Of a stretch of DNA of 43,622 nt, positions 1 through 43,622 are shown piece after piece (position 1 is the stretch's first letter; every line of letters starts with the position of its first letter). Location of the stretch: the NCBI GenBank assembly GCA_902776375.1, contig CACYPV010000022.1, forward strand, positions 1-43,622, written 5' to 3'. The notes beneath the pieces are model-generated. The model had not been told where the DNA came from and ran no database searches. It saw only the letters and a list, made by a program, of their open reading frames with translations. Both the position numbers and the translations under genes were made by a program. This DNA comes from an uncultured Ruminococcus sp. GTDB taxonomy: Bacteria > Bacillota > Clostridia > Oscillospirales > Acutalibacteraceae.

Positions 1-82
1 CTCCCCTTTTTGTTAGACATATATTTCTCTCCTTCTTTTTAGGTTTCCATTCCATTTTACCATACTTTTTTCTGTCTATCAA

Positions 83-541
83 TTCGGGGAAGGGGGCAAT
101 TTCGTTGTAAACACGGTGATGCCGGAAATCGAAAAACGGTTTCCCATTCTGACAGGCAGAGAGAACACTGCCTTCTGCGGCAGCTCCTCGGGAGGCTTGC
201 AGGCGTATTATACAGTGATGAGCCACCCGGACAAATTCTGCATGGCAGGCGTTTTTTCTCCGACATTTCCGATACTGTATACCAAAAACGTTATCCGCTG
301 GACAAAGGAAACGGTTGGGGAGATCAAGCCTTTTATCTATATTTACAGCGGCGCGAATGATAGAATGGAGCAGGAGATCTGCGAGAGTACAAAGGCTGTC
401 GTTGAAGCGATATCCGAGTTCTATCCTAAAGAAAAGCTAAAGGTAAATATCCTCCCCGATCAGCCGCACCACGAAAGCGCATGGGCGATGATCTTCAAGG
501 ATCTTCTGCATCTATTTCTGACGCGCAGAGAAGCGTTTTGA
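83..541 (+). pseudogene. 5'-truncated esterase (EstD/Fes-type alpha/beta hydrolase)
   Basis: The readable part is the C-terminal half of a putative esterase of the PF00756 type, a serine hydrolase acting on acyl or feruloyl esters. The nucleophile elbow CGSSSGG lies just inside the fragment (around base 176) and a C-terminal His follows in DQPHHESAW; an acidic residue in SGANDRMEQ fits the triad Asp position. Family-like sequence (FGEGGNFVVNTVMPEIEKRF) begins near base 83, upstream of the first usable start (GTG at 116, next to ATG at 119), and the frame is closed by TAG at 14-16. Upstream of base 80 the frame reads pyrimidine-rich non-protein-like sequence. The N-terminal half of the alpha/beta fold is therefore missing and the product is unlikely to be active. 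The break could be a rearrangement or an assembly join at the contig end. Confidence 0.6.
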
Positions 542-801
542 ATCAAGCATTCATAAACACTGTCGGTATCCTTTCTTTCGGGCAACAAAAAAGACCCGTT
601 ACTTGTCAAGTCACAACGCACACACCTCTCCCTTGGTGCGATTGTGATATGTAAAAAGTAAGCGAGTAAGCTATGTGATATGTAAAAGATAATATTCAAT
701 TTTCTATTATATATTTTAACACATTCGGAAACCCGCGTCAATAGCAAATTAGAATATTTGTTCGGAAATATTATTTTTGTTTTTGTTGAGGTATATATAC
801 A
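542..801. other. AT-rich non-coding gap with hairpin and short direct repeat
   Basis: No credible gene is seen between the esterase remnant and the terminator-like stem at 802. The stretch holds an interrupted inverted repeat (TCACAA-CGCAC at 611 pairing with GTGCG-ATTGTGA ending at 647) and two copies of TGTGATATGTAAAA (643-656 and 674-687), 31 bp apart. The role is unknown. Confidence 0.5.
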
Positions 802-833
802 GACACCGCGCCGATATAAATCAGCGCGGTGTC
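802..833 (-). terminator. GC-rich stem-loop downstream of the 90-aa gene
   Basis: GACACCGCGC (802-811) pairs perfectly with GCGCGGTGTC (824-833) around a 12-nt loop. It lies 10 bases after the stop of the minus-strand gene at 844. The flank read on the minus strand is TGTATATA rather than a clean U-tract, so termination is inferred from position and stem strength. Confidence 0.55.
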
Positions 834-843
834 GTAGCAGTTT

Positions 844-1116
844 TTAATCAGCTAATAGTTTTTCGCAGTCATAAACGATAATGTTTTCCGCGCCTGATTG
901 CGCCGCTATTCTGCCGTAGGTACCGACATAGCAAAGCGTCTTGTCCGGGAGCACTGCGATAAGGTCTGAAGGGTGTTTTTCTGTAGGTTTCGCGCCGTCG
1001 CCGAATAAAAATTCTTCTTTTTCTGCAAGGGAGAAAAACCGCTTGCAGTTATCAGCGCCGTTCATTTTTACATAGACTTTTTTGTCGGGGTTAATAAGAC
1101 TTTTGATTGTTTTCAT
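844..1116 (-). CDS. Small unknown protein (90 aa) behind a SAM-clan-like riboswitch
   Basis: I do not recognise this 90-residue protein. The start is the ATG at 1116 (MKTIKSLINPDKK), preceded by a strong GGAGGA ribosome site; a longer reading from 1152 would run through that site. The sequence is soluble-looking and mixed alpha/beta, with no signal peptide, no membrane segment and only a few scattered cysteines. It repeatedly shows short beta-like stretches (KVYVKM, LIAVLP, TLCYVGTYG, NIIVYD). Its only functional clue is the leader: a consensus promoter followed by a structured RNA and intrinsic terminator resembling the SAM-I/SAM-IV clan. That would place it in sulphur-amino-acid or SAM economy, for example as a small binding or regulatory protein. 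This is inference from regulation, not from the protein. Confidence 0.7.
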   Translation of the reverse strand: MKTIKSLINPDKKVYVKMNGADNCKRFFSLAEKEEFLFGDGAKPTEKHPSDLIAVLPDKTLCYVGTYGRIAAQSGAENIIVYDCEKLLAD

Positions 1117-1152
1117 TTTTGATCCTCCAAAATTTATTCCTATTCGGAGCAC

Positions 1153-1284
1153 GAAAAAACGCCCATCGTCTGATGAGCGTTAAAAGCAAATAAAATCACA
1201 CCCATCGTTCAAGCATTACCACCTTACACATTGCAGGTTGGTGTGCGGTCAACGAGCTTGTCTCTCGCGCACTCTTTATAGGTT
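1153..1284 (-). promoter_or_regulatory. Putative SAM-clan (SAM-I or SAM-I/IV-variant-like) riboswitch with terminator
   Basis: Read on the minus strand, the leader contains AUAAAGAG near its 5' end, GCUCGUUGACCG, CAACCUGC, AAGGUGGUAAUGC and a closing GAUGGG. These occur in the same order as the S-box core (AUCAAGAG, GGCAACC, AAGGUGCUAA, GAUGAG). CCUAU (1278-1282) can pair with AUGGG (1201-1205) as P1. The switch geometry is visible: GAUGGGUGU (1198-1206) can pair over 9 bp with ACGCUCAUC (1172-1180), which otherwise forms a 9-bp stem with GAUGGGCGU (1159-1167) followed by a U-tract. So closing P1 would favour termination. Naming the class rests on motif resemblance only; a covariance-model search (SAM, SAM-IV, SAM-I-IV-variant) would settle it. 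Confidence 0.6.
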
Positions 1285-1290
1285 GGTTTC

Positions 1291-1319
1291 AGTATAACGC
1301 AATCGGCGGTACTTGTCAA
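1291..1319 (-). promoter_or_regulatory. Sigma-A promoter of the riboswitch leader
   Basis: On the minus strand, a perfect TTGACA (1314-1319) and TATACT (1291-1296) are separated by exactly 17 bp. The predicted transcript starts a few bases before the structured leader that ends in the terminator at 1153-1181. Confidence 0.75.
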
Positions 1320-1356
1320 CACCGAAAAATTGTTATAAAATATTTTCAGAAAACTC

Positions 1357-1387
1357 TTGACTCTGACGTTGCGTCATAGGTTATCAT
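1357..1387 (+). promoter_or_regulatory. MerR-type promoter/operator
   Basis: TTGACT (1357-1362) and TATCAT (1382-1387) are separated by 19 bp, the overlong spacer characteristic of MerR-family-controlled promoters. The spacer contains the perfect palindrome TGACG-TTG-CGTCA (1364-1376). It lies just upstream of the MerR gene, so autoregulation by DNA untwisting is the expected mode. Confidence 0.8.
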
Positions 1388-1406
1388 AGAACCCGAGGTG
1401 AGGAAA

Positions 1407-2126
1407 ATGAAAATGCAGATTAAAGAATTCGCGGAGCTGACAGGTGTGAGCGTGCGCACGCTTCACTACTATGACGAAATCGGTTTGCTGAAACCGTCCG
1501 AGGTCGACGCGAAAAACGGATACCGTTTTTATGACGAAAGGTCTCTAGAGCGAATGCGGGAAATATTATTTTACCGCGAGCTGGATTTTTCGCTGAAAAC
1601 GATTGCGGAGATTTTATCTTCACCCGACTACAATAAACAGCAGGCGCTGTCACGTCAAAGGAAGCTGCTGCTATCGAAAAAAGAACGGCTGGAGCAGCTG
1701 ATTGCGGCAATCGACAGCGTGGAGAAAGGAGAAGGTTTTATGACAACAAATAACGACTACGAAGCCCTGAAAAATCAATACGCTGAGGAAGTAAAACAAC
1801 GTTGGGGCAACACCGACGCGTACAAAGAAAACCAACAGCGAAACACGGATTTCAGCAAGGCGGCGGCTTTGCTTGACGCGGTCTTTGAGGAATTTGCCGA
1901 ACTCAACCGCAGCGGTACTTCACCAAACGATGAACCCGCGAAAATACAGGTTGAAAAATTACAGCAGTGTATCACCGACAACTTCTACACCTGCACAAAC
2001 GAAATCCTCGCGGGTCTCGGTCAGATGTATGTTGCTGACGAGCGCTTTAAAACAAACATCGACAAACACGGCGAAGGCACAGCAGAGTTTGTTTCGGCGT
2101 GTATCAAATCATATTTCAAAAAATAA
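1407..2126 (+). CDS. MerR family regulator with TipAS-type ligand domain
   Basis: This is a transcription activator of the MerR/TipA type. The N-terminal winged-helix (about residues 1-70) carries the family signature VRTLHYYDEIGLLKPS and NGYRFYDE; a coiled-coil dimerisation helix follows (about 75-110). From about residue 118 a TipAS domain begins (NQYAEEVKQRWGNTDAYKE), which in TipA-like proteins binds thiopeptides and other hydrophobic drugs. I place the start at ATG 1407, behind GAGGTGAGG; an in-frame ATG at 1413 and a GTG at 1398 are alternatives. The gene is monocistronic: its own 19-bp-spacer promoter lies upstream and a strong terminator follows the stop. It probably senses a drug-like compound and activates itself and unlinked efflux genes; no efflux gene is adjacent. 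Confidence 0.88.
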   Translation: MKMQIKEFAELTGVSVRTLHYYDEIGLLKPSEVDAKNGYRFYDERSLERMREILFYRELDFSLKTIAEILSSPDYNKQQALSRQRKLLLSKKERLEQLIAAIDSVEKGEGFMTTNNDYEALKNQYAEEVKQRWGNTDAYKENQQRNTDFSKAAALLDAVFEEFAELNRSGTSPNDEPAKIQVEKLQQCITDNFYTCTNEILAGLGQMYVADERFKTNIDKHGEGTAEFVSACIKSYFKK

Positions 2127-2136
2127 CAGACGTGCA
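2111..2136 (+). repeat. 26-nt direct repeat, copy A (end of MerR gene)
   Basis: The last codons of the MerR gene, its stop and the start of its terminator stem (ATATTTCAAAAA to GACGTGCA) recur at 7842-7867 with 25 of 26 positions identical. The two copies bracket the helicase/671-aa cassette. Confidence 0.85.
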
Positions 2137-2167
2137 AACGGAATTTTAGTTTCGTTTGCACGTTTTT
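2130..2167 (+). terminator. Intrinsic terminator of the MerR gene
   Basis: ACGTGCAAACG (2130-2140) pairs with CGTTTGCACGT (2153-2163) around a 12-nt loop and is followed by a T-run. It closes the transcript immediately after the MerR stop codon. Confidence 0.85.
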
Positions 2168-2187
2168 AATTATATCTTGTTAAAACA

Positions 2188-2218
2188 GTACAATTATAAA
2201 TAATGAATTGCATTGTAC
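2188..2218. promoter_or_regulatory. Dyad upstream of the helicase gene
   Basis: GTACAAT (2188-2194) and ATTGTAC (2212-2218) form a perfect 7-bp inverted repeat 17 bp apart in the 150-bp gap before the helicase gene. The spacing would suit a dimeric repressor or a hairpin. No consensus promoter is certain in this AT-rich gap. Confidence 0.4.
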
Positions 2219-2319
2219 GTTTTATTGGACAGCAGATTTGAGATAATTAAGATGTATAGATAAAAAGTAAGCGGTAACAGTTGATAAAGTGATAAAAATA
2301 TTTTTATGGAGGATCATAA

Positions 2320-5300
2320 ATGGAACAATATTTAAGAGAGATCATGAGTGTGAACGAGAACGGTTTATATTTGTGTGAGCTGCCAACAGGTTTTGGCAAG
2401 ACATATACATCCGTGAAACTGATTGCGGAATGGGTTTGTAACCACACTTCCGACAGAAAAATAATCTTTCTGACGACGCTGAACAAAAATTTGCCTGAGG
2501 AGGAGTTACGCTTGGCGTTAGGTGAGACGCTTTATGACAAGAATGTGCTCCGTATCCGTTCCAATTTTGACGAGGTGGTTGAAAAACTGCCGACGCTCGC
2601 CATCCCTGAGCAGTTTCAGACAGAGAGTTATCAGCGATTGCTGCGGCGTGTTCAACGGTATCAACGGGCTGTGCTTCACGAAGCAGGGGACAGAGAATAT
2701 ATTGCGGAGCTGGAGAAGCGTGTGAGTGAAGCAGAAAGCGGTTTCAGAAATATGATCACCGAGCATTTACGAAAAGCATTTCCGTCCAAGAACAAACGTC
2801 TGGAAGCGATTCGTCATCAGGATGATTATCGTTGGATCGGCGCGTTATATCCGGCTGTATTTACGGATGATTACCAAGTATTGCTCATGAGCGTAAACAA
2901 GTTTTTGAAAAAGAATTCTGTTCTGACAGAGACAAGCTATGAGTTTATCAAAGCGCCGTTTTTGCAAAACGCAATAGTTTTTATTGATGAATTTGACGCG
3001 ACAAAGGCGACGGTGAAATCAGAGATCATTCAACGTTCTTTAGGTATGAAAAATGATTTTCTGATTTTATTCAGACAGATTCACCGTATGCTCAGCACGC
3101 AGAGTTTGTCACGAAAAATGCACGACGCATGCGCAAAAATAGATAAAAATGAAAAGTCGAAATACACGCTTAAAAATCTCATGCAGGAAGCGAATGAAAT
3201 CGAAGAAAAATATCACATTCGGCTCAGCTACAAAACCGTTGAAAGTACGGTTGACCGAAGGCAAAATTTTCTCTTGAAGGATTCTTCCTTCCATACGGTT
3301 TTGCAGGGCGGCGCGAAATATATCCGTGCGCATATCAATCAACAAGAAAATGTGGTGGATATTCAATTTGAGAACACAAAGCAGTATTTTGCCGGAAAGC
3401 AGAAGGACGATATTGTTATTTACAGCCTGATTCGTGCTATCAACCGGTTTTTGCGGCATTTCAAGGTGTTTCTTTTTGAATGGGAGCGGTATTATCGCAG
3501 TTTGGAAAACGACAGCCGGGACAGCGGCAGAGACCGCATGTCCTTCGAGAACGCAGTTGCGAGTATTATGGACAAGTTTGAATTATCTGTGTCTCAGAGA
3601 AACCTTCTACTTGGAGAGCTGTGCGAGCCGCTGATTTGGTTAAAGGACGAGGACATAATTCCGCACGTATCCTTTTATCAGGACGGCATGGAAATCTATG
3701 AGTTCGAGGACAACGACTCCCATAACGACAGCACTGCCGTCATTTTTATCAAGGTGTATGACACGCCGGAAAAGCTGCTTATTTATTTGGCAAAACAGAG
3801 TCAGGTCATTGGTATTTCCGCGACTGCGGAGATCCCGACGGTAGTAGGTAATTATCACCTACACTATGTAGAAGAAATGCTTGGCAACCTGTTCCATGCG
3901 ACGCCGCAGGAGGTAAAGAAGCGTATTCGTAAAGAAGCGGAAGAAAACAGCCGGCCATACCGTGACGGAAGGATTTCCATTCGATCCGAAATTATCAGCG
4001 CCGATTATGACGGTAAGGAGCTGTGCGAGATTTGTCGAATGATTACCGGTGAAGCGGAAATTGCCGATATCTGCGTCAACCTGATTACCAATCAATCGGT
4101 AGCCCGATACCAAAGCGTACGTTACTGCAATGTTTTCCGCGCGATGACAGAGTTTTGGAAGCACAGCACAATTCAGTCTATGCTTTATCTCGGCATGGCA
4201 CTTCCGAAACATCAAAATTCTGATTTTGATATCGGCTTGATAAAAAAGTTGATGAAGTATGCGATGGTATTATGCGGTTGTGAGGATAAAAAAGAGCATT
4301 TGGTGATTCTCACCGGCGAGGATTTTGACGGGCAGAAGAAAAGGTTAACGGAGCAGCTTTCAAGTGGTGAAAAGCTGTTTGTTATGTCATCCTACAGCAC
4401 CCTCGGCGCCGGACAAAACTTGCAGTACGCTGTCGAAGATCCGCATGATTATATTTGCCTCAGAGAATGTGTAGATCCGTCAGATAAGCGTTTTTTGACC
4501 AAGGATATCGACGCGCTTTATCTTGGAGATGCCACCAATCTTACTACAAACACCTACAGTGAACAACCCATGACAGAAACAGGGCTAATGGAAATGCTTT
4601 TTCAGGTTGAAGAACTGTACAACAACGGAGAACTGAGTTTTTTCGATAAGGATGAAATGATGCGCCTTGCATTTCGCACTTATTTGGGAGAGCACGAAAG
4701 CCGTAATTTATTGTATAAGACAGACAGCGTGAAAATGCAGGCGACCAAATATGTGATTCAGGCAATCGGTAGAATGTGCCGCACCTTTCTCAAAAGTCCG
4801 GAGATTTTTATTTATGCCGAGAAGAATCTGCTGGATAAAATCAGTCCCTATGAAATTCTGCGCCGTGTGACGCCGCCAGAAATGGAAGCGCTTGCACAGC
4901 TATGCTGCAAGCTATCTGTCGAAGAAACAGACGACGAGAGACAATTGCTCAATAACGCGGAACGGATTTCCAGCAACGGTATGCAGAATATCCTTTCTCT
5001 GCTGTCAAGAAGTTGGACAGAGCACAGCATGGAGATTTGGCGAAATCTGAGAGAAACCGTTCTGCGTTATCCCACTGCCTCGTCAGAGGTTCGTGCTGCC
5101 AATTCCGTTGTAAAGGAGCTTTATATCACCGGCGGAGGAAAACGAAACCGCTATCTGTATTCGCAATACTCGGATTATGCCAACGTCACGCTTGAATTTA
5201 ACGATGATGAAATCGGCTTCCGCAACAGCCCGCGCGCAAAAAGAATGGGCGATACCGGAGAAGCAGCAGTTTACCGTATGAATGAGCAGGAGTCAGGTTT

Positions 5301-5802
5301 AACCGCAGCACTGCGATATCGTGGCATGAGGGAGTATTTTCAAACTAAGAATTACGCGCTGAGCTTTGAGGAACAGGAATATTTGCTTAGTCCGGTGCTG
5401 TTCCATAACATTTATAAGGGAGCACTCGGCGAGGTGTGCGGCGCGTTTATTCTGCGGCAGGAAAGAGGCATTATTCTGCGACCGATTGAGGATGCTCAGC
5501 GCTTTGAGTTTTTTGACTTTGAGATGGGCGATGGTGTATATGTTGATTTTAAAAATTGGAAATTGACCTTTCAGAGCGACCGACAAAGCCAGTTGGAAAA
5601 AATCAGCCGCAAGCTTGACGCTATCGGCGGTAAGCGTGTATATATTATCAATTTGTTTGGCTATAGCGGAAAAACGCCGGGGGAGAATCACGACAGACGT
5701 ATTGTAGAAATTCCCGGCTTGATTGACGAAAACGGAAGAGTCATACGCAATAATTTGAATTGGATAAAGGAGGAAGACGACAGTGTTGACAAACAGGTTT
5801 GA
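2320..5802 (+). CDS. Large SF2-like helicase with C-terminal PD-(D/E)xK-type nuclease domain
   Basis: This 1160-residue protein joins a helicase to a nuclease, a pattern typical of anti-phage effectors. Helicase motifs appear in order: Walker A LPTGFGKT (21-28), motif Ia IIFLTTLN (48-55), motif II as DEFD (223-226), motif III as SAT (500-502), a motif V-like SYSTLGAGQN (691-700) and motif VI QAIGRMCRT (814-822). About 270 residues separate II and III, a large and partly helical insertion. There is no four-cysteine Fe-S cluster of the DinG/XPD kind between motifs I and II. At the C terminus, GALGEVCGAF (E1038) and YVDFKNWK (D1076, K1078) give the E...D-x-K arrangement of restriction-type nucleases. 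The ATG is preceded by TATGGAGG. The gene overlaps the next by 20 bp, so the two products are probably coupled. I do not match it to a named defence system. Confidence 0.8.
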   Translation: MEQYLREIMSVNENGLYLCELPTGFGKTYTSVKLIAEWVCNHTSDRKIIFLTTLNKNLPEEELRLALGETLYDKNVLRIRSNFDEVVEKLPTLAIPEQFQTESYQRLLRRVQRYQRAVLHEAGDREYIAELEKRVSEAESGFRNMITEHLRKAFPSKNKRLEAIRHQDDYRWIGALYPAVFTDDYQVLLMSVNKFLKKNSVLTETSYEFIKAPFLQNAIVFIDEFDATKATVKSEIIQRSLGMKNDFLILFRQIHRMLSTQSLSRKMHDACAKIDKNEKSKYTLKNLMQEANEIEEKYHIRLSYKTVESTVDRRQNFLLKDSSFHTVLQGGAKYIRAHINQQENVVDIQFENTKQYFAGKQKDDIVIYSLIRAINRFLRHFKVFLFEWERYYRSLENDSRDSGRDRMSFENAVASIMDKFELSVSQRNLLLGELCEPLIWLKDEDIIPHVSFYQDGMEIYEFEDNDSHNDSTAVIFIKVYDTPEKLLIYLAKQSQVIGISATAEIPTVVGNYHLHYVEEMLGNLFHATPQEVKKRIRKEAEENSRPYRDGRISIRSEIISADYDGKELCEICRMITGEAEIADICVNLITNQSVARYQSVRYCNVFRAMTEFWKHSTIQSMLYLGMALPKHQNSDFDIGLIKKLMKYAMVLCGCEDKKEHLVILTGEDFDGQKKRLTEQLSSGEKLFVMSSYSTLGAGQNLQYAVEDPHDYICLRECVDPSDKRFLTKDIDALYLGDATNLTTNTYSEQPMTETGLMEMLFQVEELYNNGELSFFDKDEMMRLAFRTYLGEHESRNLLYKTDSVKMQATKYVIQAIGRMCRTFLKSPEIFIYAEKNLLDKISPYEILRRVTPPEMEALAQLCCKLSVEETDDERQLLNNAERISSNGMQNILSLLSRSWTEHSMEIWRNLRETVLRYPTASSEVRAANSVVKELYITGGGKRNRYLYSQYSDYANVTLEFNDDEIGFRNSPRAKRMGDTGEAAVYRMNEQESGLTAALRYRGMREYFQTKNYALSFEEQEYLLSPVLFHNIYKGALGEVCGAFILRQERGIILRPIEDAQRFEFFDFEMGDGVYVDFKNWKLTFQSDRQSQLEKISRKLDAIGGKRVYIINLFGYSGKTPGENHDRRIVEIPGLIDENGRVIRNNLNWIKEEDDSVDKQV

Positions 5803-7798
5803 AGTGACTTTTGACTATGAAAACATCAACCGAGATTTTGACATTTACGCGGTAACAAAGGAATCAAAAAAGCTATATAAGACCAATATTCTCGACCTTC
5901 CGCGTGCACAGTTCCATGCAAGAGCAGTGCAATATTTATGGGGAGCTACAGCGCTTGTCTTGTTTGACAAGCATACGGTACAAGAGAGTGTTTTCCGCAC
6001 TATGCTTCAAGAAAATTACCCCGATGTTAAGGTAATGCGGATAGATGTGATGAACGAATCGGAAAGGCAAAAGTGGTTTAAAAAAGACGAATATCTTCTA
6101 TTAAATCTCTTAATCAACACATTGAAATCACCAAAAAACCAACCGTTTTGTTATAACAACCTTACAGGTGCATTGTACTACCGTTGTTCTGAGTGGAGAT
6201 GGAAGAATTTTATTTGGTTTTTAAACATTCATTTTGATTACGATATGCTGTTGCAGCTTTCTGTCACAACTTTTTTGAGAGTGACAAAAAATGGCAACTA
6301 TTTGTTTGACGAAAACACCGGTTCCTTCCGCAAACGGCTGAGCGTGGATGACTGCCGTGGGGAACTGTATATCAAACATTCCTATTTGAAAAAACATAAT
6401 ACAGTGGATTTTATCCGCTATAGGGATTTTCAGGAATTTTGCAAAAGCAAGCTCGGCGTCATGGAGCGGTTTTTGCGTGACGTCAAAGAAAAGCTCGGAA
6501 ATTATCTGACGCTAAAGGCGGCTTTACCGGGAGAAACGACGATTGTGAAACCTAAAAAGCGGAGCAACAGCGATGACAATATCAAGCGCCTTCTTGAAGA
6601 TTACAGCCTGAATATTTCTGACTGTGTCGACAGTGAATTATCAAAAGATGTTATTGTACAGTTGGTACATAAGCTATGGGAAAAATATCACGTAGAGGTG
6701 CAGATAGGTAATTTGCAGAAGGGCATGCTGAATCTGCGTATTATCCATAACGGAAACTATTACGGAGACCACGAGGAGCTTCATGATCCTCACGAGGACG
6801 ATGTCAGCGGATATATTGTCCAGCATGTGACGGTGGAGGACTTTGTCAAAAAAACAACCGGAGAGATTGCCAAACACGGTTTTCAAAAGATTATGGAAGA
6901 ACTGCTGATAAAAACGGACAATCAACTGCGGAAAATGACGGCATTTGACTGGGAAAGCTTGCAATTAAGTCACCCATATTTATTTGCTGTCCGGCGGCGC
7001 GATCCGGACGATTCCGATAAGAAGGAATATGTTTACTATCAGGTTAAGGTCAATCCTGACGGCAGTCTGGATTATGATTGCTTTAACAGCAAAGAGGACG
7101 TAGCATTCGAGAAACACGAAAAGTTGATTCGTGCGTATGAGCGGCTTGCAGCAGCTTTATACCGGCAGGGAAGTGAAATCGAATGTGTCATGGAAGATGG
7201 TGAGGGCAATTATCACGCTATTGGAAAAACAAAGGAATTCACACGTCCGGATACTTCCATCTTGTATGATGTGCTCTGTCAGACCCAGCCAAAAGCCGTT
7301 GTCCCGAAAGAGAAATTGCTCAGCTGTCTCGACACCTTTATTGCGACCCATGAAGCGCAAAAGTCGGCTGCTCTTGCGCTGAAGACGCAGATTCTGCAGT
7401 ATGAGGATATTCCGACAAAAGGAAGTATTCACAAGATGATGAATATGAAATCCAATGATAATATTATCCTGAACCGCTGGCTGCACGAGGAATGCGGTCT
7501 ATGGATTTATTCTGAATTTAAAAGCGCGGCAAGCGGTACTGAAATGAAAAATCTCGAAAAGATTCAATACTATCCCGACAAGTGGGACGGTAATAGTTTT
7601 TACTACTTTGTTGGTTCAAAAAACGGAGCAAAAGATACCGTCAGCCGCGCGTGTACTATACGCCGTGTGACGTCTGAAACCAAACTGATCACGCCGGATT
7701 TCCTGTTCTCTATGCTGGCGGTTGATTTTGTTCGTCACGGGCAGTATACGGTGATTCCGTTTCCTATAAAATATCTGCGGGAATACTATAAATTGTAA
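5783..7798 (+). CDS. Unassigned 671-aa partner of the helicase-nuclease
   Basis: I cannot assign this protein to a family. It starts at GTG 5783 (or TTG 5786) behind AAAGGAGG, inside the end of the helicase gene. It is soluble, with no membrane segment, no zinc cluster and no Walker motif. Notable stretches are RVTKNGNYLFDENTGSF (166-182), MLNLRIIHNGNYY (315-327) followed by DPHEDD and YIVQHVTVEDF (344-354), then FYYFVGSKNG (606-615), and a C terminus ending QYTVIPFPIKYLREYYKL. The Pro-x-Pro end, with a strand-rich region before it, is loosely like the C-terminal tail of Argonaute/PIWI proteins. Prokaryotic PIWI-RE loci are known to pair a PIWI-like protein with a helicase and a restriction-type nuclease, which is the set seen here. 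That link is a weak inference: no catalytic tetrad can be placed by eye. Confidence 0.7.
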   Translation: MLTNRFEVTFDYENINRDFDIYAVTKESKKLYKTNILDLPRAQFHARAVQYLWGATALVLFDKHTVQESVFRTMLQENYPDVKVMRIDVMNESERQKWFKKDEYLLLNLLINTLKSPKNQPFCYNNLTGALYYRCSEWRWKNFIWFLNIHFDYDMLLQLSVTTFLRVTKNGNYLFDENTGSFRKRLSVDDCRGELYIKHSYLKKHNTVDFIRYRDFQEFCKSKLGVMERFLRDVKEKLGNYLTLKAALPGETTIVKPKKRSNSDDNIKRLLEDYSLNISDCVDSELSKDVIVQLVHKLWEKYHVEVQIGNLQKGMLNLRIIHNGNYYGDHEELHDPHEDDVSGYIVQHVTVEDFVKKTTGEIAKHGFQKIMEELLIKTDNQLRKMTAFDWESLQLSHPYLFAVRRRDPDDSDKKEYVYYQVKVNPDGSLDYDCFNSKEDVAFEKHEKLIRAYERLAAALYRQGSEIECVMEDGEGNYHAIGKTKEFTRPDTSILYDVLCQTQPKAVVPKEKLLSCLDTFIATHEAQKSAALALKTQILQYEDIPTKGSIHKMMNMKSNDNIILNRWLHEECGLWIYSEFKSAASGTEMKNLEKIQYYPDKWDGNSFYYFVGSKNGAKDTVSRACTIRRVTSETKLITPDFLFSMLAVDFVRHGQYTVIPFPIKYLREYYKL

Positions 7799-7841
7799 AA
7801 CTTAGGTTAAGTATGATCTTATAATTTGCTATAATTTAAGC

Positions 7842-7867
7842 ATATTTCAAAAATTAACAGACGTGCA
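7842..7867 (+). repeat. 26-nt direct repeat, copy B (right edge of cassette)
   Basis: This is a near-identical copy (one mismatch) of 2111-2136, lying 43 bases after the 671-aa gene. It continues into a decayed version of the MerR terminator stem (ACGTGCAG ... CTGCTTGCATGT). It is therefore a displaced copy of the end of a MerR-like gene rather than a random match. Confidence 0.8.
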
Positions 7868-7975
7868 GGTGTGGTTTGTATTCTGCTTGCATGTTCTTTC
7901 GTTTTTCAGTTGATTTGAATGGAATTATATATTAATAACAAAAGAGGTTTTTCTTGATTTATTATAAATTTTAGA

Positions 7976-9295
7976 TTAGCTTTTGATAATCGGAATTGAC
8001 ATCAGCTCTCTCGTCCTAACAGCGATTTGCTTTTCGATAGCGGTCAGTCTTTCCTCCGGAAGATTGATTGACGGGTGTCTTTCAAATTTGAAATTAAGCA
8101 GTTTGCGGAGCTGAGATTTTTGTTTACTTCCCATTACCGCCTTACAGACTTCTTCAAAGGAAACACCGTAAGGCGTAGTCCTTGTCTTTGCGTACTCATC
8201 GAGATTATTGATGTCGTCCGCCATGGCAAAGTTAAACAAAGATAATCCGTTATCAAATATCGGTGCGGGCTTCAAAATTTTGCCTGTATGGTTGTCGCGC
8301 AATACGCCGAAGTTACCGAAATGCCTGTCCTCGTTGTAAATCACCGCGTCAAACACCAACATACTGCATAACGCGTCGTAAAATTCCTTGCCGAGCGAGG
8401 AGTAATAATCCAGCGCGTTTTTCAGCGTCCTGTCATTTATCAAACGGCTGATCGGTACGAAAGATGTGTTGATATCCGTAAACAGCCGGCATTTTGAGGC
8501 GAGGATGCCCTTCCAGTTTTCAAGGTCGTATTCGATACAGTCCAGCCCCATCGCTTTTGCGATTTGACAGGCGTAGTACTCGCTGTAATTCCGCCAAGCC
8601 TTGCGGAGCATACCGTTTGTCGTGAACTCGGGAGATGTGAAAAACGCTTTGTCGGCACTTCCTACGCCTGTGTATGCCACCAGAGACAACGCTTCCGAAA
8701 ACGGATTCTCAAACAGGTTGTATAGATCGAATTTTCCGTTGAACTCAACCGGAGTTACCCAATAGCTGTCGTTCAAAGAAAGCCCCAGGCATACGTCAAT
8801 AATTCCCTTCGTATCATTACTGCTTAAGCCGAAGGCTTTTAAAATCTCGTCAACGAACGCTCTGTTTTTTGGAATTACGCGGTGCGAAAGCCATTTGACA
8901 ATCCCTTTTGATGTCAGCTCAATATTGACGGGCAGTAAGTGCATTTTGCTTTCATCAAAGGAGAGCACTTCGGCAACCAAGCCTTCCAAGCCCTTTTCTT
9001 GCAGAGAAAAGGTGACAAGGATTTCGTCATAAAGTTTTAAATGGTATGTGTTAGTCGTTTGTGAGCGCTTTTCTTCCAACAAAACGCTGACGTCTTTGTC
9101 GAGCGCGTTTGAAATTTTTATCAGTAAATCGAGAGTAAGATTTTGACCGCCGTTTTCAATACGGCAAATGTTGGAGCGCTGTGTGCCGACCAATTCGGCA
9201 AGCTGTGCCTGTGACAAACCTTTTTCAAGCCTTGCCTGCGTCAGCTTAGCGACAATCTCCTGGCGTTTTGAGGTAATGTCATTTCTGTCAGTCAT
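7976..9295 (-). CDS. HTH-HipA fusion: XRE DNA-binding domain plus HipA-type kinase
   Basis: The protein joins an XRE-type helix-turn-helix (about residues 14-74: GLSQAQLAELVGTQRSNICRIENG) to a HipA-like kinase domain. HipA kinases phosphorylate proteins, classically glutamyl-tRNA synthetase, and induce dormancy; the HTH part (HipB) is normally a separate antitoxin and repressor. Catalytic signatures are NEDRHFGNFG (321-330, with D323, H325 and N328) and the metal-binding PIFDNG (345-350). The start is ATG 9295 behind AGAAGGTG; the longer frame to 9346 runs through the operator and is rejected. A perfect 26-bp palindrome covers its promoter, indicating autorepression. The canonical HipA P-loop cannot be placed with confidence, so the kinase could be regulatory rather than toxic. 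It is divergent from the broken fic gene. Confidence 0.8.
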   Translation of the reverse strand: MTDRNDITSKRQEIVAKLTQARLEKGLSQAQLAELVGTQRSNICRIENGGQNLTLDLLIKISNALDKDVSVLLEEKRSQTTNTYHLKLYDEILVTFSLQEKGLEGLVAEVLSFDESKMHLLPVNIELTSKGIVKWLSHRVIPKNRAFVDEILKAFGLSSNDTKGIIDVCLGLSLNDSYWVTPVEFNGKFDLYNLFENPFSEALSLVAYTGVGSADKAFFTSPEFTTNGMLRKAWRNYSEYYACQIAKAMGLDCIEYDLENWKGILASKCRLFTDINTSFVPISRLINDRTLKNALDYYSSLGKEFYDALCSMLVFDAVIYNEDRHFGNFGVLRDNHTGKILKPAPIFDNGLSLFNFAMADDINNLDEYAKTRTTPYGVSFEEVCKAVMGSKQKSQLRKLLNFKFERHPSINLPEERLTAIEKQIAVRTRELMSIPIIKS

Positions 9296-9315
9296 CGTTT
9301 TCACCTTCTTTTTTA

Positions 9316-9346
9316 TTATGTTATCATATATGATAACATAAGTCAA
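9316..9346 (-). promoter_or_regulatory. Promoter with perfect 26-bp palindromic operator
   Basis: TTATGTTATCATA (9316-9328) is followed at once by its exact reverse complement (9329-9341). On the minus strand the palindrome fills the 17-bp spacer and -10 (TAACAT, 9318-9323) of a promoter whose -35 is TTGACT (9341-9346). A dimer of the HTH-HipA protein bound here would block RNA polymerase. Confidence 0.85.
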
Positions 9347-9410
9347 TGGGAATCTTCTTCCCGGCGGTTATCTTTGATTACAGCGTATCAATTTTTGACT
9401 CATATAACTG

Positions 9411-9439
9411 TTGTTATTCAGCGGAAAATATGGTATACT
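9411..9439 (+). promoter_or_regulatory. Promoter of the fic remnant
   Basis: TTGTTA (9411-9416) and TATACT (9434-9439) are spaced by 17 bp. They lie 23 bp upstream of the ATG at 9463, with GGCGGTGAG as ribosome site. Confidence 0.6.
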
Positions 9440-9462
9440 TATAGAATAAAGGCGGTGAGAAA

Positions 9463-10517
9463 ATGAGCGATAAAATTCCATTCGATTTTGACGAATATAT
9501 CCGTCAAAGCGAGCCCTCGAAACAGAAAAAGGGATACATTTGGCAGACGGCTATCGGTTTGCAGGATGTTGACGGATTGAAGCCGTCGGAATATTTGATC
9601 GAGACTGCGAAGAAGAATATTGACGGCGATATCACTCTTGAAGAAGCCAACGACCTGATCCACGGCTACTATGAGAGCAAAACCGCGCGGCTTGATGTTG
9701 ACGAACGTACAGAGGAAGCGGACAAGGTTTCCGCGCGTATCGCTCAGCTCTGAGGATGCGTTTGTTTTCTCGCCCAATCAGTTGATTTCCATACATCGCC
9801 GGTTATTTGACGGCATTTATAAATTTGCCGGCGTTATCCGGGATTACAATATTTCTAAACGCGAATGGGTTCTGCGAGGCAAATCGGTGGTATACGCAGG
9901 TTATGACACTATCAAAGATACCATGAACTATGATTTTGATTTGGAGAAGAGCTTTGATTACAGCGCTCTCAGCATAGACGAAAGTATTAAACACATCACC
10001 GGATTTATCGCGAATATGTGGCAGATACATCCGTTCGGCGAGGGCAATACAAGAACGACAGCTGTATTCGCGATCAAGTATCTTCGCTCTCTCGGATTCA
10101 ACGTCACAAATACTCTTTTCGCCGACAACTCGTGGTATTTCAGAAACGCGCTTGTAAGAGCGAATTACGCTGATATTCAAAATGGCATTTACGAAGACAG
10201 GAGCTATCTTGAAAAGTTTTTTAGAAATCTGATTCTCGGTGAAAAGAACGAGCTGAAAAACTGTTATCTATTGATTGGAGCGGATTTATCGACGACTGAA
10301 AAAATCGGCGATAACGCGAAAATCGGCGATAAACACACGCACGAAGCAGACGATTCTCGATTATATGAAGGGCAAGGAGTTTGTAAAAGCAAGTGATGTT
10401 GCCAAAGCGATCAATCTCAAACCTTCGCGCACAAGAGATTACTTGGGTGAGTTAGTAAAGGATGGTTTAATTATCGCCGAGGGTTCTAATCGAAACAGAA
10501 TATATAAACTGAAATAA
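9463..10517 (+). pseudogene. Fic-domain protein, interrupted by two frameshifts
   Basis: Three overlapping frames together give one Fic family protein of about 350 residues, an AMP-transferase that adds nucleotides to target-protein hydroxyls. Frame 1 (9463-9753) gives the N-terminal part ending VSARIAQL. A +1 shift near 9740-9755 leads to frame 2, with SEDAFVFSP and the active-site loop HPFGEGNTRT (10028-10057; catalytic His at 10028). A second +1 shift near 10325-10345 leads to frame 3, which ends at 10517 with a C-terminal winged-helix (KASDVAKAINLKPSRTRDYLGELVKDGLI). The joined sequence is continuous with no missing block, so decay is recent or the shifts are sequence errors. The first shift sits at CUC-UGA, a shifty-stop arrangement reminiscent of, but weaker than, the prfB frameshift site. 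Confidence 0.8.
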
Positions 10518-10561
10518 TAATTGCTATTTTATACACTTGACTCTCGGAACAGGAGGTACAT

Positions 10562-13045
10562 ATGGCTTTTTTCGGGGTGTTTTATCTTGATAAGGAAAAG
10601 GATATCATCGTTTCGCTGGACATGACGGACGGCGTGCTTCGCTATGTTCTGCGCACTCCGAATCACGCGAAGGGCAACCTTATTACCAACCTTGCCTCGC
10701 TGTGCAAGCTGCCGCTTAGCGTGGGCGACGACGGGCTGAAGGTCATTCGCGGCGAGGTACCATGCTATGTTGACGAGCGCAACCGCGAGGTTTACGTTCT
10801 GCGGTTCGCCGACACAAAGGTAGCCAACATCTACTCCGACGGCACGATCGAGCGCAAGGCGTACATTCCAGCCATCTCAAAAACGCTGATGAGCCAGACC
10901 AAGGATTACCGCCTTGACGCTTGGAACACGCTTGTAAAGACCTACATCCGCCGCGAGTACAAGTTCCGCACCGACCTGCATACCCACATGAACGCTAACC
11001 TCGACCCCGATCTGCTGATAGCGCTCGGTATTTTTTATCAGATCCGCTATCCGCTTTACTATATCAAAAAGCTCGGTCTGCGCTGCACAGACGTTCAGCG
11101 TGATTCGCTGAAAACACAGCGCGCCGAGGTCGCGAAGCGCTTTGAAGGCACGTCCTTGACCGGCAAGAACCTCACGCGCAAAATCGACGACAACACCTTT
11201 ATCAACTTTGCCGATCTTATTCTGAACAACCTTGAAAACGCGGAGTACAACATCCCGCGCATCCGCGCCTCGCTGACTGTTTTGAAGGACGGTCAGGCGG
11301 TGTTCACCAACCTTGAAAAGGTCTATTTGTACCGCTACGTGTTCACAAAGGGGCAGCCGCACGACGAGAAGATATCAATCGACAATTACAGCGATATACC
11401 CGACAGCGACATTTCACGCGCAGTGGGGCAGATGATACGCGACAGCCAAGACCCCTCCTATGCCGACTTAACTCTGTTCCAAAACAAGCTTTTGTGGATC
11501 GCGCGCAGCAGTCAAAGGCGCGGCGTGCGGTACATGGAGATATCGGACACCACGCTCGTTAAGCCCGACGGCGCGGCGCACATGCTGGCTCAGGCGCACG
11601 CGATCATGCCGCGGATAATCAGGGAAACAGGCGTTATCATCCGCTTTTTGGCGGCGATAAGAAGGATACCGCTTACCATAGTGCGCGACAAGGCGACCGT
11701 CGCCGAGGACACCCAAGCACAGCTTGGCGTTATCCGCGCCATAGCAGCCGACCCGTATGTGGCGGGCAGCGACATAATAGGCGAGGAGATCAACGATATC
11801 CGCGAGCTGCGCCCCGTTTTGCGCGAGCTCGTGGCGATAGCGGGGGAGAACAAGGGCTTTGTCATAAGGATACACGCGGGCGAAAACGACGGTCTGCGCG
11901 ACAATGTTGCAAACAGCCTTGCCTGTGTGCGCGAGGCGCTCGCCGAGGGTCAGCCGATGCCGAGCCTTCGTATAGGTCACGGGCTGTACACCGCCAACCT
12001 GCACTCGCAAAAGGGCAGACAGCTCATCGAGGAGCTTCGTGAAAGCGGCGCGGTGCTTGAATTCCAGCTCACTTCGAACGTTAGGCTAAACAACCTCAGC
12101 GCGCTTGGCAAGCATCCGCTCAAAGAGTATCTGCGCGGCGGCGTAAGCTGCGTTCAGGGCACTGACGGCGGCGCGATCTACGGCACGGATTCCATAGACG
12201 AACAGCTCGCGCTGGAGCGTCTGCTTGACCTCAGCTATGACGACATGATGAAGATGCGGCAAGCTGAGGACGAGGTTCTCAAGCAAAGCCTTAGTTCTTT
12301 TAAAGAAAAATCAGACCTGTTCATTTCCGCTTTGGACGGTAAACAGGTCGAGGAATATTTGCAGGATAGAATTTGGCAGCGCTCGGCGCGCGGGGGCGGT
12401 ATCGTCATAGCTCCCCAAAAGCTCAGCAGCGCCGACTGCCTTAAAGCCCAAATACGCGATATCCCTACAGATAAGGTGCCGGTTGTCGTGATGGGCGGCA
12501 GCTTCAACAGCAGCCGCAAGTCCACACGCGTAAAGGAGCCGCAGCTTGCCCTGCTGAAAAGGCTGACAGAATGTCTTGACCCCGAGCGCGTCTGCTTTGT
12601 TATCGGCAGCCGTCTGACGGGCTACGAGCGCGAGCTGTGCGAGCTTGCCGCTAACCGCTTTGAGGTGTTCGCGATAGTCCCCACACGCGTTACGCCGCTT
12701 GAAGCCAAAAGGCTGAAAAACAGCGGTGTGGGCGTGCGCGTTTCAATCGAGCCTACGCGCATGGGGCTGTACAAAAGCTTTGCTTACGAGATATTCAAGC
12801 GCCGCCCCTCGGTGGTGATAGCCTTCGACGGCAACTCGGCAGGCGCAAATACCATTCAGGAAGCGAAGAACGGCAAAAGGGAAGCGCGTATTTTCGTCAG
12901 CCGCCGCGCAAAGGTGCTCTATGCCAAGGCTCAAACGATACAGGGCTACGTGAGCGTTTTCGACGGCGAGGAAGCCGCCGAGAGCATCATGCGGTCGGTC
13001 GAGAGAGTTTGGAAGCAAATGGGGGAGGTAGAAGCTAGAGGCTAG
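10562..13045 (+). CDS. Adenosine-deaminase-like enzyme fused to a SLOG/DprA-like nucleotide-binding domain
   Basis: This 827-residue protein has three parts. Residues 1-130 are an unrecognised N-terminal domain. Residues about 135-580 follow the adenosine deaminase barrel: HxH zinc ligands DLHTH (H140, H142), HAGE (H438, E441), IGHG (H473), LTSN (505-506) and TDGGAIYGTD (D535). The second Asp of the usual DDP motif, which contacts the purine in ADA, is Gly536 here, so the substrate may not be adenosine. Residues about 638-815 form a Rossmann-like domain (VVVMGGSFNSS, VCFVIGSRLTGYERELC, VVIAFDGNSAGANTIQEA) resembling SLOG/DprA ligand-sensing domains. Known ADA enzymes are near 350 residues. 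RADAR RdrB deaminases are of comparable length, but no RdrA ATPase is adjacent. The start is set by AGGAGGT at 10551. It lies 44 bp after the fic remnant and may be cotranscribed. Confidence 0.8.
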   Translation: MAFFGVFYLDKEKDIIVSLDMTDGVLRYVLRTPNHAKGNLITNLASLCKLPLSVGDDGLKVIRGEVPCYVDERNREVYVLRFADTKVANIYSDGTIERKAYIPAISKTLMSQTKDYRLDAWNTLVKTYIRREYKFRTDLHTHMNANLDPDLLIALGIFYQIRYPLYYIKKLGLRCTDVQRDSLKTQRAEVAKRFEGTSLTGKNLTRKIDDNTFINFADLILNNLENAEYNIPRIRASLTVLKDGQAVFTNLEKVYLYRYVFTKGQPHDEKISIDNYSDIPDSDISRAVGQMIRDSQDPSYADLTLFQNKLLWIARSSQRRGVRYMEISDTTLVKPDGAAHMLAQAHAIMPRIIRETGVIIRFLAAIRRIPLTIVRDKATVAEDTQAQLGVIRAIAADPYVAGSDIIGEEINDIRELRPVLRELVAIAGENKGFVIRIHAGENDGLRDNVANSLACVREALAEGQPMPSLRIGHGLYTANLHSQKGRQLIEELRESGAVLEFQLTSNVRLNNLSALGKHPLKEYLRGGVSCVQGTDGGAIYGTDSIDEQLALERLLDLSYDDMMKMRQAEDEVLKQSLSSFKEKSDLFISALDGKQVEEYLQDRIWQRSARGGGIVIAPQKLSSADCLKAQIRDIPTDKVPVVVMGGSFNSSRKSTRVKEPQLALLKRLTECLDPERVCFVIGSRLTGYERELCELAANRFEVFAIVPTRVTPLEAKRLKNSGVGVRVSIEPTRMGLYKSFAYEIFKRRPSVVIAFDGNSAGANTIQEAKNGKREARIFVSRRAKVLYAKAQTIQGYVSVFDGEEAAESIMRSVERVWKQMGEVEARG

Positions 13046-13064
13046 AAGCTAGAAGCTAGTTAGT
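13031..13064 (+). repeat. Short tandem AGAAGCT repeat overlapping a stop codon
   Basis: A 7-bp unit (AGAAGCT with an AGAGGCT variant) is repeated about four times across the last codons and stop of the deaminase gene. It contributes the last residues (EARG) of the protein. Confidence 0.7.
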
Positions 13065-13080
13065 TATGTTATAAGCAACA

Positions 13081-13110
13081 AAAAGCGCCCGAGGGCGCTT
13101 TTGTTTTTTT
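13081..13110 (+). terminator. Intrinsic terminator of the deaminase gene
   Basis: AAAAGCGCCC (13081-13090) pairs with GGGCGCTTTT (13093-13102) around a 2-nt apical GA, with a T-run after it. It lies 36 bp past the stop. Confidence 0.85.
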
Positions 13111-13119
13111 AGGATCGCA

Positions 13120-13266
13120 TTAATTGAATTCTGCCAAATTCATTTGGGTTTTGGTGGCGTCCTTTATGTCGCGCTGCTTGTCACGGTTGACGTCGCTTAG
13201 GTACTCGATGTTCTCGCCGCTCTGATTTTTGCAGCCGACCGCTTCAACGCCGTCGTTCTCATAGTT
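13120..13266 (-). pseudogene. Vestigial third dockerin repeat, in frame after the stop
   Basis: Immediately after the TAA of the dockerin gene the same frame stays open for 48 more codons. They include SDVNRDKQRDIKDATKTQMN, a dockerin-type calcium repeat, and end LAEFN-TAA. The repeat has decayed (Lys for Gly within the calcium loop). It suggests the protein once had another module, lost to a nonsense mutation at 13267-13269. Confidence 0.6.
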
Positions 13267-13935
13267 TTATACTTCAGCTAATTTGCGCTGTAAAGCGGTA
13301 ACGTCTTGAATGTTCCGTTTGCCGTCCCTATTAAAGTCGGACTTGTACTGCAAGGTTTCGCTGCCGGTGGTATAATAACCCGCCGCTCCGACAGGGTCGT
13401 TTTCGGGATAATCTGTATATTCCGCCAAACAGCGTTGTATTTCTGTCGCGTCGTCAATATCGACTATGCCGTTACCATTAAGGTCGCCGATTTTTTCACC
13501 AAGGTTGAGTTTTTCCAAATCCTCCAGCACTTCGGGATATATATCGACATACTTTCCCTCTAACTCGTATTTCACTCTCATGAATGTGATATCTATAAAG
13601 CTTTGTTCCTTTGCCAAATAAACTCCGTAACTCAGTACAAACGGTACATAACCACCCGCAAGGATGAATACGCGATCGCCAAGTACCTCATAGGTTTCTT
13701 CGCAATTTCTATACCAAGTCTCGCCCTGCACAAGAACCCAATTTAATTCACTATTGTCGTCATAGTGGTATGCAAGCTCACGATAATACAGGACGTCTTC
13801 ATAGTTCGGTGTACCTTCCCATGATGCGTATTCGTAGAATTCGTCCTTGAACAAGAACTCATCAGCAGAAACAGGTAGAACGCAAATGCCGGTTAACATG
13901 ATCGCAGCAAGAATTATTGAAACTAGTTTTTTCAT
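13267..13935 (-). CDS. Secreted protein with C-terminal type I-like dockerin
   Basis: This 222-residue exported protein starts at ATG 13935 behind AAAGGAGGT. A signal peptide (MKKLVSIILAAIMLTGICVLPVSA, cleavage predicted after residue 24) is followed by an unrecognised domain (about 25-148) rich in Tyr, Glu and Asp. The C terminus has two dockerin calcium repeats: GDLNGNGIVDIDDATEIQRC (150-169) and SDFNRDGKRNIQDVTALQRK (199-218). Dockerins bind cohesins on scaffoldins or the cell surface in cellulolytic Clostridia. The spacing between repeats is about 25 residues longer than in classical dockerins. It is the third gene of a sigma/anti-sigma operon, so its expression probably answers the same extracellular signal. 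No carbohydrate-active domain is recognised in the N-terminal part. Confidence 0.78.
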   Translation of the reverse strand: MKKLVSIILAAIMLTGICVLPVSADEFLFKDEFYEYASWEGTPNYEDVLYYRELAYHYDDNSELNWVLVQGETWYRNCEETYEVLGDRVFILAGGYVPFVLSYGVYLAKEQSFIDITFMRVKYELEGKYVDIYPEVLEDLEKLNLGEKIGDLNGNGIVDIDDATEIQRCLAEYTDYPENDPVGAAGYYTTGSETLQYKSDFNRDGKRNIQDVTALQRKLAEV

Positions 13936-13964
13936 AGTAATACCTCCTTTTATTAAATCAATGA

Positions 13965-14915
13965 CTATACTTTCACGGTGAAGCCGCCTGCAAAGCTTGG
14001 TGTAACGCTTGCGGTCGAGCTGTTGCCGTTGGCGTCGTAAACCCTGAGCGTGTACGTCTGCCAACGGTAGAGGGTCATTCCCTGATCGTTGGGTTTGATC
14101 TTTACCGCCTTGTATCCGGCGGTGCTGCGGAGTTGTGGACATAACGTCAATGTGCTTCCGAGCTTATCGCCGCTTTCGTTGTATATGTCGAGCTTGACAT
14201 ATACGGAGCCGAACAGCGGACTGTCGGGAGTGATTATCAAGGTCAGGTTTCCGGTGAACAAAACAGGCGGTTTTATTTCGGTTGCCGCCGTATCATCGGT
14301 TACGTCCTCCACAGCAGTATCATCCTCTTCCGCGTTGTCCGTCGTTTCCTGTACGTTCCACGCCGGCTGAGTTTGGATGGTGACAGGCTCAGTCGCCGGG
14401 GTTGTGGGTCCGGCTGTGGTCGGCTTTATTGTCGCTTCTGTGGCGGTGGTGCCGCCGGTTGTCTGAGCAGGGTTCGTATTGGCTGCTGTCGCTCCTGTTG
14501 CCTGCGGCGACGTGACCGGCACGGCTTGGGTAGCGATCACCTCGCCCGAGTCGTTCGTAACCTCAATTATCTCCGTCGCCTGTGGTGCTGTGCCTTCGGT
14601 TATAACGGGGACTGCGTGGGTGGCTATGACCTCGCCCGAAGCGTTCGTTTCCTCAATGATCTCGGTAGGGACGGTCACGGCGGGCTGAACAGCAAAGCCG
14701 TGCTCATTGCCCAGCGGCGGCTTGCCCTCGGATGAGAGCAGGATGGTCAGCACAGCGGCGGCTACTATTACCAGCGAAGCCGCTGTGCCGATAACATAAG
14801 GTCGGAGGATAAACGGCAACGGTTTTTTCTTTTGCGGAATATTAATTGCGGTTTCTATCCAGTTTTCAGGGGTTTTGAAGCTTTTAAGCTGAGAAAAATC
14901 AAAGCTATCGGTCAA
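13965..14915 (-). CDS. Transmembrane anti-sigma-like protein with Thr/Pro-rich external region
   Basis: This is a 316-residue single-pass protein. A short cytoplasmic N-terminus (1-38) precedes one membrane segment (about 39-62, PYVIGTAASLVIVAAAVLTILLSS region). The outside part holds two near-identical 21-residue repeats starting TEIIEETNASGEVIATHAV (84-104) and TEIIEVTNDSGEVIATQAV (114-134), a Thr/Pro/Ala-rich linker, and a beta-rich C-terminal domain (about 218-316) with an Ig-like look. The gene begins 4 bp inside the end of the ECF sigma gene, the usual arrangement of a membrane anti-sigma factor; the cytoplasmic part would hold the sigma until the outer domain senses a signal. No classical zinc anti-sigma motif is visible, so the assignment rests on context and topology. 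Confidence 0.7.
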   Translation of the reverse strand: MTDSFDFSQLKSFKTPENWIETAINIPQKKKPLPFILRPYVIGTAASLVIVAAAVLTILLSSEGKPPLGNEHGFAVQPAVTVPTEIIEETNASGEVIATHAVPVITEGTAPQATEIIEVTNDSGEVIATQAVPVTSPQATGATAANTNPAQTTGGTTATEATIKPTTAGPTTPATEPVTIQTQPAWNVQETTDNAEEDDTAVEDVTDDTAATEIKPPVLFTGNLTLIITPDSPLFGSVYVKLDIYNESGDKLGSTLTLCPQLRSTAGYKAVKIKPNDQGMTLYRWQTYTLRVYDANGNSSTASVTPSFAGGFTVKV

Positions 14916-15400
14916 CGCTCATCACCTCCGTAAATGGATTTTAAAACCTCGCGCCCGCGTTTGAGCTGGGATTTTATTGTGTTTTCATTCTTTTGAAGAA
15001 TTTTAGCTATCTCCTTTACCTTGTATTCCTCGCAGTAATAAAGGTACAGCACGTCGCGGTATTTGGTGGGGGTCTTGAACAGCGCCCACGACATGTCGCT
15101 GCGGTCAAAGTCAAAGGGGACGCCTTCCTCGCGGTACTGTTCGGCTGCGGGCGTGCGGCGGTTTTTGCGCATATAGGAGGAACATTCGTTTATAGCTACG
15201 CGTATAAGCCACGCCTTCATGTGCTCCTCGCTTTCAAAGTCAGGGGATTTGAAATAAAGCTTTGAGAAGGTGTTTTGAAAGCAATCTTCGGCATCGGCGT
15301 AGTTTTGAAGGCGCATAACGCACACGCCCGTGACCGCGTCGGCATACTTATGCACAGCTTGCTCATACGTAAGTCCCGCGAATATTTTGCCGCTGTTCAC
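14912..15400 (-). CDS. ECF-type RNA polymerase sigma factor
   Basis: This 162-residue group IV sigma factor has region 2 (about 10-75: YADAVTGVCVMRLQNYADAEDCFQNTF and HMKAWLIRVAINEC) and region 4 (about 105-155: PTKYRDVLYLYYCEEYKVKEIAKIL with helix-turn-helix NENTIKSQLKRGRE). The start is GTG 15400, behind AAAGGAGG. It is the first gene of an operon with the membrane anti-sigma-like protein (4-bp overlap) and the dockerin protein. A TGCAACC/CGTATT element upstream looks like an ECF promoter, so it probably drives its own operon. Its wider regulon cannot be read here. Confidence 0.88.
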   Translation of the reverse strand: MNSGKIFAGLTYEQAVHKYADAVTGVCVMRLQNYADAEDCFQNTFSKLYFKSPDFESEEHMKAWLIRVAINECSSYMRKNRRTPAAEQYREEGVPFDFDRSDMSWALFKTPTKYRDVLYLYYCEEYKVKEIAKILQKNENTIKSQLKRGREVLKSIYGGDER

Positions 15401-15422
15401 CTGTCCCCCCTCCTTTGATAGT

Positions 15423-15452
15423 AATACGCGTTTAGTATGCGTTTTGGTTGCA
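15423..15452 (-). promoter_or_regulatory. Possible ECF-type autoregulated promoter
   Basis: On the minus strand TGCAACC (15446-15452) and CGTATT (15423-15428) are spaced by 17 bp, 23 bp upstream of the sigma start. ECF sigma factors commonly use an AAC-type -35 and CGT-type -10 and control their own gene. There is no sigma-A promoter of comparable quality here. Confidence 0.4.
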
Positions 15453-15501
15453 GATATTTTAAATCATTTAGTGCAAAGCGCAAAGTGAATAATTCAAAGT
15501 G

Positions 15502-15535
15502 AAGGGTCGCTTCGCTCCGGAGCAAAGTGACCCTT
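15502..15535. repeat. Palindromic GGGTCGCTTCGCTCCGGAGC element
   Basis: AAGGGTC-g-CTT-c-GCTCCGGAGC-a-AAG-t-GACCCTT is a near-perfect 34-bp palindrome with only paired single mismatches. Related arms (GGTCGCTGCGCTCCG) occur at 28441-28455 and 28502-28516, and a looser version (AAGGTCGCTGCGC) at 25964. A T-run follows on the plus strand only, although the neighbouring genes run on the minus strand, so it is better read as an interspersed palindromic repeat than as a gene-specific terminator. Confidence 0.65.
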
Positions 15536-15557
15536 CTTTTTAGGCTTTGATTTTCAA

Positions 15558-16844
15558 TTAAAACGACGAGCTTCCGCCGCCTCCGCCGCCTCCGCCGCCT
15601 CCGCCGCCGCTTCCGCCGCCGCTTCCGCCGCCTCCGCCTATAGCGCCTAAGAGGATATCAGGCATCAATTGAAGTATAAACAGACCGGCGCGCGGCACCA
15701 AGCCAAGGTCGACGTCGCTGTCGCAATACTGCTTGACTTTTTTACAGCATGAATCATTCTCTTTGATTTCGTCCGTGAACTGCCGGCTTTCCTCAGCCAG
15801 AGGGTTACAGCGCTTTGAGAAGATAATGGCCAGCGCAATGATGAGCCCCGCCAGAAGCGAAAGCATAACATAGCTTGCTATCTTCATAGGCTCCGAGATC
15901 GTGCCGCCCTCAAGCAGGGTGAGCATTTGCCCGAACGCGTCTTTTGAGGCGGCATAATATTTTTTGTTTCGGGTGTCGTCTTTAACATTGTCGGTTATCG
16001 AGCGTGCCCGTGAGTCGGTTATCACGTCGTAGATTCCGCCGTCCGACTGTATGGTCAGCTTGCGTATCTTCATATTGATGACGAACACTGTGCTGCTCGT
16101 ATCGCCGAACAGCGCGCGGCGCTTATTCATCGCCTGATCAAGCTCGTTAGAGGCTGTTTCATTTGTCGTCCAATACGCTACGTTGCCGTATTTGGTAAGG
16201 GGCTTCATGTCATGCATTAGCAGCTCTTTCTCAGCGAAGCTGAGCAGCTCGGCGTCGTCGTAAATCAGAGCGCTGTAACCTGTTTCGGGGTTTTTATACG
16301 GCTCCACTCCCGGCTCACGGGGCAGGGAAAGCTCGCCGCCCATAGCGGTCAGCGCTCTTTGATACATGCCCTGAGCGTAGCCCAGTTCTCCGCCTTTTTT
16401 ATAATCATCGTCGGAGCCCTTAAAAATATCCTCATAGTCCTTTTGGGTAAGCTTTTTATCAACTGTACCGTCGGTCATTATCGATATCCTATTGTTCTTT
16501 TCGCTTTCGAAAAACAGAAAATAATCGCCCGGTTTAAGTATATCTTTAAGCTTGGTATCATTCTCGTCAAGCTCGTCCGAGTCGTAGTCCCCCGAGCTAA
16601 GGAACCTTACGTCGCAATAAGCGGTCAGCGGCTTCATGCTGTTGACCAGCTCGCGCATTTCAGATTCCGAAATCAAATTTGCGTCGTCTTGGATCATCAC
16701 CCGGTAATTTGTATCCGAATTGGTGTAGTAGACCTTTGTGTCCGACTGTACTGCGCCGGCGCACACAGACGACAAGACCGACAGCATAGCCATCAGCAAA
16801 AACACCGAGGCAAGGGAGAGCGCTTTAATCCTTTTTGTCATCAT
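15558..16844 (-). CDS. Exported TPM-domain-like membrane protein with poly-glycine tail
   Basis: This 428-residue protein starts at ATG 16844 behind GGGAG. A signal peptide (about 1-31) is followed by two diverged copies of a TPM-like domain: one with YRVMIQDDANLISESEMREL and one with YSALIYDDAELLSFAEKELL, each followed by MKPLTxY. A membrane segment (IASYVMLSLLAGLIIALAIIF) anchors it, a Cys-containing cytoplasmic part follows, and the protein ends in a tail of about 25 residues that are nearly all Gly and Ser (GGGGSGGGSGGG...SSSF), typical of TPM-domain membrane proteins. In plants and bacteria TPM domains act as acid phosphatases or in photosystem or envelope repair; the role here is unknown. 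The start overlaps the upstream zinc-ribbon gene by 20 bp, so the two products probably work together. Confidence 0.75.
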   Translation of the reverse strand: MMTKRIKALSLASVFLLMAMLSVLSSVCAGAVQSDTKVYYTNSDTNYRVMIQDDANLISESEMRELVNSMKPLTAYCDVRFLSSGDYDSDELDENDTKLKDILKPGDYFLFFESEKNNRISIMTDGTVDKKLTQKDYEDIFKGSDDDYKKGGELGYAQGMYQRALTAMGGELSLPREPGVEPYKNPETGYSALIYDDAELLSFAEKELLMHDMKPLTKYGNVAYWTTNETASNELDQAMNKRRALFGDTSSTVFVINMKIRKLTIQSDGGIYDVITDSRARSITDNVKDDTRNKKYYAASKDAFGQMLTLLEGGTISEPMKIASYVMLSLLAGLIIALAIIFSKRCNPLAEESRQFTDEIKENDSCCKKVKQYCDSDVDLGLVPRAGLFILQLMPDILLGAIGGGGGSGGGSGGGGGGGGGGGGSSSF

Positions 16845-18465
16845 AATACGCTCCCTTCTTGTCAAACTGTGGCGGGCGGCGCTTTGCCACCGTAGCCTGG
16901 AACCATATGTGCAAAAAGCTCGTGCAGAACAGCTCAACGGCTATTATCCCGCAGAATAAATAATATAAGCTGTTGTTTGCGCCGTCGGACATTACGCCGA
17001 TCAGGGATATCACTAAGGTGACGTAAACGATGATGCGTATCACTTTAAGCGGCATCAAAAGCTTTTTGGCGGTGGTGATAATTCCGTTGTTGAGCATTGA
17101 TTCCGTATGAGGCTCCAACTGTTTAAAGGCTTTCAGCTCGCGCGCCTGGGCAAAGTGGAACTGAACAAGCGGTATCGCCAAAACGATGAAGATTATCACG
17201 CCCGCTATCCTGCCGTACCCTTTATATGAGCCGTCGGAGGCGTGTATTATTATCGCTGTGGTGCAGCCCGCAAGCAGGAAGAAGTACCTGGGCGAGAGCC
17301 GCGCTCCAAGCGATTTGCGCTTGTCCATGCGTATAGCGTTGCTAACGGTTTGGAAAAAGGCGTTTTGCATTATAAACAGACCGCCCATCATAAGCATCGT
17401 GCTGATTCCCAAGGTCGTTTTCGCTTTGAGCGACGGCAACAGGTGCATAACGAGGTATGTCAGCCCGAATATTGCCGCCGCCGCTATCAAAGCGGCAAGG
17501 AGTATCCTCAGCGGGCTGAGCGGCAGGTCTGCGCCCACCTTGCCGGTCTGTCCGTTCACCGCCGCGTAGGTCACCTTGTTTTTGCGGCGGTAGCCCATGA
17601 ACCATACGGGGAATAGCGCGAGCTTGGTTTTTTTGTCGACGAAGGGCAGTTTGCTATTCTCGGTGTCGTAGTTGAGCGTGGAGGTATTGGGGAGGACAGG
17701 CTTGACCTCCGGGTCTGAGCTGATCACCTCGCAGCTCCTGAGCCTTAGCTCTTCGTCTGCCAAGGCTTTGTACTCCGTCTTGTCCGCGTCGCCCGCCTCG
17801 GCATAAAAGCCGCATAGGTAAGAGGGATTGAACGGCTTTTGAGCGTCGGGATCAAAAGGCGCTATCTTTTCGCTCAGGTGATCGTCAAAGGAAACCGAGG
17901 CGTCGTGCGAGTATGATTCTATCTTAGTTTCGATTTGTCCGCTAATGCTGTATTTCTTAACGAAGGTTGTTCCGAACAGCCAGCCCGTTTTTTGGGTAGT
18001 GGCTACCATGTAAAAGCTGCCGTTCAATTCGGCTTTGGTAGTCCAGTAAGGCATGTATATGCCTTTAAATCCTTCAATAAGCTCGGGCTTGCGGTATTTG
18101 CGCGAAACGAAGATATGGCGCTTTACTTCCTTAACGTAGGCTTCCTTTGCCTGTTCCTTCGTAACGGCAAAGGGGATCACTGTGTCGGGCTTCCATACCT
18201 TGCGTATTTTGTCGAAGATCATCGACGCACCGCCGCAGTAGGGGCAAAAGCCGATAGCGTCATTTTGGTCGTTTGTGAGTATTTCGGCGCCGCAGGACGG
18301 GCAAACGTAGGCATAGCCGTCGTAGGTTTTTTCGGTCTTGGCGTCGTTGCTCAGTTTGTCGGCTATCCACTCCGGGTCAAAGCTGTTTTGGCAATAGTCG
18401 CAGAAGCATTTCTGAGAAGCTATGTCGAACCGCAGCCCCGCCGCGCAGGATGGGCAATGTATCAA
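16825..18465 (-). CDS. Zinc-ribbon multi-pass membrane protein
   Basis: This 546-residue protein begins with two zinc-ribbon modules: CPSC (4-7) with CDYC (22-25), then CPSCGAE and CPYCGGA (about 55-80), like proteins annotated as TFIIB-type zinc-ribbon proteins. A soluble beta-rich domain follows (about 85-320, with MPYWTTKAELNGSFYM), then about six membrane helices from residue 330. The start is TTG 18465 behind GAGGTGG. It is translationally coupled to the TPM-like gene downstream, a pairing often seen in Clostridia. The molecular role is not known; the zinc ribbons suggest protein or nucleic-acid contact on the cytoplasmic side. Confidence 0.75.
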   Translation of the reverse strand: MIHCPSCAAGLRFDIASQKCFCDYCQNSFDPEWIADKLSNDAKTEKTYDGYAYVCPSCGAEILTNDQNDAIGFCPYCGGASMIFDKIRKVWKPDTVIPFAVTKEQAKEAYVKEVKRHIFVSRKYRKPELIEGFKGIYMPYWTTKAELNGSFYMVATTQKTGWLFGTTFVKKYSISGQIETKIESYSHDASVSFDDHLSEKIAPFDPDAQKPFNPSYLCGFYAEAGDADKTEYKALADEELRLRSCEVISSDPEVKPVLPNTSTLNYDTENSKLPFVDKKTKLALFPVWFMGYRRKNKVTYAAVNGQTGKVGADLPLSPLRILLAALIAAAAIFGLTYLVMHLLPSLKAKTTLGISTMLMMGGLFIMQNAFFQTVSNAIRMDKRKSLGARLSPRYFFLLAGCTTAIIIHASDGSYKGYGRIAGVIIFIVLAIPLVQFHFAQARELKAFKQLEPHTESMLNNGIITTAKKLLMPLKVIRIIVYVTLVISLIGVMSDGANNSLYYLFCGIIAVELFCTSFLHIWFQATVAKRRPPQFDKKGAYYDDKKD

Positions 18466-18564
18466 AAAACCACCTCTTTCGGTTAATTATCGGTATATCC
18501 ATATTATCATATTTTATTGCGGTGTTCAACCCAAAAAGTTCAATTTGTTTAACCGTTTACCGCA

Positions 18565-18610
18565 AATAAAAGCTTCATCCCGATCGCTGCCCTTTGAGCG
18601 GATCGGGATG
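18565..18610 (-). terminator. Intrinsic terminator of the ABC exporter operon
   Basis: Perfect 10-bp arms, CATCCCGATC (18576-18585) and GATCGGGATG (18601-18610). Read on the minus strand they are followed by AGCTTTTATTT. The stem lies 14 bp after the permease stop. Confidence 0.8.
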
Positions 18611-18623
18611 ATGTGATATATAT

Positions 18624-19565
18624 TCAGTTTTTTCTTTTTGAGCTTATCTTGAAAAACACAATGTTCAGCACCGCGAACAGCGCTATTACCGCGAGCGAAT
18701 ACACCAGCATGGCATTTATGTCCATCTCGCCGCCGAAAACCTTAGGCGGTATCGAAAAGGTCTCGTTCATGCTTTTGGCAAAGGTGTGGTTGTCTACGCC
18801 GTTCAGCACCTTGTCGGCATTCTCAATAGCGGGCTGCATCAGCCTGCAGCGCATTATGGCGGTTATCTGCGAGCCGGGTACGAGGTTTACCGCGGTCTGC
18901 ACGTTTCCGCTGAACTCTGATACCGGCACGTAAGCGCCAACGACAAAGCCGATGGCGACCGAAATCAGTATGCCGAACGCCGATAGGGTAGAGTCCTTTT
19001 TGAAGAAGGACACAAACAGCATGAGTATCATTGAGCCCGACACCGAGCCGAGCAGTACGATGGCGTAAAGCGCCGCGATATCCCATGCCGAGTAGAAGAA
19101 TCCGCCGCTAACCGCGATGAATATCAGCCCTGCGGTAAGCAGTATGGCGCTTGTGATAAAGGCGCTTAAAGCGGCACCCGTAAAGTAGGACATCACCACT
19201 GTCCTGCCCTTTACCGCGGCGGCTTGGTAGTCGTAGTCGATGCGCTCCATCTTGTCGTGCACCATTACGGAGAGCGAGTTGAGCGAGGCGGTGACCATTG
19301 AGGTACCGGCTACGCCCGCGACCAGCCAAGCGTTTACTATAGCCTCGGTGTCTGATTTGCTCAGAAGATTCTTTAATTCTCCTAAAGAATTATTCATCAT
19401 ATCCATTATGCTTGTTTTTATGAACAACAAAAACAGGCCCAGCACGATAAGCTGCGTAAGAAGTGACAGCAGCAGCGCTATCCTGTCCTTGCCGTACACC
19501 TTGATGTTGCGCACGGTCATGCCTTTGAAGGCGCGCAGGTTCTTTTTTGCGGTCATTTTAATCAC
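18624..19565 (-). CDS. ABC-2 type exporter permease
   Basis: This 313-residue membrane protein of the ABC-2 family (DrrB/NodJ-like) has a cytoplasmic N-terminus and six predicted helices (for example IALLLSLLTQLIVLGLFLLFI near 30 and LVYSLAVIALFAVLNIVFF near the C terminus), with a large external loop between helices 5 and 6. It starts at GTG 19565, overlapping the ATPase gene by 8 bp; ATG 19556 is an alternative. With the ATPase it would form a drug- or lipid-type exporter (two ATPases, two permeases). The substrate cannot be told. A terminator follows directly. Confidence 0.87.
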   Translation of the reverse strand: MIKMTAKKNLRAFKGMTVRNIKVYGKDRIALLLSLLTQLIVLGLFLLFIKTSIMDMMNNSLGELKNLLSKSDTEAIVNAWLVAGVAGTSMVTASLNSLSVMVHDKMERIDYDYQAAAVKGRTVVMSYFTGAALSAFITSAILLTAGLIFIAVSGGFFYSAWDIAALYAIVLLGSVSGSMILMLFVSFFKKDSTLSAFGILISVAIGFVVGAYVPVSEFSGNVQTAVNLVPGSQITAIMRCRLMQPAIENADKVLNGVDNHTFAKSMNETFSIPPKVFGGEMDINAMLVYSLAVIALFAVLNIVFFKISSKRKN

Positions 19566-20469
19566 CCAGCCTTTTTCCCGTTACCGTAAGGAAAACGTCG
19601 TCCATGTTTCCCTTTATGAATTCATAGTCCTTTATGTCGCCGTATTTTTTCAGCAGGGCGGTAGCCTGCTCGCTGCTTTCCATCGGTATCCTGTAGCAGT
19701 CCAGATGATACTCAAAGCTCAGCCCGTTTTCGCTCAGCATGCGCTCCGCGACGTCGCTTTGGGGCGTGTACCACAGCAGGCGGTTGCCCGCGTATTTCTG
19801 CTTTAGCTCGTGAGGCGTGCCCACAGCGGCTATCTTGCCTGAGTCGAGCACGACCACCTTGTCGCACAGCGCGGTCTCTTCCATGTAGTGAGTGGTGAGA
19901 AAAACGGTGAGCCCCGTTTCCTTTTGCAAATCGTGTATGACTTCCCAAACCATGCTGCGCGTCATCGGGTCAAGTCCGGTAGTGGGCTCATCCAAAAACA
20001 GTATCTTCGGGCGGTTGAGCAGCGCTCTGGCTATATCCACGCGGCGTTTTTGTCCGCCGCTCAGTTTATCGTATTTGCGGTTGATGATCTCGTCCAGCTC
20101 AAAGGTCTTTGTAAGCTCCTCGACCCTGGCTTTGGTTTCGCTTCTCGACAACCCGTAGTACGCGGCGCGCGAAACAAGGTTGTCCTTTACGGTCAGCTGC
20201 TTGTCGAGCACGCTGCCCTGAAAAACTATGCCGATAAGGTTCTTGATCTCAAAGGGATCCTTGTCAAGGTCAAAGCCGCCTATCGTCACGCTGCCCGAGG
20301 TTTTTTCAAGCACGGTGCAAAGAATATTTATCGTCGTTGACTTGCCTGCTCCGTTCACGCCCAGAAAGGCGAAGAACGAGCCCTCCTCGACCGTAAAGCT
20401 GATGTCGCGCACAGCCTGAACGTCTTTATAGTTTTTTACGAGGTGGTTGACTTCAATGGCGTTTTTCAT
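19558..20469 (-). CDS. ABC exporter ATP-binding protein (DrrA-like)
   Basis: This 303-residue ATPase powers the adjacent ABC-2 permease. Walker A is GVNGAGKST (37-45), the Q-loop lies in GIVFQGS (80-86), the signature is LSGGQ (136-140) and Walker B is LFLDEPTTGLD (157-167). The C-terminal 80 residues are the small extra domain seen in drug and polyether exporters of the DrrA/CcmA group. The start is ATG 20469, with AGGAGG seven bases upstream. The next gene overlaps it, so the pair is one operon. It is divergent from the DegV gene. Confidence 0.9.
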   Translation of the reverse strand: MKNAIEVNHLVKNYKDVQAVRDISFTVEEGSFFAFLGVNGAGKSTTINILCTVLEKTSGSVTIGGFDLDKDPFEIKNLIGIVFQGSVLDKQLTVKDNLVSRAAYYGLSRSETKARVEELTKTFELDEIINRKYDKLSGGQKRRVDIARALLNRPKILFLDEPTTGLDPMTRSMVWEVIHDLQKETGLTVFLTTHYMEETALCDKVVVLDSGKIAAVGTPHELKQKYAGNRLLWYTPQSDVAERMLSENGLSFEYHLDCYRIPMESSEQATALLKKYGDIKDYEFIKGNMDDVFLTVTGKRLGD

Positions 20470-20581
20470 GTTATCTCCTCCTGAGTACACTTATAATAGC
20501 ACAACATAACAGATAAGAAAAGCTTTTTGATATAAATTGCAAAAAAGCTGCCATGTTATGCAGAAATATGCCTTTTTTCTA

Positions 20582-20610
20582 TTGAAAAAAAGGTTTGAAA
20601 ATGATATAAT
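20582..20610 (+). promoter_or_regulatory. Sigma-A promoter of the DegV gene
   Basis: TTGAAA (20582-20587), 17 bp, TATAAT (20605-20610), 34 bp before the TTG start codon. Confidence 0.75.
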
Positions 20611-20644
20611 TAGCGCATAAAATGAAATAAAGGGGACGGTTTCA

Positions 20645-21490
20645 TTGAAAATCAAGATCATATCCGACAGCACCGGCGACCTCTCGCCCGAGCTTATTGA
20701 AAAATATGACATCGCCATCGTACCGCTTTACGTACTGATGGGCGACAATATGCAGAAGGACGGCTTGGAGGTCACGCCTGAGGACATCTATGCTCACGTT
20801 GAAAAGACGGGCAAGCTGCCCTCGACCTCAGCGCCCAACCTCGGCGACTTTCAGGACGAGTTCAAGAAGTGGCGCGATCAGGGCTATGACATCGTCCACT
20901 TCAATATAAGCAGCGACTTTTCAAGCTCTTATCAAAACGCCTGCGCGGCGGCTGAGGGCATGGACGGCGTGTATGTAGTAGACACCCGCAACCTCTCCAC
21001 CGGCTCGGGTCTTGTAGTGCTGCACGGCGCAGAGCTTGCTCAGCAGGGCAAGTCTGCCGCCGAGATCAAGGCTGCGTGCGACGCTATGGTCGATAAGGTA
21101 GAGGCGAGCTTTGTCGTTGACAGCATAGACTACCTGCATAAGGGCGGCCGCTGTTCGTCCGTTGCGGCGCTGGGCGCTAACCTGCTCAAACTCAAGCCGC
21201 TCATCGAGGTCATCGACGGCAAGATGAAGGCGGGCAAGAAGTACCGCGGCAATATCGACAAGGTGATTTTGAACTATGTCGCCGACAAGCTGCGCGGCAG
21301 GGACGATATCGACAAGCACCGCATTTTCATCACCCACACCAAGTGCAGCCCCGTTACCGTTCAGCAGGTGCGCGGCAAAATAAACGAGCTGTACCCGGGC
21401 TTTGAGGAGATACTCGAAACCACCGCCGGCTGCACTGTAACTTCCCATTGCGGACCGGGAACTCTGGGTATCCTTTTTGTAAGAAAGTAA
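20645..21490 (+). CDS. DegV family fatty-acid-binding protein
   Basis: This 281-residue DegV protein belongs to the FakB group, which carries a bound fatty acid to the FakA kinase for phosphorylation and entry into phospholipid synthesis. Family landmarks are IISDSTGDLSPEL (5-17), STSAPNLGDF (80-89, the TSxPs element), NISSDFSSSYQNA, VVDTRNLSTGSG and SIDYLHKGGRCS, ending SHCGPGTLGILF with the conserved His-Cys-Gly-Pro. The start is TTG 20645, fixed by the AAAGGGGA ribosome site and the MKIKIISDST family N-terminus. It has its own promoter and terminator and is monocistronic. No fakA lies nearby, which is usual. Confidence 0.92.
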   Translation: MKIKIISDSTGDLSPELIEKYDIAIVPLYVLMGDNMQKDGLEVTPEDIYAHVEKTGKLPSTSAPNLGDFQDEFKKWRDQGYDIVHFNISSDFSSSYQNACAAAEGMDGVYVVDTRNLSTGSGLVVLHGAELAQQGKSAAEIKAACDAMVDKVEASFVVDSIDYLHKGGRCSSVAALGANLLKLKPLIEVIDGKMKAGKKYRGNIDKVILNYVADKLRGRDDIDKHRIFITHTKCSPVTVQQVRGKINELYPGFEEILETTAGCTVTSHCGPGTLGILFVRK

Positions 21491-21501
21491 CGATGTTATC
21501 A

Positions 21502-21545
21502 ACAGGGGCTCTTTGCGCCGAAAGCAAGAGCTCCTGTATCTTTTA
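21502..21545 (+). terminator. Terminator of the DegV gene
   Basis: ACAGGGGCTCTT (21502-21513) pairs over 12 bp (one G-U) with AAGAGCTCCTGT (21526-21537), followed by ATCTTTTA. Confidence 0.75.
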
Positions 21546-21559
21546 TCGGAGGAAATGAT

Positions 21560-22849
21560 ATGGCTGACAACACTTCAAAAAAGCTCAGAAATCAAATGAT
21601 GTATCAGGTATTCGTGCGCAATTTCAGCGCTGAGGGCACTTTTAAAAAGGTCGAGGAGGAGCTTGACCGTATCAAGGCGCTCGGCGCCGACGTGATTTGG
21701 CTGATGCCGATACACCCTATAGGCAAGGTCAAACGCAAGGGCACGCTCGGCTCGCCCTATGCTATCAGCGATTACCGCGCAGTGAATCCCGAATTCGGCA
21801 CGCTCGACGACTTCAAGTCGCTCGTCGCCGCAGTACACGACAGGGGCATGAGGTGCATTATCGACGTGGTGTACAACCACACCTCGCCCGACTCAGTGCT
21901 CAGCCGCGAGCATCCCGAGTGGTTCTATCACAAGCCCGACGGTTCCTTTGGCAACAGGGTAGGGGACTGGAGCGATATAATCGACCTAGATTATTCTAAT
22001 AAAGAATTATGGAGATATCAGATCGACACTCTCAAGTACTGGGCTCAGTGGGTCGACGGCTTCCGCTGCGACGTTGCGCCGCTCATCCCCATAGCGTTTT
22101 GGGAGCAGGCGCGCGCCGAGGTCGGGGAAGTCCGCCCGAACGCCCTTTGGTTGAGCGAATCCGTAGAGCCGGAGTTCATCATGTATTTGCGCTCCTGCGG
22201 GCTGACGGCGCACTCCGATTGCGAGATATACCGCGCCTTTGACCTAAGCTACGACTACGACTGCTACGGCGAATTCAAGGATTTCCTTTACGGCAAAGGC
22301 AGCTTGCAGGCTTACGCCGACGCCGTCAACCGCCAGGAGTATACCTTCCCGGACAACTACGTCAAGCTGCGTTTTCTCGAGAACCACGACCAGACCCGCG
22401 CCCGTTTCTTCCTGCCCGACATAAGCACGCTGAAAAGCATGACCGCGTTCATGTTTTTCCAAAAGGGAATGGCGCTGGTTTACTGCGGTCAGGAGCTGGC
22501 TCTGCCGCATTTGCCGAGCCTTTTTGACAAGGACACCGTCGATTGGAACGGCGCGGAAGCTGTTGATTTAAGCGGATTTATCGCAAAGCTCGCGCGGATA
22601 AAGCGCATGGATATATTTACCGACAGCGTTTACCGCGTGCGCGCCGTCGGCGACGAAGCGCTTACCGCCAGCCATGAGAAGAACGGGGCAAAGGCGGTGG
22701 GAGTGTTCCCGCTGAGGGGGCAAACCTCGTTTATCCCCGTCGACCTGCCCGACGGCACATATTCGGAGCTGATATCCGGCGCCGGAACAGAGGTGTTCCG
22801 CGGAGGAGTCATTTGCCGCGGAGAGCCGATGATACTGATAGGAAATTGA
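21560..22849 (+). CDS. GH13 alpha-amylase family glycosidase
   Basis: This 429-residue cytoplasmic glycoside hydrolase of family GH13 has no signal peptide. Conserved regions are DVVYNH (102-107), DGFRCDVAP with nucleophile D171 (166-174), LWLSES with acid/base E200 (197-201), and FLENHDQTR with the transition-state Asp277. The order and spacing fit an intact catalytic barrel with a short C-terminal beta domain (about 370-429). Length and the lack of extra domains suggest an intracellular maltodextrin-acting enzyme such as an alpha-glucosidase, neopullulanase-like or maltose-acting amylase; the exact specificity cannot be told. The start is ATG 21560 behind CGGAGGAAA. A bidirectional terminator follows. 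Confidence 0.9.
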   Translation: MADNTSKKLRNQMMYQVFVRNFSAEGTFKKVEEELDRIKALGADVIWLMPIHPIGKVKRKGTLGSPYAISDYRAVNPEFGTLDDFKSLVAAVHDRGMRCIIDVVYNHTSPDSVLSREHPEWFYHKPDGSFGNRVGDWSDIIDLDYSNKELWRYQIDTLKYWAQWVDGFRCDVAPLIPIAFWEQARAEVGEVRPNALWLSESVEPEFIMYLRSCGLTAHSDCEIYRAFDLSYDYDCYGEFKDFLYGKGSLQAYADAVNRQEYTFPDNYVKLRFLENHDQTRARFFLPDISTLKSMTAFMFFQKGMALVYCGQELALPHLPSLFDKDTVDWNGAEAVDLSGFIAKLARIKRMDIFTDSVYRVRAVGDEALTASHEKNGAKAVGVFPLRGQTSFIPVDLPDGTYSELISGAGTEVFRGGVICRGEPMILIGN

Positions 22850-22853
22850 TATA

Positions 22854-22895
22854 AAAAGCGGATCGCGCCTTGGTAGGTGCGATCCGTTGATTTTT
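22854..22895. terminator. Bidirectional terminator between convergent genes
   Basis: CGGATCGCGCC (22859-22869) pairs with GGTGCGATCCG (22876-22886). A-runs on the left and T-runs on the right give a U-tract on both strands, serving the amylase gene (plus) and the cyclophilin gene (minus). Confidence 0.85.
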
Positions 22896-23658
22896 ATTCG
22901 ATTATTTTGATAGAGTTGATAACGGGCTGATTTGCTGCAAGCACCGTGCCGTTGCCGTCAACAACGGGTGTGTTTTCGGCGATCTGATCAACTACGTCCA
23001 TGCCGTCGGTCACGTAGCCGAAAGCGGCGTAGTTGCCGTCGAGGAAGGGTGAATCCTCATGCACGATGAAGAACTGCGAGCTGCCGCTGTCATAGCTGTT
23101 GGCGCGCGCCATAGAAAGAACGCCTCTTTTGTGGCTTACGGGGTTTTCAACGCCGTTTGCGGAAAATTCGCCCTTGATGTCGTTGTCGCTGCCGCCCGAG
23201 CCGTTGCCCTGCGGGTCGCCGCCCTGGATCATAAAGCCCTTGATGATCCTGTGGAAGGTCAGACCGTCGTAGAAGCCCTCGTTTACAAGGTTGAGGAAGT
23301 TCTGAACGGAGATAGGCGCGTAGGTGGGGTCGAGGATAAGGCTGATGGTGCCGTAGTCCTTAACGTCGATAGCCACTCTTTTAGAGGTGCCGGTGTAAGG
23401 CTTTTTGTAGCCCTTTAGCTCGATAGCCTTGTAGGGTTCGTTATCCTTATCCGAAGGCGTGTAGCTGTAAGGGGTCTTTTCGGCTGCCTGCGTTACCGCT
23501 TGGCTTGCGTTTGAGGAAGCGGCGGTCTTTGAGGTTGAAGTCGCGGGGGTTATGCCCTTAACGGCGCTGCTGCTGCCGCCGCAGCCTGCAAGTACGGCGC
23601 AGGAAAGCGCGAGAACCAGCGCAAGAGCGATACAGAATACTTTTTTGGTTGATTTCAT
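22894..23658 (-). CDS. Cyclophilin-type peptidyl-prolyl isomerase lipoprotein
   Basis: This 254-residue lipoprotein folds exported proteins by cis-trans isomerisation of proline bonds. The signal peptide ends in a lipobox LAGC (C26), then a Ser/Ala/Thr-rich linker (about 27-70) leads to a cyclophilin domain (about 90-254). Landmarks are GLTFHRIIKGFMIQGGDPQGNG, with the active-site Arg and Gln, and SSQFFIVHEDSPFLDGNYAAFGYV. The start is ATG 23658 behind GGGAGGT. The longer frame to 23781 runs over the promoter region and is rejected. It is monocistronic. Confidence 0.92.
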   Translation of the reverse strand: MKSTKKVFCIALALVLALSCAVLAGCGGSSSAVKGITPATSTSKTAASSNASQAVTQAAEKTPYSYTPSDKDNEPYKAIELKGYKKPYTGTSKRVAIDVKDYGTISLILDPTYAPISVQNFLNLVNEGFYDGLTFHRIIKGFMIQGGDPQGNGSGGSDNDIKGEFSANGVENPVSHKRGVLSMARANSYDSGSSQFFIVHEDSPFLDGNYAAFGYVTDGMDVVDQIAENTPVVDGNGTVLAANQPVINSIKIIE

Positions 23659-23774
23659 TTTGTTACCTCCCAATATTTTTGTCGCATTATATTGTAACAC
23701 CGGGAGCGGGGTAAAGTCAAGGTTTATTTTAGCGCGATCAGGTATCAGAAGGTTAATACCTACTACTACTCCCA

Positions 23775-23803
23775 TTGACACTAAATCAATAATATGATAA
23801 AAT
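23775..23803 (+). promoter_or_regulatory. Sigma-A promoter of the polysaccharide exporter operon
   Basis: TTGACA (23775-23780), 17 bp, TAAAAT (23798-23803). This places the start of transcription before the ATG at 23837 and argues against an upstream start at 23807. Confidence 0.7.
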
Positions 23804-23836
23804 CTAATGCAGAATCTTTCATGCGGAAGTGAAATA

Positions 23837-24679
23837 ATGGATAACGAAACAATAACTTATATACACGCGCGAAACAAGTGGTTCAACATCAATTTCAAAG
23901 AGCTTTGGAGTTACCGCGATCTTGTACTTCTGTTTGTTAAGCGCAATGTCACCACCTCGTATAAGCAGACCATTTTAGGACCTTTGTGGATCGTTATAAA
24001 CCCTCTGCTGTCCACCTCAGTGTTCACGGTGATTTTCGGCGTTATCGCGGGGATTTCAACCGACGGTATGCCGCAGTTCCTGTTTTATATGTCGGGCAAC
24101 GTGCTGTGGGGCTTCTTTTCAAACTGCCTTAACAAGGGCTCGGCGACGTTTCTCGGCAACGCGCGGCTGTTTGGTAAGGTCTACTTCCCGCGATTGGCTA
24201 TTCCCGTTTCAGACATCATGTACTGCCTTTTGAATTATTTTATTCAAATGACGATGTTCATAGGGCTGCTTATATTTTTCACGATAACGAATCCCGCGGT
24301 TCAGCCTAATATGTACATTTGCCTTGTGCCGGTCATGATCATCCAGACGGGGCTACTCGGAATGGGCGTAGGAATGATCATTTCGTCCATCACCACAAAA
24401 TACCGCGACCTCAACATACTTGTAAGCTTCGGCGTGTCGCTGTGGATGTATATCACGCCGGTAGTGTACCCCGTTTCACGCATCCCCGACAGTCTGCGCA
24501 CACTGTTTTTGCTCAATCCCATGGCTCCTATCGTCGAGAGTTACCGCCACGCCTTTTTGGGCAGCGGCTCGTTTGAGATGTTTTACTGGCTTATCAGCCT
24601 GGCCGTTACCGCGCTGATCGTATTTTTCGGAATTATCGTATTCAACAAGGTTGAAAAGAACTTTATAGACACGGTGTAA
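23837..24679 (+). CDS. Polysaccharide/teichoic acid ABC exporter permease (TagG/Wzm-like)
   Basis: This 280-residue ABC-2 permease is of the TagG/Wzm type, exporting undecaprenyl-linked glycans across the membrane. Family marks are LWSYRDLVLLFVKRNVTTSYKQTILGP at residues 18-44, the amphipathic coupling stretch that precedes the first helix, and about six helices with the LNPMAPIVESYRHAFLG segment near the end. The start is ATG 23837 (MDNETITYI); an ATG 30 bp upstream lies at the promoter start region. Two bases separate it from the ATPase gene. No glycosyltransferase or tagO-like gene is near, so the glycan is made elsewhere. Confidence 0.9.
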   Translation: MDNETITYIHARNKWFNINFKELWSYRDLVLLFVKRNVTTSYKQTILGPLWIVINPLLSTSVFTVIFGVIAGISTDGMPQFLFYMSGNVLWGFFSNCLNKGSATFLGNARLFGKVYFPRLAIPVSDIMYCLLNYFIQMTMFIGLLIFFTITNPAVQPNMYICLVPVMIIQTGLLGMGVGMIISSITTKYRDLNILVSFGVSLWMYITPVVYPVSRIPDSLRTLFLLNPMAPIVESYRHAFLGSGSFEMFYWLISLAVTALIVFFGIIVFNKVEKNFIDTV

Positions 24680-24681
24680 TA

Positions 24682-25953
24682 ATGGATAAGAATTGTGTTA
24701 TAAAAACAGAACATCTGCAAAAGGAATACCGGCTCGGCGTTATCGGAACGGGCACCCTGCGCAACGATCTCCAAAGCTGGATAGCGAAAAAACGCGGCAA
24801 GGAAGACCCGAACCGCCGCATAGGCTCAAAGGAATATACCGAGGGCGAGCGCTTTCTTGCGCTTGACGATGTTAACATAGAGATATATCGCGGCGAGCGC
24901 GTAGGTATCATCGGCGCCAACGGAGCCGGAAAAAGCACCCTGCTCAAGCTGCTTTCGCGAATTACATCTCCGACAGAAGGCAACATTGCCTATCGCGGCA
25001 GGATCGCGAGTATGCTCGAGGTCGGAACCGGCTTTCATCCCGAGCTTACGGGCAGGGAGAACGTGTACCTCAACGGCGCCATTTTGGGTATGACCCGCGC
25101 CGAGGTAGACAAGAAGATCGACGATATCATTGAGTTTTCAGAGTGCGCACAGTTTATAGATACGCCCGTAAAGCGTTATTCCTCGGGCATGTTCGTAAAG
25201 CTCGCTTTCGCGGTTGCCTCTCACCTCGACGCTGAGATCATGATAATGGACGAGGTGCTTGCCGTAGGCGACATGAAGTTTCAGCGCAAGTGCATCAGCA
25301 AAATGCGCGAGCTCGCCGTTGACCATAACCGCACCGTGCTTTATGTGTCGCACAATATGGGCACCATTCAGGATCTTTGCAACCGCTGCATAGTGCTTGA
25401 CCACGGCAAAAAGGTGTACGACGGCGACGTTGACGAGGCGATAAAGCTTTATATGGGCGGCGATAATGACGAATTTTTCTCGTATGAATATGCCGACGAT
25501 ACACACAAAAACCCCGTTAAACGCCACGATCTTAACCTTAAAAACGTAAAATACATCGGCAGAACGACCAATATGTTCTACGACAAAGAGCCCCTAAGCC
25601 TTGAGCTTGGATGGGAAAACTTAGAGGACATCCCGTCGCTCAGCCTGCGCATCGAGGTTCAGGACGCACGCAGGATACCCATAACATCCTACATCATCGA
25701 GGACTTCTACAGCGGCAAAAAGGGCGAGACCCACAGCGAGCAGTTCACCATCGATGTGTCAAAGATCGCGGGCGGCAGGTACTTTACGCGCTATGTTTTC
25801 TACAACCGAAAAAGCGAGGCTGTGGCGTATGAGGATATCGAGGACTCGGCGGGCTTGGTTTTCCGCCGCCAGATGTCCGAATTCCACAAACGCCGCTGGA
25901 ACCGCACTTGGGGAAGCATAAGGCTTGGGGAGATATTATTGAAAAAAGAATAA
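24682..25953 (+). CDS. Polysaccharide ABC exporter ATPase with C-terminal glycan-binding domain (TagH/Wzt-like)
   Basis: This 423-residue ATPase partners the preceding permease. Walker A is GANGAGKST (78-86), the signature is YSSGM (166-170) in place of LSGGQ, and Walker B is IMIMDEVLAVGD (186-197); these forms are typical of TagH and Wzt. Residues about 275-423 are a beta-rich C-terminal extension like the Wzt carbohydrate-binding domain, which in known cases reads the capped end of the polymer and sets export specificity. That suggests an O-antigen- or wall-glycan-like polymer with a terminal mark. A GC-rich terminator follows. Confidence 0.9.
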   Translation: MDKNCVIKTEHLQKEYRLGVIGTGTLRNDLQSWIAKKRGKEDPNRRIGSKEYTEGERFLALDDVNIEIYRGERVGIIGANGAGKSTLLKLLSRITSPTEGNIAYRGRIASMLEVGTGFHPELTGRENVYLNGAILGMTRAEVDKKIDDIIEFSECAQFIDTPVKRYSSGMFVKLAFAVASHLDAEIMIMDEVLAVGDMKFQRKCISKMRELAVDHNRTVLYVSHNMGTIQDLCNRCIVLDHGKKVYDGDVDEAIKLYMGGDNDEFFSYEYADDTHKNPVKRHDLNLKNVKYIGRTTNMFYDKEPLSLELGWENLEDIPSLSLRIEVQDARRIPITSYIIEDFYSGKKGETHSEQFTIDVSKIAGGRYFTRYVFYNRKSEAVAYEDIEDSAGLVFRRQMSEFHKRRWNRTWGSIRLGEILLKKE

Positions 25954-25963
25954 TGAAATGAAT

Positions 25964-26009
25964 AAGGTCGCTGCGCTTCGACAGATATCGGTTGCGCAGC
26001 GGCCTTTTT
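25964..26009. terminator. Terminator between exporter ATPase and hydrolase genes
   Basis: AAGGTCGCTGCGC (25964-25976) pairs with GCGCAGCGGCCTT (25994-26006), followed by T-residues on the plus strand. The arms resemble the GGTCGCT-type palindromic repeats at 15502 and 28441, so a repeat may have been recruited as a terminator. Confidence 0.75.
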
Positions 26010-26021
26010 GCGTTTTGTGTT

Positions 26022-26930
26022 TTAGCTTTCGACAAACGTCAGAATGTCGTTGATGACTTCTTCGCGGCAGCCGTCGTTAAGTATTTCATGGCGGCAGCCG
26101 TCGTATAGCTTCATTTGAACGTTCTTGCCGTTCTTTTTCAGGTTTTTGTAAACCGTTTTAACGCCCTTGCCGTAGTTTCCCACGGGGTCGTCGCTGCCCG
26201 AAACAAGCAGTATCGGCAGCTTGTCGCTGATCTCTTTGAACCACATTTTGCTGTTAGAAAGCGATTGCAGCTTGATAAGCGCGTAGAAGCCGTTAAGCGT
26301 GAAGTGGAAACCGCAGAGGTCGTCGGCGCGGTAGACGTCGCGCGTATCTTTTTGGGTGCACAGCCAGGCTATGCTGTCGTTTTCATCCTTGAAGTGTTTG
26401 CAGTAACTTCCGAAGACGAGCTTTTCTATACTGAAATCTACGGCGTGACCGCCCTTCTTTTTTATCTTGCTTTTTATCATTGCAAGCCCTGCCTTTGAAG
26501 CGGGATTAGGACCGCCGGTGCCCATATAGATCACCTTGTCCCAAATGGCGGGCGTTGAGGCGCAGCGCACTATAAACGAGCCCATGCTGTGACCGAGCAG
26601 GTAGCAGGGGAGATCCTTGCCGAACTCCTCCTTCATAAGCTTTGATACGTTCTGTACGTCCTTGACTAAAAGCTTCCACTCGCCGAGATATCCCAGCTCG
26701 CTTTCGTCCTTTACCGTATAGCCGTGGCCGAGGTGGTCGTAGCCGTAGCAGATGTAACCGTGCTCTGCCATAAAGCGCATAAAGTTATCATAGCCGCTGC
26801 GGCGGATGTGTTCTGTCATGCCGTGCGCCACGTGGAAAAGTCCCTTGATCTCGCCGTCGGGCATATAGACCCTGCAATAGAGCTGATGCACGCCGTCGAC
26901 AGACGGGATCCTTCTTTCTGTCATTTCCAT
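26022..26930 (-). CDS. Alpha/beta hydrolase, monoacylglycerol lipase-like
   Basis: This 302-residue serine hydrolase of the Hydrolase_4 group (lysophospholipase/monoacylglycerol lipase) shows oxyanion-hole HGMTEH (about 37-42), YDHLGHG (about 64-70), nucleophile elbow GHSMGS (about 115-120), Asp in LLVSGSDDPVG and His in DGCRHEIL. The start is ATG 26930 behind GAGGAG. It lies 5 bp after the glycerol kinase stop in the same direction. The pair makes sense as acylglycerol use: the lipase frees glycerol and the kinase traps it. It has no signal peptide and acts in the cytoplasm. Confidence 0.9.
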   Translation of the reverse strand: MEMTERRIPSVDGVHQLYCRVYMPDGEIKGLFHVAHGMTEHIRRSGYDNFMRFMAEHGYICYGYDHLGHGYTVKDESELGYLGEWKLLVKDVQNVSKLMKEEFGKDLPCYLLGHSMGSFIVRCASTPAIWDKVIYMGTGGPNPASKAGLAMIKSKIKKKGGHAVDFSIEKLVFGSYCKHFKDENDSIAWLCTQKDTRDVYRADDLCGFHFTLNGFYALIKLQSLSNSKMWFKEISDKLPILLVSGSDDPVGNYGKGVKTVYKNLKKNGKNVQMKLYDGCRHEILNDGCREEVINDILTFVES

Positions 26931-26935
26931 AAATA

Positions 26936-28402
26936 TCACTCCTCGCTTGAAATGCACGCCTTAACGGCCTTTTGCCAGCCTGACAGCCGCTTTTCGCGTT
27001 CGCTTTCTGTCATCTGCGGCTTGAATATCGTGTTAAGTGCGTTGCTTGAATAAATATCGTTGTAAAAGCCGACCGCTTTGCCCGCAAGCATAGCGGCTCC
27101 CGCGGCGGTCGCTTCCTTTTGCACCGGACGGATGACCTCAAGGTTTGAAATATCCGCCTGAAACTGCATTAGAAGATTGTTGGCTGAAGCGCCTCCGTCC
27201 ACCCTGAGCGCGGCTATCTCGCCGCCCATATCGCTGCGCATAGCGCTGATGACGTCCTCGGACTGGTAGGCGATGCTCTCCAGCGCCGCGCGTATGATGT
27301 GTTCTATCCCCGCGCCTCGGGTCAGCCCGGTGATGGTGCCGCGCGCCCTCATGTTCCAGTGCGGAGCGCCCAGTCCGGCGAAGGCGGGCACAATGTAAAC
27401 TCCGCCGCTGTCGCTGACCTTCCGCGCGAAGTACTCGCTGTCGGCGGCGTCCTTTATGAACCTCAGCTCGTCGCGAAGCCATTGTATCACCGCGCCGCCC
27501 ACAAACACGCTGCCCTCCAGCGCGTACTGAACGGGCTCGTTCTCGCAGGTGGCGGCTATGGTGGTGACTAGTCCGCTGCGGCTGAATACGGGCTTTTCGC
27601 CTGTGTTTGCAAGCAAAAAGCAGCCTGTGCCGTAGGTTATTTTCAGGTCGCCCGCACTCAGGCAGCCCTGACCGTACAGCGCCGCCTGCTGGTCGCCGGC
27701 TATGCCGCATACCGGCACCGTCGCGCCCATAAGGTTCATTTCGCCGTAGATTTCGCTGCTGCTGCGAACCTCGGGCAGCATACTCATGGGGATGCCGAAA
27801 AGCTCGCAGAGCTCTTTGTCCCATTCGAGCGAGTTGATGTTGTAAAGCATGGTGCGCGAGGCGTTTGTGCGGTCGGTCACGTGAACGCCGCTGAGCTTCC
27901 ACAACAGCCACGTGTCCACAGTGCCGAACAGCAGCTCGCCACGCTCCGCCTTTTCACGCGCGCCGTTAACATTGTCGAGTATCCATTTTATTTTTGTCGC
28001 GCTGAAATACGCGTCGAGCTTTAAGCCGGTCTTTTGCATTATCATGTCGGCGTAGCCGCTCATGCTCTCACAGTAGCCTGAGGTGCGGCGGCACTGCCAC
28101 ACGATCGCGTTGTAAACGGGTCTGCCCGTCGCCTTTTCCCACACGATCGTCGTTTCGCGCTGGTTGGTTATGCCCACGCCGGCTATCTCGTCGGGCGATA
28201 TCCCGCTTTTTGCTATGCACTCGGTCATCGAGGCATACTGGTTGGCGTAGATGTCCATCGGGTCGTGCTCTACCCAGCCGGGCTGCGGATATATCTGCGG
28301 AAATTCCTGCTGCGCCATGCTCACTACGTTACATTCGCGGTCAAACAAAATGCTGCGCGCGCTCGTTGTGCCCTCGTCAAGGGCGAGAATATACTTTTTC
28401 AT
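26936..28402 (-). CDS. glpK: Glycerol kinase
   Basis: This 488-residue FGGY-family kinase turns glycerol and ATP into glycerol 3-phosphate for lipid synthesis or glycolysis. Identity is clear from [16 protein letters not shown] (6-21), [61 protein letters not shown], and the FGGY C-terminal signature [22 protein letters not shown] with DGGASANN. The length is close to the usual 495-500. The start is ATG 28402. It is followed after 5 bp by the lipase-like gene. No glpF or glpD is adjacent. Confidence 0.96.
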
Positions 28403-28440
28403 AAGCAGTTGAAAAATGAAATTTGATAGTTGAAAACAAG

Positions 28441-28516
28441 GGTCGCTGCGCTCCGGAGTTAAATCGGCGCGGTTCGATAGGAAGCACGCGGCATTATAAA
28501 TCGGAGCGAAGCGACC
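28441..28516. repeat. Inverted repeat element of the GGTCGCT family
   Basis: GGTCGCTGCGCTCCG (28441-28455) and CGGAGCGAAGCGACC (28502-28516) are inverted copies (one mismatch) enclosing 46 bp. The arms match the core of the palindrome at 15502. It resembles a small miniature element or repeat carried between genes. Confidence 0.65.
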
Positions 28517-28522
28517 ATAAAC

Positions 28523-28554
28523 TGTTAATTATTTATTGTTAATTGTTAATTGTT
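28523..28554. repeat. AT-rich TGTTAATT tandem repeat
   Basis: TGTTAATT, TTGTTAATT and TTGTTAATT units follow each other directly downstream of the inverted repeat. No coding content is seen between glpK and the flavodiiron gene. Confidence 0.55.
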
Positions 28555-28563
28555 GCGAAGCAA

Positions 28564-30354
28564 CTACTCTATGGGTTCAAAGTCCGCAACGCCGTGCTTG
28601 CACAGCGGGCAGATGAAGTCCTCGGGCAGCTCGTCGCCCTCGTAAACATAGCCGCACACCTTGCAGACCCAGCCCTTTTTGCCCTCGGTCTCGGGCTTGG
28701 GCTTGACGTTGTTCTGATAATATGTATAGGTCATGGTCTCTTTGTCAGAGAGCACTCTTGCCTCGGTGACGGTGCAGATGAACATGCCGTGGGTGTCGAG
28801 GTCAACGTAGTCCTCCACCTTCAGCGACATAAACGAGTTGATGTACTTGGGCAGGAACACCAGACCGTTGTCGGAGCGCAGGGGTTCCCAGTTTGCGAAT
28901 TTGTCAACGTTCTTTCCGCTCTGGAAACCGAAGTTTTCAAACACGCTGAACGGCGCGTCAACAGACAGGCAGTTCACGTTCATAACGCCGGTGTTCTTGA
29001 TTGTGTGATGCGAGTAATTCTGCTTGTTGATGCAAACGGCAACGCGGTTGGGGGAGTTTGTCACCTGAGTAACGGTGTTGACGATAAGGCCGTTGTCCTT
29101 CTTGCCGTCGTTTGAGGTAACTACATACAGACCGTAGCCGATGTTAAACAGCGCGGTCAGGTCGTTCTTGTTCGCCTTTTCGCCGTCCTGCTCGATGTAG
29201 TCGTGGCAGAGCGCGTCGGCAAGCTCTTCAAGCTGAGCCTTGCTTTCGTCGTTGAGCGCGGACATGATGCGCACGGTGGGCTCTACGAATTCTATCTTCT
29301 TGCAGCCCTCGAGCATTTTCTTCATGGTTCTCGCCGCAAGCGGAGCCCATGAGCCGTTCTCGATGAGGGCGATCGTTTTGTTCTGGAAGTTGCGCTCGGT
29401 CAGGTGGTTGATGAATTCGCGCATGAAGGGGAATATCTCCGCGTTGTAGGTGGTGGTGGCGAGCACTATCCTGCCGTAGCGGAAAGCGTCCTCGACGCAC
29501 TCAGCCATGTCCTCGCGGGCGAGGTCGTTGACTACTACCTTCGGGCAGCCCTTGGCTTTAAGCTTTTCGGCAAGCAGCTCCACAGCCTGCTTGGTGTGAC
29601 CGTAAACTGAGGTATAGGCGATCATTATGCCCTCGGTCTCAACGCCGTAGCTCGACCAGGTGTTGTACAGGTCAAGGTAATAGCCGAGGTTTTCGGTGAG
29701 GATGGGACCGTGCAGCGGGCAGATAGTCTGAATGTCAAGCTTCGCCGCCTTTTTCAGAACAGCCTGTACCTGAGCGCCGTACTTGCCGACGATGCCGATG
29801 TAGTATCTTCTCGCCTCGCAAGCCCAATCCTCCTCAACGTCGAGCGCGCCGAATTTGCCGAAGCCGTCAGCGGAGAAGAGCACCTTGTCCTTTGTGTCGT
29901 AGGTCATGATGACCTCGGGCCAGTGAACCATCGGCGCGGCAACGAATGCGAGGGTGTGCTCGCCGAGCTCAAGGGTGTCGCCCTCTTTTACAACGATCCT
30001 TCTGTCCTCAAATTCGGTGCCGAAGAAGTTCTTCATCATGGTGAACGCCTTCGCGCTTGAAACGATGGTAGCGTCGGGATAGTTCTGCATGAAGTTGAAG
30101 ATGTTCGCCGAGTGGTCGGGCTCCATGTGCTGAACAACAAGGTAGTCGGGCTTTTTGTCGCCGAGAGCCTCGTCTAAATTGCTGAGCCATTCAAATTTAA
30201 AATTGCGGTCGACCGTATCCATAACGGCGATCTTTTTGTCAAGTATAACGTATGAGTTGTAAGCCATGCCGTTGGGCACGTCGTACTGACCCTCAAAAAG
30301 GTCGATTTTGTGGTCGTTCACGCCAACGTAAACGATGTCGTTTGTGATTTTCAA
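28564..30354 (-). CDS. Four-domain flavodiiron protein (FDP-flavin reductase-rubredoxin fusion)
   Basis: This 596-residue enzyme reduces O2 (or NO) to water (or N2O) and protects anaerobes. The domain order is: diiron metallo-beta-lactamase domain (1-245) with the ligand set HMEPDH (76-81), H144, D163 and PLHGP (H215); flavodoxin domain (about 250-390) with FMN loop TSVYGHTKQ; flavin-reductase-like domain (about 405-545); and C-terminal rubredoxin with CKVC and CPLC (about 553-590) carrying one iron. Such extended flavodiiron proteins can accept electrons directly from NAD(P)H. The start is TTG 30354, supported by AGAGGG upstream and a 17-bp-spaced promoter. It is monocistronic. Confidence 0.95.
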   Translation of the reverse strand: MKITNDIVYVGVNDHKIDLFEGQYDVPNGMAYNSYVILDKKIAVMDTVDRNFKFEWLSNLDEALGDKKPDYLVVQHMEPDHSANIFNFMQNYPDATIVSSAKAFTMMKNFFGTEFEDRRIVVKEGDTLELGEHTLAFVAAPMVHWPEVIMTYDTKDKVLFSADGFGKFGALDVEEDWACEARRYYIGIVGKYGAQVQAVLKKAAKLDIQTICPLHGPILTENLGYYLDLYNTWSSYGVETEGIMIAYTSVYGHTKQAVELLAEKLKAKGCPKVVVNDLAREDMAECVEDAFRYGRIVLATTTYNAEIFPFMREFINHLTERNFQNKTIALIENGSWAPLAARTMKKMLEGCKKIEFVEPTVRIMSALNDESKAQLEELADALCHDYIEQDGEKANKNDLTALFNIGYGLYVVTSNDGKKDNGLIVNTVTQVTNSPNRVAVCINKQNYSHHTIKNTGVMNVNCLSVDAPFSVFENFGFQSGKNVDKFANWEPLRSDNGLVFLPKYINSFMSLKVEDYVDLDTHGMFICTVTEARVLSDKETMTYTYYQNNVKPKPETEGKKGWVCKVCGYVYEGDELPEDFICPLCKHGVADFEPIE

Positions 30355-30400
30355 AAATATAACCCTCTTTCTGTGAATGATATGGTTTATGCTTAGTACA

Positions 30401-30429
30401 ATATTAACATAAATAATTGCGGTTTACAA
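30401..30429 (-). promoter_or_regulatory. Promoter of the flavodiiron gene
   Basis: On the minus strand TTGTAA (30424-30429), 17 bp, TAATAT (30401-30406), about 47 bp from the start codon. Confidence 0.6.
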
Positions 30430-30511
30430 GAGTTTTTTAAAAAGTATTTCTGTATTTGGCGATTGTTGGCAGGGGAAAATATGGGGAATAATACTATGAT
30501 GAAAGGTAAAA

Positions 30512-30547
30512 ATAAGAAAGAACGCACAGCCTATGAGCCATGCGTTC
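30512..30547 (-). terminator. Terminator of the S41 peptidase gene
   Basis: GAACGCA (30520-30526) and TGCGTTC (30541-30547) form a stem that, read on the minus strand, runs into TTTCTTATTTTT. It lies 40 bp after the stop. Confidence 0.65.
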
Positions 30548-30586
30548 CAATAATAATAGTATCAACTTGTCTTGATCACCGAAAAA

Positions 30587-32482
30587 TCATTTTTTCTTCT
30601 TTTTGATTATCAAAACTATTATCGCGATGATCGCAACTGCGCCCACTCCTATAAGCACCCAAACAAACACCGGGATACCGTTGCCGGAGCTTGAGGGGGA
30701 ATCGGTCTTTTCATTAGGCGTTGAGGCTGCTTCGTCGGCTGTAGCGGAGTCGGTCTTCTTATCCGAGCCGCCCTTTAGCGCCGCGTTTAACTTATCCATA
30801 TCGTACAAACCGCTGTAATCCGTCAATTCTTCGTTTTGAACGACAAGCACAGCGTCGGGCTTTGCGCCGCTGTCAATATCGTTGCCGTCTTTGTTGACCA
30901 TCATCAAGGTGCCCGACATAGCATAGTTAAAGGGCTCGGGATAGTAGGGCTTCAAAAGCATGCAGGTTCCGCCGCCGCTGTTTTCGCCGAGGATCTTAAC
31001 GCCGCGCTCCTGCGCAATGCATGCCATTAGGTTGGCGCTTGAGAACGAAAGCGGCGAGGTGATGATGCCGTAGTTGAAATCGTATTTGACCTCGTCGTCC
31101 TTCTCGTCAAACTTGCCGTCGAGGTTTTTGTCGATCTTCGCGCTTTGGTTAAGGATGCTGCCGGTGGCCACGTTTTTCAAACTAAGCTCGCCGTTTCCGG
31201 TCATGATAGACAGCATATAGATCGCCACTGAGGACGAGCCGCCGCCGTTGCAGGAAAGGTCTATCACAAAGTTCTCGACGCCATTCTCCTTTGCGTAATC
31301 GAGCGACCATTTGAACGCCTTAACGACCGCGTCGGTAAATTCGTTGAAAGCAAAAATAACGGTCTTGTCCTTTATAACAAGGAATATATCTTTGTCCCAT
31401 TCCTTGACATGTTCATAGTTGTCATAGGCTGCGTTGCGGGTCGCCTTTACCAGATCGACAAGGCTCTCTTTTACCTGCTGGTCCAATAAAAATGACATCA
31501 AATCTTCAAGCTTTTCATTCGATTGATCGCCAAGCGCCTCGTTTAGCGCCTTGCCCACCGTCGTGTTGGCTTTTTTCTCGAGAGACTGTGAGATCAGACC
31601 GCTGAAAAATGTGTGTCCGCCGTCAAAGAACAGCGAATCGATGTAAAACAGACCAAAGTAAAAATCAAGCTTGTCCTTAGATTTCAAAAGCTGCTTGGCT
31701 TTCTTAGTAAGATCGTTGTATTCGTCAAGGGTTTTATTAAAGCCTTTTTCGGCAATGCTGGGGGCGATTTTAGCCTTAGGCGGCTTGCCGTAAAAACTAT
31801 CCACCATGAAGCACAGCTCGTTATATGTGTAGTCTATAAGTGTAGCGTCGCGTTCAAGCGATTCGTAAAGCGCGTCGTCGCTATAATACGGCTTATCCAT
31901 AACGCTCGTGAAGTAAATGCTGTCGTTAAGGTAAAACGCCGATTGGTAGGTCATCGCGAACATGTCCGCAATAGAGGTAAGAGGAAAGTAAACATTGCCG
32001 TCGACAGCGGTGATGTCTATGTTGTACTTGCCGAAATCAAGGTCAAGACCATTTATCTTATCGTTGTCGACCTTGTATTCCTCATCGCTCAGATAATCTG
32101 CCTTCATTTCCTCGCTGATCGGTTTATTGTCATAGAACAGCACTTTTTCAAACGCGTCGAAGTGCACGGTATCCTTTTCGGGATCGACCGTGAATCCGCC
32201 GTTTTTGTCGGAAATGGTAAAGGTTCCGTCGCCGTTGTCGGCAGTTTTGAATTCCACGGTGTAGATCTGATTAAGATAATCCGTAGCGTTGATATAGGGC
32301 AGGTTCATGTCGGGGCGGAAAAGGCAGGTCATGGCCTTCTTGGTGTCTTTGTCGAAAAGATAGGCGGTAACGTCTTTCTTTTGATAAGTAACTTTTTCGC
32401 CGGCAGCATTAGCTGTTGCGGGCAAAACGAGCATAGCGGCAAGCATAAGCACCGCGAGCACGGGGGATAGGATCTTTTTCAT
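30587..32482 (-). CDS. Exported, membrane-anchored S41-type peptidase
   Basis: This 631-residue protein has a signal peptide (1-26, ending ATANA) and a C-terminal membrane anchor (IPVFVWVLIGVGAVAIIAIIVLI then KKKKK), so the bulk lies outside. The S41/tail-specific protease core is at about 415-530: FVIDLSCNGGGSSSVAIYML, then SPLSFSSANLMACIAQERGVKILGENSGGGTCM, where a Ser in SFSSAN is the likely nucleophile. The N-terminal 200 residues contain a copper-amine-oxidase-like fold pattern (YINATDYLNQIYTVEF, VYFPLTSIADMFAM) often found in Gram-positive surface proteins. No PDZ domain is evident, unlike Ctp proteases. A DKNLDGKFDEKDDE stretch looks like a calcium loop. The substrate is unknown. The start is ATG 32482 behind AAAGGAG. 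Confidence 0.8.
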   Translation of the reverse strand: MKKILSPVLAVLMLAAMLVLPATANAAGEKVTYQKKDVTAYLFDKDTKKAMTCLFRPDMNLPYINATDYLNQIYTVEFKTADNGDGTFTISDKNGGFTVDPEKDTVHFDAFEKVLFYDNKPISEEMKADYLSDEEYKVDNDKINGLDLDFGKYNIDITAVDGNVYFPLTSIADMFAMTYQSAFYLNDSIYFTSVMDKPYYSDDALYESLERDATLIDYTYNELCFMVDSFYGKPPKAKIAPSIAEKGFNKTLDEYNDLTKKAKQLLKSKDKLDFYFGLFYIDSLFFDGGHTFFSGLISQSLEKKANTTVGKALNEALGDQSNEKLEDLMSFLLDQQVKESLVDLVKATRNAAYDNYEHVKEWDKDIFLVIKDKTVIFAFNEFTDAVVKAFKWSLDYAKENGVENFVIDLSCNGGGSSSVAIYMLSIMTGNGELSLKNVATGSILNQSAKIDKNLDGKFDEKDDEVKYDFNYGIITSPLSFSSANLMACIAQERGVKILGENSGGGTCMLLKPYYPEPFNYAMSGTLMMVNKDGNDIDSGAKPDAVLVVQNEELTDYSGLYDMDKLNAALKGGSDKKTDSATADEAASTPNEKTDSPSSSGNGIPVFVWVLIGVGAVAIIAIIVLIIKKKKK

Positions 32483-32531
32483 TGATTTAGCTCCTTTCGT
32501 ACGGCGGTTTAAGCGCCGTTAACTCGTTTTT

Positions 32532-32560
32532 ATTCTACAAAACTCGAGCTCCGTTGTCAA
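32532..32560 (-). promoter_or_regulatory. Sigma-A promoter of the S41 peptidase gene
   Basis: On the minus strand TTGACA (32555-32560), 17 bp, TAGAAT (32532-32537). The leader contains a small GGCG/CGCC hairpin (AACGGCGCTTAAACCGCCGT). Confidence 0.65.
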
Positions 32561-32624
32561 TAGATGATTAAAATAAAAGCCGCTTTTGTCAACGTCTGAC
32601 AGGAAGCGGGGCGTCAAGAAAAAA

Positions 32625-32707
32625 TAATTTGCATACAAAATATTTTTGCAAAAACTATTGACTTTTCAAAATAGTTGTGATACAATTAATTTGCAAACAA
32701 AATAATT
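32625..32707 (+). promoter_or_regulatory. Peroxide-operon promoter flanked by two operator copies
   Basis: TTGACT (32658-32663) and TACAAT (32681-32686) are spaced by 17 bp. A 21-bp element beginning TAATTTGCA and containing ACAAAATA occurs at 32625-32645 and again at 32687-32707 (two mismatches), bracketing the promoter. The pair fits binding by the MarR/OhrR-like repressor encoded in the operon, with release on cysteine oxidation. The match to any known OhrR box is not exact. Confidence 0.65.
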
Positions 32708-32734
32708 CATATTTTACAAAAGGAGGCAACGCAT

Positions 32735-33274
32735 ATGTCATTCTACGATTACAAGGTCAAAACAAGAAAAGGTGAGGACTTCGACCTCGCAACGCTTAAA
32801 GGAAAGGTAGTTCTTATTGTAAACACCGCTACAGGCTGCGGCTTCACGCCCCAGTACGAAGGGCTTGAGGCGCTCTACGAAGAGTATCATGACAAGGGCT
32901 TCGAGATCCTCGATTTCCCCTGCAACCAGTTCCGCAATCAGGCGCCCGGCACCGATGAAGAGATTCATCAGTTCTGCACCCTCAAATACAAAACGCAGTT
33001 CGACCAGATGAAGAAGATCGACGTAAACGGCGAAAATGAAGACCCGCTGTTCACCTTCCTCAAAAAGGAAATGCCCGACGAGGAGGTCAAGGGACTCAAA
33101 GCAAAGGCAGCCATGAAGGCGGTCTCCAAGATAAGCGAGAGCACAAAGGCTCCCTCCGATATCAAGTGGAATTTCACAAAGTTCCTCGTTGATAAAGAGG
33201 GCAAGGTCGTTGGCAGATACAATCCTACGGTCGAGCCGAAGAAAATCGAGGGCGATATCGCCGCACTGATTTGA
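32735..33274 (+). CDS. Glutathione peroxidase-family thiol peroxidase
   Basis: This 179-residue peroxidase of the Gpx/BtuE family reduces hydroperoxides using thioredoxin in bacteria that lack glutathione. The peroxidatic cysteine is C35 in NTATGCGFTPQY; FPCNQF (62-67) and KWNFTKFLV (active-site Trp and Asn) are in place. It is a Cys enzyme: no UGA is used for selenocysteine. It heads an operon with an OhrR-like repressor, thioredoxin and thioredoxin reductase, which supply its reducing power. The start is ATG 32735 behind AAAGGAGG. Confidence 0.93.
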   Translation: MSFYDYKVKTRKGEDFDLATLKGKVVLIVNTATGCGFTPQYEGLEALYEEYHDKGFEILDFPCNQFRNQAPGTDEEIHQFCTLKYKTQFDQMKKIDVNGENEDPLFTFLKKEMPDEEVKGLKAKAAMKAVSKISESTKAPSDIKWNFTKFLVDKEGKVVGRYNPTVEPKKIEGDIAALI

Positions 33275-33277
33275 GCT

Positions 33278-33718
33278 ATGGAAGATAAATACGAAGCGCT
33301 AAAACTGAAAAACCAACTTTGCTTTCCCATTTATCTCTGCGCCAAAGAGATACAGCGGCGCTACACGCCCTATCTGGACAGGCTCAATCTGACCTACACC
33401 CAGTATGTGGTCATGATGTATTTTTGGGAGCACGGCGGCTCAAACGTCAAGGCGATAGGGGAGACGCTGTTGCTTGACCCCAGCACGCTGACCCCGCTGT
33501 TAAAAAAGTTGGAGGCGAAGGGATACCTCACGCGCACGCGCTCAAAAGAGGACGAGCGAAATCTGATCATCGAGCTCACCGAAAGCGGCGAAGCGCTGAA
33601 GGATCAGGCGGTTGAGATACCCGCGCAAATGGGAAAATGCCTTGCGCTTAGCGAGGACGAGGCGACAAGCCTTTACAAAATCTTATACAAAGTCTTACTA
33701 AATATCGAAAAGGAGTAA
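33278..33718 (+). CDS. MarR/OhrR-family peroxide-sensing repressor
   Basis: This 146-residue winged-helix protein has near its N-terminus LKNQLCFPIYLC, where C15 sits at the position of the reactive cysteine of OhrR proteins that is oxidised by organic peroxides. The DNA-binding part is about 50-100 (LLLDPSTLTPLLKKLEAKGYLTRTRSKEDERN). It lies 3 bp after the peroxidase gene and before thioredoxin, so it very likely represses the operon through the repeats at 32625-32707. The start ATG 33278 overlaps no other gene; GATTTGAGC gives a weak ribosome site, implying coupling to the peroxidase. Confidence 0.88.
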   Translation: MEDKYEALKLKNQLCFPIYLCAKEIQRRYTPYLDRLNLTYTQYVVMMYFWEHGGSNVKAIGETLLLDPSTLTPLLKKLEAKGYLTRTRSKEDERNLIIELTESGEALKDQAVEIPAQMGKCLALSEDEATSLYKILYKVLLNIEKE

Positions 33719-33723
33719 TAGAA

Positions 33724-34032
33724 ATGGCAGTAAAAACAGTTGATGAATCGACATTCGAAAAAGAAGTTTTACAGGCAGAAAAGCCGGTTTTGGTAGATTT
33801 TTACGCTGATTGGTGCGGTCCTTGCAGAATGCTCAGACCCTCTTTGGATGAGCTTGCGGACGAGAGAAGCGACATCGAGGTAGCTGCGGTCAACATCGAC
33901 GAAAACCTCGACCTTGCCGATGAATACGAAATTTCCTCGATCCCCTGCGTGGTGCTGTTCAAAAACGGCGCAGAGGCTGACAGAAGCGTCGGCTTGGTTC
34001 CGAAGGAGGCGCTTGAAGCGCTGCTGGGGTAA
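33724..34032 (+). CDS. trxA: Thioredoxin
   Basis: This 102-residue thioredoxin has the active site WCGPC (C31, C34) within VDFYADWCGPCRMLRP, the buried Asp25 and the cis-Pro loop SSIPCVVLF (a Cys after the cis-Pro is slightly unusual). It passes electrons from the reductase encoded next to it to the peroxidase at the operon start. The start is ATG 33724 behind AAAAGGAG. Confidence 0.95.
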   Translation: MAVKTVDESTFEKEVLQAEKPVLVDFYADWCGPCRMLRPSLDELADERSDIEVAAVNIDENLDLADEYEISSIPCVVLFKNGAEADRSVGLVPKEALEALLG

Positions 34033-34037
34033 ACGCT

Positions 34038-34940
34038 ATGACGGATATCATTATTATCGGCGCGGGTCCTGCGGGGCTGACCGCCGCGATATACGCCCGC
34101 CGCGCAGCTAAAAGCGTGCTTGTGCTCGAGGCTAAGGGCTACGGCGGACAGATAATCAACACGCCGCATATCGAGAATTATCCCGTAGCGGCGCACATCT
34201 CGGGCTTCGATTTCGCTACGAAGGTCTACGAACAGGCAAAGGCTCTCGGCGCCGAGTTCAAGTTTGAAAAGGCGATTGAGATCCGCGACGACGGCGAAAT
34301 AAAAACCGTAGTGACCCCAAAGAACGAGTATGAGGCTAAGGCAGTCATCATCGCCACCGGCAGCGAGAACCGCAAGCTGGGCGTTGAGGGCGAGGACAAG
34401 CTCGTCGGCAGAGGAATATCCTACTGTGCGACCTGCGACGGAGCCTTCTTCCGCAAAAAGAACGTAGCTGTCGTCGGCGGCGGCAACACCGCGCTCGAGG
34501 ACGCGCTTTATATGGCTGACATCGCCGATAAGGTCTATCTGATTCACCGCAGAGATTCGTTCCGCGGGGAAGAGGCGACCGCCGAAAAGCTGCGGCAGCG
34601 CGAGAACGTGGAGCTCGTGCTCAACAGCCAAGTCACTAAGCTGAACGCCGAAAAGCGTTTGCAGAGCGTTGAGGTGACGGACAAGCAGGGCAACACGCGC
34701 ACGCTTGAAGTGAGCGGACTTTTCGTCGCCGTGGGCAGAATCCCCGAAAACAAGAGCTTTGAAAACCTTATCGAGCTCGACGGCGCAGGCTACGCCGCCT
34801 CGGCAGAGAACTGCCGCACCAAAACACCGGGCGTTTTCGTAGCCGGCGACAACCGCCAAAAGGAAGTCCGCCAGCTCGTGACCGCCGCGTCCGACGGCGC
34901 AGTGGCCGCGACCGAAGCGGTAAAGTATTTGAATGAATAA
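34038..34940 (+). CDS. trxB: Thioredoxin reductase
   Basis: This 300-residue low-molecular-weight flavoprotein reduces thioredoxin with NADPH. The FAD motif is GAGPAG (8-13), the redox cysteines are CATC (130-133), the pyridine nucleotide motif is GGGNTALEDA (147-156), and the C-terminal FAD motif is GVFVAGDNR. It lies five bases after trxA and ends the operon. The length is slightly under the usual 305-315 residues. Confidence 0.95.
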   Translation: MTDIIIIGAGPAGLTAAIYARRAAKSVLVLEAKGYGGQIINTPHIENYPVAAHISGFDFATKVYEQAKALGAEFKFEKAIEIRDDGEIKTVVTPKNEYEAKAVIIATGSENRKLGVEGEDKLVGRGISYCATCDGAFFRKKNVAVVGGGNTALEDALYMADIADKVYLIHRRDSFRGEEATAEKLRQRENVELVLNSQVTKLNAEKRLQSVEVTDKQGNTRTLEVSGLFVAVGRIPENKSFENLIELDGAGYAASAENCRTKTPGVFVAGDNRQKEVRQLVTAASDGAVAATEAVKYLNE

Positions 34941-34944
34941 CAAA

Positions 34945-34975
34945 GACGGAGCGTGCGAAAAACGTGCGCTCCGTC
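34945..34975 (+). terminator. Stem-loop after the peroxide operon
   Basis: GACGGAGCG (34945-34953) pairs with CGCTCCGTC (34967-34975), 4 bp after trxB. There is no strong T-run, so it may act as a weak terminator or an mRNA-stabilising end. Confidence 0.55.
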
Positions 34976-35011
34976 AATTACTGAAATATTTGAAATTATA
35001 AAAAATAATGA

Positions 35012-35040
35012 TTGACATTTGCATACAGATTTGATATAAT
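35012..35040 (+). promoter_or_regulatory. Consensus promoter of tRNA-Leu
   Basis: A perfect TTGACA (35012-35017), 17 bp, and a perfect TATAAT (35035-35040), 33 bp before the tRNA. Confidence 0.9.
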
Positions 35041-35073
35041 ACCTTTTGTGAGCGAAAAAGCACACAAATATAT

Positions 35074-35160
35074 GCAGGTATGGCGGAATTGGCAGACGCG
35101 CATGGTTCAGGTCCATGTGAAAGCAATTTCATGCAGGTTCAAGTCCTGTTACCTGCACCA
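35074..35160 (+). tRNA. tRNA-Leu (anticodon CAG)
   Basis: An 87-nt class II tRNA. The acceptor GCAGGTA pairs with TACCTGC, the anticodon stem CATGG/CCATG encloses the loop TTCAGGT (anticodon CAG), and a long variable arm TGAAA-GCAA-TTTCA, the T-loop TTCAAGT and an encoded CCA end follow. The leucine tRNA type is supported by the variable arm and the D-arm sequence GGCGGAATTGGCAGACGCGC. Confidence 0.96.
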
Positions 35161-35190
35161 AAGGGACAGTTATCCGAACTGTCCCTTTTC
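35160..35190 (+). terminator. Terminator of tRNA-Leu
   Basis: AAGGGACAGT (35161-35170) pairs with ACTGTCCCTT (35178-35187), followed by TTC, directly after the CCA end. Confidence 0.85.
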
Positions 35191-35520
35191 TCATACCATG
35201 ATTTCCGAAAATGCCCGAAAACGGCTTGAATACTGAGGTTTTGATATCTCTCATAATCAAGTTGGATTTCTTTCGGTAAGCGTGAAGCAGGATAAAATGC
35301 TGTCATTATTACGACCATTTGCAGTCAGGTTTGCTGTCAGAATGGCAGGCTTTATCAACAAATATAAGAGAATTAACCCACAAACTGCTGTCAATATGAT
35401 TTCAACAGCAGGAAAATGAAGAAAATCTATCGGCGGACTATTGTTTCTATTAAAATAAAAAAGCAGAGCTGTTGTTTCAAAATAGCTCTGCTTTTATCGT
35501 TTTCTAATTCTCACAAAGGA
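35191..35520 (+). other. Non-coding gap between tRNA-Leu and the restriction locus
   Basis: I see no supportable gene here. The stretch contains short TGCTGTCA and CTGTCA repeats (around 35300-35390) and ends with a good terminator-like hairpin at 35459-35497. Its position 3' of a tRNA, next to a restriction locus, fits an insertion junction, but no copy of the tRNA 3' end was found further right in the window. Confidence 0.45.
35459..35497 (+). terminator. Orphan intrinsic terminator before hsdR
   Basis: AAAAGCAGAGCT (35459-35470) pairs perfectly with AGCTCTGCTTTT (35484-35495). No gene ends just before it; it may be left from a lost gene, or it insulates the restriction operon. Confidence 0.75.
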
Positions 35521-35549
35521 TTGAATTTTATCTGACAAAATGTTACAAT
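35521..35549 (+). promoter_or_regulatory. Promoter of the type I restriction locus
   Basis: TTGAAT (35521-35526), 17 bp, TACAAT (35544-35549), 38 bp upstream of the hsdR start. Confidence 0.65.
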
Positions 35550-35586
35550 ATATTCATATAGATTTTCTTAACGTGAGGTGAACGAC

Positions 35587-38325
35587 ATGACTCCCGAAGC
35601 GAAAGCCCGTCAGATTATTGACAAAAAGTTAATTCAATCCGGTTGGCTCATCCAAGACTTGCGGCAGATAAATCTCTCGGCAGGTGTTGGCGTTGCTGTG
35701 CGCGAATTCCCGACAAGCACCGGACCTGTTGACTATGCGCTTTTTGTAGATGGGTGTCCTGTCGGTGTACTGGAAGCCAAGAAAACAGATTCCGGTGAAA
35801 ACCTCACAATCGTTGAGGAGCAATCCTCACGTTACGCTCACAGCACCCTGAAATATGTCGGTTCGGATTATCAAATTCGCTTTGCATATGAAGCGACGGA
35901 CAAGCTGATTCGTTTTACCGACTATGACGATATCAAATTCCGTTCACGCAAAATTTATTCTTTTCATCGTCCCGAAACGTTACGGTATTATCTTTCTCAG
36001 CCCGATACCATCCGCAATTATATGAAGCAGTTTCCTCCGCTTGATGAAACCGGCTTTCGCAAGTGTCAAATCACCGCCATAAAAAACCTTGACCGATCTC
36101 TTGCGGACAATCGCCCAAGGGCGCTGGTTCAAATGGCGACCGGCGCAGGCAAAACCTTTACTGCTATCACAGCGTCATACCGTATGCTCAAATACGGCAG
36201 AATGAGAAGGATTCTGTTTTTGGTTGATACAAAAAGTCTCGGTGAGCAGGCGGAACGTGAGTTCCTTGCCTACACACCGAATGACGACGCGCGCTCATTT
36301 TCTCAATTATACGGCGTTCGCCGTCTCAAAAGCTCCTATATCCCGGGTGATGTGCAAATCTGTATCAGCACCATTCAGCGTATGTATTCGATCTTGCGCG
36401 GTGAGGAATTGGACGAAAGCGCCGAGGAAGTTAATTTTGCCGAGCTGAAAACCGCCGACAAACAGCCGCGAAAAGAGGTTGTATATAACGCAAAGTATCC
36501 GCCCGAGTTTTTCGACTGTATTATCGTGGACGAGTGCCACCGCTCCATTTATAACGTATGGAGCCAAGTGCTGTCCTACTTTGATTCCTTTATTATCGGT
36601 CTGACCGCTACGCCCGACAAACGCACCTTTGCCTATTTTAACCAGAATGTTGTCAGTGAGTATTCGCGCGAGCAGGCGATCGTGGACGGCGTTAATGTCG
36701 GTGAAGATATTTTCCTGATCGATACCGAGGTTACCAAGAACGGCGCGCACATCATGAAGCAGATGATCGAAAAGCGCAACCGCCTTTCACGCGAGCAGCG
36801 TTGGGAGCAGCTTGACGAGGATCTGGATTACAAAGCGCCGCAGCTTGACCGCGATATCGTCAACCCGAGTCAGATACGCACCGTGATTCGTACCTTCAAA
36901 GAAAGTTTGTTCACGGTTCTTTTTCCACGCAGGAAAGAGGTTCCCAAGACCTTGATTTTTGCCAAAACCGACAGTCACGCGGACGATATTATTCAAATCG
37001 TGCGTGAGGAATTCGGCGAGGGCAACGACTTCTGCAAGAAGATCACCTATAACGCCGAGAACCCCGAGTCGGTTCTCAGCAAGTTCCGCAACGACTACAA
37101 TCCGCGCATTGCCGTCACAGTGGATATGATCGCCACGGGAACGGACGTCAAGCCGATCGAGTGTCTGATTTTTATGCGTGACGTGCGCAGCAAGAATTAC
37201 TATGAGCAGATGAAAGGTCGCGGAACACGCACCTTGTCAAAGGACGACCTGCAAAAGGTCAGCCCGTCTGCAATGGAAAACAAAGACCATTTTGTGATCG
37301 TAGACGCCGTGGGCGTTACCAAATCGAAGAAATCGGAAACACGCACCTTAGAGCGCAAGCCCTCTGTTTCGATGCGCGAGCTGATGTTCAATGTCGCCTG
37401 CGGCAGAAAGGACGAGGACACGCTGACCTCGCTTGCCAACCGCGTCATCCGTCTGAACAGCCAGATGTCCAACGCCGAACGCCGCCGGTTTGCTCAAACA
37501 GTCGGCGTCAACGCCGGACAGATCGCCGAGAATCTGTTGAACGCCTTTGATGAGGATGTAATACGCGCAAAAGCGCAGTCGGATAACAAGGTGGATATCC
37601 CCACCGACGAACAGCGGCAGCAGGCAAAAACGGAGCTGATCGCACAAGCCGTCGCGCCGTTTCAGAATCCCGAAGCGCGTGAGTTTATCGAGAACGTGCG
37701 CCGCAGTCACGACCAGATCATTGATAATGTCAATATAGATACGGTGCTGTTTGCCGGCTTCGATACCCAACGGGAAGAAAACGCGGACAGAGTGCTCAAA
37801 ACTTTCCGCGAATTTATAGAAGAAAACAAAGACGAGATCATTGCCCTGCGCATTATCTATAACGAGCAGTACAAAGACCGACCCATGCTGATCGACGGCT
37901 TGAAAAAGCTGTATGAAAAGCTGAAAAACAAGGGCGTCACCGTGGAACGCCTGTGGGATTGCTACGCGATCAAACAGCCTGAAAAGGTCAAGCGCGGCAC
38001 CATAGCGCAGCTCACCGATCTGGTGGCGATGGTGCGCTTTGAAATGGGCTACACGGACAACCTCGCGCCGTTTGCCGACAGGGTGAACTACAACTTTATG
38101 CAGTGGACGCTGCGCCGCAACGCCGGCGCGGTGCATTTCACCGACGAGCAAATGGAATGGCTGCGCCTGATCAAAGACCACATCATTTCGTCCCTCAGCA
38201 TTGAGCCGGACGATTTGGAGCTGAATCCCTTCGACCGCAAGGGCGGCTTAGGCAGGTTCTATGAGGTGTTCGGAGATGAATATGAAGCGGTATTACACGA
38301 AATGAATATTGAATTAGTAGCGTAA
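35587..38325 (+). CDS. hsdR: Type I restriction enzyme R subunit (EcoEI-like)
   Basis: This 912-residue motor and nuclease subunit translocates DNA and cuts unmethylated DNA. The N-terminal nuclease domain shows D49, then E63-A-K65 in VGVLEAKK (the PD-(D/E)xK core). The helicase motor has Walker A MATGAGKT (183-190), DECH (315-318), GLTATP and MKGRGTRT (motif VI). The C-terminal third matches the EcoEI R C-terminal domain and would contact the methyltransferase. The start is ATG 35587 with GAGGTGA before it; the GTG at 35578 lies within the ribosome site. It heads the locus, unlike many with hsdM first. Confidence 0.94.
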   Translation: MTPEAKARQIIDKKLIQSGWLIQDLRQINLSAGVGVAVREFPTSTGPVDYALFVDGCPVGVLEAKKTDSGENLTIVEEQSSRYAHSTLKYVGSDYQIRFAYEATDKLIRFTDYDDIKFRSRKIYSFHRPETLRYYLSQPDTIRNYMKQFPPLDETGFRKCQITAIKNLDRSLADNRPRALVQMATGAGKTFTAITASYRMLKYGRMRRILFLVDTKSLGEQAEREFLAYTPNDDARSFSQLYGVRRLKSSYIPGDVQICISTIQRMYSILRGEELDESAEEVNFAELKTADKQPRKEVVYNAKYPPEFFDCIIVDECHRSIYNVWSQVLSYFDSFIIGLTATPDKRTFAYFNQNVVSEYSREQAIVDGVNVGEDIFLIDTEVTKNGAHIMKQMIEKRNRLSREQRWEQLDEDLDYKAPQLDRDIVNPSQIRTVIRTFKESLFTVLFPRRKEVPKTLIFAKTDSHADDIIQIVREEFGEGNDFCKKITYNAENPESVLSKFRNDYNPRIAVTVDMIATGTDVKPIECLIFMRDVRSKNYYEQMKGRGTRTLSKDDLQKVSPSAMENKDHFVIVDAVGVTKSKKSETRTLERKPSVSMRELMFNVACGRKDEDTLTSLANRVIRLNSQMSNAERRRFAQTVGVNAGQIAENLLNAFDEDVIRAKAQSDNKVDIPTDEQRQQAKTELIAQAVAPFQNPEAREFIENVRRSHDQIIDNVNIDTVLFAGFDTQREENADRVLKTFREFIEENKDEIIALRIIYNEQYKDRPMLIDGLKKLYEKLKNKGVTVERLWDCYAIKQPEKVKRGTIAQLTDLVAMVRFEMGYTDNLAPFADRVNYNFMQWTLRRNAGAVHFTDEQMEWLRLIKDHIISSLSIEPDDLELNPFDRKGGLGRFYEVFGDEYEAVLHEMNIELVA

Positions 38326-38341
38326 AGGAGATTGTATAATT

Positions 38342-38698
38342 ATGAGTATCTATGAAGGATTAAAAGATGCAATTAATATTGCTCAAAAAGCAGATAATAT
38401 TGACTTGTATAAAAAGCTGTTAGATTTAAGCAAAGATGCATTGGATTTACAAGATCAAATATCAAAACTCCAAGCTGAGAACATAAAATTAAAAAGTGCT
38501 AAACAATTAGATGAAAGGATAGAATATCACAAGCTGGAAGAAGTAGATACATTACATACGGAATATCCATACATTACATTGAAAGATGATCCGCTAAGGA
38601 TTAGGTATTGCGCCATTTGTTGGGGTAGAGATAAAAAACTAATCCAGTTATTAGATGAATTAAACTGTGAAGAATGTTTACGACTAAAAGGTTATTGA
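38342..38698 (+). CDS. Small coiled-coil/zinc-ribbon protein in the restriction locus
   Basis: I do not know a function for this 118-residue protein. Residues about 30-65 form a likely coiled coil (DALDLQDQISKLQAENIKLK). The C-terminal part has two cysteine pairs, CAIC (90-93) and CEEC (109-112), that would hold one zinc. Base composition is much richer in A+T than hsdR. It lies 16 bp after hsdR and one base before the hsdS ATG. Small zinc-ribbon proteins like this are often seen in phage or mobile DNA, so it may be a DNA-binding regulator or an adaptor of the restriction complex. Confidence 0.7.
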   Translation: MSIYEGLKDAINIAQKADNIDLYKKLLDLSKDALDLQDQISKLQAENIKLKSAKQLDERIEYHKLEEVDTLHTEYPYITLKDDPLRIRYCAICWGRDKKLIQLLDELNCEECLRLKGY

Positions 38699-38699
38699 T

Positions 38700-39842
38700 A
38701 TGCAAATAATTGAAATCGGAAAACTATTAATATATGAACAACCCTCTAAGTATATTGTAAAATCAACAGAATATGATGATAATTATGCTATACCTGTCTT
38801 AACTGCCGGAAAAACGTTTATTCTCGGATATACTGATGAAACAGATAATGTTTTTGACAAGTTGCCAGTTATCATTTTTGATGATTTTACAACAGCTACA
38901 AAGTATGTAGATTTTAAATTCAAGGTCAAATCATCTGCTATGAAAATTCTACATATCAATCAAGAACTGGTTTTGCCAAAATACATATTCTATAGATTGC
39001 AAACGATTAACATTGACCATAGCACACATAAACGTTACTGGATTCAACAGTATTCAAAAATCAAAATTACTATTCCGACTATTCCTGAACAAGAAAGAAT
39101 AGTCAAGCAAATCGAAGAATCCATGTCCCAACTTGACAGCGCGGTTGCCACGCTGAAAAAAACCAAACAGCAGTTGGAAATCTACCGTCAGGCAGTCTTG
39201 AAGGCTATGTTTGAAAATAAGTCTGAGTGGAGTTGGTGCATTCTTGGCGATGTTATTGACATCTTAACTGATTATCACTCTAATGGTAGTTACAAAACTC
39301 TTAAGGAAAACGTGACACTATTAGATAGCCCAAGCTACGCAATAATGGTACGTTCAACTAATTTTGAAAAAAATGATTTTCAAAACGATATTAAGTATAT
39401 TGATGAACACAGTTATCATTTCCTTAAGAAAAGTCAGCTTTTTGGCGGTGAGGTGCTGATGGGAAAAATCGGTAATGCCGGAAGAGTATACTACATGAAA
39501 AAACTCTCGCAACCCATGTCATTAGCAATGAATATGTTTGCTATGAGGTTTAAAGATTGTGTTCTGAGTAAGTATGTGTACTATTACTTGGTGTCGCCAC
39601 AAGGGAAAATGAATATTAAGCAATATGTAAAGGGAGTAGGAACTCCAACCATAGATAAAAAGTCGGTGCGTAGCCTAAAATTGATATACCCTAGTTTAGA
39701 AAAGCAAAAGCAGTTGATTGACGAGATTGAACAGAGGCTTTCGGCTTGCGATTCAATTGAACAAACCATCAACCAATCTTTACAACAAGCCGAAGCGTTG
39801 CGGCAGAGTATATTAAAACAAGCATTTGAGGAGGAGCAGTAA
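38700..39842 (+). CDS. hsdS: Type I restriction enzyme S (specificity) subunit
   Basis: This 380-residue DNA-recognition subunit has two target recognition domains (about 1-135 and 185-325), each followed by a conserved helix: IPEQERIVKQIEESMSQLDSAVATLKKTKQQLEIYRQAVLKAMF (about 137-180, the central spacer) and a C-terminal copy EKQKQLIDEIEQRLSACDSIEQ. YWIQQYSKIKITIPTIPEQE and VKGVGTPTIDKKSVRSLKLIYPS are typical of the ends of each recognition domain. The two half-sites would define a bipartite sequence. The recognition domains are strongly AT-rich, as expected for frequently swapped modules. Confidence 0.9.
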   Translation: MQIIEIGKLLIYEQPSKYIVKSTEYDDNYAIPVLTAGKTFILGYTDETDNVFDKLPVIIFDDFTTATKYVDFKFKVKSSAMKILHINQELVLPKYIFYRLQTINIDHSTHKRYWIQQYSKIKITIPTIPEQERIVKQIEESMSQLDSAVATLKKTKQQLEIYRQAVLKAMFENKSEWSWCILGDVIDILTDYHSNGSYKTLKENVTLLDSPSYAIMVRSTNFEKNDFQNDIKYIDEHSYHFLKKSQLFGGEVLMGKIGNAGRVYYMKKLSQPMSLAMNMFAMRFKDCVLSKYVYYYLVSPQGKMNIKQYVKGVGTPTIDKKSVRSLKLIYPSLEKQKQLIDEIEQRLSACDSIEQTINQSLQQAEALRQSILKQAFEEEQ

Positions 39843-40706
39843 ATGCCTAAAGGAATGGAAACTGAACAAATAGAACTATTCTTTCCATATTACGTAAACC
39901 AAGAAAGACTTCTTGATATATATGCGATTCTTAATGGAGGATACTCAGAGTTTTCTGAGGTAACTGCATCAAGAAGTGCTGAGAAGACAAAGAAAGGAAA
40001 GGCTGATGTGAGTTTTTCTGGGTTTAAGATTTTTAACTTTGGTGTTGGAACATCAGTAGCTGGTGAAATTGGAAATAGTAATGGTAGCAATGAAGAAGCT
40101 AAAGAACGAAAAGTTCATACTGTTACTTCTGTTTTAAGCAAGGTTAAGTATGAATTGGCAAATAGAAAAATGTTGGTAGATATAATAAACTCAAAACCAG
40201 GAAATTTTGTATGTTTGCCTGTAAATCTTTCTATTAATTCTATTCAGTTGCTCTTGAATGAGTTAGCAGATATATTCAAATTAACCGATGAAATTTCTAA
40301 GTTAGAAAAGAAGCCGTCTACAAAGAGTAGCGATTCTAAAGAGCTTGAAAAAATATCAAAAGCTATGAAACGGTTATTTGATGGAGAGGAAATATTATTT
40401 CAAACAGATTCTTATGCAATTATTGGAAATATTATTGAATCGAATTTATACCAAAGCGTAACATCAGATTTAATTAGGACAGAGCTCAAGTGTTTAGCAC
40501 AGGTAAAGCGAGTGTTTCCAGATGGAACTGAGTTGATGAGAAATACTATCTTTTCAAAAATAAACGAACCGGAATCAAAACAAGAATTAATCGATGCACT
40601 AAAAGGGTTTACAGTGAATAATGTATATGATTTTGATGCAGTAGTAGTTCCATCGATTCATGATAAACCTGTATATCAATTGGAAATAATAGCTTTGTAT
40701 CAGTGA
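39843..40706 (+). CDS. Unknown protein inserted between hsdS and hsdM (DUF6414-like?)
   Basis: This 287-residue soluble protein begins on the base after hsdS ends. The N-terminal part (MPKGMETEQIELFFPYYVNQERLLDIYAILNGGYSE) resembles, from memory, proteins annotated DUF6414; this needs a profile search. Residues about 45-80 are a Gly/Ser-rich stretch (SFSGFKIFNFGVGTSVAGE). A central segment (about 145-180) is a charged helix, and the rest is mixed alpha/beta. No catalytic motif, membrane helix or zinc cluster is seen. Codon use is AT-rich like its neighbours and unlike hsdR and hsdM. The position inside the restriction operon implies an accessory defence, immunity or regulatory role; this is inference. 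Confidence 0.7.
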   Translation: MPKGMETEQIELFFPYYVNQERLLDIYAILNGGYSEFSEVTASRSAEKTKKGKADVSFSGFKIFNFGVGTSVAGEIGNSNGSNEEAKERKVHTVTSVLSKVKYELANRKMLVDIINSKPGNFVCLPVNLSINSIQLLLNELADIFKLTDEISKLEKKPSTKSSDSKELEKISKAMKRLFDGEEILFQTDSYAIIGNIIESNLYQSVTSDLIRTELKCLAQVKRVFPDGTELMRNTIFSKINEPESKQELIDALKGFTVNNVYDFDAVVVPSIHDKPVYQLEIIALYQ

Positions 40707-40737
40707 TTATATTGGCTTTAACAATTTGGAGGATAAT

Positions 40738-41295
40738 ATGGATGTGAATTTGGGAATGTTTTGGGTTACTGTCGTATATGCTGTTACAACAATAGCTATT
40801 TTTATTGCGAATCTTATATCAGCAAATTCTGCAAAAAATCAACTTAAAGAATCCATACGACAATTTGATGAGTCTCGTAGGTTAGATTGTATGCCATTTT
40901 TGCAGTTGGAAAAACTTACAAAAGCGCAAGGTGAAAGTATTGATATTTCAATACCTCCAAACTTGGAGGATGATATTTTTTCGGAAGTATCAAAACACTA
41001 CTTTGTATTAAAGAATCTGGGTAAAGGTACAGCTATTAATCTATACTATTCATGGGAAGATAAGAACACTGGACATGATAGCACCGATTACCCATCTATA
41101 AGTGCTATAATGAGTGGCGATAGCTATCAAATCAGATTAGAAACAAAAGCTAACGAAGATATCGAAGGTTGGATCGAATGGCATTTTGATGATATGATTA
41201 AACATCATTATCATCAAAGAGTTAAGATAAAGATTGTAGATAATCGCACAGTGGAGTGTGATAACGACCAAGTGGTTTATGAAGCAGTATATTAA
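40738..41295 (+). CDS. Single-pass membrane protein inserted between hsdS and hsdM
   Basis: This 185-residue protein starts at ATG 40738, behind TTGGAGG. One membrane helix lies near the N-terminus (FWVTVVYAVTTIAIFIANLI). A short coiled-coil-like segment (SANSAKNQLKESIRQFDESRRLD) leads to a beta-rich C-terminal domain (about 55-185) probably on the cytoplasmic side. Small one-helix proteins with this layout are often found beside defence genes and in mobile DNA. It is AT-rich and separated by 31 bp from the gene before it and 10 bp from hsdM, so it is within the operon. I cannot name its family. It may form a pair with the preceding unknown protein. Confidence 0.7.
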   Translation: MDVNLGMFWVTVVYAVTTIAIFIANLISANSAKNQLKESIRQFDESRRLDCMPFLQLEKLTKAQGESIDISIPPNLEDDIFSEVSKHYFVLKNLGKGTAINLYYSWEDKNTGHDSTDYPSISAIMSGDSYQIRLETKANEDIEGWIEWHFDDMIKHHYHQRVKIKIVDNRTVECDNDQVVYEAVY

Positions 41296-41305
41296 GGAGA
41301 AACAA

Positions 41306-42790
41306 ATGCCTGACCAAACATCAACCATTATTTCAAAAGTATGGGGGCTGTGCAATCCGCTCAGGGACGATGGCTTGTCCTACGGCGACTATCTGGAACA
41401 GCTCACCTACCTGATTTTCTTAAAAATGTCCTATGAATATTCCAAACCGCCGTATAAGCGCAACGTCGGTATTCCCGAGGGCTGCACTTGGGCGGATATG
41501 AATACGCTCAAAGGCGCGGAGCTGGAGGAAAAGTATAAATCTATCTTGGAAACGCTCGGCGAACAGGGCGGTATCCTCACCAAAATCTTTCAGGGCGCCA
41601 CCAACAAAATCAATAATGCCGCCATCCTCTACCGCGTCGTGCAGATGATCGACAAGGAAAACTGGGTGTCTATGTCCTCCGACGTCAAGGGTGAGATCTA
41701 CGAGGGCTTGCTGCAAAAGAACGCCGAGGATATCAAAAGCGGAGCCGGTCAATACTTTACACCGCGTCCGCTAATCCGCGCTATGGTGCGCTGCGTCAGC
41801 CCCGAACCGATGAAAACCATTGCCGACCCGTGCTGCGGCAGCGGCGGATTTTTCCTTGCGGCGCACAGCTTTATTGCGGAAAACTTCACGCTTGACCGCG
41901 AGCAAAAGGAGTTTCTCAAAAACAGCACCTTCTACGGTAACGAGATCGTTTCCGCGACATATAAAACCGCACTGATGAATCTCTATCTGCACAATATCGG
42001 AGACATTTACGGCGAGGTGCCTATTACGCGCGGCGACGCTCTGCTGACAGACCCCGGCTACCGCGTGGATTATGTGCTCACCAATCCGCCGTTCGGCAAA
42101 AAATCCTCCATCACCTTCACCAACGAGGAAGGCGAACAGGAGGATGAGGACTTGGTATACAACCGTCAGGACTTCTGGACGACCAGCTCCAACAAGCAGC
42201 TGAACTTTGTGCAGCATATCAATACCATTCTCAAAGCAACAGGCAAGGCGGCTGTCGTTGTGCCGGATAATGTGCTGTTTGAAGGCGGCGCAGGCGAAAC
42301 TGTCCGTGAACGCCTGCTTGAAACCACCGACTTACATACCATTCTCAGACTGCCGACCGGCATTTTCTATAAGCCCGGCGTCAAGGCGAACGTCATCTTT
42401 TTCGATAAGCGTCCTGCGAGCAAGGATACGCAGACCAAAGAGGTTTGGATTTACGACCTGCGCACCAATACGCACTTTACCCTCAAAAAGAATCCCATGA
42501 CCGACGCGGACTTGGAGGATTTTATAAAGTGCTATAACCCCCAGAATCGGTATGAACGCAAGGAGACCTATTCAGCGGATAATCCCGACGGCAGGTGGCG
42601 AAAGTATAATATCGACGAAATCAAAAGCCGTGATAAAAAGAGCCTCGACATCTTCTGGATCAAAGACAAATCCTTAGCCGACCTCGACAACCTGCCCTCA
42701 CCCGACGAGCTGGCAGCCGACATCATCGAAAACCTCCAAAGCGCATTGGACAGCTTCAAGGAATTGCAGGCACAATTGAGAACTGAATAA
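41306..42790 (+). CDS. hsdM: Type I restriction enzyme M (methyltransferase) subunit
   Basis: This 494-residue N6-adenine methyltransferase uses SAM to protect host sites and forms the core M2S complex with HsdS. The N-terminal helical domain (about 1-140, YGDYLEQLTYLIFLKMSYE) is followed by the methyltransferase fold: YFTPRPLIRAMV, motif I DPCCGSGGFFLAA and motif IV NPPFG. The C-terminal helices contact HsdS. The start is ATG 41306 with AAGGAGAAA before it; the longer frame from 41258 runs over the previous gene. It ends the operon, with a terminator 9 bp on. Confidence 0.95.
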   Translation: MPDQTSTIISKVWGLCNPLRDDGLSYGDYLEQLTYLIFLKMSYEYSKPPYKRNVGIPEGCTWADMNTLKGAELEEKYKSILETLGEQGGILTKIFQGATNKINNAAILYRVVQMIDKENWVSMSSDVKGEIYEGLLQKNAEDIKSGAGQYFTPRPLIRAMVRCVSPEPMKTIADPCCGSGGFFLAAHSFIAENFTLDREQKEFLKNSTFYGNEIVSATYKTALMNLYLHNIGDIYGEVPITRGDALLTDPGYRVDYVLTNPPFGKKSSITFTNEEGEQEDEDLVYNRQDFWTTSSNKQLNFVQHINTILKATGKAAVVVPDNVLFEGGAGETVRERLLETTDLHTILRLPTGIFYKPGVKANVIFFDKRPASKDTQTKEVWIYDLRTNTHFTLKKNPMTDADLEDFIKCYNPQNRYERKETYSADNPDGRWRKYNIDEIKSRDKKSLDIFWIKDKSLADLDNLPSPDELAADIIENLQSALDSFKELQAQLRTE

Positions 42791-42798
42791 ACACTTTG

Positions 42799-42825
42799 CC
42801 CCGCTCAACCGAGCGGGGTATTTTT
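42799..42825 (+). terminator. Terminator of the restriction operon
   Basis: CCCCGCTC (42799-42806) pairs with GAGCGGGG (42811-42818) around AACC, followed by TATTTTT. Confidence 0.9.
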
Positions 42826-42864
42826 ATGCCTTGTTACACTTTTGTTCGATAACATAATCCGCCC

Positions 42865-43110
42865 TTGCTTTCAATTCCTTTCGCCCATCTGAACGAGCTG
42901 TTGGACGGCTGCAACGCCGCCAACAAGCTCGACGAAGCGGAGCGTTTTTTGGAAACACTATTTGCCAATACCGATGAAATCCCACAGAGAGAAATAATAG
43001 CTCAAGCACAAACAAGAAATATCGCCAAGCGGACGCTTGACGAAGCTAAGAAAAAGCTGCACATCAGCTCTGTCAAAATCGGCAGCCAATGGTTTTGGAG
43101 AAGAAATTGA
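42865..43110 (+). pseudogene. C-terminal remnant of a mobile-element ATPase/replication protein
   Basis: An 81-residue fragment whose C-terminal half (EIPQREIIAQAQTRNIAKRTLDEAKKKL, then VKIGSQWFWRRN) has the winged-helix tail pattern found at the end of RepA/AAA ATPases of plasmids, phages and integrated elements. The frame is closed upstream at 42850-42852, and no ATPase core precedes it, so it is a truncated leftover. The only start codon is a TTG without a good ribosome site. It suggests that the restriction locus came in on, or was inserted into, a mobile element. Confidence 0.55.
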
Positions 43111-43114
43111 GGAA

Positions 43115-43186
43115 GGTTGCAACCGTGTGTGTATAAGGCTTTTTTGCAAGGTTGCAGAATTTCTATAGACACACACTCTTGCAATC
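43115..43186. repeat. TTGCAA-containing repeats with a long inverted repeat
   Basis: GGTTGCAACC (43115-43124), TTGCAAGGTTGCAG (43144-43157) and CTTGCAATC (near 43178-43186) repeat a TTGCAA core. GTGTGTGTATA (43125-43135) faces TATAGACACACAC (43164-43176) as an imperfect inverted repeat. Iteron-like spacing next to a replication-protein remnant is suggestive, but too few copies are present to call an origin. Confidence 0.45.
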
Positions 43187-43282
43187 TTGATTTTTTCTTC
43201 TGTTGGAATCCCTTATTGATTTAACACCGAGGAAGTGAATTGATTTATTGATTCAGTTATTGATTTACATTTTAGGGTATAG

Positions 43283-43333
43283 CGAGGTACGCCAATGGCA
43301 AGCCATTGACACCTCGTTGGGGGCGACCCCCCA
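43283..43333. repeat. Two adjacent strong hairpins
   Basis: CGAGGT (43283-43288) pairs with ACCTCG (43311-43316), enclosing a second perfect pair CAATGG/CCATTG (43293-43298 and 43303-43308). Next to it TGGGGG (43318-43323) faces CCCCCCA (43327-43333). Such clustered hairpins are seen near transfer origins and at ends of mobile elements. Confidence 0.6.
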
Positions 43334-43622
43334 GACTGTGTCAAAAGTCCGCCGCTAATTGGTGAATGATTCCCCAACCCCCATTGAATTGTTTACAATG
43401 AAAAAATAAAAGAGGTCAAGCAGCTTTGATTGCTGCAATTAACCTCTTTGCACCAAATGTATTGATTGCTCTCTTAATGTTGAGAGCTAAAAAGGCAAGC
43501 GAAATTTCACCTTCCACTTTCTTCTTTCCTTGTATTATAGAGTAGTAGTTATTAGAGTCCCTCTCCAAGGACTGTATGCTATACTGTTAGAGATACTGTG
43601 GATTAGTATTTCTTTCCTACCG
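43334..43622 (-). mobile_element. End of an IS1182-like insertion sequence (partial, decayed)
   Basis: The stretch carries the tail of a transposase on the minus strand and, outside it, GACTGTGTCAAAAGT (43334-43348), which resembles terminal inverted repeats of IS1182/IS4-type elements. The element runs off the window end, so its other terminus and any target duplication are not visible. Confidence 0.5.
43416..43586 (-). pseudogene. C-terminal tail of a transposase
   Basis: The open stretch reads ...GKKVEGEISLAFLALNIKRA then INTFGAKRLIAAIKAA and stops at 43416-43418. The E-x-S-L-A-F-L-A-L-N-I-K-R pattern matches the conserved end of IS1182-type DDE transposases (transposase core, then a helical tail that follows the last catalytic Glu). 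In-frame stops lie just upstream (43587-43589 and again about 36 bases further upstream), so the copy is broken or sequence is missing. The gene is cut by the window end. Confidence 0.55.

Follow-up and report, generated by a model that had tools for sequence, protein, structure and literature searches.

Does the overlapping gene pair at positions 2320 to 7798 of a 43,622-nt stretch from an uncultured Ruminococcus sp. (contig CACYPV010000022.1; here, the window) encode an undescribed defense system, as a reading of the sequence alone had proposed, or a member of a named one? The locus is very probably a DdmDE plasmid-defense operon, composed of the Argonaute-like protein DdmE and the helicase-nuclease DdmD. 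The features discussed below are as follows:

1398..2126, plus strand: upstream neighbor, MerR-family regulator with a TipAS domain (Pfam TipAS, E = 2.4e-33; MerR_1, E = 2.7e-18)
2107..2167, plus strand: imperfect direct repeat of 61 nt, left-hand copy, holding the last MerR/TipAS codons and a terminator-like hairpin (2128-2165)
2320..5802, plus strand: ddmD, 1160 aa, ATG start; SF2 helicase carrying a PD-(D/E)XK-type nuclease at its C terminus
5783..7798, plus strand: ddmE, 671 aa, GTG start; Argonaute-like protein
5783..5802, plus strand: overlap of the ddmD and ddmE frames, 20 bp
7838..7898, plus strand: right-hand repeat copy, 40 bp 3' of the ddmE stop

Identity of the two proteins

Both reading frames and their overlap lie where the sequence-only reading had placed them. 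The frames are open over their full length, with GGAGG directly 5' of each start, and its description of a helicase-nuclease encoded in a two-gene operon is supported. A profile search, named beforehand as the result that could overturn the claim of novelty, places both proteins in DdmDE. The 1160-aa protein matches the PADLOC profile of DdmD (E = 2.3e-40), and the PDB sequences matched include DdmD of L. casei (9ix4; E = 8.2e-78) and of V. cholerae (E of about 8e-35); judged by its sequence, this protein is DdmD. The best profile stretch covers residues 684 to 1118, and the helicase start attracts weak PADLOC matches to Cas3b (7.3e-6), Cas3, and mad8.

The helicase motifs LPTGFGKT (K27), DEFD (223-226), SAT (500-502), and QAIGRMCRT (814-822) and the nuclease residues E1038, D1076, and K1078, all listed at the outset, are present and conserved in an alignment of 59 rows (the window and 58 relatives). 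Residues D223, E224, S500, A501, Q814, R818, and R821 of the helicase are found in all 59 rows, as are E1038, D1066, D1076, and K1078 of the nuclease core. K27 is conserved in 58 rows and falls in a gap in the remaining one; T502 occurs in 54 rows, with S elsewhere, and T28 in 51, the others carrying S save for one gap. This conservation is far beyond chance. Both the helicase motifs and the nuclease core are intact. Motifs II and III are separated by a long stretch once thought to set the protein apart; it is a family trait, because the solved L. casei DdmD aligns through it and the relatives have it too.

The 671-aa protein had been considered unassignable; nevertheless, homologs exist. It matches the PADLOC DdmE profile over residues 198 to 669 (E = 1.5e-11), the L. 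casei DdmE in the PDB (9iw3; E = 2.3e-24), and the PDB sequence of V. cholerae DdmE. Its AlphaFold model (pLDDT of 86.9) recovers 9iw3 in a Foldseek search (E = 2.0e-40; TM of 0.77), where the top six PDB matches are DdmE chains from L. casei and V. cholerae, followed by Argonautes. This protein is thus DdmE, an Argonaute-like protein. In the alignment of 44 DdmE rows, counting columns occupied in 35 rows or more, no position from residue 390 to 660 reaches 80% of rows with D or E, the pattern expected of a dead PIWI domain. The window DdmE may therefore lack the catalytic PIWI tetrad and probably has no nuclease activity. Lack of a methyltransferase or of a HamA/GajA partner, also cited as a distinguishing feature, is usual for DdmDE.

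Taken together, the homology of both proteins, the fold of DdmE, the operon structure, the catalytic residues of DdmD, and the co-occurrence of the pair support DdmDE, and the proposed role in defense is borne out by homology. The window pair is a divergent, intact-looking copy of a known system, not a new one. From the guide step to the loss of the plasmid, the pair would work as its V. cholerae and L. casei counterparts do; the DdmDE mechanism is described in a review (PMC12409362). DdmE, as a nuclease-inactive Argonaute-like protein, would hold a short DNA guide and pair with plasmid DNA, and the guide-bound DdmE would then bring in DdmD. DdmD, in turn, would load onto the displaced strand and move along it as an SF2 helicase, and its PD-(D/E)XK domain would cleave the plasmid DNA, so that the plasmid is lost.

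Could the pair instead be an antiplasmid system of the ApsAB type, in which an ApsA-like helicase-nuclease works with an ApsB-type Argonaute-like partner? The two-part design is common to both, but both window partners match DdmD and DdmE, and the ApsB motif Y-x3-K-xn-QG-xn-K, as printed in PMC11096173, is not reproduced: E stands at Y327+4, and H follows the conserved Q347. The comparison with ApsAB covered this printed motif and the DdmDE matches of the two proteins, and on these grounds ApsAB was rejected and appears very unlikely. Less likely still is an undescribed antiphage system of the Gabija or Hachiman type, to which the helicase and nuclease motifs and the toxin-antitoxin-like neighbors would be suited: PADLOC, at E values up to 1, lists both DdmDE profiles but no Gabija or Hachiman profile on either protein, for which reason both were rejected, and ApsAB, of similar design, is reported as inactive against eight phages in PMC11096173.

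Pairing and distribution among relatives

The DdmDE assignment is further borne out by the relatives. As expected if the pair were conserved in other genomes, DdmE, whole or in part, adjoins DdmD in 48 of the 60 fetched loci; it is absent from nine, and the contig end cuts off three. (The alignments exclude L006, L007, and L024, whose genomes are already represented by L011 and L013; L024 is counted in the 60.) The pairwise-identity matrices of D and E over 41 loci are correlated (Spearman 0.85), a value reached by none of 1,000 permutations (maximum, 0.33).

The overlap had also been taken to imply a complex of fixed ratio. The same 20-bp overlap is present in L014, a relative with 89% identity. 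However, the junction is variable: in 40 of 41 relatives with near-full-length genes, it lies between the extremes of 226 bp shared and 2 bp of spacing (in the 41st, L042, DdmE is split). The title of a V. cholerae complex in the PDB reads 2D:1E, and the overlap is thus no sign of a fixed ratio.

The window adds an intact-looking DdmDE from Clostridia, and with its relatives it reveals a divergent branch of the family that extends across Bacillota, Bacteroidota, cyanobacteria, spirochaetes, and methanogenic archaea. A match from a fourth phylum (G611; E = 1.9e-12) was not counted as DdmD: within a frame of 1424 aa, it spans only 178 model positions, those of the nuclease end. Carriage by known phages was rejected, since neither 50,697 phage records, searched at the protein level, nor 169 candidate stretches of viral contigs yielded a relative. 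The PADLOC DdmE profile recovers 14 of the 44 DdmE rows in the set, and given this recovery, plasmid defense by DdmDE may be undercounted.

Among 200 genomes of its family, that of the window is the sole match, and D or E is fragmented or short inside the contig in seven relatives (L021, L039, L042, L057, L063, L071, and L073). Such rarity and breakage would fit a decaying DdmDE locus, inactive in its host. The window frames, however, are full length and keep the catalytic residues tested, and the ddmDE pair is 87% identical in DNA to that of L014, above the 81% of the MerR-side flank; decay is therefore highly improbable.

Because nine of the 60 DdmD loci have no DdmE, the pairing is not absolute. 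These nine solo DdmDs, all outside the window, keep the catalytic residues, and for none of the nine was a DdmE found in the assembly or a Piwi-domain match obtained. A single clade of solo DdmDs is not rejected by the data when L009, L068, and L069 are excluded; in the tree, L009 was scored as DdmE bearing by position alone, and its 761-aa downstream gene gives no DdmE HMM match at an E value of 0.01. In two of the nine loci, a weakly DUF3800-like gene lies 24 to 27 bp 5' of the solo DdmD. Tentatively, and with some doubt, DdmD may be a separable defense effector that, in a Bacillota lineage related to the system of the window, works without an Argonaute, either alone or with another sensor, such as the DUF3800-like gene. 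If so, guide-dependent DdmDE would be just one mode of DdmD immunity. The solo DdmDs also make it possible to ask directly whether DdmD depends on an Argonaute for discriminating plasmid from chromosome. The open-access literature, searched at listing level, gave no account of DdmD without DdmE; partner types are annotated in a figure and supplement of PMC11096173, and therefore no priority is claimed for solo DdmD. Separately, a small gene pair lies near L049 and L070 and is absent from all other solo loci.

The flanks of the operon

The two repeat copies bracketing ddmDE are 74% identical over 61 nt (BLAST E = 3.7e-5 within the own genome); in the first 29 nt they agree at 27 positions, the next best site in the window reaching 19. 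This direct repeat is possibly an insertion scar. A search for an empty site yielded none: the 26-nt core of the repeat, allowing up to six differences, is absent from L014 and from six of seven same-genus loci, the lone match being L080, with six differences. These eight loci, seven of them just 2.3 to 3.5 kb long, also gave no alignment with the window's 3' flank. A tmRNA (ssrA) insertion site was rejected as a rule, being found only in L012, L013, and L049 (3 of 62 loci scanned).

DNA of the MerR/TipAS stretch lies upstream of ddmDE in L014 as well. A defense island had been proposed around the pair, and this is borne out only in part: a gene of HipA type and a VbhA/Fic pair do lie nearby, but the genes that follow look ordinary.

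Comparison with known systems

DdmDE of L. casei (9ix4, 9iw3, and 9ixm) provides the best sequence match for both proteins and the best fold match for DdmE; even so, the two DdmE proteins share only 21 to 22% identity across the fold alignment. The L. casei system was reportedly described in Huang 2024. DdmDE of the V. cholerae island VPI-2 is alike in the sequence of both proteins and in the fold of DdmE, and its gene order is likewise D then E. The sequence likeness lies mostly toward the C termini, over two-thirds of DdmE and half of DdmD; because the profiles cover residues 198 to 669 and 684 to 1118, respectively, the N-terminal parts resemble the V. cholerae proteins weakly. The upstream genes also differ: V. 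cholerae ddmDE is preceded by a gene for a WYL-domain regulator, according to PMC12409362, whereas no WYL gene was found in the 2.3 kb of contig upstream of the window pair, where the same-strand neighbor is MerR/TipAS. A WYL regulator, which is not strictly required of a DdmDE system, lies near nine relatives. Finally, ApsAB of E. coli ST38, an antiplasmid pair as presented in PMC11096173, resembles the window in joining a helicase-nuclease to an Argonaute-like partner and differs in the partner itself, which in the window departs from the printed ApsB motif and is DdmE-like.

A divergent DdmDE pair

The overlapping genes that the sequence-only reading proposed as an undescribed defense system belong, as a new representative, to a divergent branch of the DdmDE family. 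Both reading frames, which overlap by 20 bp, were confirmed where that reading had placed them:

2320-5802, same strand as ddmE: ddmD, 1160 aa, ATG start
5783-7798, same strand as ddmD: ddmE, 671 aa, GTG start

A GGAGG stretch precedes each start, that of ddmE lying within the 3' end of ddmD. The source assembly (2.6 Mb, 76 contigs, listed completeness 98.9%; the window is contig 22) holds a single DdmD copy.

The 1160-aa protein matches the PADLOC DdmD profile (E 2.3e-40) and, in single-sequence searches, the solved Lactobacillus casei DdmD 9ix4 (E 8.2e-78) and Vibrio cholerae DdmD (about 8e-35); the start of its helicase also gives weaker PADLOC matches to Cas3b (7.3e-6), Cas3 (0.0027), and mad8 (0.0043). 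The 671-aa protein had seemed unassignable because it has no Pfam or NCBIfam match at E values up to 1, but it matches the PADLOC DdmE profile (E 1.5e-11) as well as DdmE from two species: 9iw3, the solved L. casei structure (2.3e-24), and the V. cholerae protein (about 6e-11). Its AlphaFold model (38 sequences; mean pLDDT 86.9, pTM 0.84) retrieved DdmE chains as the top six Foldseek matches in the PDB (best 9iw3, E 2.0e-40, TM 0.77); Argonautes, both eukaryotic and prokaryotic, rank next.

Conserved residues were examined in an alignment of the window DdmD with 58 relatives (59 rows). K27 is present in 58 rows, and D223, E224, S500, A501, Q814, R818, R821, E1038, D1066, D1076, and K1078 in all 59; position 502 is T in 54 rows and S in 5. 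We infer that E1038, D1066, and D1076-x-K1078 form the PD-(D/E)XK core. All 44 DdmE rows share D335 and Q347, and K377 and D379 each occur in 98% of them; we take Q347 and K377, by analogy with an Argonaute motif, to be putative guide 5'-end residues. Among the columns at positions 390-660 with residues in 35 or more of the 44 rows, none reaches an 80% share of D or E, a pattern that agrees with a predicted dead PIWI domain.

Distribution of DdmDE and of DdmD without DdmE

An alignment of five DdmD sequences, used to scan a genome collection, yielded at least 60 loci. Among the matches listed, whole or partial DdmE adjoins DdmD in 48 of 60 loci and is not beside it in 9; in the other 3 (L017, L025, L065), the contig ends before DdmE could appear. 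Listed hosts span Bacillota, Bacteroidota, cyanobacteria, spirochaetes, Fibrobacterota, an alphaproteobacterial MAG, and methanogens, the last with adjacent pairs in Methanolobus (L032), Methanoculleus (L037), and Methanosarcina (L040) that cluster with cyanobacterial copies in the tree. DdmD is scarce near the window's own lineage: counting its own genome, matches were found in 1/200 genomes of the family, 3/391 of the class, and 3/398 of the phylum (4/398 with a broader profile, the fourth being a nuclease end only). DdmE adjoins DdmD in all three of L011, L012, and L013, the two other class matches and the extra phylum match. The phage records and viral contigs searched gave no DdmD match. 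Four plasmid records did; in each of the three inspected, DdmD is followed by a gene of 616 to 761 aa, which is DdmE by similarity in two but not in L009. The PADLOC DdmE profile detects 14 of 44 members of the divergent branch. Pairwise identities of the two proteins covary over 41 loci (Spearman 0.85; 0/1000 permutations as high).

The nine solo loci among the matches listed (L047, L049, L050, L052, L053, L054, L058, L060, L070) are all from Bacillota MAGs. DdmE was absent from all nine in locus searches (the L052 contig stops 232 bp past DdmD) and was found in 0/9 of their assemblies at E 0.001, compared with 3/3 paired-genome controls, although the MAGs may be incomplete; a Piwi-domain match was likewise absent (0/9), with a Pfam model that is also blind to the window's DdmE. 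The helicase and nuclease residues given above are retained in 9/9 solo proteins, with S replacing T502 in five, and all six run against PADLOC match DdmD. A quick tree, which carries a long-branch warning, places them in groups of three and six (SH-aLRT 100 each); a one-clade tree was not rejected (p-AU 0.927). In seven (L047, L049, L050, L052, L053, L054, L070), the neighbors scanned include a restriction-modification or CBASS-like gene no more than about 8 kb away. Two solo loci carry a 416-aa, weakly DUF3800-like gene (E 0.17-0.29) 24-27 bp upstream of DdmD:

L053, 8723-9973: 416-aa gene
L060, 8726-9976: 416-aa gene

These copies are 89% identical and thus count as one observation. This DdmE-less lineage of DdmD is the finding that merits further study.

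Surroundings of the operon

Downstream of ddmDE, the window contains:

7976-9346, minus strand: HTH_3 protein, 456 aa, part of it weakly HipA_C-like, next after ddmDE and convergent
9463-10396: VbhA-like gene and Fic gene, which overlap
10562-13045: protein of 827 aa, adenosine-deaminase domain at residues 351-586

The VbhA-like/Fic pair matches two parts of a single PADLOC candidate, PDC-S72 (2.2e-39 and 5.9e-92). The 827-aa protein, large for a housekeeping deaminase, matches a CARF-ADA profile (E 1.4e-5). Farther downstream, the genes are ordinary-looking ones for a dockerin, a sigma factor, a TPM-domain protein, an ABC transporter, and DegV.

An imperfect 61-nt direct repeat, 27/29 identical in its first part, brackets ddmDE:

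2107-2167: left copy, comprising the end of the MerR gene and a terminator-like hairpin
7838-7898: right copy

The repeat is possibly an insertion scar; no empty site was found in the loci compared (L014, the locus of the nearest relative, and seven same-genus loci). DdmD and DdmE of L014 are each 89% identical to the window's; DNA identity is 87% in ddmDE itself and 81% in the MerR stretch, with no alignment 3' of the ddmE stop.

Separately, three loci have a tmRNA gene in the vicinity of DdmD, at a distance of about 4.5 to 7 kb:

L012, 18065-18411: tmRNA
L013, 17754-18117: tmRNA
L049, 4964-5349: tmRNA

Seen in 3 of the 62 loci that were scanned, such proximity is not a rule.

Comparison with known DdmDE systems

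In the account given in a review (PMC12409362), DdmE is an inactive Argonaute that finds plasmid DNA via DNA guides and recruits DdmD, an autoinhibited dimer; once opened, the dimer loads onto the non-target strand and moves 5' to 3', and its nuclease domain cuts DNA. Because the window proteins carry the corresponding domains, the same mechanism would be expected: DdmE would bind a guide and recruit DdmD, with plasmid loss as the probable outcome. The gene overlap had also been read as implying a fixed-ratio complex, which does not follow: a V. cholerae complex is titled 2D:1E, and in 40 of the 41 relatives measured, the D-E junction ranges between a 226-bp overlap and a 2-bp gap.

Within 3.5 kb upstream, nine other loci share one similarity cluster of genes (two are short frames near contig ends, and two come from near-identical genomes); the three members run against Pfam are WYL proteins. 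A WYL gene is also described for V. cholerae (PMC12409362). The gene upstream of the window's ddmDE, in contrast, encodes a MerR/TipAS regulator. Taken as a system, the window DdmDE is ordinary; its distribution is a moderately useful finding.
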